This document shows positions 1 through 48,748 of a stretch of 48,748 nucleotides of DNA, in pieces. The translations under genes were made by a program, and so were the position numbers. The notes beneath the pieces are model-generated. The model was not told where the DNA came from, searched no databases, and worked only from the letters and a program-made list of their open reading frames with translations. How positions within the stretch are numbered: the first letter of the stretch is position 1; each line of letters opens with the position of its first letter. The DNA comes from Alphaproteobacteria bacterium (lineage in GTDB: Bacteria; Pseudomonadota; Alphaproteobacteria; Micropepsales; Micropepsaceae). Location of the stretch: positions 1-48,748 of the forward strand of contig JABFRX010000044.1 of NCBI GenBank assembly GCA_013140995.1. The letters run 5' to 3'.

Positions 1-552
1 GCGCGCGAAATCGCCTATCTCCCACAAGGCGGCGAAGTCCATTGGCCCCTTACCGTACGCAACATCGTAGCCTTGGGCCGCCTGCCGCACGCACACCGCT
101 TCGCTGCCAAGAGCGACATCGACGAAGCCGCCATCGCCCGCGCCATGCAAGCCTGCGATATCGCCCACCTCGCCGACCGCCCGGCGACGTCGCTGTCAGG
201 CGGCGAGCGCGCCCGCGCACTGCTCGCCCGCGCGCTCGCCAGCGAAGCAAAGATCATCCTCGCCGACGAACCCTTCGCTCAACTCGACCCGAGCCACCAG
301 CTGCACGCGATGGAAGTGCTGAAGGCGGCAGCCGAAGCCGGCGCGCTCGTCATCGTCGTCCTCCACGACCTCTCGATCGCCGCCCGTCATGCAACACGCG
401 TGCTACTCCTCTCGGAAGGCCACGTCGCCGCCGACGGCCCACCAACGACAACCCTCGTCAGCGAAACCCTCCGCAAAACCTTCGGCATCGACGCCTTCAT
501 CGGCGACCACGCGGGAGCGCCTGTGATCCTGCCCTTGAGACGCCGAGCCTAG
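1..552 (+). CDS. ABC transporter ATP-binding protein, Fe-siderophore/heme/B12 type (5' truncated)
   Basis: The gene enters from the left edge in frame 1, and 183 residues are visible. The Walker A motif lies outside the window. Visible in order are the Q-loop (LPQGG, codons 8-12), the ABC signature LSGGERARALLARAL (about codons 64-78), Walker B with catalytic Glu (IILADEPFAQLDP), and the H-loop (VVLHDLS). The short C-terminus without a regulatory domain and the LDPSHQ D-loop resemble the FecE/FhuC/BtuD/HmuV group, which energises import of ferric siderophores, heme or cobalamin at the inner membrane. The substrate cannot be told without the permease and binding protein, which should lie to the left. 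An 82-bp gap separates it from the next gene. Confidence 0.9.
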   Translation, partial: AREIAYLPQGGEVHWPLTVRNIVALGRLPHAHRFAAKSDIDEAAIARAMQACDIAHLADRPATSLSGGERARALLARALASEAKIILADEPFAQLDPSHQLHAMEVLKAAAEAGALVIVVLHDLSIAARHATRVLLLSEGHVAADGPPTTTLVSETLRKTFGIDAFIGDHAGAPVILPLRRRA

Positions 553-634
553 TCGCCGCCACAACTTGCTTGGTTAGAGGTGAAACCGTTCCGGCGCCGC
601 GCTAGGGTCGAGACAATGTGCAGAGGATCGTTTC

Positions 635-1075
635 GTGGATCTCACCTCAAGAACCAAAACGCTTAAGAAGCTTCTCGACGCAATGCCCGGTGCTGTCGCG
701 GATCCCTATATCCCGCCGCGCGCCACTGAGCCGCTGATCTTGATGTACAAGGTGATGGGCAAGGTCTTTGCCATCCTCTCGGTCCGCCGCGAAGAGTACG
801 TCATTGTGAAATGCGAGCCGCCGCTGGCCGACATTCTCCGGCAGCAATACACCGGCATCGGCCATCGCTCACATCTCGACAAACGTTTCTGGATCAGCAT
901 CAACCTCGACGCCGATGTGCCGCTCAACGAAGCAAAAAGCCTCACCAAGCGTTCCTACGCACTGGTCTGTCAGGGCCTCACGCGCAAACAGAAAGCCGAA
1001 CTGGCGACGCGGCCTGCACGGCAACTACCAAAACCCAAACGAGCCAAGCCAAGGCGTAAAGTCAAGGATCGCTAG
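635..1075 (+). CDS. MmcQ/YjbR family protein
   Basis: A 146-aa protein with the YjbR fold pattern: a hydrophobic strand (YKVMGKVFAILSV), then VIVKCEPPLADILRQQY, then a basic helix after the SHLDKRFWISINLD strand, and an Ala/Lys/Pro/Arg-rich tail. The family resembles a double-wing DNA-binding fold, but its cellular role is mostly unknown. The GTG start at 635 is chosen because an AGAGGA ribosome binding site sits 7 bp upstream; no ATG fits the frame. Only 3 bp separate its stop from the next start, so the two genes are probably co-transcribed. Confidence 0.85.
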   Translation: MDLTSRTKTLKKLLDAMPGAVADPYIPPRATEPLILMYKVMGKVFAILSVRREEYVIVKCEPPLADILRQQYTGIGHRSHLDKRFWISINLDADVPLNEAKSLTKRSYALVCQGLTRKQKAELATRPARQLPKPKRAKPRRKVKDR

Positions 1076-1078
1076 CCG

Positions 1079-1297
1079 ATGTCCGAATTTTTCACCGTCT
1101 ATGTGAAGCTTCTCGAAGAAGGAACCGATGTCTGGCGCCCTGTTCAGGCGCGACGCCTTCTCGACCAACGCTTTCTGCTCGTGGGGAAGCCCGAAGATAA
1201 CGAAACGTGGGAGTTCCCATCCGGCGCCACCGTGATTTGCGAGCATCGCGAACTCAGCGGTGGAACTTGTGAAGTTGCCGTTCGATTGGCGAGCTAA
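1079..1297 (+). CDS. small conserved-looking hypothetical protein, 72 aa
   Basis: I do not recognise the family. The 72-aa product is acidic and has no signal peptide or membrane segment. It alternates short predicted strands (FFTVYVKLL, RFLLVGKP, WEFPSGATVICEH, TCEVAVRLA), so it is likely a small beta-rich cytoplasmic protein. The ATG lies 3 bp after the yjbR-like stop, which supports translation as a second cistron. It converges with the ligase-like gene, with only 3 bp between the two stop codons, and no terminator-like hairpin is visible there. Confidence 0.65.
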   Translation: MSEFFTVYVKLLEEGTDVWRPVQARRLLDQRFLLVGKPEDNETWEFPSGATVICEHRELSGGTCEVAVRLAS

Positions 1298-1300
1298 GGC

Positions 1301-2281
1301 TCACCGCTTCACCCGCGTCATCGCCTCGTCGAGGATGATCCCGATCAAATCCTCATACTTCCGCCCCAGCATCCGCCACATAATCGGCAAATCCGACGTC
1401 TGCTCGTTGATGCCGGCGAGCGGGTTCACTTCCAGGAAATAGACCTTGCCGTCGGAGCCTGCGCGCAAGTCCGCGCGACCCGCATCGCGGCACCCCAGCG
1501 CCGTCCACGCGGCAATCGCCACGCGCTTCGCCTCCCGCCCGAGCGCGTCGGTCGCAATCGTGTAGGTCACGCGGTCTTCGTAGTTCTCTTTGTTCGACAG
1601 CGAATAGAGCCCGGGCTCCGCTTTCTCGCCCAGGTGAATTTCCATCGCGGCCACCGCGCGCGTTGTCGTGCCGGACCCAAACAGGCCGACGGTGAACTCG
1701 CGGCCCGTCAAATAGGGCTCCACCAACACCGGCTGCCCGTGCTTCTTCAAAAGGTCGAGCACCGCGGGCTTCAGCGCCGCAGCATCGCGCACGATCGAAC
1801 GCGGCGTGATGCCTTTGCCCGTGCCCTCGGCAACCGGCTTCACGAACAGCGGATAGGGCAGGGCGACCCGTGCGATGTCGGCCTCGCGCTCGACCACCGC
1901 AAACGGCGCCGTCGCGACACCAGCCGCTTGCAGCACCGCCTTCGTGTAACCCTTGTGCAGACATAGCGTGAGCACGCCCGCATCCGCAAACGTGCAGGGA
2001 ATGTCGTAGGCTTCGAGCAGCGCGGGGACCTGCGCCTCGCGCGCAATCCCGCGCATGCCTTCGGCGATGTTGAACACGAGATCCCAGCGGTCGCCTTTGG
2101 CCAGGCGCGCAACCAGAGCCTTCACATTGCCGATGCGATCGACGTCATGCCCGTGGCTCGCGATCGCGCGCGCAAGCCCCGCGATCGTATCTTCCTTGTC
2201 GAACTCGGCTGTCTCCTCGAGGGAGTAGCCTTCCTTCAGGTAGTCCGACCGCAAATCGTACGTCAAACCAACGCGCATCAC
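1301..2281 (-). CDS. D-alanine--D-alanine ligase family ATP-grasp enzyme
   Basis: A 326-aa protein of usual Ddl length. The N-terminus (MRVGLTYDLRSDY) is a Rossmann-like strand-loop. The central lid and phosphate region reads PLFVKPVAEGTGKGI. The substrate-side segment is LVEPYLTGREFTVGLFG, and FLEVNPLAGI near residue 290 carries the Glu and Asn that bind Mg-ATP in ATP-grasp ligases. Canonical Ddl joins two D-Ala for peptidoglycan. This protein has a divergent N-terminal half (VFNIAEGMRG), so it may ligate another amino acid or peptide; many genomes carry such Ddl-like paralogues beside the true one in the mur cluster. No cell-wall genes are adjacent, which favours a paralogue. Confidence 0.85.
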   Translation of the reverse strand: MMRVGLTYDLRSDYLKEGYSLEETAEFDKEDTIAGLARAIASHGHDVDRIGNVKALVARLAKGDRWDLVFNIAEGMRGIAREAQVPALLEAYDIPCTFADAGVLTLCLHKGYTKAVLQAAGVATAPFAVVEREADIARVALPYPLFVKPVAEGTGKGITPRSIVRDAAALKPAVLDLLKKHGQPVLVEPYLTGREFTVGLFGSGTTTRAVAAMEIHLGEKAEPGLYSLSNKENYEDRVTYTIATDALGREAKRVAIAAWTALGCRDAGRADLRAGSDGKVYFLEVNPLAGINEQTSDLPIMWRMLGRKYEDLIGIILDEAMTRVKR

Positions 2282-2385
2282 GCCTCACCAATGTCGCTCG
2301 CGAATCGAAGTCCGCGTTCGCCGCTAGTGTAGCGCGTCACGCGAAGAATCAACGCTGGCGCGAAAGCAAGGCAGAAAGAAGAAGG

Positions 2386-2541
2386 TTTCACCACCAAGCA
2401 CACCAAGGGCACCAAGACTCATCAAGAGCGCGAATCCGCGCGCGATAGCGCGCAGCGGAACGGATGAAAGGCGCTTCGCGCCGAAGTAAGGCATGTGCCT
2501 CTTGGTGAAACTTGGTGCTCTTGGTGTGCTTGGTGGTGAAA
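2386..2541. repeat. 156-bp inverted-repeat element with 31-bp arms and two inner hairpins
   Basis: The left arm (2386-2416) and right arm (2511-2541) are reverse complements over 31 bp with one mismatch (2409 G against A). Each arm is built from an iterated CACCAAG heptamer. Inside lie two short hairpins: GCGCG-ATAG-CGCGC (2440-2453) and GGCGC-TTC-GCGCC (2470-2482). A further CTTGGTGAAA copy sits at 2501-2510, just inside the right arm. The 301-bp gap between the ligase start and the SDR stop holds this element and no credible gene. The architecture resembles a REPIN/MITE-like intergenic palindrome. Confidence 0.85.
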
Positions 2542-2582
2542 TCTTTCTTCACAGCCTATCCAACAAAAAGGAGTTCAGAACA

Positions 2583-3323
2583 CTAACTCTGCCCGCCATC
2601 GCACCGCGCGATCGCACCCGTCGTGAAGCTCGACGCGGGGCTCGCGAGATAGAGCGCCGTCGTCACGATCTCCTCCGGACGTCCAGGCCGGTTCAGCGAG
2701 TTGTGCGCTGTGCGCCGCACTTCCTCGCTCCACGCCTTGGAAATGTCGGTGAGAAACGGCCCCGCCGAAATCGCATTCACGCGCACCTTCGGCCCGTACT
2801 CGCGCGCCAGCGACACCGTCATCGCGTTCAGCGCCGCCTTCGCGCCGGAATAGGGCACGACCGCGGGCAGCGGCACGAGCGCGCCTGTGGACGAAATGTT
2901 GATGATCACCCCACCGTCGCCGTCCGCCATGCGCTTGGCGACGTTCGCCGCCAGCCGGAACGGCCCCTTGAAGTTCAGCGAAACGATCTTGTCGAACCAC
3001 TCTTCCGTCACCTCGTGCGAGGGGATCGCGGGCGACATGCCGGCGTTGTTGACGAGAATATCCACCCGCCCGAACGCCGCGTAGGCAGCCTCAGCCAGTT
3101 GATCCATCTCGCTCCACTTGCTGGCGTTGACGGCGATGGCAACCGCGCGCCGCCCCATCGCGCGAACCTCCACGGCGGCGGCCTCGCAAGCCTCGATCTT
3201 GCGGCTTGCGATGATCACATCCGCCCCGCGCGCGGCGAACGCGCGAACCATCTGCAAGCCCAACCCCCGCGACCCGCCGGTCACGAGAGCAATCTTGCCC
3301 GTCAAATTGAAAAGGTCGTCCAC
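2583..3323 (-). CDS. SDR family NAD(P)-dependent oxidoreductase
   Basis: A classical short-chain dehydrogenase/reductase of 246 aa, the usual length. The cofactor motif TGGSRGLG is at residues 15-22, NNAG follows the ILV strand near residue 90, and the catalytic Ser and YSGAK (YxxxK) follow the ISS strand. SRK after the second strand suggests NADP(H) preference. The C-terminus ends in the usual CDGG. The substrate is unknown. The gene stands alone on the minus strand, just downstream of the tRNA-Arg, with 20 bp between the tRNA 3' end and this start codon. Confidence 0.92.
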   Translation of the reverse strand: MDDLFNLTGKIALVTGGSRGLGLQMVRAFAARGADVIIASRKIEACEAAAVEVRAMGRRAVAIAVNASKWSEMDQLAEAAYAAFGRVDILVNNAGMSPAIPSHEVTEEWFDKIVSLNFKGPFRLAANVAKRMADGDGGVIINISSTGALVPLPAVVPYSGAKAALNAMTVSLAREYGPKVRVNAISAGPFLTDISKAWSEEVRRTAHNSLNRPGRPEEIVTTALYLASPASSFTTGAIARCDGGQS

Positions 3324-3343
3324 GCTGGGCCTCGAAAAGGAAA

Positions 3344-3420
3344 TGGTGACCCCGAGACGATTCGAACGTCCGACCTACAGATTAGGAATCTGCCGCTCTA
3401 TCCTGCTGAGCTACGGGGTC
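3344..3420 (-). tRNA. tRNA-Arg (anticodon CCT)
   Basis: Read on the minus strand, the 77 nt fold as a full cloverleaf. The acceptor stem is GACCCCG/CGGGGTC, the D arm has GCTC/GAGC, and the anticodon arm is GCAGA-TTCCTAA-TCTGT with anticodon CCT. The T arm has TTCGAAT, the discriminator is A, and CCA is encoded. It reads AGG, a rare arginine codon in such genomes. tRNA-Arg(CCT) is a common target for tyrosine-recombinase elements, and an integrase gene ends 68 bp from its 5' end. Confidence 0.95.
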
Positions 3421-3465
3421 ATTGCCCTGACCAATCAACCACTTGCCCCCAATTCTCGCAATCTC

Positions 3466-3502
3466 ATTCTGACAAATTTTTCGTCCCCTATTCTGACAAA
3501 TT
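3466..3502. repeat. two direct copies of ATTCTGACAAATT between tRNA and integrase
   Basis: The 13-mer ATTCTGACAAATT occurs at 3466-3478 and again at 3490-3502, a 24-bp period. The second copy overlaps the integrase stop codon (3488-3490). Position and spacing suit recombinase or excisionase arm-type sites, or the core of an attachment site. A simple local duplication of the gene's last codons (Asn-Leu-Ser-Glu) is also possible. Confidence 0.5.
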
Positions 3503-4747
3503 CCCTCCTTTCGTTCTTTGCGCGGTGCGCAGCTTAAGACGCTTCCGGGCGAGGTTTATCGCCTGCGGGTTTGTTCGCTTGGTGTAGATCGACAGCACGC
3601 CGCGCGTCTTGTGACCGCCACCAGACAGCATTTCCGAGTCAGTCGCACCGGCATCTCCGGTCTCGGTGAAGCCGCCATGCCTGAATGATGCGAACGTGAT
3701 CGTCTTGGGCAGGTCGGTCGCGTCGAGAATCTCGCGGCAGAGCTTTCCGAAGTAGTCAACCGTATAGGGTTGGTGGGGTAGGGGCTTCCTGCGCCTCAAG
3801 TCCGGCTTGTCGCGCATGACCATCAGGGTCCCCCGCGCAGGCGTTATGGCGATTTGCGCTTCGACCTCGGGGAACAGCGAGGACCCAGATTGCGGATCCT
3901 TAAGCGCAAGCCAGATGACGTTTTCCTTCTCGCCCTTTCGCCGGTTACGATTCTTGTAGTGACGCACCTTCACGCGGGCACCCGGCTCATAGTCGCTCCA
4001 CACCATGCGACCGAGAATGTCGATTTCGCGCTGATACCAATGGTAGGTGATCAGTGCGGCGAGTGCGATGCTGGGATGACCGAGTTCATTCGCCTTCGCG
4101 ACAAACGTTTCGAGCTGCTCCAGTGTCCCGTATTCCGTCTCACGACCGGTGGAGCCTGTCCCTTTCACCTTCCTAAACGGGTTGGCTTCAGAAACGACGA
4201 TCGCGTTGTAGTGGTGAGCAACATTCCACGCACGCCGCATCGCTCTAATTGCGTGCGTGGCGGTCGTTACCCTGCCACCTTTGCCGCCATCGCGGAGTTT
4301 CTTGAATAGTTTATCGACATGGTGAGGCAGGATTTCGCCAATCGGCGTGTCCCCGAACCGCATGCCGGATTTGCGCCGATGCTCCGCAATGAGTTCTAAG
4401 CCCGAGTCGTAGTTCGTTCGCGTCGTCGCGTCGATATCTTCGAGATATTCATCAGACGTTTGAAATTCCGCGATCACCCAGTCGATCGTTCCGACGCGCG
4501 CGACTTTCTTCTGTTCGTCGGGTCCCGGGTCTTTGTTCGCCGCCCGCCACGCCTTGAACAGATCATTGTAAGCGGCAGCCTTCCTTTTCGCCGCACCGTA
4601 GTCCTTGCCGAGGTCTGCCCGATGCAGCTTGCACCCTTGTTCCGTCGCCCATGTCGGCAAATTCCAGTAGTAGGCGATGACGCCACCCTTCAGCGGCTTC
4701 GCAATCATGTACTTCGGCCAGCACGGAGGCTTCTTGCTGCGCATCAC
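3488..4747 (-). CDS. tyrosine-type site-specific integrase
   Basis: A 419-aa phage/ICE-type tyrosine recombinase. The N-terminal two-thirds carries an arm-binding and SAM-like core-binding region (about residues 85-200). The catalytic domain follows, with the first Arg in the TYHWYQREIDIL helix, then Arg356 in SFRHGGF, His379 in LSGGGH, and the nucleophile Tyr388 in SIYTKRT. It would catalyse strand exchange between attP and attB. It lies next to tRNA-Arg(CCT) and overlaps the upstream excisionase-like gene by 4 bp. No other phage or conjugation genes follow, so this is either a decayed element or one whose other end I cannot see. Confidence 0.92.
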   Translation of the reverse strand: MMRSKKPPCWPKYMIAKPLKGGVIAYYWNLPTWATEQGCKLHRADLGKDYGAAKRKAAAYNDLFKAWRAANKDPGPDEQKKVARVGTIDWVIAEFQTSDEYLEDIDATTRTNYDSGLELIAEHRRKSGMRFGDTPIGEILPHHVDKLFKKLRDGGKGGRVTTATHAIRAMRRAWNVAHHYNAIVVSEANPFRKVKGTGSTGRETEYGTLEQLETFVAKANELGHPSIALAALITYHWYQREIDILGRMVWSDYEPGARVKVRHYKNRNRRKGEKENVIWLALKDPQSGSSLFPEVEAQIAITPARGTLMVMRDKPDLRRRKPLPHQPYTVDYFGKLCREILDATDLPKTITFASFRHGGFTETGDAGATDSEMLSGGGHKTRGVLSIYTKRTNPQAINLARKRLKLRTAQRTKGGNLSE

Positions 4748-4992
4748 AGATCATCATCTAGGCTGACTGTCGCCTTCAACCCAAGAATCGTAGCGTCGAG
4801 ATCAGCTTTCCGCCATCGCAATCGACAGCCTCGAAATCGCACCGCACTCGGGTAAACGCCGTCCTGTACCTTCCGCAGAAACGCCCTTCGATCCACTTCA
4901 TCAAGGTATGCTGCGGCCATATCGGCGTGCATCAGCGCGGGCCAGGACCCTGCTAACGGATACCGCGGTTCGTTGTTGGCGGCTTTCGCCAC
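4744..4992 (-). CDS. excisionase/AlpA-like small DNA-binding protein
   Basis: An 82-aa protein whose core reads as a winged helix-turn-helix of the excisionase/MerR-like group: ADMAAAYLDE, then RRAFLRKVQDG, then YPSAVRFRGCRLRWRKADLDATI. The ADMAAAYL helix, the G-x-YP turn and the W-x-K-x-D-LD ending are typical. Such proteins bend DNA at attachment sites or regulate integrase expression. The stop overlaps the integrase ATG (ATGA), so the two are translated together. About 230 bp upstream (4993-5225) hold no convincing gene and probably carry the promoter. Confidence 0.75.
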   Translation of the reverse strand: MAKAANNEPRYPLAGSWPALMHADMAAAYLDEVDRRAFLRKVQDGVYPSAVRFRGCRLRWRKADLDATILGLKATVSLDDDL

Positions 4993-5225
4993 CTGACTCC
5001 CACTTCGCGATTGATCTGCGACCAGACGAGGCTATGAAAATAGCTCCTTTGAGGAAACAGCCCTTTCGTTGCCGTACTTGCGCCGTATAGCGCCAAGCAA
5101 CCACGTCGCACTGCGCAAGGTCGCCTACGAACCTAGTGAGATCTCCATTGCCCGTGGCAAGCGAGGCTGTCCCTGAAGTCATCACCATCAACCTATGGCC
5201 GCAGGTTACTGATGGCCTGATCGGA

Positions 5226-5864
5226 TCATGACACACCGCGCGAGCGGCCATGCTTCGAGGCGATCATAAGCATGGGTTCCGTGCCGTCGTCGTCGGTTAT
5301 GTCGATCGCAAAGCCGCTCTCCGTGAGCGCAGCGATCACCTCGGGAATGCAACGGAAGCGGTAAACCTCCGACGGGAACGACCGCACCGCGGCTTCATCG
5401 GCGTTGGTTCGAAAGACCAGGGCGAAGCGTCCGCCTGGCTTCAGCACGCGTGCGATCTCCTGCAACGAGGCGTCGAGATTTTCCCAGAAGTAGACGACAT
5501 GGACGCACAGCGCCTTGTCGAACGCGTTATCGGCGAACGGCAACGCGTCGGCGCGGGCGATCACGACATCGACCCTATGCGCTTTCACGAGCCCTTGGTT
5601 CCGCTCAACCGCGATCTCGGTCATAAGTGCGGAAGGATCAGCGCCCACCACGCGTCCTTTCGAGGCACGCGCCGCCAAGACCGCCAAGCCCCGCCCGGGT
5701 CCGCAACCGACGTCAAGGATGTGATCGTTAAGCTGGACATCAAGCCCATCGATCGCGCGCTTGTTGACGGCAAACGTTTCGTGCGCCATGACGAAGGCGA
5801 CGAAGCGTCCGAGCAGCCCGCTCGCGTGCCGTGCTTGCTCGGCGATTAAGCGCGGTCTACGCAT
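5226..5864 (-). CDS. class I SAM-dependent methyltransferase
   Basis: A 212-aa methyltransferase. Motif I is DVGCGPGRG (residues 51-59), followed by an acidic residue after the next strand (VGAD), RADALPFADNAFD (motif II/III), and the post-motif ARVLKPGGRFALVF. The ATG at 5864 is preferred because further upstream the frame runs through the preceding hydroxylase gene; the resulting overlap is 8 bp. It is the last gene of the three-gene minus-strand operon 7630 to 5226. Placement after two membrane hydroxylases suggests a lipid or quinone-like substrate, but nothing in the sequence proves that. Confidence 0.88.
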   Translation of the reverse strand: MRRPRLIAEQARHASGLLGRFVAFVMAHETFAVNKRAIDGLDVQLNDHILDVGCGPGRGLAVLAARASKGRVVGADPSALMTEIAVERNQGLVKAHRVDVVIARADALPFADNAFDKALCVHVVYFWENLDASLQEIARVLKPGGRFALVFRTNADEAAVRSFPSEVYRFRCIPEVIAALTESGFAIDITDDDGTEPMLMIASKHGRSRGVS

Positions 5865-6648
5865 TGCCCGCCTCGTACGGTTCGGCAAGGCGCGCGCACT
5901 TGGCAACGTCGGCGACACGCGCTTGATAATCCGGATGCTCCGTTCCCATCGCGCGGTCCCACCACGAAAAATAGAGACCGAAATTGCTGCGCGAATCCTG
6001 GTGATGCAGGTCGTGGTGCGTCGTGGTGTTGAGCCAGCCGAAGAGCTGCGATGGCCGGCCCGACACCGGCGACAGCTCGACGCCGGCATGTCCCATGACG
6101 TTGCGCAGGATCTGCCACGTCACGAACGTGAACACTGCGAGATCGTGCATTGGCACGAACGCGAGCCAGAGGGGTACGAACGCGACCATGACGATGGCTT
6201 CGGGCACGTCGAACGCATAGGCGCTCCAGGGCGTGGGCGTCTTGGATTTGTGATGCGTTCGGTGGAACAGCCGGAAGAGGCGCGGACGATGCATCGCCCG
6301 ATGCGTCCAATAGAAGTATGCGTCGTGGGCGACGATCATTGCGAGCAGAGTGAGCGCGAAATAGCTCCAGCCTCGAACCGCGAAGTCTTGGTAGACGGTC
6401 AGCCAGCCGGACTTGGCGGCGAGATACGTGCCAAAGCCGGTGCTCGAAAAGACCAACGTTGTGCGTAGAGATGTGAAAATCTCGCGGCGATAGTCGCTCG
6501 CGCCGGCGGCGCGCGCCTGGATCTTGCGCGCATTGAAGTAAACACTCCAAAACGCCCAGACGATGAGGCTCACGAGGGCGGCGGTGACGAGGTACCGGCC
6601 GATCTCAACGGAAACAATGATCGGAAAGACCGTACTGAATTCGCTCAT
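5857..6648 (-). CDS. sterol desaturase/fatty acid hydroxylase family protein
   Basis: A 263-aa integral membrane di-iron enzyme. The three His clusters are HDAYFYWTHRAMH, HRTHH and HHDLHH, with the extra His in the NVMGHAG segment: the eight-histidine pattern of the ERG3/SUR2 hydroxylase superfamily. About four hydrophobic segments precede and separate the boxes. Such enzymes use O2 to hydroxylate or desaturate sterol, carotenoid, sphingolipid or ornithine-lipid chains. It lies 61 bp downstream of a second, distinct member and overlaps the methyltransferase, so the three probably act on one membrane lipid. The substrate is unknown. Confidence 0.9.
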   Translation of the reverse strand: MSEFSTVFPIIVSVEIGRYLVTAALVSLIVWAFWSVYFNARKIQARAAGASDYRREIFTSLRTTLVFSSTGFGTYLAAKSGWLTVYQDFAVRGWSYFALTLLAMIVAHDAYFYWTHRAMHRPRLFRLFHRTHHKSKTPTPWSAYAFDVPEAIVMVAFVPLWLAFVPMHDLAVFTFVTWQILRNVMGHAGVELSPVSGRPSQLFGWLNTTTHHDLHHQDSRSNFGLYFSWWDRAMGTEHPDYQARVADVAKCARLAEPYEAGNA

Positions 6649-6709
6649 GATTTTGCTCCAAAGTTTTATATGGGTGAGGTGTTGAGAGCTGAGGGATCGC
6701 GTTCATCGG

Positions 6710-7630
6710 CTACTCCGCCAACGCCGCGCGGCGACGGCGGCGCAGGTGCCACATCAGCAGCGGCCACAGGAGGGGCGACACGAGTTGGGCCGGAATATTC
6801 GTTGGGATCGGGTCGGGCACGATGCCGACTTCGTCGAGCGGCTCGTCCAGCGGATGGCGAAACGTACCGAACACGTGATCGAACAGCATCGTGAGCGGCG
6901 AGAAATTGCAGGCGCCGTTTGTGTAGTCCTTGGTGTGATGTAGCCAATGGGTTTTCTGCGTCGGAAACATCGCGTGGACGAAACGCGGCAGGTTCTGTGC
7001 AAGATTGGAATGATTGAGACTGCCGCCGAACGTCATGAGCGCGGCGATCCAGAGCATCACGCCGGCGGGCGCGCCCAACACGACGAGCGGCGAATAGACA
7101 ACGAGGGCGCGGATCGTCGCTTCGAGAAAATGTAGCCGAATGCCTTTGAACACCGTCATGCGATCGATGTTGTGGTGCAGCGCATGGATCGGCCACGCGA
7201 TCGCCCAAGCGTGATAGGCGCGATGCTTCCAATAATCGAAGAAGTCGACGATCAGGACAGCGACCAGAATTTGTCCCCAAAGCGGCCAAGCGGAGGGCCA
7301 GAGTCCGAGGTTGCCCTGCGCCGCAAGTTTGCCACCGGCAATCGCGAATAGGACCATCAGCGCGCTGCGGCCGAGCCCGTCGCCGAACACGTTGCCCACG
7401 CCGTGGACGACATCGTTGACGACCTGCCCGTCGCTCGTCCAGAGCCACTCCGGCCTGTCAGGAAGCACGAGTTCGAGAGTGGCGATCACCGCCATGTTGA
7501 CGACGGTCAGCGCGAGCAAGGTCAGCCCGGGATCGAAGCCCGCGCAAAGGGCGCGGTCGAATGCGACCAACTGACCGATGAGGATGGCCGGCCAAGTCAA
7601 CCAGGCGAGGATCGATTTGATGCTAACCAC
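6710..7630 (-). CDS. sterol desaturase/fatty acid hydroxylase family protein (longer paralogue)
   Basis: A 306-aa membrane protein with a longer N-terminal hydrophobic region (residues about 8-100). The His clusters are DYWKHRAYH, HALHH and HWLHHTKD, with NHSN between them. It differs clearly from its 263-aa neighbour and is not a recent duplicate. It is first in the operon 7630 to 5226, and its upstream region carries three ~20-bp direct repeats that could be AraC-family operators. The Arg-rich C-terminus (RRRRR) would lie in the cytoplasm. Likely an O2-dependent lipid hydroxylase; substrate not determinable. Confidence 0.9.
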   Translation of the reverse strand: MVSIKSILAWLTWPAILIGQLVAFDRALCAGFDPGLTLLALTVVNMAVIATLELVLPDRPEWLWTSDGQVVNDVVHGVGNVFGDGLGRSALMVLFAIAGGKLAAQGNLGLWPSAWPLWGQILVAVLIVDFFDYWKHRAYHAWAIAWPIHALHHNIDRMTVFKGIRLHFLEATIRALVVYSPLVVLGAPAGVMLWIAALMTFGGSLNHSNLAQNLPRFVHAMFPTQKTHWLHHTKDYTNGACNFSPLTMLFDHVFGTFRHPLDEPLDEVGIVPDPIPTNIPAQLVSPLLWPLLMWHLRRRRRAALAE

Positions 7631-7693
7631 GGATCGCTCCAGCGCCGGGCTATTCCGGCGTCGAGAGATTTGATCCGTGTTCGGGCAGGCTGA

Positions 7694-7754
7694 CTCGCCG
7701 CCTTCGAAAAGCGGCTAGCCGATTCCGAAATGGGCTCGCCGAATCTGAAAAAGC
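7694..7754 (-). promoter_or_regulatory. three ~20-bp direct repeats upstream of the hydroxylase operon
   Basis: Three consecutive units at 7694-7714, 7715-7734 and 7735-7754 share CT(C/A)GCCG, then a variable pair, then TC(C/T/G)(G/A)AAA on the plus strand, with 20-21 bp periodicity (two helical turns). They lie 64-124 bp upstream of the ATG at 7630. AraC-family activators typically bind tandem same-face repeats with such spacing, and an AraC-type gene ends at 7763, immediately next to them. Confidence 0.6.
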
Positions 7755-7762
7755 CTTTCAGA

Positions 7763-8863
7763 TCAAGGCGGCGTTTCTGTTGGGACTGCCAGCTGATCTA
7801 GCGCGTTCGCGCGAAACTCGGACGGTGTCAGGCCAGTCTCGGCCTTGAAGGCGCGGTTGAAGGGCCCGAGGGATTGGAAGCCGGCGTCGAGCCCAATGGT
7901 CGAGATGGGAACGTCGCGCTGCCCTGGGTCGGATAGAGATTGCTTGGCGTCGACAAGGCGCCACTGGTTAAGGAAGGCGCTGAAGTTGCGATGACCGAGC
8001 TGCTGGTTGATTAGCCGGCGCAATTTGTATTCGGGTACACTCAGCTTGAGCGCGAGCGCCGTAATCGTGAGGGCTTCCTCCCGGTAGACGCGCTCCTCGT
8101 GCATGAGGCGCTCAAGCTGGTGTGCGACCTTCTCATCTTCGCCGGAACGCGCCGGCGCTGCTTCTTGCGGAGGAGGCATCGGCCGTGGTTCGGCCGCTGG
8201 TGCGAAGAGGTCGAGGTCCGCTTGCAGCAGCGCGCCTATACCTGCCAGGCCTAAGATAAAGAGAATCGCCGCCGCCAGCGGCGACAGCGCATCGGCGGGG
8301 CGCCACAGGATTTCGGATGTCTGCACCGCGATGACGGACACGGCATAGAGCGCCGCGGCGGCCAGGATCGGGCCCCGCAGACGGCGCCGTGACTCGACGA
8401 GGTCGTTACGCCGTCCGCTCCAGATGACGATCAAGACATGCACCATAAGGACGGCGCCGACGAGATTGTGCGCGAGAAATAGTCCTTTCGCCGCCGCGCC
8501 ATTCGCGAGCATCGCCCCGGTACCGATCGTGAGCAGAAGCGCCGCCGGTGCGAAACGCACAGGTTCAAGGCGGGGGCGGTCGCCGAACAGTTCCGTCGCA
8601 AAGGCCCAGAAAAGACCGGCCCCCATAAAGGAGAAAGCCCAAACCAGAGGCCGGGCAAGGCCGAGCGCTTCGTTGATGGCAGGATGCTGCGTCAACGTGT
8701 GCGCCGCCGCGGCAAGGCAAAACAGCACGCCCGTTACGCGCGCCGGCGTGAATGGCGGGCGCGCGATCGCGATTGCGAGTCCGACGAAGGCACCGATGGC
8801 GCCGCCGCGCATCAAGACTTCCAGGATGGATGGGTCTCGCAAGAGGGTTAGGGCTGAGGGCAT
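7763..8863 (-). CDS. membrane-anchored AraC family transcriptional regulator
   Basis: A 366-aa protein in two parts. Residues 1-220 contain about seven hydrophobic segments, an integral membrane sensor-like region. Residues about 245-355 form an AraC/XylS DNA-binding domain: LTITALALKLSVPEYKLRRLINQQLG is the first helix-turn-helix, and the second ends in the family signature FQSLGPFNRAFKAETGLTPSEFR. This layout is known in regulators such as those annotated AraC with 7TM-like domains. It reads in the same direction as the hydroxylase operon and stops 9 bp before the direct repeats, so local control of that operon is the natural inference. The signal sensed is unknown. Confidence 0.88.
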   Translation of the reverse strand: MPSALTLLRDPSILEVLMRGGAIGAFVGLAIAIARPPFTPARVTGVLFCLAAAAHTLTQHPAINEALGLARPLVWAFSFMGAGLFWAFATELFGDRPRLEPVRFAPAALLLTIGTGAMLANGAAAKGLFLAHNLVGAVLMVHVLIVIWSGRRNDLVESRRRLRGPILAAAALYAVSVIAVQTSEILWRPADALSPLAAAILFILGLAGIGALLQADLDLFAPAAEPRPMPPPQEAAPARSGEDEKVAHQLERLMHEERVYREEALTITALALKLSVPEYKLRRLINQQLGHRNFSAFLNQWRLVDAKQSLSDPGQRDVPISTIGLDAGFQSLGPFNRAFKAETGLTPSEFRANALDQLAVPTETPP

Positions 8864-8877
8864 CTGAATCGATTCAT

Positions 8878-8898
8878 CGTGCAGACAAACACTGCACG
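8878..8898. promoter_or_regulatory. perfect 7-7-7 inverted repeat CGTGCAG/CTGCACG
   Basis: CGTGCAG (8878-8884) and CTGCACG (8892-8898) are exact reverse complements around a 7-bp AT-rich spacer. It sits 15 bp upstream of the AraC-type start and 24 bp downstream of the methyltransferase stop. It could be an operator for the regulator gene or a hairpin ending the upstream operon; no T-run follows on the minus strand. Confidence 0.4.
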
Positions 8899-8921
8899 CT
8901 TCAGAAGTCCACGCCTCCCGA

Positions 8922-9737
8922 TCAGCGCTTCGTCACGACCACCTCGAGATATTCGCTGGGCACGATCAGCGTCTCCTTACCGCCGCGATTCATGCGGGTG
9001 AGCAGATCGACAAGGTCCGCCTGCAGCGCGCTTTGGCCGTTGGCATCGAGCGCGGCGAATGCGCGGTTCGTGGGGCCGTAATAGGTTTTGAAGACGCTGA
9101 GCCAGTGATCGACCGACTTGTAGCGGAAGTTGAAGATCTGCTTTGTCGCCTTCACGTCATGACCGGGAAAGAGATCGGCGAGGTGAGCCTGTGTGCCCCA
9201 GAGAGCCGGCGACCTGACGCCAGGCGGTGGCGGCACGTGCTTGCCGATTGTCTTGAACAGCTGACCGATGAAGCCGTCCGGCGTCCAGTTGGCGAGGCCG
9301 ATGCGGCCGCCCTTGCGGCAGACACGCGCGAGTTCTGCGCCCGATTTCTCATGGTTGGGCGTGAACATGACGCCGAATGTGGAGAGCACGAGGTCGAAGC
9401 TGGCATCTGCGAAAGGCAGCGCCTCGGCGTCGGCTTCCTGGAACGTGATGTCCAGGCGCTCGGCGTTTGCGCGCTCGCGGGCGCGCTCCAAAAGCGCGCC
9501 GACATAGTCCGTCGATGTCACATGTGCGAACTGGCGCGCCGCTGCGAGCGAGGCGTTGCCGTTGCCTGCGGCAACGTCAAGCACGCGCTCCCCAGCGCGG
9601 ATGTCGACGGCATCGCAGAGACGTTCGCCGACGAGCTGCAGCGTGGTGCCGACGACAGCGTAGTCGCCGGCGGCCCAGGTGGCCTGCTGGCGCTGCTTGA
9701 TCGCGGTGAAGTCGGGTGCGGGTGATGGTGTGGTCAT
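8922..9737 (-). CDS. class I SAM-dependent methyltransferase (UbiE/Methyltransf_11 type)
   Basis: A 271-aa methyltransferase. Motif I is VLDVAAGNGN (residues 52-61), followed by TSTDY as the acidic SAM-ribose strand, EADAEALPFADASFD (motif II) and ARVCRKGGRIGLANW. The substrate-binding C-terminus (about residues 165-271) is longer than in the methyltransferase at 5226. The ATG at 9737 is chosen because it overlaps the DUF4395 stop as ATGA; any longer frame would run through that gene. It is the last gene of the ArsR-rhodanese operon. Small-molecule or lipid methylation is likely; substrate unknown. Confidence 0.88.
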   Translation of the reverse strand: MTTPSPAPDFTAIKQRQQATWAAGDYAVVGTTLQLVGERLCDAVDIRAGERVLDVAAGNGNASLAAARQFAHVTSTDYVGALLERARERANAERLDITFQEADAEALPFADASFDLVLSTFGVMFTPNHEKSGAELARVCRKGGRIGLANWTPDGFIGQLFKTIGKHVPPPPGVRSPALWGTQAHLADLFPGHDVKATKQIFNFRYKSVDHWLSVFKTYYGPTNRAFAALDANGQSALQADLVDLLTRMNRGGKETLIVPSEYLEVVVTKR

Positions 9738-10216
9738 GATGCGATTCCTTGTGGGCGGCGGGCGAAGAAGTTGAAAATAATCGACGCGATGCAGATGTCG
9801 GTCGTACTGACGAGTGCAGCTACGCCGACAAACATCGCACCGAGTACATAGCCCGCGGTCACTTGACCGCTGGAGAAGAGAAGGGCGGTTGCGATCAGCC
9901 AAGCAGTGGCGATCCCGCAAGCGAACCGACGCGGCGCGCGGTTGGGCGGCAATGGCCGCTTTCCCACCAAAAACCTGATCCCGTAATTGTAGATCAGATC
10001 GAAAGGATGAAACGGCAGTACCGCGCCCAAGAAGGCGGTGCCTGCCAACGCAAAGAGTATCCAAGGCGAGGCCAGAGCCGTGCCGACAGCCGCGAACGTT
10101 CCGCACAGTACGGGTGACCAACGCAGCCACGGCGCTATCTCGGCGAGCCACGCCTCATCGACGTTGAATCCCTGTTCGTGCAGCCGCTGAACTGTGACCG
10201 GAGAAATCGTCGTCAT
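9734..10216 (-). CDS. DUF4395 family membrane protein
   Basis: A 160-aa protein with about four hydrophobic segments. The motif FHPFDLIYNYGIRFLVGKRPLPPNRAPRRFAC after the second is characteristic of DUF4395. The function is unknown. The family is often seen next to thioredoxin, rhodanese or sulfur genes, as here behind the ArsR-rhodanese protein with a 21-bp gap. Its end overlaps the methyltransferase start by 4 bp. Residues IYNYG and the RPLPPN loop are likely cytoplasmic. Confidence 0.8.
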   Translation of the reverse strand: MTTISPVTVQRLHEQGFNVDEAWLAEIAPWLRWSPVLCGTFAAVGTALASPWILFALAGTAFLGAVLPFHPFDLIYNYGIRFLVGKRPLPPNRAPRRFACGIATAWLIATALLFSSGQVTAGYVLGAMFVGVAALVSTTDICIASIIFNFFARRPQGIAS

Positions 10217-10237
10217 TGTTGTACCTCCCTGCTTGGT

Positions 10238-10936
10238 TTATCCGTCGGCGCGACCAGCCGGGCCGCTTTCGATGGGCAGGCCGTGGGCCGCCCATTCCGG
10301 AAATCCGTCTTCGAACCGGCGAATCTTGAAGCCGCGCTCGCGCAGAAGCGCGACCGCTTCAAAGGAAAGAACGCAGTACGGACCGCGACAATACGAAACG
10401 ATCTCGCGCCCACGTGGAAGTTGCGCGAGGCGTCGCTCAAGGGCTTTGAGAGGGATATTGATGGCCCCCGGCAAATGGCCGAGCGCAAATTCATCTTCAG
10501 GCCGCACGTCAAGAAGCGTTACCGACTTCTCACGCAAGCGTTTCACGAGTTCGGTCCGCGACACGGGTTCGAGTGCATCGCGCCCGTGGAAGTATTGCGC
10601 GATGACCTGCTGCGCTTCCGCGACATTCGTTTCGGCAACCCGCCGCAGTGCTGCCAGAAGATCGATCACCGATTTATCGGTCAGACGATAGAGGACGTTC
10701 TTGCCGTCGCGCCGTGAGGCGACGAGACCCGCGCGGCGCAGCAGCAAGAGATGCTGCGAGGTGTTAGCGATAGAGAGCCCGGCAACGGCGGCAAGCGCCT
10801 CAACCGGCCGCTCGCCTTGCCCCACGTGCTCCAAAAGGTTCAGCCGGTGGCCGCTTGCCAATGCCTTGGCGACGATGGCGAACGCGTCGTAGAGCACTGC
10901 TTTGGGGTTTCGGGTTGACATTGTTGGGTTAGTCAC
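10238..10936 (-). CDS. ArsR-type HTH regulator fused to a rhodanese domain
   Basis: A 232-aa two-domain protein. Residues 10-100 form an ArsR winged helix (VEALAAVAGLSIANTSQHLL as recognition helices, GLVASRRDGKNVLYRL as the wing). Residues 125-222 form a rhodanese domain with LLDVRPEDEFALGHLPGAINIP and active loop CRGPYC, catalytic Cys183 and a second Cys188. The fusion suggests that sulfur transfer or a persulfide/disulfide between these cysteines tunes DNA binding. It is divergent from the 10998 operon, and a perfect palindrome lies between the two starts. The best guess is a repressor of both operons that responds to reactive sulfur or thiol-binding agents. Confidence 0.88.
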   Translation of the reverse strand: MTNPTMSTRNPKAVLYDAFAIVAKALASGHRLNLLEHVGQGERPVEALAAVAGLSIANTSQHLLLLRRAGLVASRRDGKNVLYRLTDKSVIDLLAALRRVAETNVAEAQQVIAQYFHGRDALEPVSRTELVKRLREKSVTLLDVRPEDEFALGHLPGAINIPLKALERRLAQLPRGREIVSYCRGPYCVLSFEAVALLRERGFKIRRFEDGFPEWAAHGLPIESGPAGRADG

Positions 10937-10942
10937 TCACAT

Positions 10943-10962
10943 ATTCAATAGATCAATTGAAT
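10943..10962. promoter_or_regulatory. palindromic operator candidate, 7-6-7
   Basis: ATTCAAT (10943-10949), spacer AGATCA, ATTGAAT (10956-10962) is a perfect inverted repeat in an AT-rich patch. It lies 7 bp from the ArsR-rhodanese start codon and 36 bp from the divergent hydroxylase start. Size and AT-richness match operators of ArsR/SmtB-family repressors, so one dimer could block both promoters. Confidence 0.65.
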
Positions 10963-10997
10963 GATATCAACCTCGTCGCGATTGTCAAATCGGCCCT

Positions 10998-11843
10998 ATG
11001 CGTGACTTTCTTCTGGGTAACGAGCCCGCAATCCGCCTGGCGGCATTCAGCAGTGTGCTTGCGGGCGTCGCACTACTTGAAGCTATCTTTCCGCGTCGCG
11101 TGCGGTCAGTAAGCCGATGGATTCGTTGGACGAACAATTTGGGGATGATGTTCCTGAGCACAGGACTTGTGCGCGTCGTGTTTCCGACAGCGGCAATCGG
11201 CGTTGCCCTTGCTATTGAGGGTAGCGGAATCGGACTCATTCCGTGGCTGGGTCTGCCCGACTTTGCCGGTGTCATCGCCGCCGTCGTGATCCTCGACCTT
11301 GCGATCTATCTTCAACACGTGATGTTGCACGCCGTTCCGCTGCTGTGGCGCTTTCATCGCATGCACCACGCCGATCTCGACTTCGATGTCACCACGGGCG
11401 GGCGGTTTCATCCCCTCGAAATAGCGGTGTCGATGGTCATCAAGGTTGCGGTTATCACCGCACTCGGCGCACCGGTCGTTGCCGTTCTCATCTTCGAAGT
11501 GCTGCTGAATGCAACATCGATGTTCAACCACGCGAACTGGCGGCTCCCAGCCGGCGTTGATACCGCGCTTCGCCGGTTCGTCGTCACACCGGATATGCAC
11601 CGGGTCCATCACTCGATCGAACCGGGCGAGACGAATAGCAATTTCGGCTTCAATCTTCCGTGGTGGGATTTTCTCTTTGGCACTTACCGCGCGCAGCCGG
11701 CGGCCGGGCATGACGCCATGACCATCGGCATCGTGCAATTCAGACAGCCTCGCGATCTCTGGCTTGATCGCATGCTGATCCAGCCGCTTCGCGACGACGC
11801 AGGTCCGTATCCTGTGGGCCGCCGAGAGGATGCATCGTCGTGA
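10998..11843 (+). CDS. sterol desaturase/fatty acid hydroxylase family protein (third member)
   Basis: A 281-aa membrane di-iron enzyme. The His boxes are LQHVMLH, HRMHH and MHRVHHS, plus an FNHANW segment that supplies a further ligand. About five hydrophobic stretches surround them. In the first box, Asp99 in ILDLAIY and the spacing to LQHVMLH fit the subgroup that includes small bacterial C-5 desaturase-like proteins. It heads a plus-strand operon with a rhodanese-fused membrane protein, and its GTGA junction overlaps the next gene by 4 bp. It is the third member of this superfamily within 6 kb. Confidence 0.9.
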   Translation: MRDFLLGNEPAIRLAAFSSVLAGVALLEAIFPRRVRSVSRWIRWTNNLGMMFLSTGLVRVVFPTAAIGVALAIEGSGIGLIPWLGLPDFAGVIAAVVILDLAIYLQHVMLHAVPLLWRFHRMHHADLDFDVTTGGRFHPLEIAVSMVIKVAVITALGAPVVAVLIFEVLLNATSMFNHANWRLPAGVDTALRRFVVTPDMHRVHHSIEPGETNSNFGFNLPWWDFLFGTYRAQPAAGHDAMTIGIVQFRQPRDLWLDRMLIQPLRDDAGPYPVGRREDASS

Positions 11844-12823
11844 AAAGGTCTTTGGCTGCACGATTGGTCTTAGGCGCCGCCCTGCTTGCCGCGGTCACCG
11901 CCGCGTTCCTTTTGCGCGAACAGTTCAATTTCGGCGCGGTCACGGCCATCGTCGATAGCCTCGGAATTTGGGCGCCGATTTTCTTTGTGCTTCTGTTTGG
12001 CGTTGCGGCCGTGGTCTTTTTCCCTGGTGCGGTGTTCGGTCTTGCTGGCGGTGCGTTGTTCGGGCCGTTCTGGGGCACCGCGTTGAACGTCGTCGGCGGC
12101 ACGTTCGGAGCGATTCTTGCGTTCCTCATCGCTCGGTACGCCGCGTCCGAATGGATGGCGCAGCGGACGGGCGGCAAACTCAAAGAGTTGATCGCAGGTG
12201 TCGAAAGCGAGGGCTGGCGCTTCGTCGCACTGATCCGCCTTGTGCCGATTTTTCCCTACAATCTCACGAACTACACGCTTGGCCTCACGCGCATCTCGTT
12301 TGTTCAATACGTCGCTGCGACCTTTGTCTGCATGATCCCGGGTAGCGCGGCTTACGCCTGGCTTGGCTTTGCCGGGCGCAGCGCCACCACAGGCGATCGG
12401 GACACGATTTGGTACGGATTGCTCGGGTTGGCGGCACTGGCGATCATCGCATTCTTGCCGCGCCTGTTGAAGCGCCTGCGGCCGGAAAGCGACAAGGGTG
12501 AATGCTGGATGGACGTGACCGAACTTTCGGCTGCGCTGCAGCGCGCCGACGAGCCGATTGTCATTGATGTTCGCGAACCCGACGAGTTCGTGGGCGGCCT
12601 TGGCCACATCCCCGACGCCGTCAACATACCGTTGGGCGCTATCATTGCTGATCCAAATCAATTCGCGCGCGGCAAGGAGGGCCTATTGGTTCTCGTCTGC
12701 CGGACCGATCGGCGTTCGGCTCGTGCCGCTGACGCGGTGAGGAATGTGGGGCTTCGCAGTGTGCGGGTTCTACGTGGCGGCATGGAACGTTGGAACGATC
12801 TCGGGATGCCGGTACTGCACTGA
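11840..12823 (+). CDS. TVP38/TMEM64 (DedA-like) membrane protein fused to rhodanese
   Basis: A 327-aa fusion. Residues 1-215 match the TVP38/TMEM64 (SNARE-associated) family: several membrane segments, the FFPGAVFGLAGGALFGPFWG re-entrant motif, and a conserved RLVPIFPYNLTNYTLGLTRI segment. Residues about 225-325 form a rhodanese domain (VIDVREPDEFVGGLGHIPDAVNIP, active-site loop CRTDRRS with Cys287). TVP38/DedA proteins are implicated in lipid scrambling or transport. The rhodanese part would sit in the cytoplasm as a persulfide-carrying module. The GTG start at 11840 overlaps the upstream stop. Stand-alone TVP38 proteins are about 220 aa, so the fusion is real and not read-through. Confidence 0.88.
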   Translation: MKRSLAARLVLGAALLAAVTAAFLLREQFNFGAVTAIVDSLGIWAPIFFVLLFGVAAVVFFPGAVFGLAGGALFGPFWGTALNVVGGTFGAILAFLIARYAASEWMAQRTGGKLKELIAGVESEGWRFVALIRLVPIFPYNLTNYTLGLTRISFVQYVAATFVCMIPGSAAYAWLGFAGRSATTGDRDTIWYGLLGLAALAIIAFLPRLLKRLRPESDKGECWMDVTELSAALQRADEPIVIDVREPDEFVGGLGHIPDAVNIPLGAIIADPNQFARGKEGLLVLVCRTDRRSARAADAVRNVGLRSVRVLRGGMERWNDLGMPVLH

Positions 12824-12844
12824 TACGAGGAGCCGACAAGAGCG

Positions 12845-13198
12845 ATGAAGAGTCTCCTGATCTTAAATGACCCGCCGTACGGCACCGAGCGTTGTTACAA
12901 CGCGCTGCGCTTGGCGCACGCACTCGCCAAACAAGCGCCGGACGCCGAAATCACGATCTTCCTCATGGCGGACGCGGTCACAGCCGCCCGAAAAGGTCAG
13001 AAGACGCCTGAGGGTTATTACAATCTGGAGCGCATGCTCAAACGCGTTCTTCTCGGCAAGGGCCGCGTCCTTCTTTGCGGCACGTGCATGGATGCGCGCG
13101 GTATGATGGATGACGATATCACGGACGGCGCGCTCCGCAGCACGATGGACGAACTCGCAGTCATCACGACGTCGGCGGAGCGCGTGATGGTTTTCTAA
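12845..13198 (+). CDS. DsrE/DsrF-like sulfur relay family protein
   Basis: A 117-aa DsrE-fold protein. MKSLLILNDPPYG is the first strand with the usual loop, ITIFLMADAV the second, and LLCGTCMDARGM carries Cys78 and Cys81, the position of the active cysteine in this family. Cys17 is a further candidate. DsrE-like proteins accept and pass sulfane sulfur between carriers. It lies 21 bp after the rhodanese fusion and would be its natural partner in sulfur relay. Confidence 0.88.
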   Translation: MKSLLILNDPPYGTERCYNALRLAHALAKQAPDAEITIFLMADAVTAARKGQKTPEGYYNLERMLKRVLLGKGRVLLCGTCMDARGMMDDDITDGALRSTMDELAVITTSAERVMVF

Positions 13199-13245
13199 GT
13201 GCCGACCGTTGTCGGATGACGCTGTTGCTAAAGGAGATGACTAAC

Positions 13246-13464
13246 ATGATGGGACAATGGGGCTGGGGCATGGGCTTCGGCTGGATTTTCATGATCTTGT
13301 TTTGGGGCTTCGTCATCGTGGGCATCGTCGCGTTGATCAAATGGTTCTCCGATCAATCGGGCTCGCGCGGGAGGACGGCGCTTGAGATTCTGCAGGAGCG
13401 CTATGCTCGCGGCGAGCTTCAAAAGGAGGAGTACGAACAGAAGAAGCGGGACCTCTTGGGTTGA
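13246..13464 (+). CDS. SHOCT domain small membrane protein
   Basis: A 72-aa protein. A Met/Gly/Trp-rich start (MMGQWGWGMGFGW) runs into one transmembrane helix (IFMILFWGFVIVGIVALI), followed by a SHOCT motif (ALEILQERYARGELQKEEYEQKKRDLL). The start at 13246 is favoured over upstream in-frame codons because AAAGGAG ends 9 bp before it. SHOCT modules are oligomerisation motifs, and similar small proteins are frequent in metal-resistance operons. It is the last gene of the 10998 operon (47 bp after the DsrE stop). Confidence 0.8.
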   Translation: MMGQWGWGMGFGWIFMILFWGFVIVGIVALIKWFSDQSGSRGRTALEILQERYARGELQKEEYEQKKRDLLG

Positions 13465-13557
13465 TCGAAGATTTCGACAACATTGGCGCGTTGGTGGCGC
13501 CGTCCAGCGGCAGAATTGCCCCGAATATTTCCTGCTTGAAGCTATAGTCGCTGTAGG

Positions 13558-13728
13558 ATGTACCTTCTCAGGAACGATGCCACGTCGCCAAGCGCGGTCA
13601 CTGTAGCGCATTTGGTCGCGACCTATACCGCGCTCGAAGTACAAATCCGCAGCGAGGAGACCAATCTCGAAGGGATGCACGGCGAGATCTATCGCAACTA
13701 CTGCGCGCGGGTGCGGCGCTGGCTTTGA
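13558..13728 (+). pseudogene. remnant of an isoprenylcysteine carboxyl methyltransferase-like gene (C-terminus only)
   Basis: A 56-residue open frame starting MYLLRNDATSPSAV ends with EVQIRSEETNLEGMHGEIYR and ARVRRWL. That is the typical C-terminal signature of bacterial ICMT/PEMT-like membrane methyltransferases: the SAM-binding E-x-x-R-x-EE-x-x-L helix, a G-x-x-Y motif, and a terminal RVRRWL. A full protein has about 150-220 residues. Upstream the frame is closed by a TGA at 13537, and I find no N-terminal half in other frames. It is therefore a fragment. The rest of the 388-bp interval 13465-13852 shows no gene. Confidence 0.6.
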
Positions 13729-13852
13729 TGCACATTGGCGTGATTTTTGCGGCATTGCCGGTCGATGCGTCCGCTTAGGATATTTTTTACACTTGACGTT
13801 CACGCTGGCTTCGTTCGTGACTGATCGTCCGAATATCCTGTCCCTGGGTTCT

Positions 13853-14197
13853 ATGCGCAGTCTGATTGCCATTGCCGCGTTTCTGTTGGCGCTGTTCGTT
13901 GCAGCCGCGCCTGTCGAAGCGATGTGTGGAAGCGGCGGCGAGGCGGCTGTCGCGGCCGGCGCGACACAGAGCGCCGTGGACGTGATCGCGGTCGCAACGG
14001 GCGGGCACTGCCAGCATGTGCCGTGCTCCGACTCAACTCACGATCACATGCCCGGCGAGTGCGCGGGGCATTCGTTCGTTGCTACGTTCGCGTTTGAGTC
14101 GCCGCGCATTGCGATTGCAAAGCGCCGTGTCGCGTTCACCCATGACAATTTCAACGGGCGCACATTGCTGCCGCCGGTTCCACCGCCGCTAGCCTGA
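13853..14197 (+). CDS. secreted Cys/His-rich small protein upstream of czcCBA
   Basis: A 114-aa product with a clear signal peptide (MRSLIAIAAFLLALFVAAAPVEA). The mature part is rich in Cys and His: MCGSG, GGHCQHVPCSDSTHDHMPGECAGH. This looks like a metal-binding periplasmic peptide and ends in a proline-rich tail. The ATG at 13853 gives the signal peptide; an earlier in-frame TTG at 13793 would add 20 residues of non-signal sequence. It precedes the RND efflux operon by 67 bp with a hairpin between. The family is not recognised. A role as a periplasmic metal buffer or sensor for the Czc pump is inference. Confidence 0.6.
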   Translation: MRSLIAIAAFLLALFVAAAPVEAMCGSGGEAAVAAGATQSAVDVIAVATGGHCQHVPCSDSTHDHMPGECAGHSFVATFAFESPRIAIAKRRVAFTHDNFNGRTLLPPVPPPLA

Positions 14198-14206
14198 CCC
14201 GACGCT

Positions 14207-14228
14207 TGCGCGCGCACGCGCGCATTTT
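14207..14228 (+). terminator. hairpin plus T-run between the Cys/His peptide and czcC
   Basis: TGCGCGC (14207-14213), loop GCAC, GCGCGCA (14218-14224), followed by TTTT. It is a perfect GC-only stem of 7 bp with a short T-run, as in an intrinsic terminator or attenuator. It would lower read-through from the small peptide gene into czcCBA. Confidence 0.5.
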
Positions 14229-14264
14229 GGCTTCGATGGGTAGGATTAGCGGTAGTTCAAAAAC

Positions 14265-15517
14265 ATGTCTCGTTGGACGTATGCGGCGCTTTTTAGCGTC
14301 GCGGTGTTGAGTCTTGTAAACGTTCGCGCGGCGGAACCGCCGGTTTCGCTGAACGAAGCGGTGACGCGGGCGTTGAATGCGTCGGCGACGGTCAAGTCGC
14401 GCGAAGAACTGATCGGCGGTGCCGACGCCGGCGTTCGCCAGAGTGGCGCGCTGCCCAATCCCGAGGTCCAAGTCGAGTTGGAGAACTTTGCCGGTTCCGG
14501 TCCATTCAGGAATTTGGACGACAGCGAGCTGACATTGGGCGTGTCCCAGCGTATCGAGCGTTCGGGCAAGCGCGACGGCCGTGTCGCGGTGGCTAAGGCC
14601 GAGCGCGACATCGCCGCGATCGAGCGCGATAAAGCCCGCTTGGATGTCGCGCTCGAGGCGCGGCGCAGTTACTTCGATGTAAGCGCGGCGACCGTGCTGC
14701 TGGATGCGGCAAAGACGCGATTGGCCGCGGCGTCGCAGATCGAAGCAATGGCCGTTCGCCGGGTGAACGCAGCGCGCGATCCCATCACAGTCAAACTGCG
14801 TGCGGAGATTCAAACCGCTGAGGCGCGGGGCGCGTACGATCGCGCGACGCTGACGCTCCAAAGCGCAAAGAGCAAGCTCGCCTCGCTATGGGGAGATGCC
14901 GGCGCGTCCTTCAGCGTAGACGCGAAAGCTCTGTTTTCGACGCCGAAAGTGAGCATGGAGGCGCAACAGGACGCAGCCCCCGATCTGAAGGCCAGTGAAG
15001 CAGCAGCACGCCGCGCGGCATCCAGATTCGCCCTTGAGAACGCGAACGCAAGGTCCGATGTCTCTGTCGGCTTGGGCGTGCGGCGGTTCGAGTTCGGCGG
15101 CGATCTGGCTGGCGTCGTGTCCGTCTCCGTGCCGATCGCGATCTTCGATGGAAATGAAGGCAACATCGAACGCGCCGCCGCCGAACAGCGCGCGGCCGAC
15201 CTCGATCTGATCCAAGCCAGGCGCCGTTTGCAACGCGATGTACTGACCCTTCAGGCCGATGCGACGCGTGCGCGCGCCGAGGCGATCACGATCCGCAAGG
15301 AACTTCTGCCGCGCGCCGAGGCGGCTCTTCGAGCGGCACGGCGCGGGTACGATGCCGGCGCGTTCAGCTATTTGGAACTCGCTGAATCGCAACGCACGCT
15401 CAACGAACTTCGAACCCGCGAAGTCGAAGTGCTGCGCGAACTTCATTTCGCACTTGCCGCCTTGGACCGCCTGTCGGGCCGGATTGCGGTTGCTTCAACC
15501 GATCAAGGACAACAGCC

Positions 15518-15521
<4 letters not shown>
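14265..15521 (+). CDS. czcC: TolC-family outer membrane efflux protein of a heavy-metal RND pump
   Basis: A 418-aa protein with signal peptide (cleavage after VRAA, about residue 23). It has long heptad-rich coiled-coil stretches (residues 85-135, 165-200, 300-340, 375-405) and the SGALPNPEV motif after the first helix, typical of CzcC/CusC. The trimer forms the outer membrane channel of the tripartite pump. Its stop overlaps the adaptor start (ATGA). Assignment as CzcC-type rests on the adjacent CzcB/CzcA genes. Confidence 0.88.
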
Positions 15522-19928
<4,407 letters not shown>

Positions 19929-20023
19929 AATCCGCGCATCTCGGCACATGGCTCTTTTCGATCGACACGTGCATTCGGCGCGAAGTTGGCTGGGTGTAGC
20001 CGGTTGCCGATTTTACCCCTTGA

Positions 20024-20277
20024 AGTTACAGCGGCTATAGCATGTATGCCGTGCTGCGAACACACATGCGCATTCAGGCTATTGGAGTGGGTTTGGACCC
20101 GACTATTCGACTCATGCACGACCTCGCTAACAAGAAGCGCGAGAACCTTGTGTTCGACTTGATGGAGCCGCTGCGGGCGGTTGTGGATCGGGAGATTTTG
20201 GAGTTGGTGCGGAATGAGACGTTTTCGGCGAAGGATTTCGCAGTGACTAAGGAGGGGTCTGTCTGTTGAATCCGTAG
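20024..20277 (+). pseudogene. cas1: cas1 relic (C-terminal part of CRISPR integrase)
   Basis: The frame from 20042 reads MYAVLRTHMRIQAIGVGLDPTI..., then LMHDLANKKRENLVFDLMEPLRAVVDREILELV and FSAKDFAVTKEGSVC. This matches Cas1 C-terminal conserved blocks: YAVL, GLDPTIG-like, catalytic-site His26, FDLMEP with Asp39, VDR, DF. A TGA at 20021 closes the frame upstream. After SVC the frame stops, but the next frame gives Leu-Asn-Pro (20266-20274), the usual Cas1 continuation, followed by TAG. The N-terminal two-thirds with the catalytic Glu are gone. No cas2 and no repeat array are visible nearby, so this is an inactive remnant. The 19929-20434 interval contains no other gene. Confidence 0.8.
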
Positions 20278-20434
20278 GTGGGGCTCTGCCTCGCAACAAG
20301 GATCAGCAACGCGTGCTCCCCTCAGGTCTCAGGCATTTTTTGACCGTCGTGGTTCGTAACCCAAACAGCTATCCACGCTACCGCGGAATGTAACATGTGT
20401 TGCATTTGGACTGACCCAAGCATAGTTTTCCCCC

Positions 20435-21007
20435 GTGAAGAACGCTCGCGCCTCGGGAACGGAATCCTGGATTGTCCTCCTGGCGCAATTGCCCGCGTCA
20501 CCGTCAAGTGCGCGCGTGTCCCTCTGGCGGCAGCTCCGTGCGGCGGGGGCCGCAAGCCTTATGAATGGAGCCTGGGTACTGCCCGCGAACGACGCTCATC
20601 GACGTTTATTCGTAGAGCTTGCTGCAACAATCCGAGATCAGGGAGGTCAAGCGTCGATCCTGTCCGGTAAGGAGGTGGCGGGCGTAGCGGCCATCAGGGA
20701 CAAGTTCGCTATGGATCGCGCCCGCGAGTACGAAGAATTTCAAGATCGCTGCACGGCGTTCCTTGGTGAAATCGCGAAAGAGCGCAAGCTCAAGAAATTC
20801 ACGTTCGCGGAGCTTGAAGAGATCGAAGACGATTTCACGAAGCTATCCACTTGGTTGCAAAAAATTGCGGCGCGAGACTTCTTCCCGAATGACGACAAAC
20901 CAAAGGCCGTAAAGGTGCTGATGCGATGTGACGCTGCGCGCGCCACCTTCGCCGCCACCGTCTACACCGCCGAAGGAATCGACCGCGAAGAATCGAAAGG
21001 CAGTTGA
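20435..21007 (+). CDS. ChrB N-terminal-domain protein (chromate resistance regulator-like)
   Basis: A 190-aa protein beginning with the ChrB N-terminal signature (SWIVLLAQLPASPSSARVSLWRQLRAAGAASLMNGAWVLP), then a helical, charged region with a coiled-coil-like stretch (residues 95-150). Full ChrB is about 300 aa with a second C-terminal domain; that part is absent here, so it resembles ChrB-N-only proteins. In other bacteria ChrB represses or senses chromate for chrA. No chrA is adjacent; a TSUP anion exporter lies two genes downstream instead. The GTG start at 20435 is the first codon in frame with the motif and lacks a strong ribosome binding site. Confidence 0.8.
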   Translation: MKNARASGTESWIVLLAQLPASPSSARVSLWRQLRAAGAASLMNGAWVLPANDAHRRLFVELAATIRDQGGQASILSGKEVAGVAAIRDKFAMDRAREYEEFQDRCTAFLGEIAKERKLKKFTFAELEEIEDDFTKLSTWLQKIAARDFFPNDDKPKAVKVLMRCDAARATFAATVYTAEGIDREESKGS

Positions 21008-21011
21008 GCCA

Positions 21012-22295
21012 ATGCAAATCGAAATGCGTAGAATTCATCGTTGGGCCGGCGTCACCGTGGCGCTGTTTCTCTTCGTGGTCGCGGTGAGCGGGGTGATCCT
21101 GCAGGTGCAGAAGTTGGCCGGCGACGAAGGGGAGAGAGAGGAACAATCCGTTCGCGGCTCTGTTTCGACTTCGACGGCAAACGACGCGTTCGCAGCGATG
21201 TTGTCCCGGTCTCTCGATGCCGTTCGAGCCGCTGCGCCAAACGAACCTATTGTGTCCGTTGAATTGCGGCTTGCGGGCGATACAACGCAGGTTCTTGTCA
21301 CGATGCCGGGCGAACCCGGCCGCCGGATCACTGTGAATGCGCAAAGCGGCAAGGTGACAAGCGACGAAGCCTACGAGCGGGAATCCATCTTTCTTCGAAT
21401 TCACAGCGGCGAAATTCTTGGCGAACCAGGTGTTGTCATAGGCCTTCTTTGGGGACTGGGACTCGTGATCCTAAGCGCGACCGGGATCATCGTTTATCTG
21501 AATATGTACGCGAAGCGGCGCGCCGTACGCGGCAAGGGGCGCGTTTTCTGGGTTCTGGGGTTTCTATCCGCGGCCTCGATCTTTCGCGAGGATCCGGCCC
21601 GCGCGGGCGCACCGTTTCTAACGGACGATCCTGGCTTCGTAGCCCAAGGTTGGGAAGTGCGCCCGCAAGCGAGCTTTGAAGACAACGTCAACGGAACCAT
21701 AGAGACCGGCGCACTCGATCTGAACTACACGATTGTTCCGACCTTCAAATTGAACCTGACGTTGGCCGAAAAGCGAATCGAGCCGGTTGGCGGGGCATCC
21801 GAAAGCGGGTTCGCCGATACGGACTTCAAATTCAAGTGGCGCTTTCTTGAGGAAGACTCGAGCGGCTGGCAGCCCGCAATGTCGATTGCGCCGAACGTTA
21901 CATTTCCGACGGCCGGCCGCCGCGACGGTCTTGGCGATGGCGTGTGGCGTTACAAAGTCCCGGTTCAAATTGGGAAGACTTTTGGCGACTACTACACCTT
22001 CGGCGAATTCGGCTATCAGTGGGCTGCAAGCACCATTGCAAGCGATCAGCTGATCTATGGCCTAGCCGCGCAACGGGCGTTGACGCCCTCACTCACCATC
22101 GGAATCGAGTTGAACGGCTCGGCCCCATCTGACTCGTTGCGCGATTACGGCCTCGTCGCGAACTTCGGCGCAGCTTACGTCATCGACGATCATGTGCAGT
22201 TGCTGGGGTCGATCGGGCGCACAGTACGGGACAGGGATCGCGGCGGCCCTGAAACGCTCGCTCAGATTTTCCTGCAATTCAACTTCGGGTCATGA
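21012..22295 (+). CDS. fusion of PepSY-associated TM protein and outer-membrane beta-barrel protein
   Basis: A 427-aa product in two unlike halves. Residues 1-173 are a short PepSY_TM protein: RRIHRWAGVTVALFLFVVAVSGVILQ (TM1), a PepSY-like periplasmic domain, and LLWGLGLVILSATGIIVYLNM (TM2). Residues 177-198 then look like a signal peptide (WVLGFLSAASIF, AxA-type ARAG). Residues 199-427 (APFLTDDPGF, RPQASFEDN, LDLNYTIVPTFKLNL, FLQFNFGS ending in aromatic/Ser) are a beta-barrel of the MetA-pathway/transporter kind. The ATG at 21012 lies 5 bp after the ChrB-N stop. Two ancestral cistrons seem to have merged after loss of a stop; they may still be processed apart by signal peptidase. Confidence 0.75.
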   Translation: MQIEMRRIHRWAGVTVALFLFVVAVSGVILQVQKLAGDEGEREEQSVRGSVSTSTANDAFAAMLSRSLDAVRAAAPNEPIVSVELRLAGDTTQVLVTMPGEPGRRITVNAQSGKVTSDEAYERESIFLRIHSGEILGEPGVVIGLLWGLGLVILSATGIIVYLNMYAKRRAVRGKGRVFWVLGFLSAASIFREDPARAGAPFLTDDPGFVAQGWEVRPQASFEDNVNGTIETGALDLNYTIVPTFKLNLTLAEKRIEPVGGASESGFADTDFKFKWRFLEEDSSGWQPAMSIAPNVTFPTAGRRDGLGDGVWRYKVPVQIGKTFGDYYTFGEFGYQWAASTIASDQLIYGLAAQRALTPSLTIGIELNGSAPSDSLRDYGLVANFGAAYVIDDHVQLLGSIGRTVRDRDRGGPETLAQIFLQFNFGS

Positions 22296-22296
22296 C

Positions 22297-23091
22297 TTGG
22301 ATTTTCTGATCATCGGGCTCGTTGCGTTCGTTGCTTCCGGCCTCACGCTCTATTCGGGATTTGGGCTGGGCACGATTTTGCTTCCCCCATTCGCGCTCTT
22401 CTTTCCAACGCCGGTAGCTGTTGCTGCGACAGGAGCCGTCCATCTCTTGAACAATCTGTTTAAGGGGGGCCTCTTAGGGCGAAGTGCGCACTGGCCCACG
22501 GTCTTGCGCTTCGGCCTTCCTGCAATTCCTTTCGCCGTGCTCGGCGCTTGGGTTCTTTCGCAATTGGGAAGCGCAACGGCCGTTTTCGAGTGGTCCGCAT
22601 TCGGCAGTGTGTTCGCTCCAACCGCGGCCAGCATCGTTATCGGACTTGTGATGATAGCCTTTGCGATCTTGGAACTTCAGCCATGGTTCCTACGGCTTTC
22701 CGCGCCGACTCGGCTGATGCCGCTTGGTGGCGCCATAACCGGATTCATCGGCGGACTCTCGGGGCAGCAGGGTGCATTTCGTTCGATGTTCTTGTTGAAG
22801 AGCGGGCTTGAGCCAGCGCGCTTTATCCCGACCGGCGTCTTGATCGCCATCCTCATCGATCTGTCGCGACTGCCAACATACGCTATCGCATTCTCGGATA
22901 TGACGAGTTTGCGCCTTAGCGGGCGCGAGGGCGAGCTGATCGGGGTCGGCACGCTGTGTGCGGTTGCCGGCGCTTACCTAGGATCTGTCTATCTCGAAAA
23001 GGCAACGATCGAGATCGTTCGTGCGATTGTCGCTGGCTTGATGCTTCTCGTCGGGTCCGGGTTGGTTCTCGGCGTCGTTGGGAGCTCATAG
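22297..23091 (+). CDS. TSUP family (TauE/SafE) membrane exporter
   Basis: A 264-aa membrane protein with about eight hydrophobic helices in two halves. The first half has LYSGFGLGTILLPPFALFF; the second has the matching GGAITGFIGGLSGQQGAFRSMFLL motif. Both are typical of the sulfite/sulfonate exporter family TSUP. The TTG at 22297 directly follows the preceding TGA and fits the start of TM1; no ATG exists in frame there. It is third in an apparent operon with ChrB-N and the PepSY/barrel fusion. Transport of sulfite, sulfate or another oxyanion is likely; a role in chromate or sulfate balance is inference. Confidence 0.82.
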   Translation: MDFLIIGLVAFVASGLTLYSGFGLGTILLPPFALFFPTPVAVAATGAVHLLNNLFKGGLLGRSAHWPTVLRFGLPAIPFAVLGAWVLSQLGSATAVFEWSAFGSVFAPTAASIVIGLVMIAFAILELQPWFLRLSAPTRLMPLGGAITGFIGGLSGQQGAFRSMFLLKSGLEPARFIPTGVLIAILIDLSRLPTYAIAFSDMTSLRLSGREGELIGVGTLCAVAGAYLGSVYLEKATIEIVRAIVAGLMLLVGSGLVLGVVGSS

Positions 23092-23546
23092 TGCCGTCGC
23101 CATGTTTGGCATCCGGCGTGCTTTCCCTAATGACGGAATATGGTACTGACCGAAGTTCGCGACGGGAGCACTAGAAATGCCGCCAAGTACTGAGCACCTT
23201 CGCCGTGCGGTCGCATGGGCTACCATCATGATGTGGGTCGAACGTCGATCGTCCGGCGGTAGTTCGCCGATGTTATAGGCGGCACGGTCCAGATAGTGCT
23301 TCGCAATGTCGGCACGCGCGGCATTCGCGGCGAGCCCAACTTCGTTCATCTGAGAAAAGCTGTTGTAGGCGGGACGAAACTGCCCCAGTGCTTCGAATGC
23401 CAGTGCGCGCGCCCTGAAGGCCGTGCTTTTCAAATTGTTGCCGATTTCGCGCGCCAGTGCCGGTTCCAGCAGCTTGATCGCGCGCTGCGGCTCGCCCTTG
23501 GCCGTCGCAACGAAGGCTGAAAAGATCGCGCTGTCAGGCCACATCA
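23086..23546 (-). CDS. unidentified, possibly truncated helical (TPR-like) protein
   Basis: From the ATGATG at 23546 the frame gives 153 residues. The first 90 look like real protein with helix-turn-helix repeats (AIKLLEPALAREIGNN, FRARALAFEALGQFRPAYNSF, AARADIAKHYLDRAAYN), reminiscent of TPR units, and have GC-rich third positions. The last 50 residues look random and run into the TSUP gene end. It begins inside the last codons of the CDF exporter, so the beginning of the original gene may be missing. I do not recognise a family; it may be a decayed fragment. Confidence 0.35.
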
Positions 23547-24493
23547 TCGGGCGCAAGGGCGCAGGCGTCCGCGTGTCGTGTCTCCACCTGCAACGTGGCG
23601 TGGGGAACGGCAAAGCGGGTCCTCAACTCATCGGTAATGCCAGTTAGAACGTCATCACCGGGGAATCCGGCCGGCATCACCAGATGGCACGTGAGGGCCG
23701 TTTCCGTCGTACTCATGGCCCAGATGTGGAGATCGTGAATTTGCTCCACGCCGGGTCTGCTTTCGAGAAAAACTCGGATGGCTTTCTGATCGATTCCCGG
23801 TGGTACGGCGTGAAGCGTCATGGTCACGGCGTCACGCAACAGGGACCACGTCCCGAGAACGATCACCAAGACGATGCCGAGGCTGACGGCCGGATCGATC
23901 CACTGCCAACCGGTAGCCATAATCGCTAAGCCGGCCAAAACGACGCCAGCGGATACGCCGGCATCAGCCGCCATGTGAAGGAAAGCGCCGCGGATATTCA
24001 GGTCGCCCTTGCTGCCGCGCATGAACATGAGCGCGGTGGCTGTATTGATGGCGATGCCGATGCAGGCGACGATGATCACGGTCGTTGCGGCGACTGGGCT
24101 CGGCGCGAAGAAGCGATGGAAAGCCTCTAAGGCAATCGCGCCAACCGCGATAAGAAGAAAAACCGCGTTGATCAGCGCCGCGAGGATCGACGAACTGCGC
24201 AGGCCATACGTAAAGCGCTGCGACGGTTTCCGTTGACTGAGAATGACCGCGCCCCAGGAGATGATGAGTCCCAGGACATCGCTGAGATTGTGGCCCGCGT
24301 CGGCGAGCAGAGCCATGGAGTTCGCAAGCAAACCAAAGGACGCCTCGACGACGACAAATCCAAAATTGAGCGCGATGCCGACGGCAAACGCAGTCCCGAA
24401 GCCATTTGGTGCTTGCGCATGGGCGTGACCCGCATGCGGCTTGTGCGTGTGGCCGGCGTGGTTGTGATGATGCTCGTGCGGGTCGGCGGTCAT
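23534..24493 (-). CDS. czcD: cation diffusion facilitator (CzcD-like) exporter
   Basis: A 319-aa CDF protein. The N-terminus is His-rich (HEHHHNHAGHTHKPHAGHAH), followed by six TM helices. The transport site shows HxxxD pairs in TM2 (GHNLSD) and TM5 (HMAAD), the Zn/Co/Cd-type His-Asp arrangement. The cytoplasmic C-terminal domain has the HDLHIWAMSTTETALTCHLV signature. The ATG at 24493 is chosen over an upstream in-frame codon because the His-rich start follows directly. It lies 53 bp after the P-type ATPase stop and is last in a four-gene export operon. It extrudes divalent metal in exchange for protons. Confidence 0.92.
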   Translation of the reverse strand: MTADPHEHHHNHAGHTHKPHAGHAHAQAPNGFGTAFAVGIALNFGFVVVEASFGLLANSMALLADAGHNLSDVLGLIISWGAVILSQRKPSQRFTYGLRSSSILAALINAVFLLIAVGAIALEAFHRFFAPSPVAATTVIIVACIGIAINTATALMFMRGSKGDLNIRGAFLHMAADAGVSAGVVLAGLAIMATGWQWIDPAVSLGIVLVIVLGTWSLLRDAVTMTLHAVPPGIDQKAIRVFLESRPGVEQIHDLHIWAMSTTETALTCHLVMPAGFPGDDVLTGITDELRTRFAVPHATLQVETRHADACALAPDDVA

Positions 24494-24546
24494 GGACTCA
24501 GCATTCCAAAATGACGAGGGCGGCTCCGAGTAACATGGCAACGGGA

Positions 24547-26439
24547 CTACGCGGCACCTTCGATGCGAACACGCAAGAGCTTCACTGAATTGACGAACAC
24601 CAGCACGTCTGGCCCCAGGTGAATGACGGCGGCCTGAATGGGACCGATCAACCCGAGGAGCGCTGCAGTGATGCCTAAGACATGGACGACGCCTACACCA
24701 ACAAAGAGATTCTCCTGAATGGTGCGATACGCTCTGCGCGCAATGGCTCGTGCGACCGCAATCTTACCGAGGTCGTCAGTCATGAGCGCAATGTCGGCGG
24801 CTTCAAGCGCCGCGTGCGTGCCGCCGGCGCCCATCGCAATGCCAACGTCAGCCCGCGCTAGTGCGGGCGCGTCATTGACGCCGTCACCGATCATCGCGAC
24901 GCGATGACCCTGTTTTTGCAATTCCGCAATCGCGGCGACTTTGTCTTCGGGCATCAGGCCGGCGCGTACCTCATCGACGCCTAAGTTCGTCGCGACCGCA
25001 TTCGCAGTCGCGATGTTGTCGCCCGTCAGCATGATGATCCGCTTGACGCCGCTCTCTCTGAGATGGGTCAGCGTTTCTCGTGCTCGCGGTCGCAAGGCAT
25101 CGGCGATGTAAATCACGCCTGCGAACTGACCATCGACGGCGATATGAATCGGTGTTTGCCCACCGCCTTCAACCTCTGCCGACACTGCCACATTATTCTC
25201 GACGAGCAGCGCGGCGTTTCCCACAAGGACAAGGTGACCCTCGATTCTGGCTTTCGCGCCGCGCCCCTGGAGCTGCTCGTAGTGCTCAGGTTCGGGTACT
25301 TCGATCTGTTTTCGCAAAGCGTTCTCAACAATGACTTTTGCAAGTGGGTGGGCCGAGCGGCGGTCGGCTGCAGCGGCGAGGCGAAGAAGCTCCATTTCTG
25401 AGAACTTTGGGCTTCGAGACTCAATGCGCACCACTTCCGGCTTGTTGGCCGTGAGTGTGCCTGTTTTGTCGAAAACCATGACATCGACTTTGGCGAGCAA
25501 TTCGAGGTAAAGGCCGCCCTTGATCAATATTCCGGATCGCGCCGCTCGTGCGATGGCCGCGATCATGACCAGGGGCGTTGCCAACCCTAACTCGGCCGGC
25601 GAAGTGAATATCATAAGCGTGACGATCATCCTCACATCGCGCGTGAGAAGATAAACCACGATTAGGAAAACAAAGACGATAGGAATGAGCCAAGCAGCAA
25701 CCCTGTCCGCAAGCTTCTGCACTGGCGCTTGCACGGCTTCGGCGTTTTCCACCAACGCGATGATTCGAGAGAAGGTTGTGTCGCCACCGATCTTCTCAGC
25801 TCCGATATCGATAGCACCCGCTTCGACCAACGTGCCCGCAAAAACGCGAGCGCCCGCGATTTTCTCTTTCGGAATGCTTTCTCCGGTAATTGTCGCCTCA
25901 TTGACCGACGCCTGTCCGCCGGTCACGGTGCCATCCACTGGAATCTGTTCGCCAGCCCGCGTCAGGACTACATCGCCCACCTTCAACGTAGCTATCGCAA
26001 CAACGCGATCGCCGCTCGTGGTTCGTACCATTGCAACCTGCGGCACCGAACCGATAAGCGATTTGATCGACGCACGTGCGCGATCGGTATTGAGGTCTGC
26101 GATGAACTCCGCGATCAGAATGATCACCATCAAGACTGCGCCGGCAACCGTTTCGCCGCCGAGAACAGCAACGAGCGTTGCAATCGTTACAAAGACTTCC
26201 GTACCGATTTTGTGCTCGTGGATGAGATCAAGCGCGCCTTTTTTGACGAGCGGGTAGAGACCGATTGCGACCGCAATCCAAAGTATTTGGATGGATACCA
26301 GCTCTCGCCAGTAGAGCAGCGCGATGATGCCCGTCAGGACAATTCGGCCGACTTCGATCCAACGCTCGCGCGTCATGAGGATCCACAATGTCGAGACATT
26401 GCTTGAGGATGCGTTAGGAGCCGTTGCTTCGGTTGTCAT
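24547..26439 (-). CDS. P1B-type heavy-metal ATPase with SPA membrane motif, no metal-binding N-domain
   Basis: A 630-aa P-type ATPase. The A-domain has ATITGESIP, the phosphorylation site is DKTGTLT (Asp324), and the N- and P-domain have HPLAK and GDGVNDAPAL. The intramembrane motif reads FTSPAELGLATP (Ser280-Pro281-Ala282), where Cu pumps have CPC and P1B-4 Co/Fe/Zn pumps have SPC. No HMA or His-rich domain precedes TM1. The closest architecture is P1B-4 (CoaT/PfeT-like; 6 TM, about 630 aa). With an RcnA-like exporter and a CDF in one operon, Co/Ni/Zn/Fe export is the likely job; absence of any Cys in the motif is unusual. Confidence 0.88.
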   Translation of the reverse strand: MTTEATAPNASSSNVSTLWILMTRERWIEVGRIVLTGIIALLYWRELVSIQILWIAVAIGLYPLVKKGALDLIHEHKIGTEVFVTIATLVAVLGGETVAGAVLMVIILIAEFIADLNTDRARASIKSLIGSVPQVAMVRTTSGDRVVAIATLKVGDVVLTRAGEQIPVDGTVTGGQASVNEATITGESIPKEKIAGARVFAGTLVEAGAIDIGAEKIGGDTTFSRIIALVENAEAVQAPVQKLADRVAAWLIPIVFVFLIVVYLLTRDVRMIVTLMIFTSPAELGLATPLVMIAAIARAARSGILIKGGLYLELLAKVDVMVFDKTGTLTANKPEVVRIESRSPKFSEMELLRLAAAADRRSAHPLAKVIVENALRKQIEVPEPEHYEQLQGRGAKARIEGHLVLVGNAALLVENNVAVSAEVEGGGQTPIHIAVDGQFAGVIYIADALRPRARETLTHLRESGVKRIIMLTGDNIATANAVATNLGVDEVRAGLMPEDKVAAIAELQKQGHRVAMIGDGVNDAPALARADVGIAMGAGGTHAALEAADIALMTDDLGKIAVARAIARRAYRTIQENLFVGVGVVHVLGITAALLGLIGPIQAAVIHLGPDVLVFVNSVKLLRVRIEGAA

Positions 26440-26508
26440 TTGTCTTCACTTGTTGGTTCCGTGCCGATGTCCGAAGTGTCCCGCCGGCGTGCTGCGCGGA
26501 AGACGAAC

Positions 26509-27657
26509 TTACGCTGGGATGGTCGCGAGCGCTGTCCAACCTTGATAGCCGACATAAAGGCCGACGAGGATGATGAGGGCGCTGGAGAAATAGGGTGCGC
26601 GGCGGGCGACGGTGCCGAACCAAGAGAAGCGCTTGGACACGTGCCGGGCGCTGAGTGCCGCCGCGGCCCCCACCGCCACAAGCGTGATCGCGAGCCCGAT
26701 TGAAAAGCACAGCACAAGCACGGCCCCGAGCGCGAACTGTTTGAGTTGAAGACAGAGCAATAGGACCGTGATCGACGCCGGGCACGGGATAAGACCGCCC
26801 GTCAGGCCGAACATGACGATCTGACCCGTTGTGACGTTGCCGCCGGCAAACCTGCGGCGAATGTCGCTCGCGTGTGCGAGTTCGTGCGCGTCTTGGTAAC
26901 CGCCGGACGACACATTGAGGCCGCCTAGTTCCTCGTGCGCGCGATCATGTCCGTGATTGTGCGCCTCCTCGAAGACAAGGTCGTAGTCGTGGAAATGCCC
27001 GTCATGGCCGAGGCTAACGCGCGCCATGAATTGGTGCGGCTCCGGTATCTCGTCGACGGATTCGAGATAACTGCCGCGATCGGCGAAGGTGAATACTTGT
27101 CGAGCGCCGCCTGGACGCTCGGTCGTCACAATCACGTCCTGCGCGGCCCAGGCATCGCCCTTTTCGGTGCGCACACGCCAGCGCGGCGGCACGCCATCCT
27201 CGAAGACCTCAACGGCGATGGTCCCGTGGCCGGTGTCGATGCCCCGCGTGTCTTCGCCGTGCGCGTGTCCATGATCGTGCGCGTGCGTCGTGCTCGCCGC
27301 CTTCGCACGCCGTTGATCTTGCCAGGTGCGCCGCAGCATCCAGAGTGCGATGGCGATAATGGTGCCGGCTGAAGCCAGTTGAAAATATGGCTCGAAACTC
27401 TCCGCGTCGACACCCTGCCATAGGTACATGCCGCCAAGCACGATGCCCCACACAACGATTGTGTGGGAGATGGTTGCGGCAACGCCCAGGAGCACAGCCT
27501 GACCGACCGTGCCGCGGATTGCCACGATGAACGCGGCCATCATCGTCTTCGAATGGCCCGGCTCCAGACCATGCAGCGCGCCGAGAAGGATCGCACTCGG
27601 TATAAACAGCCAAGCGTGCGCGGTACCTTGCTGAAGAAGATCAGTGAACGAAACCAT
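26509..27657 (-). CDS. nickel/cobalt exporter, RcnA family
   Basis: A 382-aa membrane protein. The first helix pair carries GALHGLEPGHSKTMMAAFIVA, the hallmark RcnA motif. A His-rich cytoplasmic loop follows (THAHDHGHAHGED, residues about 123-136, and HDGHFHDYD, EEAHNHGHDRAHEE). The second half has GLTGGLIPCPASITVLLLCLQ, and six to seven TM helices are evident overall. An inserted segment of about 100 residues (GTIAVEVFEDGVPPRWRVRTEKGD...) resembles the N-terminal domain of the CzcB adaptor in this same window. The gene starts 9 bp after the regulator stop, so the two form a regulator-exporter pair. Confidence 0.9.
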   Translation of the reverse strand: MVSFTDLLQQGTAHAWLFIPSAILLGALHGLEPGHSKTMMAAFIVAIRGTVGQAVLLGVAATISHTIVVWGIVLGGMYLWQGVDAESFEPYFQLASAGTIIAIALWMLRRTWQDQRRAKAASTTHAHDHGHAHGEDTRGIDTGHGTIAVEVFEDGVPPRWRVRTEKGDAWAAQDVIVTTERPGGARQVFTFADRGSYLESVDEIPEPHQFMARVSLGHDGHFHDYDLVFEEAHNHGHDRAHEELGGLNVSSGGYQDAHELAHASDIRRRFAGGNVTTGQIVMFGLTGGLIPCPASITVLLLCLQLKQFALGAVLVLCFSIGLAITLVAVGAAAALSARHVSKRFSWFGTVARRAPYFSSALIILVGLYVGYQGWTALATIPA

Positions 27658-27666
27658 TTCAACTTC

Positions 27667-27951
27667 TCACAGGTATTTGGCGATTTCTTTGAACTCATTG
27701 ACCGGACCACGCTGCTCGCGCGGCAAGGCGCCTACCGCGTCTTCGAGGCAGTTTTCGAGGTGATCGTGAACCAGGGCCTTCTTCGCCTGGCCCACGGCCT
27801 TTTCGACCGCGTGCAACTGCTGGGCGATGTCAAGACAGGATCGTCCGCTCTCGATCATCCCGACGATGCTCCGCAGATGCCCCTCGGCGCGCTTCAGACG
27901 CTTGACGATGTCGGGATGGGTTTTGTGGCGATGGTGTTTGCTCATGTGCAT
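27667..27951 (-). CDS. CsoR/RcnR family metal-sensing repressor (InrS-like ligand set)
   Basis: A 94-aa all-helical DUF156 repressor. Ligand positions visible are His7 in the N-terminal HHRHKTH run, Cys39 (SGRSCLDIAQQL), His64 and Cys68 (VHDHLENCLEDA). The spacing Cys-25-His-4-Cys is the CsoR-type C-H-C set, while a His 32 residues before the Cys equals the spacing in RcnR (His3/Cys35) and InrS (His21/Cys53). The combination is that of InrS, a Ni sensor that controls an exporter, and fits the adjacent RcnA-like gene. Apo-protein should repress and metal should release. The start may be Met1 (27951) or Met3 (27945). Confidence 0.88.
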   Translation of the reverse strand: MHMSKHHRHKTHPDIVKRLKRAEGHLRSIVGMIESGRSCLDIAQQLHAVEKAVGQAKKALVHDHLENCLEDAVGALPREQRGPVNEFKEIAKYL

Positions 27952-27955
27952 ATGC

Positions 27956-27974
27956 TATCCCCCTGGAGAGGATA
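27956..27974. promoter_or_regulatory. candidate CsoR/RcnR-type operator
   Basis: TATCCCCCTGGAGAGGATA lies 5 bp upstream of the regulator start codon. TATCC and GGATA are exact inverted arms around a G/C-tract centre. This is the A/T-flanked G-tract layout bound by CsoR/RcnR-family tetramers. Its position supports autoregulation and control of the exporter operon. Confidence 0.55.
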
Positions 27975-27994
27975 TTGCAAGATTTGGAGACTGA

Positions 27995-28336
27995 ATGATC
28001 GAGCCGGATTGGTGGGAACTTGCGCGCTACGGTCTCAGCGTCGATCAAGTGCAGGAAACGATTGCGATGACGCGAAGCGTGACGGCCGCCGTCAAAGGCC
28101 GTCATGGCGGGGCTCTCGCCGATCATGCGATCGGCGGGTGCCGGTCCGAAATCATTCAGCGCATCGCCGTTCCGATGATGGGCGGTATGGCCCTTCCAAA
28201 CGTACTGACCTTGATCGTCGCCCCAGCGCTTATTCTCCGGCCAAGAGAGACTTTGGAACCGATGCGCTGCTCGCGCGAACGTGAAGCGCAGTGGAAAATC
28301 CCAACGAAATGTAACTTAGAGGACAGATTACCGTAA
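27995..28336 (+). pseudogene. heavy-metal RND permease remnant with internal deletion
   Basis: The 113-residue frame joins two separated pieces of a CzcA/CusA protein. Residues 1-27 (EPDWWELARYGLSVDQVQETIAM) match the periplasmic PDR-x-ARYGL-x-V-x-DVQ segment, compare [20 protein letters not shown] in the intact czcA here. Residues 50-80 (SEIIQRIAVPMMGGMALPNVLTLIVAPALIL) match the last transmembrane region. About 250 residues between and all before are missing, and the rest of the frame is unrelated. It is a decayed, non-functional pump fragment. Confidence 0.75.
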
Positions 28337-28419
28337 GGCTCGCGACATATATGTGAGAGCGAAAGTACTGGGCGCATTAGGCGCGCGGATACCAACCCCA
28401 AGAGCCCAAGAGGATATCG

Positions 28420-29103
28420 ATGCCCAATATCACGAAACTGCCTCGCGCGCTGGTGGCCCTTGCAGTGGTGCTCGGGCTGGGCGCGTGGCCGATTCCAATT
28501 GCAAATGCAAGCGCCAACGTCGCGGGGCAACAACCATGCCTCGTTGCCGGTGCCGAGGCACTAGAAACGCTGACTGAGCACGCGGCGAGGGCCCCGGCTG
28601 AGCGTTTAGTCGTAGAAGCGCGCGCCGCGGCGACGACATCGCGCGGATGCGAGGGCGCGCTCGCACTGACTCAGGGATTGGAGTTGACTCAAGTCATTGC
28701 CCGTCTGAATCGATTTGAAGCCGACCGAAATCGCGCGGCGTTGGCCCTCAACGCAGTGGAAGGGTATCGCATCCTCGTAACTGCGCAGGCGCGTGGCCCG
28801 CAAGACGCCCCCCTTGAGGTGGCGTTGCTGGACTACGCAGGCTTTCGATACCAGGCAGGTGCGCAAGCCTCCCCGGTACTCAGGGATGAGATGACAGAAG
28901 CTGTTGCCGTTGCCGACAAGCAATGGCGCTCTTTATCGTCGCACATTTCCGACAGCAAGCTTCGAACGTCTTTTGCAGCAAGCATCGAAGCGATGCGCGC
29001 GGCGGCGAAAGCCGGAAACGCCAAGCAAGCCCGGCACGCAGTGTCGGTGGAACTCAAACGTGTCGACGCCTTAGAACAGTTCTTCGCCAAGCGTCCGCTC
29101 TAA
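28420..29103 (+). CDS. hypothetical secreted protein
   Basis: A 227-aa protein with a signal peptide (RALVALAVVLGLGAWPIPIANA) and a helical, Ala-rich mature part. I do not recognise the family. It has two early Cys (QQPCLVAG and SRGCEG), which may form one disulfide. An AGAGGA ribosome binding site precedes the ATG at 28420. It is 54 bp upstream of a COG4705-like membrane protein and lies between two dead RND fragments. The region EQFFAKRPL ends the protein. A periplasmic role, perhaps metal-related by context only. Confidence 0.65.
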   Translation: MPNITKLPRALVALAVVLGLGAWPIPIANASANVAGQQPCLVAGAEALETLTEHAARAPAERLVVEARAAATTSRGCEGALALTQGLELTQVIARLNRFEADRNRAALALNAVEGYRILVTAQARGPQDAPLEVALLDYAGFRYQAGAQASPVLRDEMTEAVAVADKQWRSLSSHISDSKLRTSFAASIEAMRAAAKAGNAKQARHAVSVELKRVDALEQFFAKRPL

Positions 29104-29157
29104 TGGCGTTTCCTTGGGTCCAACGTAGCTTCGGCGAAGCGACAATCGGGTGTGCCC

Positions 29158-29925
29158 ATGAGCAGTGAATCGATGCTCAGCAAGGTGCCAGCGGTCACGC
29201 TGGGGTTCTGGCTCATCAAAATATTCGCGACGACCTTGGGCGAAACCGGCGGCGATACTGTGTCGATGACAATGAATCTGGGCTACCTCGTCGGTACGGC
29301 GATTTTTCTTGCAGCGTTGGGCGCGCTTGTCGTGTGGCAGATTCTTGCCAAGTCGTTTCACCCATTCCTCTATTGGGCCACCATCGTCGCATCGACGACA
29401 GCGGGCACCACAATGGCCGATTTCGCCGATCGCTCGCTAGGCATTGGATATTCGGGTGGGTCGGCGCTCCTTCTCTTCTGCGTGCTTGCGACGCTCGCGG
29501 CATGGTACCGGTCCGAGGGTACTGTCCAAGTCGAAACGGTTAGCACACCGAGAGTTGAGCTATTCTACTGGACGACGATAACGTTCTCGCAAACGTTGGG
29601 TACGGCCCTGGGCGACTGGATCGCCGACGACACGGGCCTTGGTTATCTTGGCGGTGCGTCGGTATTCGCCGCAGCTCTGGCGGCGGTGGCGGGTCTCTAC
29701 TTTTTTACAACCGCGTCGCGGGCGCTGTTGTTTTGGGCGGCATTCATTCTGACACGGCCCCTGGGAGCGACGGTCGGAGACTTTCTCGACAAGCCGTTGG
29801 ACCACGGCGGCCTCGCGCTGAGCCGCCCTCTGGCGTCAGCGGTCCTCGCCGTGGTCATGGTAGCCTGCATACTGGTTTTCCCGCAGCGGGCGGGCGTCCA
29901 TCCCGGTGCCCCGCAGAAACCGTAA
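29158..29925 (+). CDS. COG4705-like membrane protein with four internal repeats
   Basis: A 255-aa integral membrane protein with about eight hydrophobic segments. The pattern FW-x-x-x-x-x-TTLG-x-x-x-GD recurs four times: residues 17-43 (FWLIKIFATTLGETGGD), 72-99 (YWATIVASTTAGTTMADF), 137-164 (YWTTITFSQTLGTALGDWIADD) and 192-218 (FWAAFILTRPLGATVGDFLDKP). Each puts a Thr/Gly-rich helix end next to an Asp. This matches the uncharacterised membrane-anchored family COG4705. The repeats could line a cation pathway, but transport is not shown. The ATG at 29158 is preferred over GTG 29152; ribosome binding site weak. Confidence 0.8.
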   Translation: MSSESMLSKVPAVTLGFWLIKIFATTLGETGGDTVSMTMNLGYLVGTAIFLAALGALVVWQILAKSFHPFLYWATIVASTTAGTTMADFADRSLGIGYSGGSALLLFCVLATLAAWYRSEGTVQVETVSTPRVELFYWTTITFSQTLGTALGDWIADDTGLGYLGGASVFAAALAAVAGLYFFTTASRALLFWAAFILTRPLGATVGDFLDKPLDHGGLALSRPLASAVLAVVMVACILVFPQRAGVHPGAPQKP

Positions 29926-29964
29926 GGCGGCGCGTCGGCGTTCCATGATCGGCGACAGGTCTCA

Positions 29965-30072
29965 TTGACAGTGCCAACGCTGGTGGTCATTCCGGCGATC
30001 TATTCGCTGGTAAAGGGCTCGGCACTCTCGAGCCGGCGCCATTCGGTTGAGGCCCGACATCGCACCCCTTGA
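29965..30072 (+). pseudogene. second RND permease C-terminal remnant
   Basis: The frame from 29965 reads LTVPTLVVIPAIYSLVKGSALSSRR. This equals the end of the last TM helix and tail of CusA/CzcA proteins (SSTVLTLVVIPAIYSLVKG type; compare [14 protein letters not shown] in the intact czcA). Immediately upstream, ATGATC in another frame suggests the lost GGM-I start of the same helix, so a frameshift adds to the truncation. It lies just before a broken DUF411 gene, a pairing common in copper efflux operons. Confidence 0.6.
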
Positions 30073-30134
30073 GAAGGTTGTGGAGCCGCAGGACAAGGAG
30101 CGGCCTGGAAGCAAACGAAGAGGACATCCAGATC

Positions 30135-30616
30135 ATGAACGACGAGCGCACTGCTACGCGACGAACGCTTCTTGCCGCCGCCAGCGTCATGTCAATCGGT
30201 GGATTGGCGCTTTACGGCTGTGCGCCCGCTGCGGTCTCATTCCGATAAAGGTCTACAAAGACGCGGGCTGTGGATGTTGCAAACTTTGGGTCGCGAAACT
30301 CGAAGCGGAAGGGTTTACCTCACCTATTGAGGATCGGGCCGATCTGGGCGACCTAAAGCAGCAACTTGGCGTCCCCGATGACTTGACGTCGTGACACACC
30401 GCGACCGTCGATCGTTTCGTCGTCGAAGGCCACGTGCCGGCTGCCGACATCAAGCGGTTGCTCGCGGAGAAGCCCGCCGCGCTCGGTCTGAGCGTGCCCG
30501 GGATGCCGATCGGTTCGCCGGGCATGGAGGTCGAAGGCCAGCCGGCGGACGCTTACACCGTCTGGCTTTTCCAGAGCAGCGGTCAACGAACGCCGTTCGC
30601 AAAGCTCGGCGGTTGA
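30135..30616 (+). pseudogene. DUF411 metal-binding protein gene, frameshifted and with TGA at the conserved Cys
   Basis: From ATG 30135 the product begins with a twin-arginine/lipoprotein-like signal (RRTLLAAASVMSIGGLALYGC) and stops at 30245. The rest of the protein continues in another frame: IKVYKDAGCGCCKLWVAKLEAEGF, LGVPDDLTS, then an in-frame TGA (30392-30394), then HTATVDRFVVEGHVPAADIKRLL, SVPGMPIGSPGME and the end at 30616. In DUF411 proteins the TGA position is the Cys of the SCHTA motif. Two lesions in one gene make a pseudogene most likely. When intact, such proteins are periplasmic and linked to copper resistance. Confidence 0.82.
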
Positions 30617-30659
30617 ATCCACTGCCACAGCACGGGCGTGTTTGCGAGCTCTCACGCTC

Positions 30660-31976
30660 TCATGTCGGCGAACAATCCGGCGTGACGAGCACAGGGGCAA
30701 AGCCGCCCCCTGGCGTCCGCATGTTCGTCGTCTGGCCCTGATAAAGCCGAGCGGCTGCGAGCAGAGTGGCACCTGCGTACGTGTAGAGACGGACGTCGAC
30801 TTTCAGCTCCGTCCGGGCTTGATCTCGCTGGATCGCGCGGGTGCTCGGCGCTGCGTAGGACTGCGCCACATAGTCGCCCGCGATGATGTCAGCCCAAACC
30901 CTGCGCGTGATCTTGTCTCCTCGATATGCAGCCCTGCTGCCATGGCCTCTCGCCGGTTTGAAGAACAGCGCATTGCGGCGCTGCCATAGATCATCAGAAT
31001 TGGCCGACGTGACCAGAACTGTCTTTGGCACCGACGCCAAAAGGACGTCGACATGTTGGCCCGGCAATCCCCATTGTCTGAGCCGATCAGGGTCGGACAG
31101 AAGCGTCAAATTGCGCTTGTCGGCCAACAACGCGTGCACGCGCGGATTGGGCGTCACGACGACGCCCCCGCTCACGTAGCCAGCTTGCAATGCCGCATGT
31201 TGAGGCGCTTCAAGCGCAAAGTCGACCAGCCGGTTGTACACGAGGTCGACCGATTGTCCTCGATGCGTCAGCTGTTTCCCATCCCAGAGCAACTCACGCG
31301 CATCGGCTATAAGCGTCTTGATCCCGTGTTTTTCGAGCAGTGCTTCCGCCAGTTTGAGTTCCGGAAGGAGAAATTGCTCCTCTGGCGCGTCATCGACGAT
31401 GCCGACGACGGACGGACGTCCCGAGCCCCTTTGCCGGCGCCACTCCGCGACGAACATGTCGAGGACCTTCGCCTCGAAATCATCTGCGGGCGACACGTCG
31501 AATGCAACGCGAACCTGCTCGCAACACGCGCGCTGAGCTCGGCCGGAAACCGCGTTGAGAAAGGCGCCGCCGGCATTCGTGTTCACCTCGATCAGCTGCG
31601 GCCCGTCCGGTGTGACGTGAAAGTCATAGCCCATGAGCGCGCCGGCGAGATCAAAATCCAGGTTGGAAATCTCCGATGCCCACGACAGGCTCTCGGTCCG
31701 ATACGCCGGCAGGCGGGATGCCGCTTCAACGGCCTGGACCACTTGCTCCATCTCGGTCAGGACACTCGCAGGAACAAAGACGGGGACGTTGGAAAACAGC
31801 GACGCGTGTGTTTCGGCCAGGCTCTTGGCAAAGCCTGCGATACCGACTTCGCGATCCAGCGCTTCCGAGAGCGCGGTGCGGTCCAACGTGATGCAGAAGC
31901 ATCCCCGATTTAATCGCTCCGCCTCGGTGCCATCGCCCACGCGACAAGAGTTTGGTGTTTCTGAATTTGTGACCAC
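30660..31976 (-). CDS. ATP-grasp-like protein of unknown function, 438 aa
   Basis: The central part reads LIEVNTNAGGAFLNA, an ATP-grasp metal-binding Asn/Glu motif. A later NALFFKPARGHGSRAAYRGDKI resembles an ATP-grasp lid and phosphate loop (FKPARGHGSR), and ELKVDVRLYTYAGATLLAAARLYQG ends the fold. The metal-site motif precedes the nucleotide-loop motif, the reverse of normal ATP-grasp order, which suggests a circularly permuted arrangement as in glutathionylspermidine-synthetase-like proteins. The GTG start at 31976 overlaps the upstream stop by one base (TAGTG). The substrate is unknown; peptide or amino-acid ligation is the family norm. Confidence 0.7.
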   Translation of the reverse strand: MVTNSETPNSCRVGDGTEAERLNRGCFCITLDRTALSEALDREVGIAGFAKSLAETHASLFSNVPVFVPASVLTEMEQVVQAVEAASRLPAYRTESLSWASEISNLDFDLAGALMGYDFHVTPDGPQLIEVNTNAGGAFLNAVSGRAQRACCEQVRVAFDVSPADDFEAKVLDMFVAEWRRQRGSGRPSVVGIVDDAPEEQFLLPELKLAEALLEKHGIKTLIADARELLWDGKQLTHRGQSVDLVYNRLVDFALEAPQHAALQAGYVSGGVVVTPNPRVHALLADKRNLTLLSDPDRLRQWGLPGQHVDVLLASVPKTVLVTSANSDDLWQRRNALFFKPARGHGSRAAYRGDKITRRVWADIIAGDYVAQSYAAPSTRAIQRDQARTELKVDVRLYTYAGATLLAAARLYQGQTTNMRTPGGGFAPVLVTPDCSPT

Positions 31977-32407
31977 TATCGCCCCGCGACATAGAGCACG
32001 AGGCCGGCGAGCCAGACCAAAGCGGGGACCAGAAGCGACCACTTGAAATCGGAATCCAGCGCAAAGTTAGTTGCGCTCATGAGCGCGACGGTAAGGGCCC
32101 CAGAGAACGCAAGGGCCCAAGGCGCGCCGTTCAATCGCAACGGCATAGCTTTGGTGGCAACGAACACGGTGAGCACACCGGCGCCTGCAATGAATCCGCC
32201 CATGACTGTGAACACCTTTTCCAACCAATCCTCAAGACCGGGAACTACGGCCCGAATCTGTGCGAGGGTCGCACCAAGGAAGCGCTCGTCTTCCGGCAAC
32301 AGCGGTGGCCGCAGAACAACGAAATAGAGGCCTAGACCCACGAGCCAGACTCCGCAGGCGATGAACATCCATGTCGAGACCTGGCGATTTCTGCTGACTA
32401 CGCTCAT
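31976..32407 (-). CDS. hypothetical membrane protein with four TM helices
   Basis: A 143-aa protein with four hydrophobic segments (about residues 12-30, 67-85, 96-113, 122-141) and a periplasmic-looking loop RPPLLPEDERFLGATLAQIRAVVPGLEDWL between the first two. I do not recognise a family. Its stop overlaps the GTG of the ATP-grasp gene, so the two proteins are translated as a pair and probably work together, for instance a membrane anchor or exporter for the ligase product. The start at 32407 has no strong ribosome binding site. Confidence 0.65.
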   Translation of the reverse strand: MSVVSRNRQVSTWMFIACGVWLVGLGLYFVVLRPPLLPEDERFLGATLAQIRAVVPGLEDWLEKVFTVMGGFIAGAGVLTVFVATKAMPLRLNGAPWALAFSGALTVALMSATNFALDSDFKWSLLVPALVWLAGLVLYVAGR

Positions 32408-32488
32408 GGTCTTGATGTCCTAGGCAGGGCTAAAGTGAGTCTTGCAGACAGGCTGCACACCGCGAATTGATTGCAGGCTACATTCCTC

Positions 32489-32989
32489 ATGGTAACGCCC
32501 CTCACCGGCAGACGCGTCGCGCCGCAGAAGCCTCCGCCAACAGAACCCACAGTTTGGCTGACTGCGTTGCGCGGCATACTGCTCGCTTCGGCGGTCGGCC
32601 ACCTTGTCTGGGAGATCGTACAACTTCCACTCTATACGATTTGGCTCGAAGGCACGACGTCTGAGATCTTGTTTGCGATTGTGCACTGCACCGGCGGCGA
32701 CCTCTTGATCGCCACGTCGACCCTCGTCGCCGGATTGCTGGTGTTCGGGCGCGATTGGCCCACAGACCCGGTTGCCTATCGCAATGTGATGATCACGACG
32801 ATCGTGCTCGGCGTGGGTTACACGATCTTTAGTGAGTGGCTTAATGTGAATGTGCGTGGCGCGTGGACATATGGTCCTTGGATGCCTCGCATTCCGCCGC
32901 TAGGCACGGGACTAACACCGCTTCTGCAATGGATCGCCGTGCCGGCGGCCGTATTTCATTTTGTGCGGCGGGGCGTCGCTTTTCGTTAG
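32489..32989 (+). CDS. hypothetical membrane protein
   Basis: About 166 aa with four hydrophobic helices (LTALRGILLASAVGHLVWEIV, EILFAIVHCTGGDLLIATSTLVAGLLVF, VMITTIVLGVGYTIFSEWLNV, LLQWIAVPAAVFHFV). Conserved-looking polar residues sit inside the membrane (GHLVWE, HCTGGD, EWLN), and the end has YGPWMPRIPPLGTGLTPLLQW. The family is not recognised. An earlier in-frame start at 32471 would add six residues. It is divergent from the membrane/ATP-grasp pair (81 bp between starts). Confidence 0.65.
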   Translation: MVTPLTGRRVAPQKPPPTEPTVWLTALRGILLASAVGHLVWEIVQLPLYTIWLEGTTSEILFAIVHCTGGDLLIATSTLVAGLLVFGRDWPTDPVAYRNVMITTIVLGVGYTIFSEWLNVNVRGAWTYGPWMPRIPPLGTGLTPLLQWIAVPAAVFHFVRRGVAFR

Positions 32990-33005
32990 CACAAGCAGCG
33001 CGACC

Positions 33006-33131
33006 ATGAATGCACCGCCCTGGCGCGAAGCTCTTCGGCTCGGCCACGAGCGGACTCTTGGCTTTGAGATGGAGAGCAGACGGCGGGCTTACCTACCGTT
33101 TCGCTTGTTTTTGATGTTCGAGAAGTGGTGA
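33006..33131 (+). CDS. possible 41-aa small protein or gene fragment
   Basis: ATG 33006 opens a 41-residue frame (MNAPPWREALRLGHERTLGF... ending FRLFLMFEKW). It is basic with an aromatic C-terminus and no signal. There is no clear ribosome binding site and no family match by eye. It fills most of the gap between two genes and may be a remnant. Confidence 0.25.
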   Translation: MNAPPWREALRLGHERTLGFEMESRRRAYLPFRLFLMFEKW

Positions 33132-33171
33132 CTGCGTTGGTTTGAGCGAGACCGGGATCGCCGGGCCGGCC

Positions 33172-34662
33172 TCAGCTTGTCATGAATTGTCCCATCATGC
33201 CGTTGTCCTCATGTTCGAGTATATGGCAGTGGTACATAAAGGGTGCCTTGACGGCTGGCTGGGTGAAACGCACCAAAAGCTCAACAGGCTCTTGCACCAG
33301 AACCGTGTCCCTGAGACCCGCGTCGCGCGCGACCGGCTGGCCCCCATTGCGGCTAAGCACCTCGAACTGCACGCCGTGAATGTGAAACGGATGGGACATC
33401 ATCTCCCCCGTGACCTCCCAGATTTCGGTATCGCCGATCTGCACGCGCTCGTCGATGCGGGCCATTTCGAACGGACGGCCGTTGATGCTCATGCCGCCAC
33501 CCGAACCCATGCCTCCGCCCATCATGCCGCCCATTCCCATGCCCATGTTCAGAACAAATCGGCGGCGCTTGATGGCTGGGGAGGCATCTGCACGATCGCG
33601 TGCAATGAGACGGCCGGGAACAACGCTGGGTTTCCCGTCGTTGGCGGCAGGCTCGAATCGAAGCACCGTCTCATTGCCCGCACCGAAAATCTCAGCCACG
33701 AAATTGCGCGTCCGCCCCATCGGGCCCATCATCATCGGAAAATTGGTGTCGGGAGCGGTCTCAAGTGCAACGGGTCGGCCATCTGAAAAGTCGACGAGGA
33801 TTTCGACGCGTTCCCCTGGTGCGAGCGTCAGCGAGCGCACCTCTACCGACGCTTCGAGAAGGCCGCCTTCACTCGCGATCCAATGGAAGACGCGCCCGTC
33901 GTCAAACGACAGATCGAAGATCCTGGCGTTGGATCCGTTCACAAACCGTAGCCGCACCAATCGGCCGGGAACGCGCGCCACGGCGTCCGGTGTGCCATTG
34001 ACCAAAGTGGTGTTGCCACGCCTCCCCTGCATGGTGACCATCATCCCCTCCGGCAGGACCAACCGGCCGTCCTCGAACTGACGGTCTTGGAGCACGAGCG
34101 GTAGATCATCCACTCCGTATTCCGAGGGAAGGCCCAACGCCTGCTCCTCGTCGTCGGTGATAATGAGCAAACCCGCTAACCCCCTATAGACCTGCTCTCC
34201 AGTCCGCCCGTGGACATGCGGATGATAAAAGAGCGTTGCGGCAGGTTGACGAATGGGCAGCGTGGGCCGCCATGTGGTACCGGGCTGGATGGGTTGATGG
34301 GGTCCACCATCGAGTTCCGCCGGAATGAGGAGACCGTGCCAGTGGACGGTCGTATCCTCCTTGAGTGTATTGGTGACGGCGATTTCTACGTCGTCGCCGC
34401 GATGGACCCGTAGCGTGGGCCCCAAGTGACTGCCGTTATAGCCTAGCGTCCGACTCGTGCGTCCCGGGAAGAGCTCGGTGTTGCCGGCCTGCACTTGCAG
34501 AGAAAGCGAGTTTCGCTGCCCGCGTGCGTCGAGCAGGGCGGGGATGCGCAATGGCTGCGGCTCGGCGGCCCCTCCAATGGCATTCCAAAGCGGGCGGGCC
34601 ACGAAAGTGCCCACGCCAACCAGGGCTACACCGGTGAGAAGCGATCGGCGACTGAGTCTCAT
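33172..34662 (-). CDS. multicopper oxidase, CueO-like, Tat-exported
   Basis: A 496-aa three-cupredoxin oxidase. The Tat signal is RLSRRSLLTGVALVGVGTF. Copper motifs are HWHG (107-110), HPHVH (147-151), HPFHIHG (424-430) and HCHILEHEDNGMM (478-490), the last with the T1 Cys479, His484 and axial Met489. A Met-rich loop (MGMGMGGMMGGGMGSGGGM, before residue 370) recalls the CueO cuprous-oxidase substrate insert. It should oxidise Cu(I) to Cu(II) in the periplasm. ATG 34662 is chosen because the Tat motif starts there. It is third in an operon after DUF305 and a 37-aa Gly/Met peptide. Confidence 0.93.
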   Translation of the reverse strand: MRLSRRSLLTGVALVGVGTFVARPLWNAIGGAAEPQPLRIPALLDARGQRNSLSLQVQAGNTELFPGRTSRTLGYNGSHLGPTLRVHRGDDVEIAVTNTLKEDTTVHWHGLLIPAELDGGPHQPIQPGTTWRPTLPIRQPAATLFYHPHVHGRTGEQVYRGLAGLLIITDDEEQALGLPSEYGVDDLPLVLQDRQFEDGRLVLPEGMMVTMQGRRGNTTLVNGTPDAVARVPGRLVRLRFVNGSNARIFDLSFDDGRVFHWIASEGGLLEASVEVRSLTLAPGERVEILVDFSDGRPVALETAPDTNFPMMMGPMGRTRNFVAEIFGAGNETVLRFEPAANDGKPSVVPGRLIARDRADASPAIKRRRFVLNMGMGMGGMMGGGMGSGGGMSINGRPFEMARIDERVQIGDTEIWEVTGEMMSHPFHIHGVQFEVLSRNGGQPVARDAGLRDTVLVQEPVELLVRFTQPAVKAPFMYHCHILEHEDNGMMGQFMTS

Positions 34663-34780
34663 CACCACACCCGATGCTCGACCACTTGCCGCAGAAATCC
34701 AATACAACTTTCCAGGGAAAACTAGCCATGTACTTCAATACTGTCCGTACCAAATACGGGCCGTCTGCGTCCAATACGGG

Positions 34781-34894
34781 TCAAGGATTTCGGCGCCGGA
34801 GTGCCAGGACAGCAATACCAAGGACGACAACCAAGAGTATGCCCATCCCCCCGAAGCCTCCCATTCCCCAACCCATTCCATCAAAACCGCCCAT
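34781..34894 (-). CDS. 37-aa Gly/Met-rich single-pass membrane peptide
   Basis: The frame from ATG 34894 to TGA 34781 encodes a Gly/Met/Phe/Trp-rich head (MGGFDGMGWGMGGFGGMG), one TM helix (ILLVVVLGIAVLAL) and a basic tail (RRRNP). An AAAAGGAG ribosome binding site ends 6 bp before the ATG, a strong signal for so short a gene. It lies 24 bp after the DUF305 stop and 118 bp before the multicopper oxidase. The Met-rich head suggests Cu(I) contact at the membrane. Similar small peptides occur near copper genes, but I cannot name a family. Confidence 0.75.
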   Translation of the reverse strand: MGGFDGMGWGMGGFGGMGILLVVVLGIAVLALRRRNP

Positions 34895-34918
34895 AGTACT
34901 TCTCCTTTTGAGCTGTGT

Positions 34919-35509
34919 TTAGCGCGAAGCACTTTTGCCGTTTGCCTTCAGCCATGCATCGATTGTTGCGATTTCTTTTTCCTGCGCCGCGACGATGTCC
35001 TGTGACAGTTTTCTGACTTCGCTGTCTTTGCCGTTGGCCAGAACCACTTTGGCCATATCGACAGCGGCCTGATGGTGGGATCGCATGTGGTTCATGAAGT
35101 CGAAGTCGGCATCGCCGGTGAATTTCATCGTCGGCATACCTTCCATCGTCTTCATCATTGCGGCCTTGTAGCCCTTGGTGGATGCAGAATCGCTCGCATT
35201 GGGCGTCATCATTTGCACGTCCATCATCATGCCCATACCCGTCATCATGCCCATCGCTTTCTCCATGTGCGTAACGCAGCCGTTCTCATCCTTCTTCGCC
35301 ATCATCTCCCTGGCTGTGTGCATCTCTTTCATCACCATCGCCTTCTTGGTGGCATCCGCCATCTTCATCATTGACTCGTTCGCCGACTTCATGCCGGCCT
35401 CGGAGCACTTGGCACTCGCCATGGGATCGGTTGGTTGTGCCGAGACCGGGATCGCGGTGAGCAACGCGACGGAGAGAGCGGCACAAGCGAGCTGCGTGAT
35501 CATCTTCAT
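34919..35509 (-). CDS. DUF305 periplasmic protein with Met-rich N-terminal domain
   Basis: A 196-aa secreted protein (signal ALSVALLTAIPVSA). The C-terminal half is DUF305 (DADFDFMNHMRSHHQAAVDMAKVVLANGKDSEVRKLSQDIVAAQEKEI), a four-helix, Met/His-rich fold linked to copper and ferritin-like proteins. The N-terminal half adds a Met-dense segment (ESMMKMADATKKAMVMKEMHTAREMMA and MGMMTGMGMMMDVQMM). About 30 Met residues in total point to Cu(I) or Ag(I) binding in the periplasm. It heads the copper operon on the minus strand. Confidence 0.88.
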   Translation of the reverse strand: MKMITQLACAALSVALLTAIPVSAQPTDPMASAKCSEAGMKSANESMMKMADATKKAMVMKEMHTAREMMAKKDENGCVTHMEKAMGMMTGMGMMMDVQMMTPNASDSASTKGYKAAMMKTMEGMPTMKFTGDADFDFMNHMRSHHQAAVDMAKVVLANGKDSEVRKLSQDIVAAQEKEIATIDAWLKANGKSASR

Positions 35510-35750
35510 GGCGGTCTTTCTGAGGGTTTTCTATTTGATCGGGTGGGCATCGAGGTAACGGGTAGGTGCGAGTTTGGTTCCGTGCAGTCATAAGGATACG
35601 CCTGTGCCGAAGGACAGAAGCGAAAAGCGGGAACTTTCTGCCGATCCGGGCGTTGGGTTGAACAAGGTAGGCGCCGGACAGAAGCGGGGCGTCCGCGGAA
35701 CCGAACTGTTCCAGAGCTGCGTGAGCCGAATACGAAAAAAGGAAGAATAC

Positions 35751-36137
35751 ATGTCGTATTATTTCGGGAAGACCCTCCCCATCACCTTCGAGGAAGCCCT
35801 AACCCGAACAATCGATTCCCTAAAAGAGGAAGGTTTCGGCGTCCTAACCGAGATCGACGTCAGGGAGACCTTGAAGAAAAAAATAGGAGTCGACTTCCCC
35901 AACTACAGAATACTTGGTGCGTGTAATCCTGGGTTGGCCTACGAAGCCCTCAGCCTTGAGAACAAGGTCGGCACGATGCTGCCGTGCAATGTGGTAGTCC
36001 GTGATGCCGGCAACGGTCAGACGGAAGTGGCCGCGATCGATCCAGTAGCCTCCATGCAGGCGATCGACAATCCAGCGCTGAAACGGGCCGCCGAGCAAGT
36101 CCGCGCGAAGCTCCAAAGAGTAGTTGCGGCGTTGTAA
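35751..36137 (+). CDS. DUF302 family protein
   Basis: A 128-aa protein with the DUF302 layout: ITFEEALTRTIDSLKEEGFGVLTEIDVRETLKKKIGVDF, then YRILGACNPGLAYEAL, GTMLPCNVVVRD and EVAAIDP. The ATG at 35751 is supported by AAAGGAAG upstream; a longer frame to the left has no protein-like sequence. The function is unknown; the family is frequent in metal-resistance islands. Two Cys (ACNP and LPCNV) are the only candidates for metal ligands. It is first in a plus-strand run leading into the YHS, ackA and phosphoketolase genes. Confidence 0.85.
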   Translation: MSYYFGKTLPITFEEALTRTIDSLKEEGFGVLTEIDVRETLKKKIGVDFPNYRILGACNPGLAYEALSLENKVGTMLPCNVVVRDAGNGQTEVAAIDPVASMQAIDNPALKRAAEQVRAKLQRVVAAL

Positions 36138-36141
36138 CCAT

Positions 36142-36411
36142 GTGCACGTGGTGACCGACGAAAAGCAGCATCCGGTGACAACAACCACGCTAGAGCGAGA
36201 AACCAGACATGAGTGTTTCGAGCCGGTGACCAAAGACCCCGTCTGCGGGATGACCGTGGATGAAACAACGGCGTTCCGCACCGAGCGCGATGGAAAGATG
36301 TTCTACTTTTGCAGCGATCACTGTCTGCAAGAGTTTCTGTCCAAATCTACGGAGGCCAAGGCTGACGCAGGCGTTGAAGGTGCAATAAAGTCGCGACAAG
36401 CCCATCAATAG
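36142..36411 (+). CDS. YHS domain metal-binding protein
   Basis: About 89 aa, with a disordered N-terminus and then DPVCGMTVDETTAFRTERDGKMFYFCSDHCLQEF, the complete YHS motif (C-x-GM, Y-x-C-x-x-x-C). Such domains bind copper or other soft metals and often sit on P-type ATPases; here the domain stands alone. The exact start is uncertain: several GTG codons (36142, 36148, 36151) follow the DUF302 stop and none has a good ribosome binding site. It lies 24 bp before ackA. Confidence 0.8.
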   Translation: MHVVTDEKQHPVTTTTLERETRHECFEPVTKDPVCGMTVDETTAFRTERDGKMFYFCSDHCLQEFLSKSTEAKADAGVEGAIKSRQAHQ

Positions 36412-36435
36412 TTCGTTGAGGAGTTCGGCAGCCCC

Positions 36436-37635
36436 GTGGAATTGACCCCTCTTCTCGCGATAAACGGGGGCTCTTCGAGTATCCGGTTCGCGTTCTATGA
36501 TCAGCGCGACCCGCCGCGGCGGCTGCTCGACGGCAAGGTAGATCGCATTGGTTTGAGCGGCACGAATTTCTCTTTCAGGGACTCTACAGAACCGTCGCGG
36601 GATGGGGGCATCATCCCTTCGGCCGATCAACGATCGGCAGTCTCTTTCATTCTGGATTGGTTCGAAACGCAGCCAATCTTCGCGTCGATCAAAGCCGTGG
36701 GGCATCGGGTGGTCCATGGGATGATGCGCAGCGTCCCCGAAATTGTCACCCCAGAGTTGCTTGATGAATTGCGTCGCATCACGCCATTTGCTCCGGAGCA
36801 TTTGCCACTTGAAATCGAATTGATTGAGGGCTTCGGGCAGCGTCATCCGGCAGTCACTCAAGTGGCCTGCTTTGACACCGCGTTTCATCGCACCATGCCG
36901 CGAGTCGCCGCCGTGCTACCTATTCCGAGGCGCTATGAGGCGGCAGGTGTTCGCCGATATGGCTTCCACGGCTTGTCCTATGAATTCCTCATGGAGGAAC
37001 TCGCCCGCCTCGGCGATCCGGCGGCAACGAACGGTCGCGTGATCCTTGCCCATCTCGGTAACGGCGCGAGCATGGCCGCCGTTCGTGATGGAAAGAGCAT
37101 CGACACCAGCATGGGCTTCACGCCAACAGCCGGATTGGTGATGAGCACTCGCTCGGGGGACTTGGATCCGGGGTTGATCTCCTACCTATCGCGCACCGAG
37201 CAAATGAGCGCGACGCAGTTTCAGGAAATGGTGAACCACGCATCAGGGCTGCTTGGCGTTTCCGAGATCAGTTCCGACCTGCGCGATTTGCTTGCACGGG
37301 AAGCCGACGACGTTCGCGCTGCCGAAGCCGTGGCGCTGTTCTGCTATCAGGCCAAGAAATGGATCGGCTCCTTCTCCGCGGCGCTTGGTGGACTGGATAC
37401 ACTCGTCTTTGCCGGAGGCATTGGCGAAAACGCACCCATCGTGCGTCGGCGAATCTGCGACGGACTCGGCTTCCTTGGCATTGAATTGAATGAGGAGCGC
37501 AACACGAAGAACGCGCCGCTGCTTTCGGCGGAAGGTGGTCGCGTCGCCGTTCGCGTTATTCGCACGGACGAAGAACTCCTGATTGCAAGATCGGTCTTAA
37601 GCGTGATCGGTCGCGAAGCGCAGGGAAAGAACTGA
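36436..37635 (+). CDS. ackA: acetate kinase
   Basis: A 399-aa protein of usual AckA length. It starts LLAINGGSSSIRFAFYD (phosphate-binding first strand), then VGHRVVHGM, CFDTAFHRTMP (catalytic Asp and Arg region), RRYGFHGLSYEF, ILAHLGNGASMAAVRDGKSIDTSMGFTPTAGLVMSTRSGDLDPG (the main signature) and VFAGGIGENAP. It converts acetyl-phosphate and ADP to acetate and ATP. Normal enzymes begin LVLN-x-GSSS, so INGGSSS is only a minor variant. Three bp separate it from phosphoketolase, a classic pairing: acetyl-phosphate made there is cashed here. GTG start. Confidence 0.92.
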   Translation: MELTPLLAINGGSSSIRFAFYDQRDPPRRLLDGKVDRIGLSGTNFSFRDSTEPSRDGGIIPSADQRSAVSFILDWFETQPIFASIKAVGHRVVHGMMRSVPEIVTPELLDELRRITPFAPEHLPLEIELIEGFGQRHPAVTQVACFDTAFHRTMPRVAAVLPIPRRYEAAGVRRYGFHGLSYEFLMEELARLGDPAATNGRVILAHLGNGASMAAVRDGKSIDTSMGFTPTAGLVMSTRSGDLDPGLISYLSRTEQMSATQFQEMVNHASGLLGVSEISSDLRDLLAREADDVRAAEAVALFCYQAKKWIGSFSAALGGLDTLVFAGGIGENAPIVRRRICDGLGFLGIELNEERNTKNAPLLSAEGGRVAVRVIRTDEELLIARSVLSVIGREAQGKN

Positions 37636-37638
37636 GCG

Positions 37639-40011
37639 ATGAACGTCAATATGGCTTCGAAGACACTTAGTGCCGACCTGGTGCGAAAGCTCGATGCCTA
37701 TTGGCGGGCGGCCAATTACCTCTCGGTCGGGCAGATCTATCTCTATGACAATCCGTTGCTAAGAAAGCCCCTTGCGCTGACACATATCAAGCCGCGCCTA
37801 CTTGGACATTGGGGCACGACGCCGGGGCTAAATTTCATCTACGTTCACCTGAATCGCGTCATCAAGAAACACGACCTGAACGTCATCAACATCACTGGGC
37901 CGGGCCATGGCGGCCCGGGGTTGGTCGCGAACGCCTACTTGGAAGGAACCTACAGCGAAGTCTATCCCAACATCGCGCAAGACGAGGCCGGGATGAAGAA
38001 GCTGTTCAAGCAGTTCTCATTTCCCGGCGGCATTCCCAGTCATGTCGCGCCGGAGACTCCAGGCTCGATTCATGAGGGAGGCGAATTGGGTTACTCGCTG
38101 TCGCACGCATTCGGCGCGGCGTTCGACAACCCCGACCTGCTCGTCGTATGCGTCGTCGGCGACGGGGAAGCCGAAACCGGCGCACTCGCCACGAGCTGGC
38201 ATTCAAACAAATTTCTCAATCCGGTGCATGACGGCGCGGTGCTGCCCATTCTGCACCTGAACGGCTACAAGATAGCGGGACCAACCGTGCTGGCTCGCAT
38301 TCCCCGCAAGGAACTGGAAGCGCTGTTTCGTGGCTATGGCTACGCGCCGTATTTTGTCGAGGGCGATGACCCGGCAAAGATGCACGAGCTCATGGCCGCG
38401 ACGCTCGATGTTGTCGTGGCCGACATTCGCAGCATCCAACGCGAGGCTCGCGCCAACGGCTTCAAAGAACGCCCGCGCTGGCCCATGATAATCTTGTGCT
38501 CGCCGAAGGGTTGGACCGGCCCGAAGGTCGTCGACGGCAAGCCGACGGAGGGCACGTTTCGCTCGCATCAGGTGCCAATGGGCGAGATGAGCAGTCCCGG
38601 CCATTTGAAGCTCTTGGAAGATTGGATGAAGAGCTATCGGCCAGAGGAGTTGTTCGACGAGACGGGCAAGCTGCGATCGGAACTCGCGGAATTGCCTCCG
38701 AAGGGCGCGCGCCGTATGAGCGCCAATCCGCACGCTAATGGCGGCCTCCTGTTGAGCGACCTGCGTTTGCCGGATTTCGGCGAGTATGCCGTGAAGGTGC
38801 CGAAGCCGGGAGCCGTGAACGCCGAAGCCACGCGCGTCCAAGGCGAGTTCATCCGCGACGTCATCAAACAGAATCCTAAAAACTTCCGCGTGTTCAGCCC
38901 GGACGAAACGACCTCAAACCGCTGGGGCGCCGTTTTTGAAGTGACGAATCGCTGCTCGACGGCGGAGATTATTCCCCTCGACGATCACGTTGCACCCGAC
39001 GGTCGCGTGATGGAGATGCTTAGCGAGCACCAGTGCGAGGGCTGGTTGGAAGGCTATCTACTCACGGGCCGCCATGGATTCTTTTCCTGTTACGAAGCGT
39101 TCATTCACATCATCGATTCGATGTTCAACCAGCACGCCAAGTGGTTGAAGGTGACGCGCGACATTCCCTGGCGCCGCCCCATCGCCTCGCTGAACTACCT
39201 GCTCACGTCCCATGTCTGGCGGCAGGATCACAACGGCTTTACTCATCAAGACCCAGGCTTCATCGATCACGTCGTGAACAAGAAGGCCGAAGTCATACGG
39301 GTCTATTTGCCCCCCGATGCAAACACGCTGCTCTCGGTAACGGACCATTGCTTGCGGAGCCGCAACTACGTGAACGTCATCATCGCCGGCAAGCAACCCG
39401 CGCCACAGTGGCTCGACATGGACGCTGCCACCAAGCACTGCGCCGCTGGGATCGGGATCTGGCCTTGGGCAAGCAACGACGGGGGCGGGGAACCTGATGT
39501 TGTCATGGCGTGTTGCGGCGACGTGCCCACGCTGGAAACCTTGGCGGCCGTCGAGTTGCTGCGCAAGCAATTCCCTCAATTGAAAATCCGTGTGATCAAC
39601 GTGGTCGATTTGATGAAGCTCCAATCGGAAAGCGAACATCCGCACGGCTTGAGCGACAAGGAGTTCGATCAACTCTTCACGACGGACAAGCCGATCATTT
39701 TCGCTTACCACGGCTATCCAACGCTGATCCACCGGCTCACGTATCGCCGCACCAACCACGGGAACATGCATGTGCGGGGTTATAAGGAAGAAGGCACGAC
39801 CAGCACGCCGTTCGACTTGGTGGTGGTGAACGACCTCGACCGTTTTCACCTCATGGCCGACGTTGTCGATCGCGTGCCGAAACTTGGGTCAAGTGCGGCT
39901 TATGTGAAGCAGGCTGTCCGCGACAAACTAATCGAGCATAAGCGCTATATTGCCGAATACGGTGACGACATGCCTGAAATCCGGAACTGGCAGTGGGGCG
40001 CAACGACGTGA
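37639..40011 (+). CDS. xfp: xylulose-5-phosphate/fructose-6-phosphate phosphoketolase
   Basis: A 790-aa TPP enzyme of typical length. The N-terminal domain has [28 protein letters not shown] and [10 protein letters not shown]. The TPP/Mg site is [22 protein letters not shown]. The middle domain has [22 protein letters not shown] and [34 protein letters not shown]. The C-terminal domain has [24 protein letters not shown]. It splits sugar phosphates with Pi into acetyl-phosphate plus glyceraldehyde-3-P or erythrose-4-P. With ackA upstream and a phosphatase overlapping downstream, it forms an ATP-yielding bypass. Its presence inside a metal block is unusual. Confidence 0.95.
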
Positions 40012-40652
40012 CCGGCGCGCCCCCCGCGCTTGCGCGCCTGTACTTTGTTCGACATGGGCAGACAGCTTGGTCGCTCACGGGCCAGCATACGGGGCGAACC
40101 GACATTCCGCTGACAGAGCAAGGCGAGGAAGAGGCACGCAAACTCGCCGACCGCCTACGAGCCACGACGTTCAATCGCGTGTTCACCAGTCCGCTGCAAC
40201 GCGCGCGGCGAACTTGCGAGTTGGCCGGGTTGGGTGAAATTGCAGAAGTCCATTCGGATCTGGCGGAGTGGGATTACGGCGACTACGAGGGACAGCGCCC
40301 GCAGGAAATTCGCAAGGCGCGCCCAGACTGGAATGTCTTTCGCGACGGTGCCCCGGGTGGTGAATCGGCCGTCCAAGTCTGTGAACGTGCGGATCGGTTG
40401 ATCGTTCGTCTTCGGACGCTGAAGGGCAACGTTGCCATCTTCTCACACGGCCACCTCGGGCGCGTGCTGGCCGCGCGTTGGATCGGATTGCCGACAAGGC
40501 AAGCGCAGCAATTCCTTCTCGGCACAGCGTCACTCAGCATTCTCGGCTATGAGCACAACCGCGCCGAAGAGCCGGCCATCGTCTTATGGAACGCTCCCTC
40601 GAACGAGATTTCAAACGCATTGGTGGGGTGCATGTCCGAGAAATTGACCTGA
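40008..40652 (+). CDS. histidine phosphatase family (phosphoglycerate mutase-like) protein
   Basis: A 214-aa protein with [12 protein letters not shown] (catalytic His in RHG), [46 protein letters not shown] and [15 protein letters not shown] (second catalytic His). These are all hallmarks of the cofactor-independent histidine phosphatase superfamily. The GTG at 40008 overlaps the phosphoketolase stop (GTGA). It is likely a sugar-phosphate or related phosphatase serving the phosphoketolase branch. Which substrate it prefers is not readable from sequence. Confidence 0.9.
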
Positions 40653-40951
40653 CAAGCCCAGCCTCTTCAGTCACTTCTGACTCAATCCAGGTGGACTGGG
40701 AACCAATCGGACCACTACCCGTTAGATATCATGTGCGATCATCCGCGCGGAGCCGACGAAGGAGACGCCCGCGACTAGTCGCGACACGTCACCGCCCAAG
40801 TTGCATCGGACGGCCTTCAAGCTGGTGGCCGGTCCTGTCCCCACTATCGTGGCCTGCATAATGGCGATGGCGGCCCCGATGGTCGCGGTCGAGTGAAGCA
40901 ACGCGCCTGCCGCATGGCGCGGCTGGGCTGGAAGGGACGGAGATATGCCCT
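40653..40951. other. 299-bp interval without a convincing gene
   Basis: Short open frames here lack good starts or conserved motifs. One plus-strand frame (ending at the TGA at 40898) includes a hydrophobic stretch (LVAGPVPTIVACIMAMAAPMVAV) that could be a fragment of a lost membrane protein. A weak hairpin AGTCA-CTTC-TGACT lies at about 40669-40682. I see no further feature. Confidence 0.4.
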
Positions 40952-41167
40952 ATGGAATGGCTTCAGAGTAACTGGATTTGGATTGCGTTCGCGGCCGCGT
41001 TTGTTGGCATGCACTTGCTCGGACACGGAGGACATGGCGGACACGGTCGTAGCGGTCACGGCAGACACGCCGGAGGCAAGCGTGATCCGAACGAAACGAA
41101 GCCTGCACCTGGATCCGCAGACCCCGATGCTCCAGCGGACGGGAAATTGCCTCACCATGGCGGCTGA
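40952..41167 (+). CDS. small His-rich single-pass membrane protein (DUF2933-like)
   Basis: A 71-aa protein. One N-terminal TM helix (NWIWIAFAAAFVGMHLLG) is followed by a His/Gly-rich stretch (HGGHGGHGRSGHGRHAGG) and a disordered tail ending KLPHHGG. GGAG lies upstream of the ATG at 40952. Small proteins of this design occur in copper and silver islands and probably bind metal at the membrane surface. The family name is a guess from layout. It is separated by 174 bp (41168-41341, no gene seen) from the copZ-like gene. Confidence 0.7.
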   Translation: MEWLQSNWIWIAFAAAFVGMHLLGHGGHGGHGRSGHGRHAGGKRDPNETKPAPGSADPDAPADGKLPHHGG

Positions 41168-41341
41168 CCGGCAATTCGTACCGCGACGGCCAAGTCGGAA
41201 GCGCCGGATCCTCGGGCGACCCGGGCGAACCAACGCTGACCAGGACGAAGTCGGATGCACGCGTTTGAAGGCGCTGAGGGAAGGCTGCACCAAGTATTGC
41301 GCTAGGTTTTTTTCTTAACTTCTTTGGATAGAGGCACGACG

Positions 41342-41596
41342 ATGCAAACAGAACTTTTAAGTGTAACGGGCATGACGTGCGGCGGCTGCGCCAGCAAGGT
41401 AGCGCACGCGCTGAAGGCGATCCACGGAGTTGGTGACGTGAAAGTGTCGCTCTCAGCCAGCGAGGCTACCGTGCAATATGACGAGCGGCTGACTTCGCCC
41501 GATCGGTTCAAAGCGGCCGTGAAAGGCGCGGGCTATGGCATCGACACGACCAAAGCCGATCATAGCCATCAGTCAAAAGGCGGATGCTGCAACTAA
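41342..41596 (+). CDS. HMA-domain copper chaperone (CopZ-like)
   Basis: An 84-aa protein. Residues 1-66 form a complete heavy-metal-associated domain: LLSVTGMTCGGCASKVAHALKAIHGVGDVKVSLSASEATVQYD, with the MTCGGC metal site, and FKAAVKGAGYGI as the last helix and strand. The tail HSHQSKGGCCN adds His and a Cys pair. It delivers Cu(I) to exporters. It contrasts with the two HMA-like domains further on in this window, which lack the Cys pair. GAGG before the ATG is a fair ribosome binding site. Confidence 0.9.
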   Translation: MQTELLSVTGMTCGGCASKVAHALKAIHGVGDVKVSLSASEATVQYDERLTSPDRFKAAVKGAGYGIDTTKADHSHQSKGGCCN

Positions 41597-41627
41597 GGTG
41601 GCGTAATGCGTTTTCGGTTAAACAATT

Positions 41628-42434
41628 ATGAGCAAAAAAATAGAAAAAAAGGGCGACCGGGGACAGCCGCCGTCGATCTCGAAAGAGGTCTACAAAGACA
41701 CTCTGCAAGAACTCCAGGTTGAATTGGTCAAGCTGCAGCGGCACTTCATCGAATGCAATGACAAGATACTAATCATCTTGGAGGGCCGGGATGCTTCGGG
41801 CAAGGACGGCACGATCAAGCGCATTGTCCAACATCTGAGTCCGCGCGAGACCCGAGTTGTTGCGCTCGGCAAACCCTCGGACCGCGACCGTACTTCTTGG
41901 TACTTCCAGCGTTATGTTTTGCATTTGCCGGCGGCTCAGGAACTCGTGCTGTTCAACCGCAGTTGGTACAACCGTGCGGGTGTTGAACGGGTAATGGGCT
42001 TCTGTACCGAGGCTGAGCATGAGGAGTTCATGGGTTCGGTTTCGAGCTTCGAGAACATGTTGGTCGGTTCGGGCGTGAAGCTGCTCAAATACTATCTCGA
42101 CATCAGCAAGCCCGAACAAAAGCGGCGTCTAAAGGATCGGAAAACTGACCCGTTGAAGCAGTGGAAAGTCAGTCCTGTCGACGACCAAGCAATTAAGCGC
42201 TGGAAAGCATACAGCTCCGCCCGCAACGAGATGCTGACGCGATCGCATAGCGCGACGGCGCCATGGACCGTGGTACGTGCCAACGACAAACGCCAAGCGC
42301 GGCTCAATATCATCAAAGATCTGCTTAGCCGGCTTCACTACACCGACAAAGATAAAAAGCTGACCCATCCCGACCCGAAGTTTGTTTTTGCGTACGACGT
42401 CTCAAATCTCGGAAACGGTCAACTCGCAAGGTGA
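41628..42434 (+). CDS. ppk2: polyphosphate kinase 2 (PPK2 family)
   Basis: A 268-aa protein. Walker A is LEGRDASGKDGTI, then the lid region RDRTSWYFQRYVLHLP, Walker B-like VLFNRSWYNRAGVERVMGF, and KYYLDISKPEQKRRLKDR. These are the diagnostic PPK2 motifs. It transfers phosphate from polyphosphate to nucleoside phosphates (or the reverse). The length fits single-domain class I/III enzymes that phosphorylate diphosphates. Polyphosphate also chelates metals, which may explain its place between a Cu chaperone and a P-type ATPase set. The start has a purine-rich upstream stretch but no clean GGAG. Confidence 0.93.
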   Translation: MSKKIEKKGDRGQPPSISKEVYKDTLQELQVELVKLQRHFIECNDKILIILEGRDASGKDGTIKRIVQHLSPRETRVVALGKPSDRDRTSWYFQRYVLHLPAAQELVLFNRSWYNRAGVERVMGFCTEAEHEEFMGSVSSFENMLVGSGVKLLKYYLDISKPEQKRRLKDRKTDPLKQWKVSPVDDQAIKRWKAYSSARNEMLTRSHSATAPWTVVRANDKRQARLNIIKDLLSRLHYTDKDKKLTHPDPKFVFAYDVSNLGNGQLAR

Positions 42435-42483
42435 TGAACATGCAACGAAACATTTTGAATAAGCCGGCCATGGAGGAAACACA

Positions 42484-43011
42484 ATGAAAACGAGCGTTAT
42501 TGAAGTGCGGGACATGTTGTCGGTATTGAGCGTGCTCGGGGTCGAAAAGCGCATTGGCGAAGTGCCGGGTGTCGAAAGCGTTACGGTCAACTTCGCCGGG
42601 GCAAGCGCCACGGTGCGTTACGACGAAACGCGACTCGAGATCGCGGATATCAAGTCGAGCGTGCGCCAGAGCGGGTTTGAGTCGGCGGACGCGCCGGCCG
42701 CTGGGCGCGCTACCGCTTCGGCGGGTGACGGTCACAAAGGCCACACTGCACCAGGCGCGCCGCCGCCAAACTCGGCCCCCGCAGTGTCAAAAACACCCCC
42801 GGTCGCCGCCGGCCCTGCGGACTCTGTCTCCGCAAGTGCCGCTCAACAAGACAGGGCCGCGCCGGACACGGCGGCGTCAACATATGGTGCGCCAAAACCT
42901 CCTGCGGTCGCAGCGTCCGCTGCGCCGAAGGTAGGCCAGGACGCCGCCACCTCGACACACGCGCCAGCAAGCGATGGACAGAAAGACAAGGCGGCGCCGA
43001 AAAAAAGTTAG
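42484..43011 (+). CDS. stand-alone Cys-less HMA-like protein with disordered tail
   Basis: A 175-aa protein. Residues 1-66 follow the HMA fold (VEKRIGEVPGVESVTVNFAGASATVRYDETRLEIADI), but the metal motif M-x-C-x-x-C is M11-L-S13-V-L-S16. Residues 67-175 are Pro/Ala/Ser-rich and disordered, with HKGH and a Lys-rich end. The first 66 residues are nearly identical to the N-terminus of the P-type ATPase at 43620, and the DNA is clearly duplicated as well. It may be a decoy, regulatory or partner domain of that pump. AGGAAA lies before the ATG at 42484. Confidence 0.75.
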   Translation: MKTSVIEVRDMLSVLSVLGVEKRIGEVPGVESVTVNFAGASATVRYDETRLEIADIKSSVRQSGFESADAPAAGRATASAGDGHKGHTAPGAPPPNSAPAVSKTPPVAAGPADSVSASAAQQDRAAPDTAASTYGAPKPPAVAASAAPKVGQDAATSTHAPASDGQKDKAAPKKS

Positions 43012-43116
43012 AGCCACAACATCGCAACAAGGTTGGTGCTACCTCGGAATGAATGCACTTGGCAGCCGACCTAGCCACTTCAAAGGGGTCGATATCAAAC
43101 GGAGTACGAGAATATC

Positions 43117-43503
43117 ATGACGGTCGCAAATGTTTCACAAGGGAGCGCTCGCGGTTTGCCGCAAGCGTTGAAAACCGCTCAGGCGGCAATCCAGCGTCCA
43201 GACGTCCAGGAGATGCTTTGCAAACTATCCGAGTACAATCTCGGCATCTTTATGCCGCACATGCATGACGCTCAAACTGGTGAATTCCACCCGCTTCCCG
43301 ATGAAGTCACGCAGGTGGAATCCGGTTTGGAAGTTTCGTTCCAACCGACAGAAGAAATCGCAAGCCAGACAGCACGCTTTCTCCCTGTGGGATGGCTTTG
43401 GCGCGCCGGTGCATCAACAGCCGTCGCGGCGTGTGAAATGTTTTCGGAAGAAGGACGTGGCGATGCGGACGATGTCAAACATAAGATGCCCAAAGGCAAC
43501 TAG
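43117..43503 (+). CDS. hypothetical protein next to the CPD-type ATPase
   Basis: A 128-aa protein. Residues 18-60 look helical (LPQALKTAQAAIQRPDVQEMLCKLSEYNLGIFMPHMHD), with a PHMHD motif that could bind metal. Residues 60-100 have LPDEVTQVESGLEVSFQPTEE and FLPVGWLWRAG. The tail is acidic and basic. There is no signal peptide. I do not recognise a named family. It lies between the Cys-less HMA protein and the ATPase and shares their orientation, so it may be an accessory factor of the pump. Confidence 0.6.
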   Translation: MTVANVSQGSARGLPQALKTAQAAIQRPDVQEMLCKLSEYNLGIFMPHMHDAQTGEFHPLPDEVTQVESGLEVSFQPTEEIASQTARFLPVGWLWRAGASTAVAACEMFSEEGRGDADDVKHKMPKGN

Positions 43504-43511
43504 TTTGGCGC

Positions 43512-43610
43512 ATGATCTTCTCGGCTTATCACTACGACAAAGATGAGTGGCGCAGCTGTCCGGCTTCGCAACTCATGTTCCCAGATGATGGCTTAAACAT
43601 GGACCATTGA
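43512..43610 (+). CDS. possible 32-aa peptide just upstream of the P-type ATPase
   Basis: ATG 43512 to TGA 43610 encodes 32 residues (MIFSAYHYDKDEWRSC ... GLNMDH), ending 9 bp before the ATPase ATG. It has no strong ribosome binding site and no recognisable motif. It could be a leader peptide or chance; low confidence. Confidence 0.2.
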   Translation: MIFSAYHYDKDEWRSCPASQLMFPDDGLNMDH

Positions 43611-43619
43611 GGAAACCCA

Positions 43620-46220
43620 ATGAAAACGAGTGTTATTGAAGTACGCGACATGTTGTCGGTACTGAGCGTGCTCGGGGTTGAAAAGCGGATTGGCGAAGTG
43701 CCAGGAGTCGAAAGCGTTACAGTCAACTTCGCTGCGGCGACTGCCACGGTGCGCTACGACGAAACTCGACTCAGTATCGCGGACATTAGATCGGACGTGC
43801 GCCAAAGTGGGTATGAGTCAGCGGTCGCATCGCCTGCAGTCGGCGCTGAGCCCGCCGCCGCTTCAGCGGGCAGTCATGAAGATCACACGGCGCCGGAGAC
43901 GTCGCCTGCAACAGCATCCGCCGCGCCGAACCCTTCCGCAGACCCATCTGCTACCGCGGGGACCGATTCTGCCAGCACCGTGCAACAAGGCAAAGCGGTG
44001 TCCGCAGGTGTCCCCGCGCCCCCCGCTCCCGCGGCCCCTGCACCTGCGGCGACGGCTACTCCAACGGTTGCCGGTCACGAGGGCCACGCGGCGCCGGGCG
44101 CGGCGTCCGCCATGTCGGCAGAGATGGCCCATGAGATGGGCCATAGCGGCAAGGATCTGCCGGCGATGGCGCGCGACATGCGCAACCGTTTCTGGATCTG
44201 CCTAGTCTTCACCGTGCCGATTTTTTTCTATTCGCCGATGGGACTTTTTACGCCGCCTGCGCCACCGTTTGATCTAGACCTCAACGTGTGGCTGTTCTTT
44301 TTCGCAAGTGCCGCGATTCTTTACCCGAGCTGGCCGTTCGTCGTCTCCGCTTGGCGCGCGATTAGGACGGGCACTCTGAGCATGGCGGTGCTGGTCGTAT
44401 TGAGCGTCGGCACCGGCTATCTCTTTAGCGTCGGCAGCACATTCCTCTTCAAGGGAGGCGGGCAGTTCTTCGAAGCCGCCTCCGTACTGCTGGTTTTCAT
44501 CCTGCTCGGCCACTGGCTGGAAATGCGTGCCCGGGCCGGCGCGTCGTCCGCCATCAAGGCGTTGATGGACCTTGCTCCGGCGAAAGCCTCTGTCATCCGC
44601 AACGGCGCCGAGGTTGAGGTTCCGACGGCGGAGGTGTTGGCGGGCGAGATTGTCGTGATCCGGCCGGGCAACAAGATACCGGTCGACGGGACGGTAGAGA
44701 CCGGCGAATCGCTCATCGACGAGTCCATGCTCACCGGCGAGTCGATGCCTGTCCAGAAGGGGCCGGGCGCCACGGTGATAGGTTCGACGATCAACAAGAG
44801 CGGCAGCTTTCGCTATAAGGCGACGAAGGTCGGGGCCGACTCGGCGCTGGCGCAGATCGTAAAGCTGGTGCAGGAGGCGCAGAACTCGAAGGCGCCGGCG
44901 CAACTCCTGGCGGACAAGGCCGCGCAATGGCTAGTGATTGCCGCGATCGTCATCGGTCTTGCGACTTTTGCGGTGTGGTTCTGGGTGATCGGGCAGCCGC
45001 TGCTGTTCGCGGTGACACTGACCATCACGGTCTTCGTGATCGCTTGCCCCGATGCCTTGGGACTCGCGACGCCGATGGCGGTCATGGTGGGAACCGGCCT
45101 TGGCGCGATGAACGGGATCCTGTTCAAGAACGCCTCGGCACTCGAAGACGCGACCAAGCTCAACGTCATTGTCTTCGATAAGACCGGTACGCTCACCATC
45201 GGTCAGCCAGAGGTCGTGGAGATCGTGACGGCAGACGGGGTCAGCGAGGACGTGCTGCTGACCGCCGCCGCGGCCGTTGAGCAGGGGTCCGATCATCCGT
45301 TGGCCCAGGCAATCCTGCGCCGGGCGGCGAAGCTCACCGTCGCCGCTCCGACAGCATTCGAAAGCCTCGACGGCATGGGCGCGCGCGCCGAGACCGCCGG
45401 CGGAACGGTATTCCTCGGCAACCGGCTGCTGATGGACACGCAAAAGCTCGCACTCGGGCGGCTGGAAGCCGAAGCCACCCGCCTGCAGGGCGACGGCCGC
45501 ACCGTGGTCCATGTGTCTCAGGCCGGTCGTGTGATCGGTCTAATCGCCATCGCCGATGCGATCAGAGCAACTTCCAAGGCGGCGGTGGCAAAACTGCGCG
45601 AACGCAACATAGAAGTGGTGATGCTGACCGGCGACAACGCGGCCACAGCCAAGCGCATAGCCACAGATCTCGGCATCGAACGCGTGTTGGCCGACGTGCT
45701 ACCTGCCCAGAAGGCCGAAAAAGTGAAGGAGCTTCAGGCCACGGGGAAGAAGGTCGGAATGGTGGGCGATGGTGTCAACGACGCGCCTGCGTTGACTCAG
45801 GCCGACGTCGGGTTTGCGATTGGCGCCGGCACTGACGTCGCGATGGAGAGTGCCGACGTGGTGCTGATGAAGAGCGACCCGTATGACATCGTCGCCGCGA
45901 TCGAGCTGTCGCGCGCGACGTTGCGAAAGATGCATCAGAATCTTTGGTGGGCGGTAGGCTACAACGTGATCGCGTTCCCGCTCGCCGCCGGCGTCTTGTA
46001 CCCGTTCGTATTGAGTCCGGAGGTCGCCGCGCTGTCGATGTCCGGCAGCACGCTTGTGGTGGCGATCAATGCACTCATGCTGAAGCGCACCAAGCTGACA
46101 GGAATCCGTCAGCCTAGTAAGGGGGCAGCACTCGATACGCCTGTTGCGGCAACAACGCCGAAGCGAGGCGAGGCGCCTGCGGCACCGGCGGCCGCGCCGC
46201 CAGTTAAGGCGCACGCTTGA
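43620..46220 (+). CDS. P1B-type ATPase with CPD motif and Cys-less HMA-like N-domain
   Basis: An 866-aa heavy-metal ATPase. Residues 1-66 are an HMA-like domain with S13-V-L-S16 in place of the Cys pair. Residues 67-175 are a long Pro/Ala linker with HEGHAAPG and MSAEMAHEMGHSG (His/Met-rich). Eight TM helices follow. The A-domain has ESMLTGES, the TM6 motif is ACPDALGLATP (Cys476-Pro-Asp478), the phosphorylation site is DKTGTLT (Asp520), then DHPLAQ and VGDGVNDAPAL. Typical CopA has CPC and two Cys in HMA. The CPD variant keeps one Cys and adds a carboxylate, so substrate or affinity may differ. Copper context suggests Cu export. Confidence 0.9.
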   Translation: MKTSVIEVRDMLSVLSVLGVEKRIGEVPGVESVTVNFAAATATVRYDETRLSIADIRSDVRQSGYESAVASPAVGAEPAAASAGSHEDHTAPETSPATASAAPNPSADPSATAGTDSASTVQQGKAVSAGVPAPPAPAAPAPAATATPTVAGHEGHAAPGAASAMSAEMAHEMGHSGKDLPAMARDMRNRFWICLVFTVPIFFYSPMGLFTPPAPPFDLDLNVWLFFFASAAILYPSWPFVVSAWRAIRTGTLSMAVLVVLSVGTGYLFSVGSTFLFKGGGQFFEAASVLLVFILLGHWLEMRARAGASSAIKALMDLAPAKASVIRNGAEVEVPTAEVLAGEIVVIRPGNKIPVDGTVETGESLIDESMLTGESMPVQKGPGATVIGSTINKSGSFRYKATKVGADSALAQIVKLVQEAQNSKAPAQLLADKAAQWLVIAAIVIGLATFAVWFWVIGQPLLFAVTLTITVFVIACPDALGLATPMAVMVGTGLGAMNGILFKNASALEDATKLNVIVFDKTGTLTIGQPEVVEIVTADGVSEDVLLTAAAAVEQGSDHPLAQAILRRAAKLTVAAPTAFESLDGMGARAETAGGTVFLGNRLLMDTQKLALGRLEAEATRLQGDGRTVVHVSQAGRVIGLIAIADAIRATSKAAVAKLRERNIEVVMLTGDNAATAKRIATDLGIERVLADVLPAQKAEKVKELQATGKKVGMVGDGVNDAPALTQADVGFAIGAGTDVAMESADVVLMKSDPYDIVAAIELSRATLRKMHQNLWWAVGYNVIAFPLAAGVLYPFVLSPEVAALSMSGSTLVVAINALMLKRTKLTGIRQPSKGAALDTPVAATTPKRGEAPAAPAAAPPVKAHA

Positions 46221-46378
46221 TGGTCAGCGCTCGGCTCGCAGCAGGCGTCAGCGGCCTGCGAATGACGCCGCGCCGCCACCGGCGCATGTACTCGCAACAG
46301 CGACGTCGCGCCCTCATGTCGCTCTCGCAAGGCGACCTCTACGACGGCGGTGCCGATTTTTTCAATGGAATGAACTGA

Positions 46379-48514
46379 ATGTGCTTCTCAGCCACGGCAA
46401 GCTTCGCGGCGGGGGCATTTCTACTCGGTGTTGGTACGCTAACACTAAGGTCGACGAGCAGCGCTCGCGAGCTGCCGTTTGCCGCGATTCCGCTATTGTT
46501 CGCAATCCAACAGCTGAGCGAGGGCGTGATCTGGCTGACCTTCGACTACAACGCGCCGCTGCTCAACGCGGTCATGACCCACATCTACTCGTTCTTCTCT
46601 CATGTGCTTTGGCCGATCTACGTGCCCGTGGCCGTGCTGTTGATCGAGCCGCCGGGGTTGCGCCGGCGCGCACTGCTCGCGTTCGTCGTGGCCGGAGTCG
46701 CGGTGGGTGCTTATCTCCTCTACTTTCTTGTCGATTTTACGATCGTCTCGCGGCCGGTCGGCCAGCACATTGAATACGTCTCGCCCCATTTCTTTGCCGC
46801 GACAGCGATCACGATGTATGTGATGTCGACAACCTTCAGCCCGATCCTGTCCAGCCATCGGACAGTGAAGGTCTTCGGCGTATTGGCACTGTTGTCCTTC
46901 GCCGCAGCATACTACTTCTATGCGACCTGGTTCATTTCGGTGTGGTGCTTCTTCGCCGCGTTGCTGAGCGTGGTCGTCTACCTCCATTTTGCAATGCGCA
47001 GGACCGAACTCGGTGGGCAGCGCGACATGCTCAGCGCCGGCATCGCGTCGCTATCCGCGGCCTTGCTGTTGATCCGCGACGCCGGTTTTCGAGGCCGCAG
47101 CAATCCGGCGAATGCCGCCATCGCACCCGATGACGGCATCATGATCGGGCGCGCCGCACCGACGGGCGTACCCCCGAGCACGATGGCTGTGTTGATGCTT
47201 TCGGTTTTCACGGTGTCGATGGGTTACGGCGTGGTACTGCCGCTCCTCCCGTATCTGATCGAGCGGCTACTCGGCGCGGGTAGCGATGCGGCGCAAGTTT
47301 CCCGCTCAACTGGCCTCCTAACCGCCCTGTACATGCTCTCGCTCTTTCTCTTCGCTCCAGTTTGGGGGCGCATGTCCGACCGGTATGGACGCCGCACCAT
47401 CCTTCTCATCGGGTTGGTCGGGTTCAGCGCGACCATGTTGACGTTTGCGTTTGTCGAGAACCTGACAGCGGTCTACGCCGAGCGCTTCTTGAGCGGTATG
47501 TTTGCCGCTGCCGTCACACCGGTTGCACTGGCCGCGATCGGGGATCTCGCGACGACAGAAGAGGCGCGGGCGCGCCGCCTTACCTTCGTCAGCCTCGCAG
47601 GAATAAGTGGGTTTCTTCTGGGACCCATGATGGGTGTCTTCATTGCGCGAGGTGCCGCGGACATGCTCCCCATCGTCGGCGCGGCCGGGTCGCTGGCGGT
47701 CCCGTTGGCGGGGACCGCGGTGCTGGCTCTTCTCGTGGCGGTTGCGGCCGCGATCACGGTCCCCGGAAGCAAGCGGGGTGATGTCGCCCCGAAGCGCGAC
47801 CAACCCGCTTCGGAGACCACAGCGTGGCTCGTCCCCAAGCTGCTCTCGCTAGCGTTCATTGTCTCTGCCGGAGTCGGTGTGTTTGAAGTTGGATTGGCGC
47901 TTCGCGGGAAACAGGAACTCGGGCTGACGCAATACCAGATCGCCACAATGTTCACCGAGTGCAGTCTGGTGATGCTTGCCGTGCAGGCGATCGTATTCTC
48001 GCCTTGGGTCAAACCCGAAACGACACGCTGGTTCATCGCGCCAGCCTTCGCCGTCCTAGCAGCCGGATTGTTTCTTGTTCCTCGTGCTTCTGACTTCAGC
48101 CTGATGCTCGTGGTGATCGGAGCAGTGGCGGCGAGCGCCGGTATTCTCTCGCCAATACTGACTTATTGGATTTCGACCAATGCCGGCCAGGCTCAAGGCG
48201 CTGCTCTCGGCAAGCAAACGGCCGCAGCGAGTCTGGGCGCGACCGTCGGTTCCGCAGCCGGTGGCCTTCTGTTCGATGTGACGTGGCTACCCAACGCCTC
48301 GTTCCTGCTCATGACCGTGCTGACGCTGTTAGGACTCCTTTTGAGCCTCGGCCTTCCTATTTCGCTCCGTACACGGAATCTAGGCGAACGAGCCCAACAA
48401 GTGCCCAGCCCACTCAGGTCCGCCGCAATTGGACAACCAGTCGGCAAAATCACCGCCACGAGTCCCGAGGCTCCGCCGCAGCAATTCGATTTACCGCCTG
48501 AACTTTCACCCTAA
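46379..48514 (+). CDS. fusion of DUF6629-like membrane domain and MFS transporter
   Basis: A 711-aa protein. Residues 1-215 resemble the small seven-helix family often labelled DUF6629 (MCFSATASFAAGAFLLGVGTLTL, FAAIPLLFAIQQLSEGVIWL, SVWCFFAALLSVVVYLHF). Residues about 215-255 are a linker. From VLMLSVFTVSMGYGVVLPLLPYLIERL on it is a 12-TM MFS permease with the signature GRMSDRYGRRTILL after TM2 and SGMFAAAVTPVALAAIGDLA at TM4. The tail is Pro-rich. Stand-alone MFS proteins have about 400 aa, so the extra domain is a genuine fusion. A drug or metal-chelate export role is possible but not shown. Confidence 0.8.
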   Translation: MCFSATASFAAGAFLLGVGTLTLRSTSSARELPFAAIPLLFAIQQLSEGVIWLTFDYNAPLLNAVMTHIYSFFSHVLWPIYVPVAVLLIEPPGLRRRALLAFVVAGVAVGAYLLYFLVDFTIVSRPVGQHIEYVSPHFFAATAITMYVMSTTFSPILSSHRTVKVFGVLALLSFAAAYYFYATWFISVWCFFAALLSVVVYLHFAMRRTELGGQRDMLSAGIASLSAALLLIRDAGFRGRSNPANAAIAPDDGIMIGRAAPTGVPPSTMAVLMLSVFTVSMGYGVVLPLLPYLIERLLGAGSDAAQVSRSTGLLTALYMLSLFLFAPVWGRMSDRYGRRTILLIGLVGFSATMLTFAFVENLTAVYAERFLSGMFAAAVTPVALAAIGDLATTEEARARRLTFVSLAGISGFLLGPMMGVFIARGAADMLPIVGAAGSLAVPLAGTAVLALLVAVAAAITVPGSKRGDVAPKRDQPASETTAWLVPKLLSLAFIVSAGVGVFEVGLALRGKQELGLTQYQIATMFTECSLVMLAVQAIVFSPWVKPETTRWFIAPAFAVLAAGLFLVPRASDFSLMLVVIGAVAASAGILSPILTYWISTNAGQAQGAALGKQTAAASLGATVGSAAGGLLFDVTWLPNASFLLMTVLTLLGLLLSLGLPISLRTRNLGERAQQVPSPLRSAAIGQPVGKITATSPEAPPQQFDLPPELSP

Positions 48515-48526
48515 AAGGAGAATACC

Positions 48527-48748
48527 ATGAACAAGAATGATGCAATCGTCGCAGTGTTCGCCGACCATCGCGGAGCCGAATCCGCTATCCGTAAACTTGC
48601 CGAAGGCGGACTGGAGATTAAGCACTTCAGCATTGTCGGCAAGGGCTATCATTCGGAGGAAAAGGTTGTGGGGTTTTACAATACCGGTGACAGCGTGAAA
48701 TTCTGGGGGACGAATGGCGCGATGTGGGGCGGGCTCTGGGGCTTGTTC
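48527..48748 (+). CDS. general stress protein-like (DUF1269-type), truncated by the window end
   Basis: 74 residues are visible (MNKNDAIVAVFADHRGAESAIRKLAEGGLEIKHFSIVGKGYH ... GAMWGGLWGLF). The first 40 form a ferredoxin-like beta-alpha-beta unit. A Gly/Trp-rich hydrophobic segment follows (FWGTNGAMWGGLWG), as in DUF1269/general stress 17M-like proteins with a membrane-dipping hairpin. AAAAGGAG ends 6 bp before the ATG. It follows the MFS fusion by 12 bp and is likely in the same operon. Confidence 0.8.
   Translation, partial: MNKNDAIVAVFADHRGAESAIRKLAEGGLEIKHFSIVGKGYHSEEKVVGFYNTGDSVKFWGTNGAMWGGLWGLF

Follow-up and report, generated by a model that had tools for sequence, protein, structure and literature searches.

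Genes and repeats at the locus

The window (the whole stretch of 48,748 nt that was analysed) contains, on its minus strand, a gene for a regulator, an array of three direct repeats behind it, and an operon of two hydroxylase genes (H1 and H2) and a methyltransferase gene (MT). A third hydroxylase gene (H3) lies on the plus strand. The features are as follows.

7763-8863 (-): regulator with a predicted seven-helix membrane domain (residues 11-214), a linker and a C-terminal AraC-type DNA-binding domain (residues 243-357); PF12833, PF00165, AlphaFold2
7753-7769 (-): terminator-like hairpin with a T run directly behind the regulator stop codon; 1 found with 0.4 expected, a consensus match only
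7735-7751 (-): putative operator site 1 (promoter-distal), TTTTCAGATTCGGCGAG; position kept in orthologs L010 and L015-L017
7715-7731 (-): putative operator site 2, ATTTCGGAATCGGCTAG; the sole zero-mismatch match to TTTCNNAATCGGCKAGCC genome-wide
7694-7710 (-): putative operator site 3 (promoter-proximal), TTTTCGAAGGCGGCGAG; CGGCGAG kept in most relatives
6710-7630 (-): H1, OlsE-like membrane di-iron hydroxylase with a GTG start; PF04116, histidine boxes HRAYH, HALHH and HWLHH
5857-6648 (-): H2, second, divergent hydroxylase; PF04116, histidine boxes HRAMH, HRTHH and HHDLHH
5226-5864 (-): MT, class I SAM-dependent methyltransferase; Methyltransf_11, SAM motif ILDVGCGPGRG
10998-11843 (+): H3, third hydroxylase; PF04116

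The DNA-binding domain of the regulator matches PF12833 at 57.9 bits and PF00165 at 27.9 bits, both over the cutoff, and there are also profile matches to the DNA-binding domains of AraC, SoxS and Rob. The AlphaFold2 model (mean pLDDT 90.7) has seven long helices ahead of the DNA-binding domain, and both hydropathy and the model predict membrane helices and a DNA-binding domain in a single chain, as in transmembrane regulators (TTRs); these predictions agree with the membrane-anchored AraC-type regulator proposed in the first-pass annotation. The loops that join helices 1-2, 3-4 and 5-6 carry positive charge, so the positive-inside rule puts the DNA-binding domain on the cytoplasmic side. The 5-6 loop contains the motif DLVExRRRLR, which is invariant in 49 homologs. 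A fold search of the membrane part against solved structures gave no match at E<=0.001. Receptors and rhodopsins appeared only at E about 0.02-0.1 with a TM-score <=0.43 by query, and a GPCR/rhodopsin relationship was not accepted.

The three 17-nt repeats are spaced 21 and 20 nt apart and read TTTCrGAATCGGCKAGCC on the coding (minus) strand. With a TRF score of 60 they outrank every other tandem array in the window, and 38 of 51 positions match in the triple, compared to at most 32 in shuffles of the 132-nt spacer (0 of 1000 as good) and at most 31 in all other tiles of the window, among which the triple ranks first of 737. The array lies 3′ of the regulator gene and 5′ of the H1-H2-MT operon, about 60-120 nt from the operon start codon, with all elements on the minus strand; three repeats of 20-21 bp periodicity between an AraC regulator and an operon had been noted before and were found as described. 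The hairpin that follows the regulator gene suggests separate transcription of the operon, from its own promoter. A sigma-70 scan behind the array did not find a consensus promoter, and an Rfam search gave no match. The close orthologs (L009-L017) share an imperfect dyad, GCCGGAAyggTCCGGC, immediately 5′ of the ribosome-binding site; in the window it is at about 7641-7658. A hairpin in the 5′ leader was rejected as a feature of the family as a whole, since the enrichment was mild and not general (mean z -0.53, 13 of 76 below -1.64).

The enzymes of the operon

H1 and H2 belong to PF04116 by profile match and intact histidine boxes, and MT is a class I SAM methyltransferase by its Methyltransf_11 profile and glycine-rich SAM motif, in agreement with the earlier reading of two different membrane hydroxylases and a methyltransferase. 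The best NCBIfam matches of MT are DVU_1556-family and UbiE-type class I methyltransferases, which it resembles in the SAM-binding motif while scoring below their cutoffs (79.5 vs 155 and 73.5 vs 158). The MT start overlaps the H2 stop codon (ATGCGTAG); the true MT start is probably 5864, because the MRRPR start is conserved in L010, L011, L014, L015 and L017.

The first-pass annotation had also proposed a dedicated pathway, in which the three enzymes act in sequence to hydroxylate and then methylate one membrane lipid. H1 aligns over its full length with the model of the ornithine-lipid hydroxylase OlsE (NF052566, E 3.6e-46; residues 4-287 on model positions 2-283 of 293) and shares its histidine-box superfamily, which makes a lipid substrate plausible. 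In addition, the genome encodes an OlsB-type acyltransferase (PF13444, 110.6 bits), and the H1-H2-MT order is kept in L010. Against the pathway, H1 scores 157.8 bits, a third of the equivalog cutoff of 475, and its gene neighbourhood differs from that of OlsE; H2 reaches only 20.5 bits, both H2 and H3 being more distant from OlsE than H1, and MT has no specific family assignment. Moreover, close orthologs of the operon contain MT only (L011, L012, L014), H2 only (L016) or H2 and MT, which argues that the three enzymes are not an obligate set and work without each other. The proposal is only partly supported: H1 is OlsE-like, but the low score, the variable gene content and the position of H3 outside the unit lead us to lean against a single three-step pathway. 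It keeps a fair share of plausibility, but the repeats themselves do not point to it. The related count of three superfamily members within 6 kb is correct as such, but H3 is encoded on the opposite (plus) strand, in a separate divergent unit behind the ArsR-rhodanese, DUF4395 and second methyltransferase genes, and a matrix scan of the window found no tandem array near it.

Conservation of the array behind regulator relatives

Persistence of the repeats in relatives had been set beforehand as a test. Close orthologs carry the array after the regulator stop codon, with the site order unchanged. A matrix of 20 columns was trained only on the window and L009-L016, and the remaining loci (roughly 4-13 kb each) were searched on both strands, scoring whether the best tandem match of each locus fell at -150/+200 nt of the AraC stop codon. 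The best match was at this position in 67 of 77 held-out homologs (>=140 bits, without thinning), where 4% would be expected from locus length, and in none of the 7 AraC genes that are more distant. As controls, column-permuted matrices gave a mean of 4.9 of 84 (maximum 14) and the reversed matrix gave 4. Since many held-out loci are close Bradyrhizobium relatives, the set was thinned to regulators below an identity limit vs one another and vs the training set; at limits of 70, 60 and 50% identity, 26 of 33, 20 of 27 and 12 of 16 loci remained positive, compared to 1.3, 1.1 and 0.7 expected. The repeats were thus kept, which strongly supports the regulatory part of the first-pass reading. The tandem sites and their 20-21 bp geometry are conserved across alpha- and betaproteobacteria: the distance between adjacent sites is 20 or 21 bp in 78 of 87 pairs, and the variable position is G (CGGCGAG) in 56 of 76 promoter-proximal sites and T or C (CGGCTAG/CGGCCAG) in 52 of 60 penultimate sites. 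In the clade with beta-lactamase-fold hydrolases, the array is located within the 3′ end of the regulator gene. A top-scoring array at the AraC 3′ end was missing in ten members (L024, L028, L034, L035, L041, L044, L047, L059, L061 and L069), several of which retain the recognition helices.

Two further observations concern the form and number of the sites. At L074:6411-6470, L052, L078 and other Bradyrhizobium loci, the array centre forms a perfect palindrome of 20 bp (GAAATCGGCTAGCCGATTTC); the operator can be read there both as direct and as inverted repeats, and the direct-repeat geometry is not universal. At three Rhizobium loci (L024:9912, L036:9903 and L081:9910, minus strand), a second doublet lies about 3 kb from the regulator and may mark another target.

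Within the 4.0-Mb draft genome, matches to TTTCNNAATCGGCKAGCC with 0 or 1 mismatch occur only in the window array, and there are 11 two-mismatch matches compared to 5 for the reversed control. The rest of the window, with the regions ahead of H3 and of the regulator itself, contained no comparable doublet; because the window is in the training set, only this absence of other doublets is informative. The two-site pattern CGGCKAG-N13/14-CGGCKAG was discarded as too loose (9 matches in the control). A stricter two-site pattern in 64 genomes matched the window, its ortholog in G093 and one other place, and a strict class-wide pattern in 289 genomes matched the window alone, a result with low background that is uninformative on spread.

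The genes behind the array in relatives are of several kinds, including PF04116 hydroxylases, PF00144 beta-lactamase-fold hydrolases, PF01757 acyltransferases, HlyD adaptors and a methyltransferase alone. Since unrelated partners follow the same array, the array belongs to the regulator family and not to the enzymes. On the regulator tree, at least 12 partner changes are needed compared to 38.7 with shuffled labels, which shows that the pairs are inherited and sometimes exchanged. Among 88 relatives, mean identity to the window regulator is 60.6% in the DNA-binding domain, whose recognition regions are nearly invariant, and 28.3% in the membrane domain, which indicates that the reader and its site stay constant while sensor and target vary. 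A regulator paralog in the same genome (L002, C260; 40% identical) has related sites with an H2-like hydroxylase behind them. At L017:2924-4240, a single reading frame joins an H2-like hydroxylase to a DUF2147 domain, and L015:6957-8300 contains a reading frame of similar length.

A predicted operator for a seven-helix regulator

We hold with considerable confidence, from sequence comparison, that the triple repeat is the cognate operator through which the adjacent one-component AraC regulator, with its predicted seven-helix domain, would activate the H1-H2-MT operon, and the repeats are very probably its own docking site. The model that we infer covers binding, activation, ligand, promoter position and enzymatic substrate. 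One regulator monomer would occupy each unit of 20-21 bp (TTTCnGAAnCGGCKAG, about two helical turns) via its two helix-turn-helix motifs, so that two to three monomers would be aligned on one DNA face just upstream of the predicted operon promoter, with site 3 nearest to it. On sensing a membrane-associated signal through the seven-helix domain, the regulators bound to the tandem sites would recruit polymerase to this promoter and activate the single adjacent operon. The probable role of its two di-iron hydroxylases and its methyltransferase is to modify a lipid or another membrane substrate.

The regulator is probably an activator, an assignment that we make from two points only, the habit of the AraC family and the position of the sites. 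A reading in which the same operator serves a repressor (or an activator only on release), with the three sites blocking the promoter until the ligand arrives, is compatible with an array about 60-120 nt from the start codon, where steric block could occur, and with the failure of the sigma-70 scan to locate a consensus promoter. AraC/XylS regulators with direct-repeat half-sites next to a promoter are mostly activators, and the conserved CGGCGAG of the promoter-proximal site vs CGGCTAG/CGGCCAG of the penultimate site suits an ordered contact with polymerase; we therefore regard repression as unlikely. It is far less probable still that the AraC adjacency is incidental and the array binds a different regulator such as the nearby ArsR-rhodanese protein: an ArsR-type gene does lie 2 kb upstream and has orthologs near three AraC-MT loci, but the array tracks the AraC subfamily at many loci where no ArsR gene was found, and its sites are tandem direct repeats of AraC type, whereas ArsR-family operators are usually dyads. 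A neutral tandem duplication, or a repetitive element without regulatory role, is a barely credible account of the repeats: although the copies are tandem and only 71-76% alike, they retain sequence, spacing and order at loci whose AraC proteins are <50% identical, and the array is absent elsewhere in the genome.

The activator model with tandem operator sites resembles AraC at araI1/I2 and XylS at Pm, where a C-terminal domain with two helix-turn-helix motifs likewise reads direct-repeat sites about 21 bp apart beside the promoter of the adjacent operon. The present array differs in having three sites instead of two and in lying behind the regulator gene, and the regulator has a predicted seven-helix membrane sensor in place of a soluble ligand domain. 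In TfoS, ChiS, TcpP, ToxR and CadC, one or a few membrane helices are combined with a periplasmic sensor, whereas here the predicted seven-helix bundle is nearly the whole sensor. With these TTRs the regulator shares a one-component design, and it would likewise bind DNA while anchored in the membrane (PMC10269533, PMC11856585). Tandem-site AraC regulators and transmembrane regulators are each an established kind (PMC10269533, PMC11856585). Membrane-anchored regulators are widespread with few known targets (PMC10269533), and how they find their DNA is debated (PMC11856585). In the open-access literature, we found no description of the seven-helix AraC subfamily or its operator, and no link between a membrane AraC regulator and genes for sterol desaturases, fatty-acid hydroxylases or serine hydrolases; the sole match, on a nod-box fatty-acid hydroxylase of Mimosa symbionts, has no relation to this family.

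One operator model would predict, directly from sequence, the targets of numerous seven-helix AraC proteins that lack characterisation, in alpha- and betaproteobacteria and among them rhizobia. The swappable sensor/target pairs with a common operator also make the effect of operator-to-gene distance directly testable, in a soil bacterium that is harmless. Because the operator sits just past the regulator gene or within its 3′ end, insertion of the regulator into the membrane during translation might bring the operator to the membrane (transertion). We consider this speculative and rather improbable; if true, it would answer the search problem that membrane-anchored regulators face and account for an array that is fixed despite target exchange.

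Upstream of the operon, the ArsR-rhodanese (10238-10936), DUF4395, second methyltransferase and AraC genes form a co-oriented run with short gaps on the minus strand (8863-10936) and may be co-transcribed. Divergent from the ArsR-rhodanese gene, H3, a TVP38-like membrane protein with a rhodanese domain and a DsrE-like protein are encoded in a row on the plus strand (10998-13198), and H3 is 52% identical to another copy at C210. Orthologs of the ArsR-rhodanese protein (57-63% identical) are encoded near three of four AraC-MT loci (L011:11190-11828, L012:12615-13049 and L014:8303-8971), a co-occurrence that raises a possible link to sulfide/persulfide sensing.
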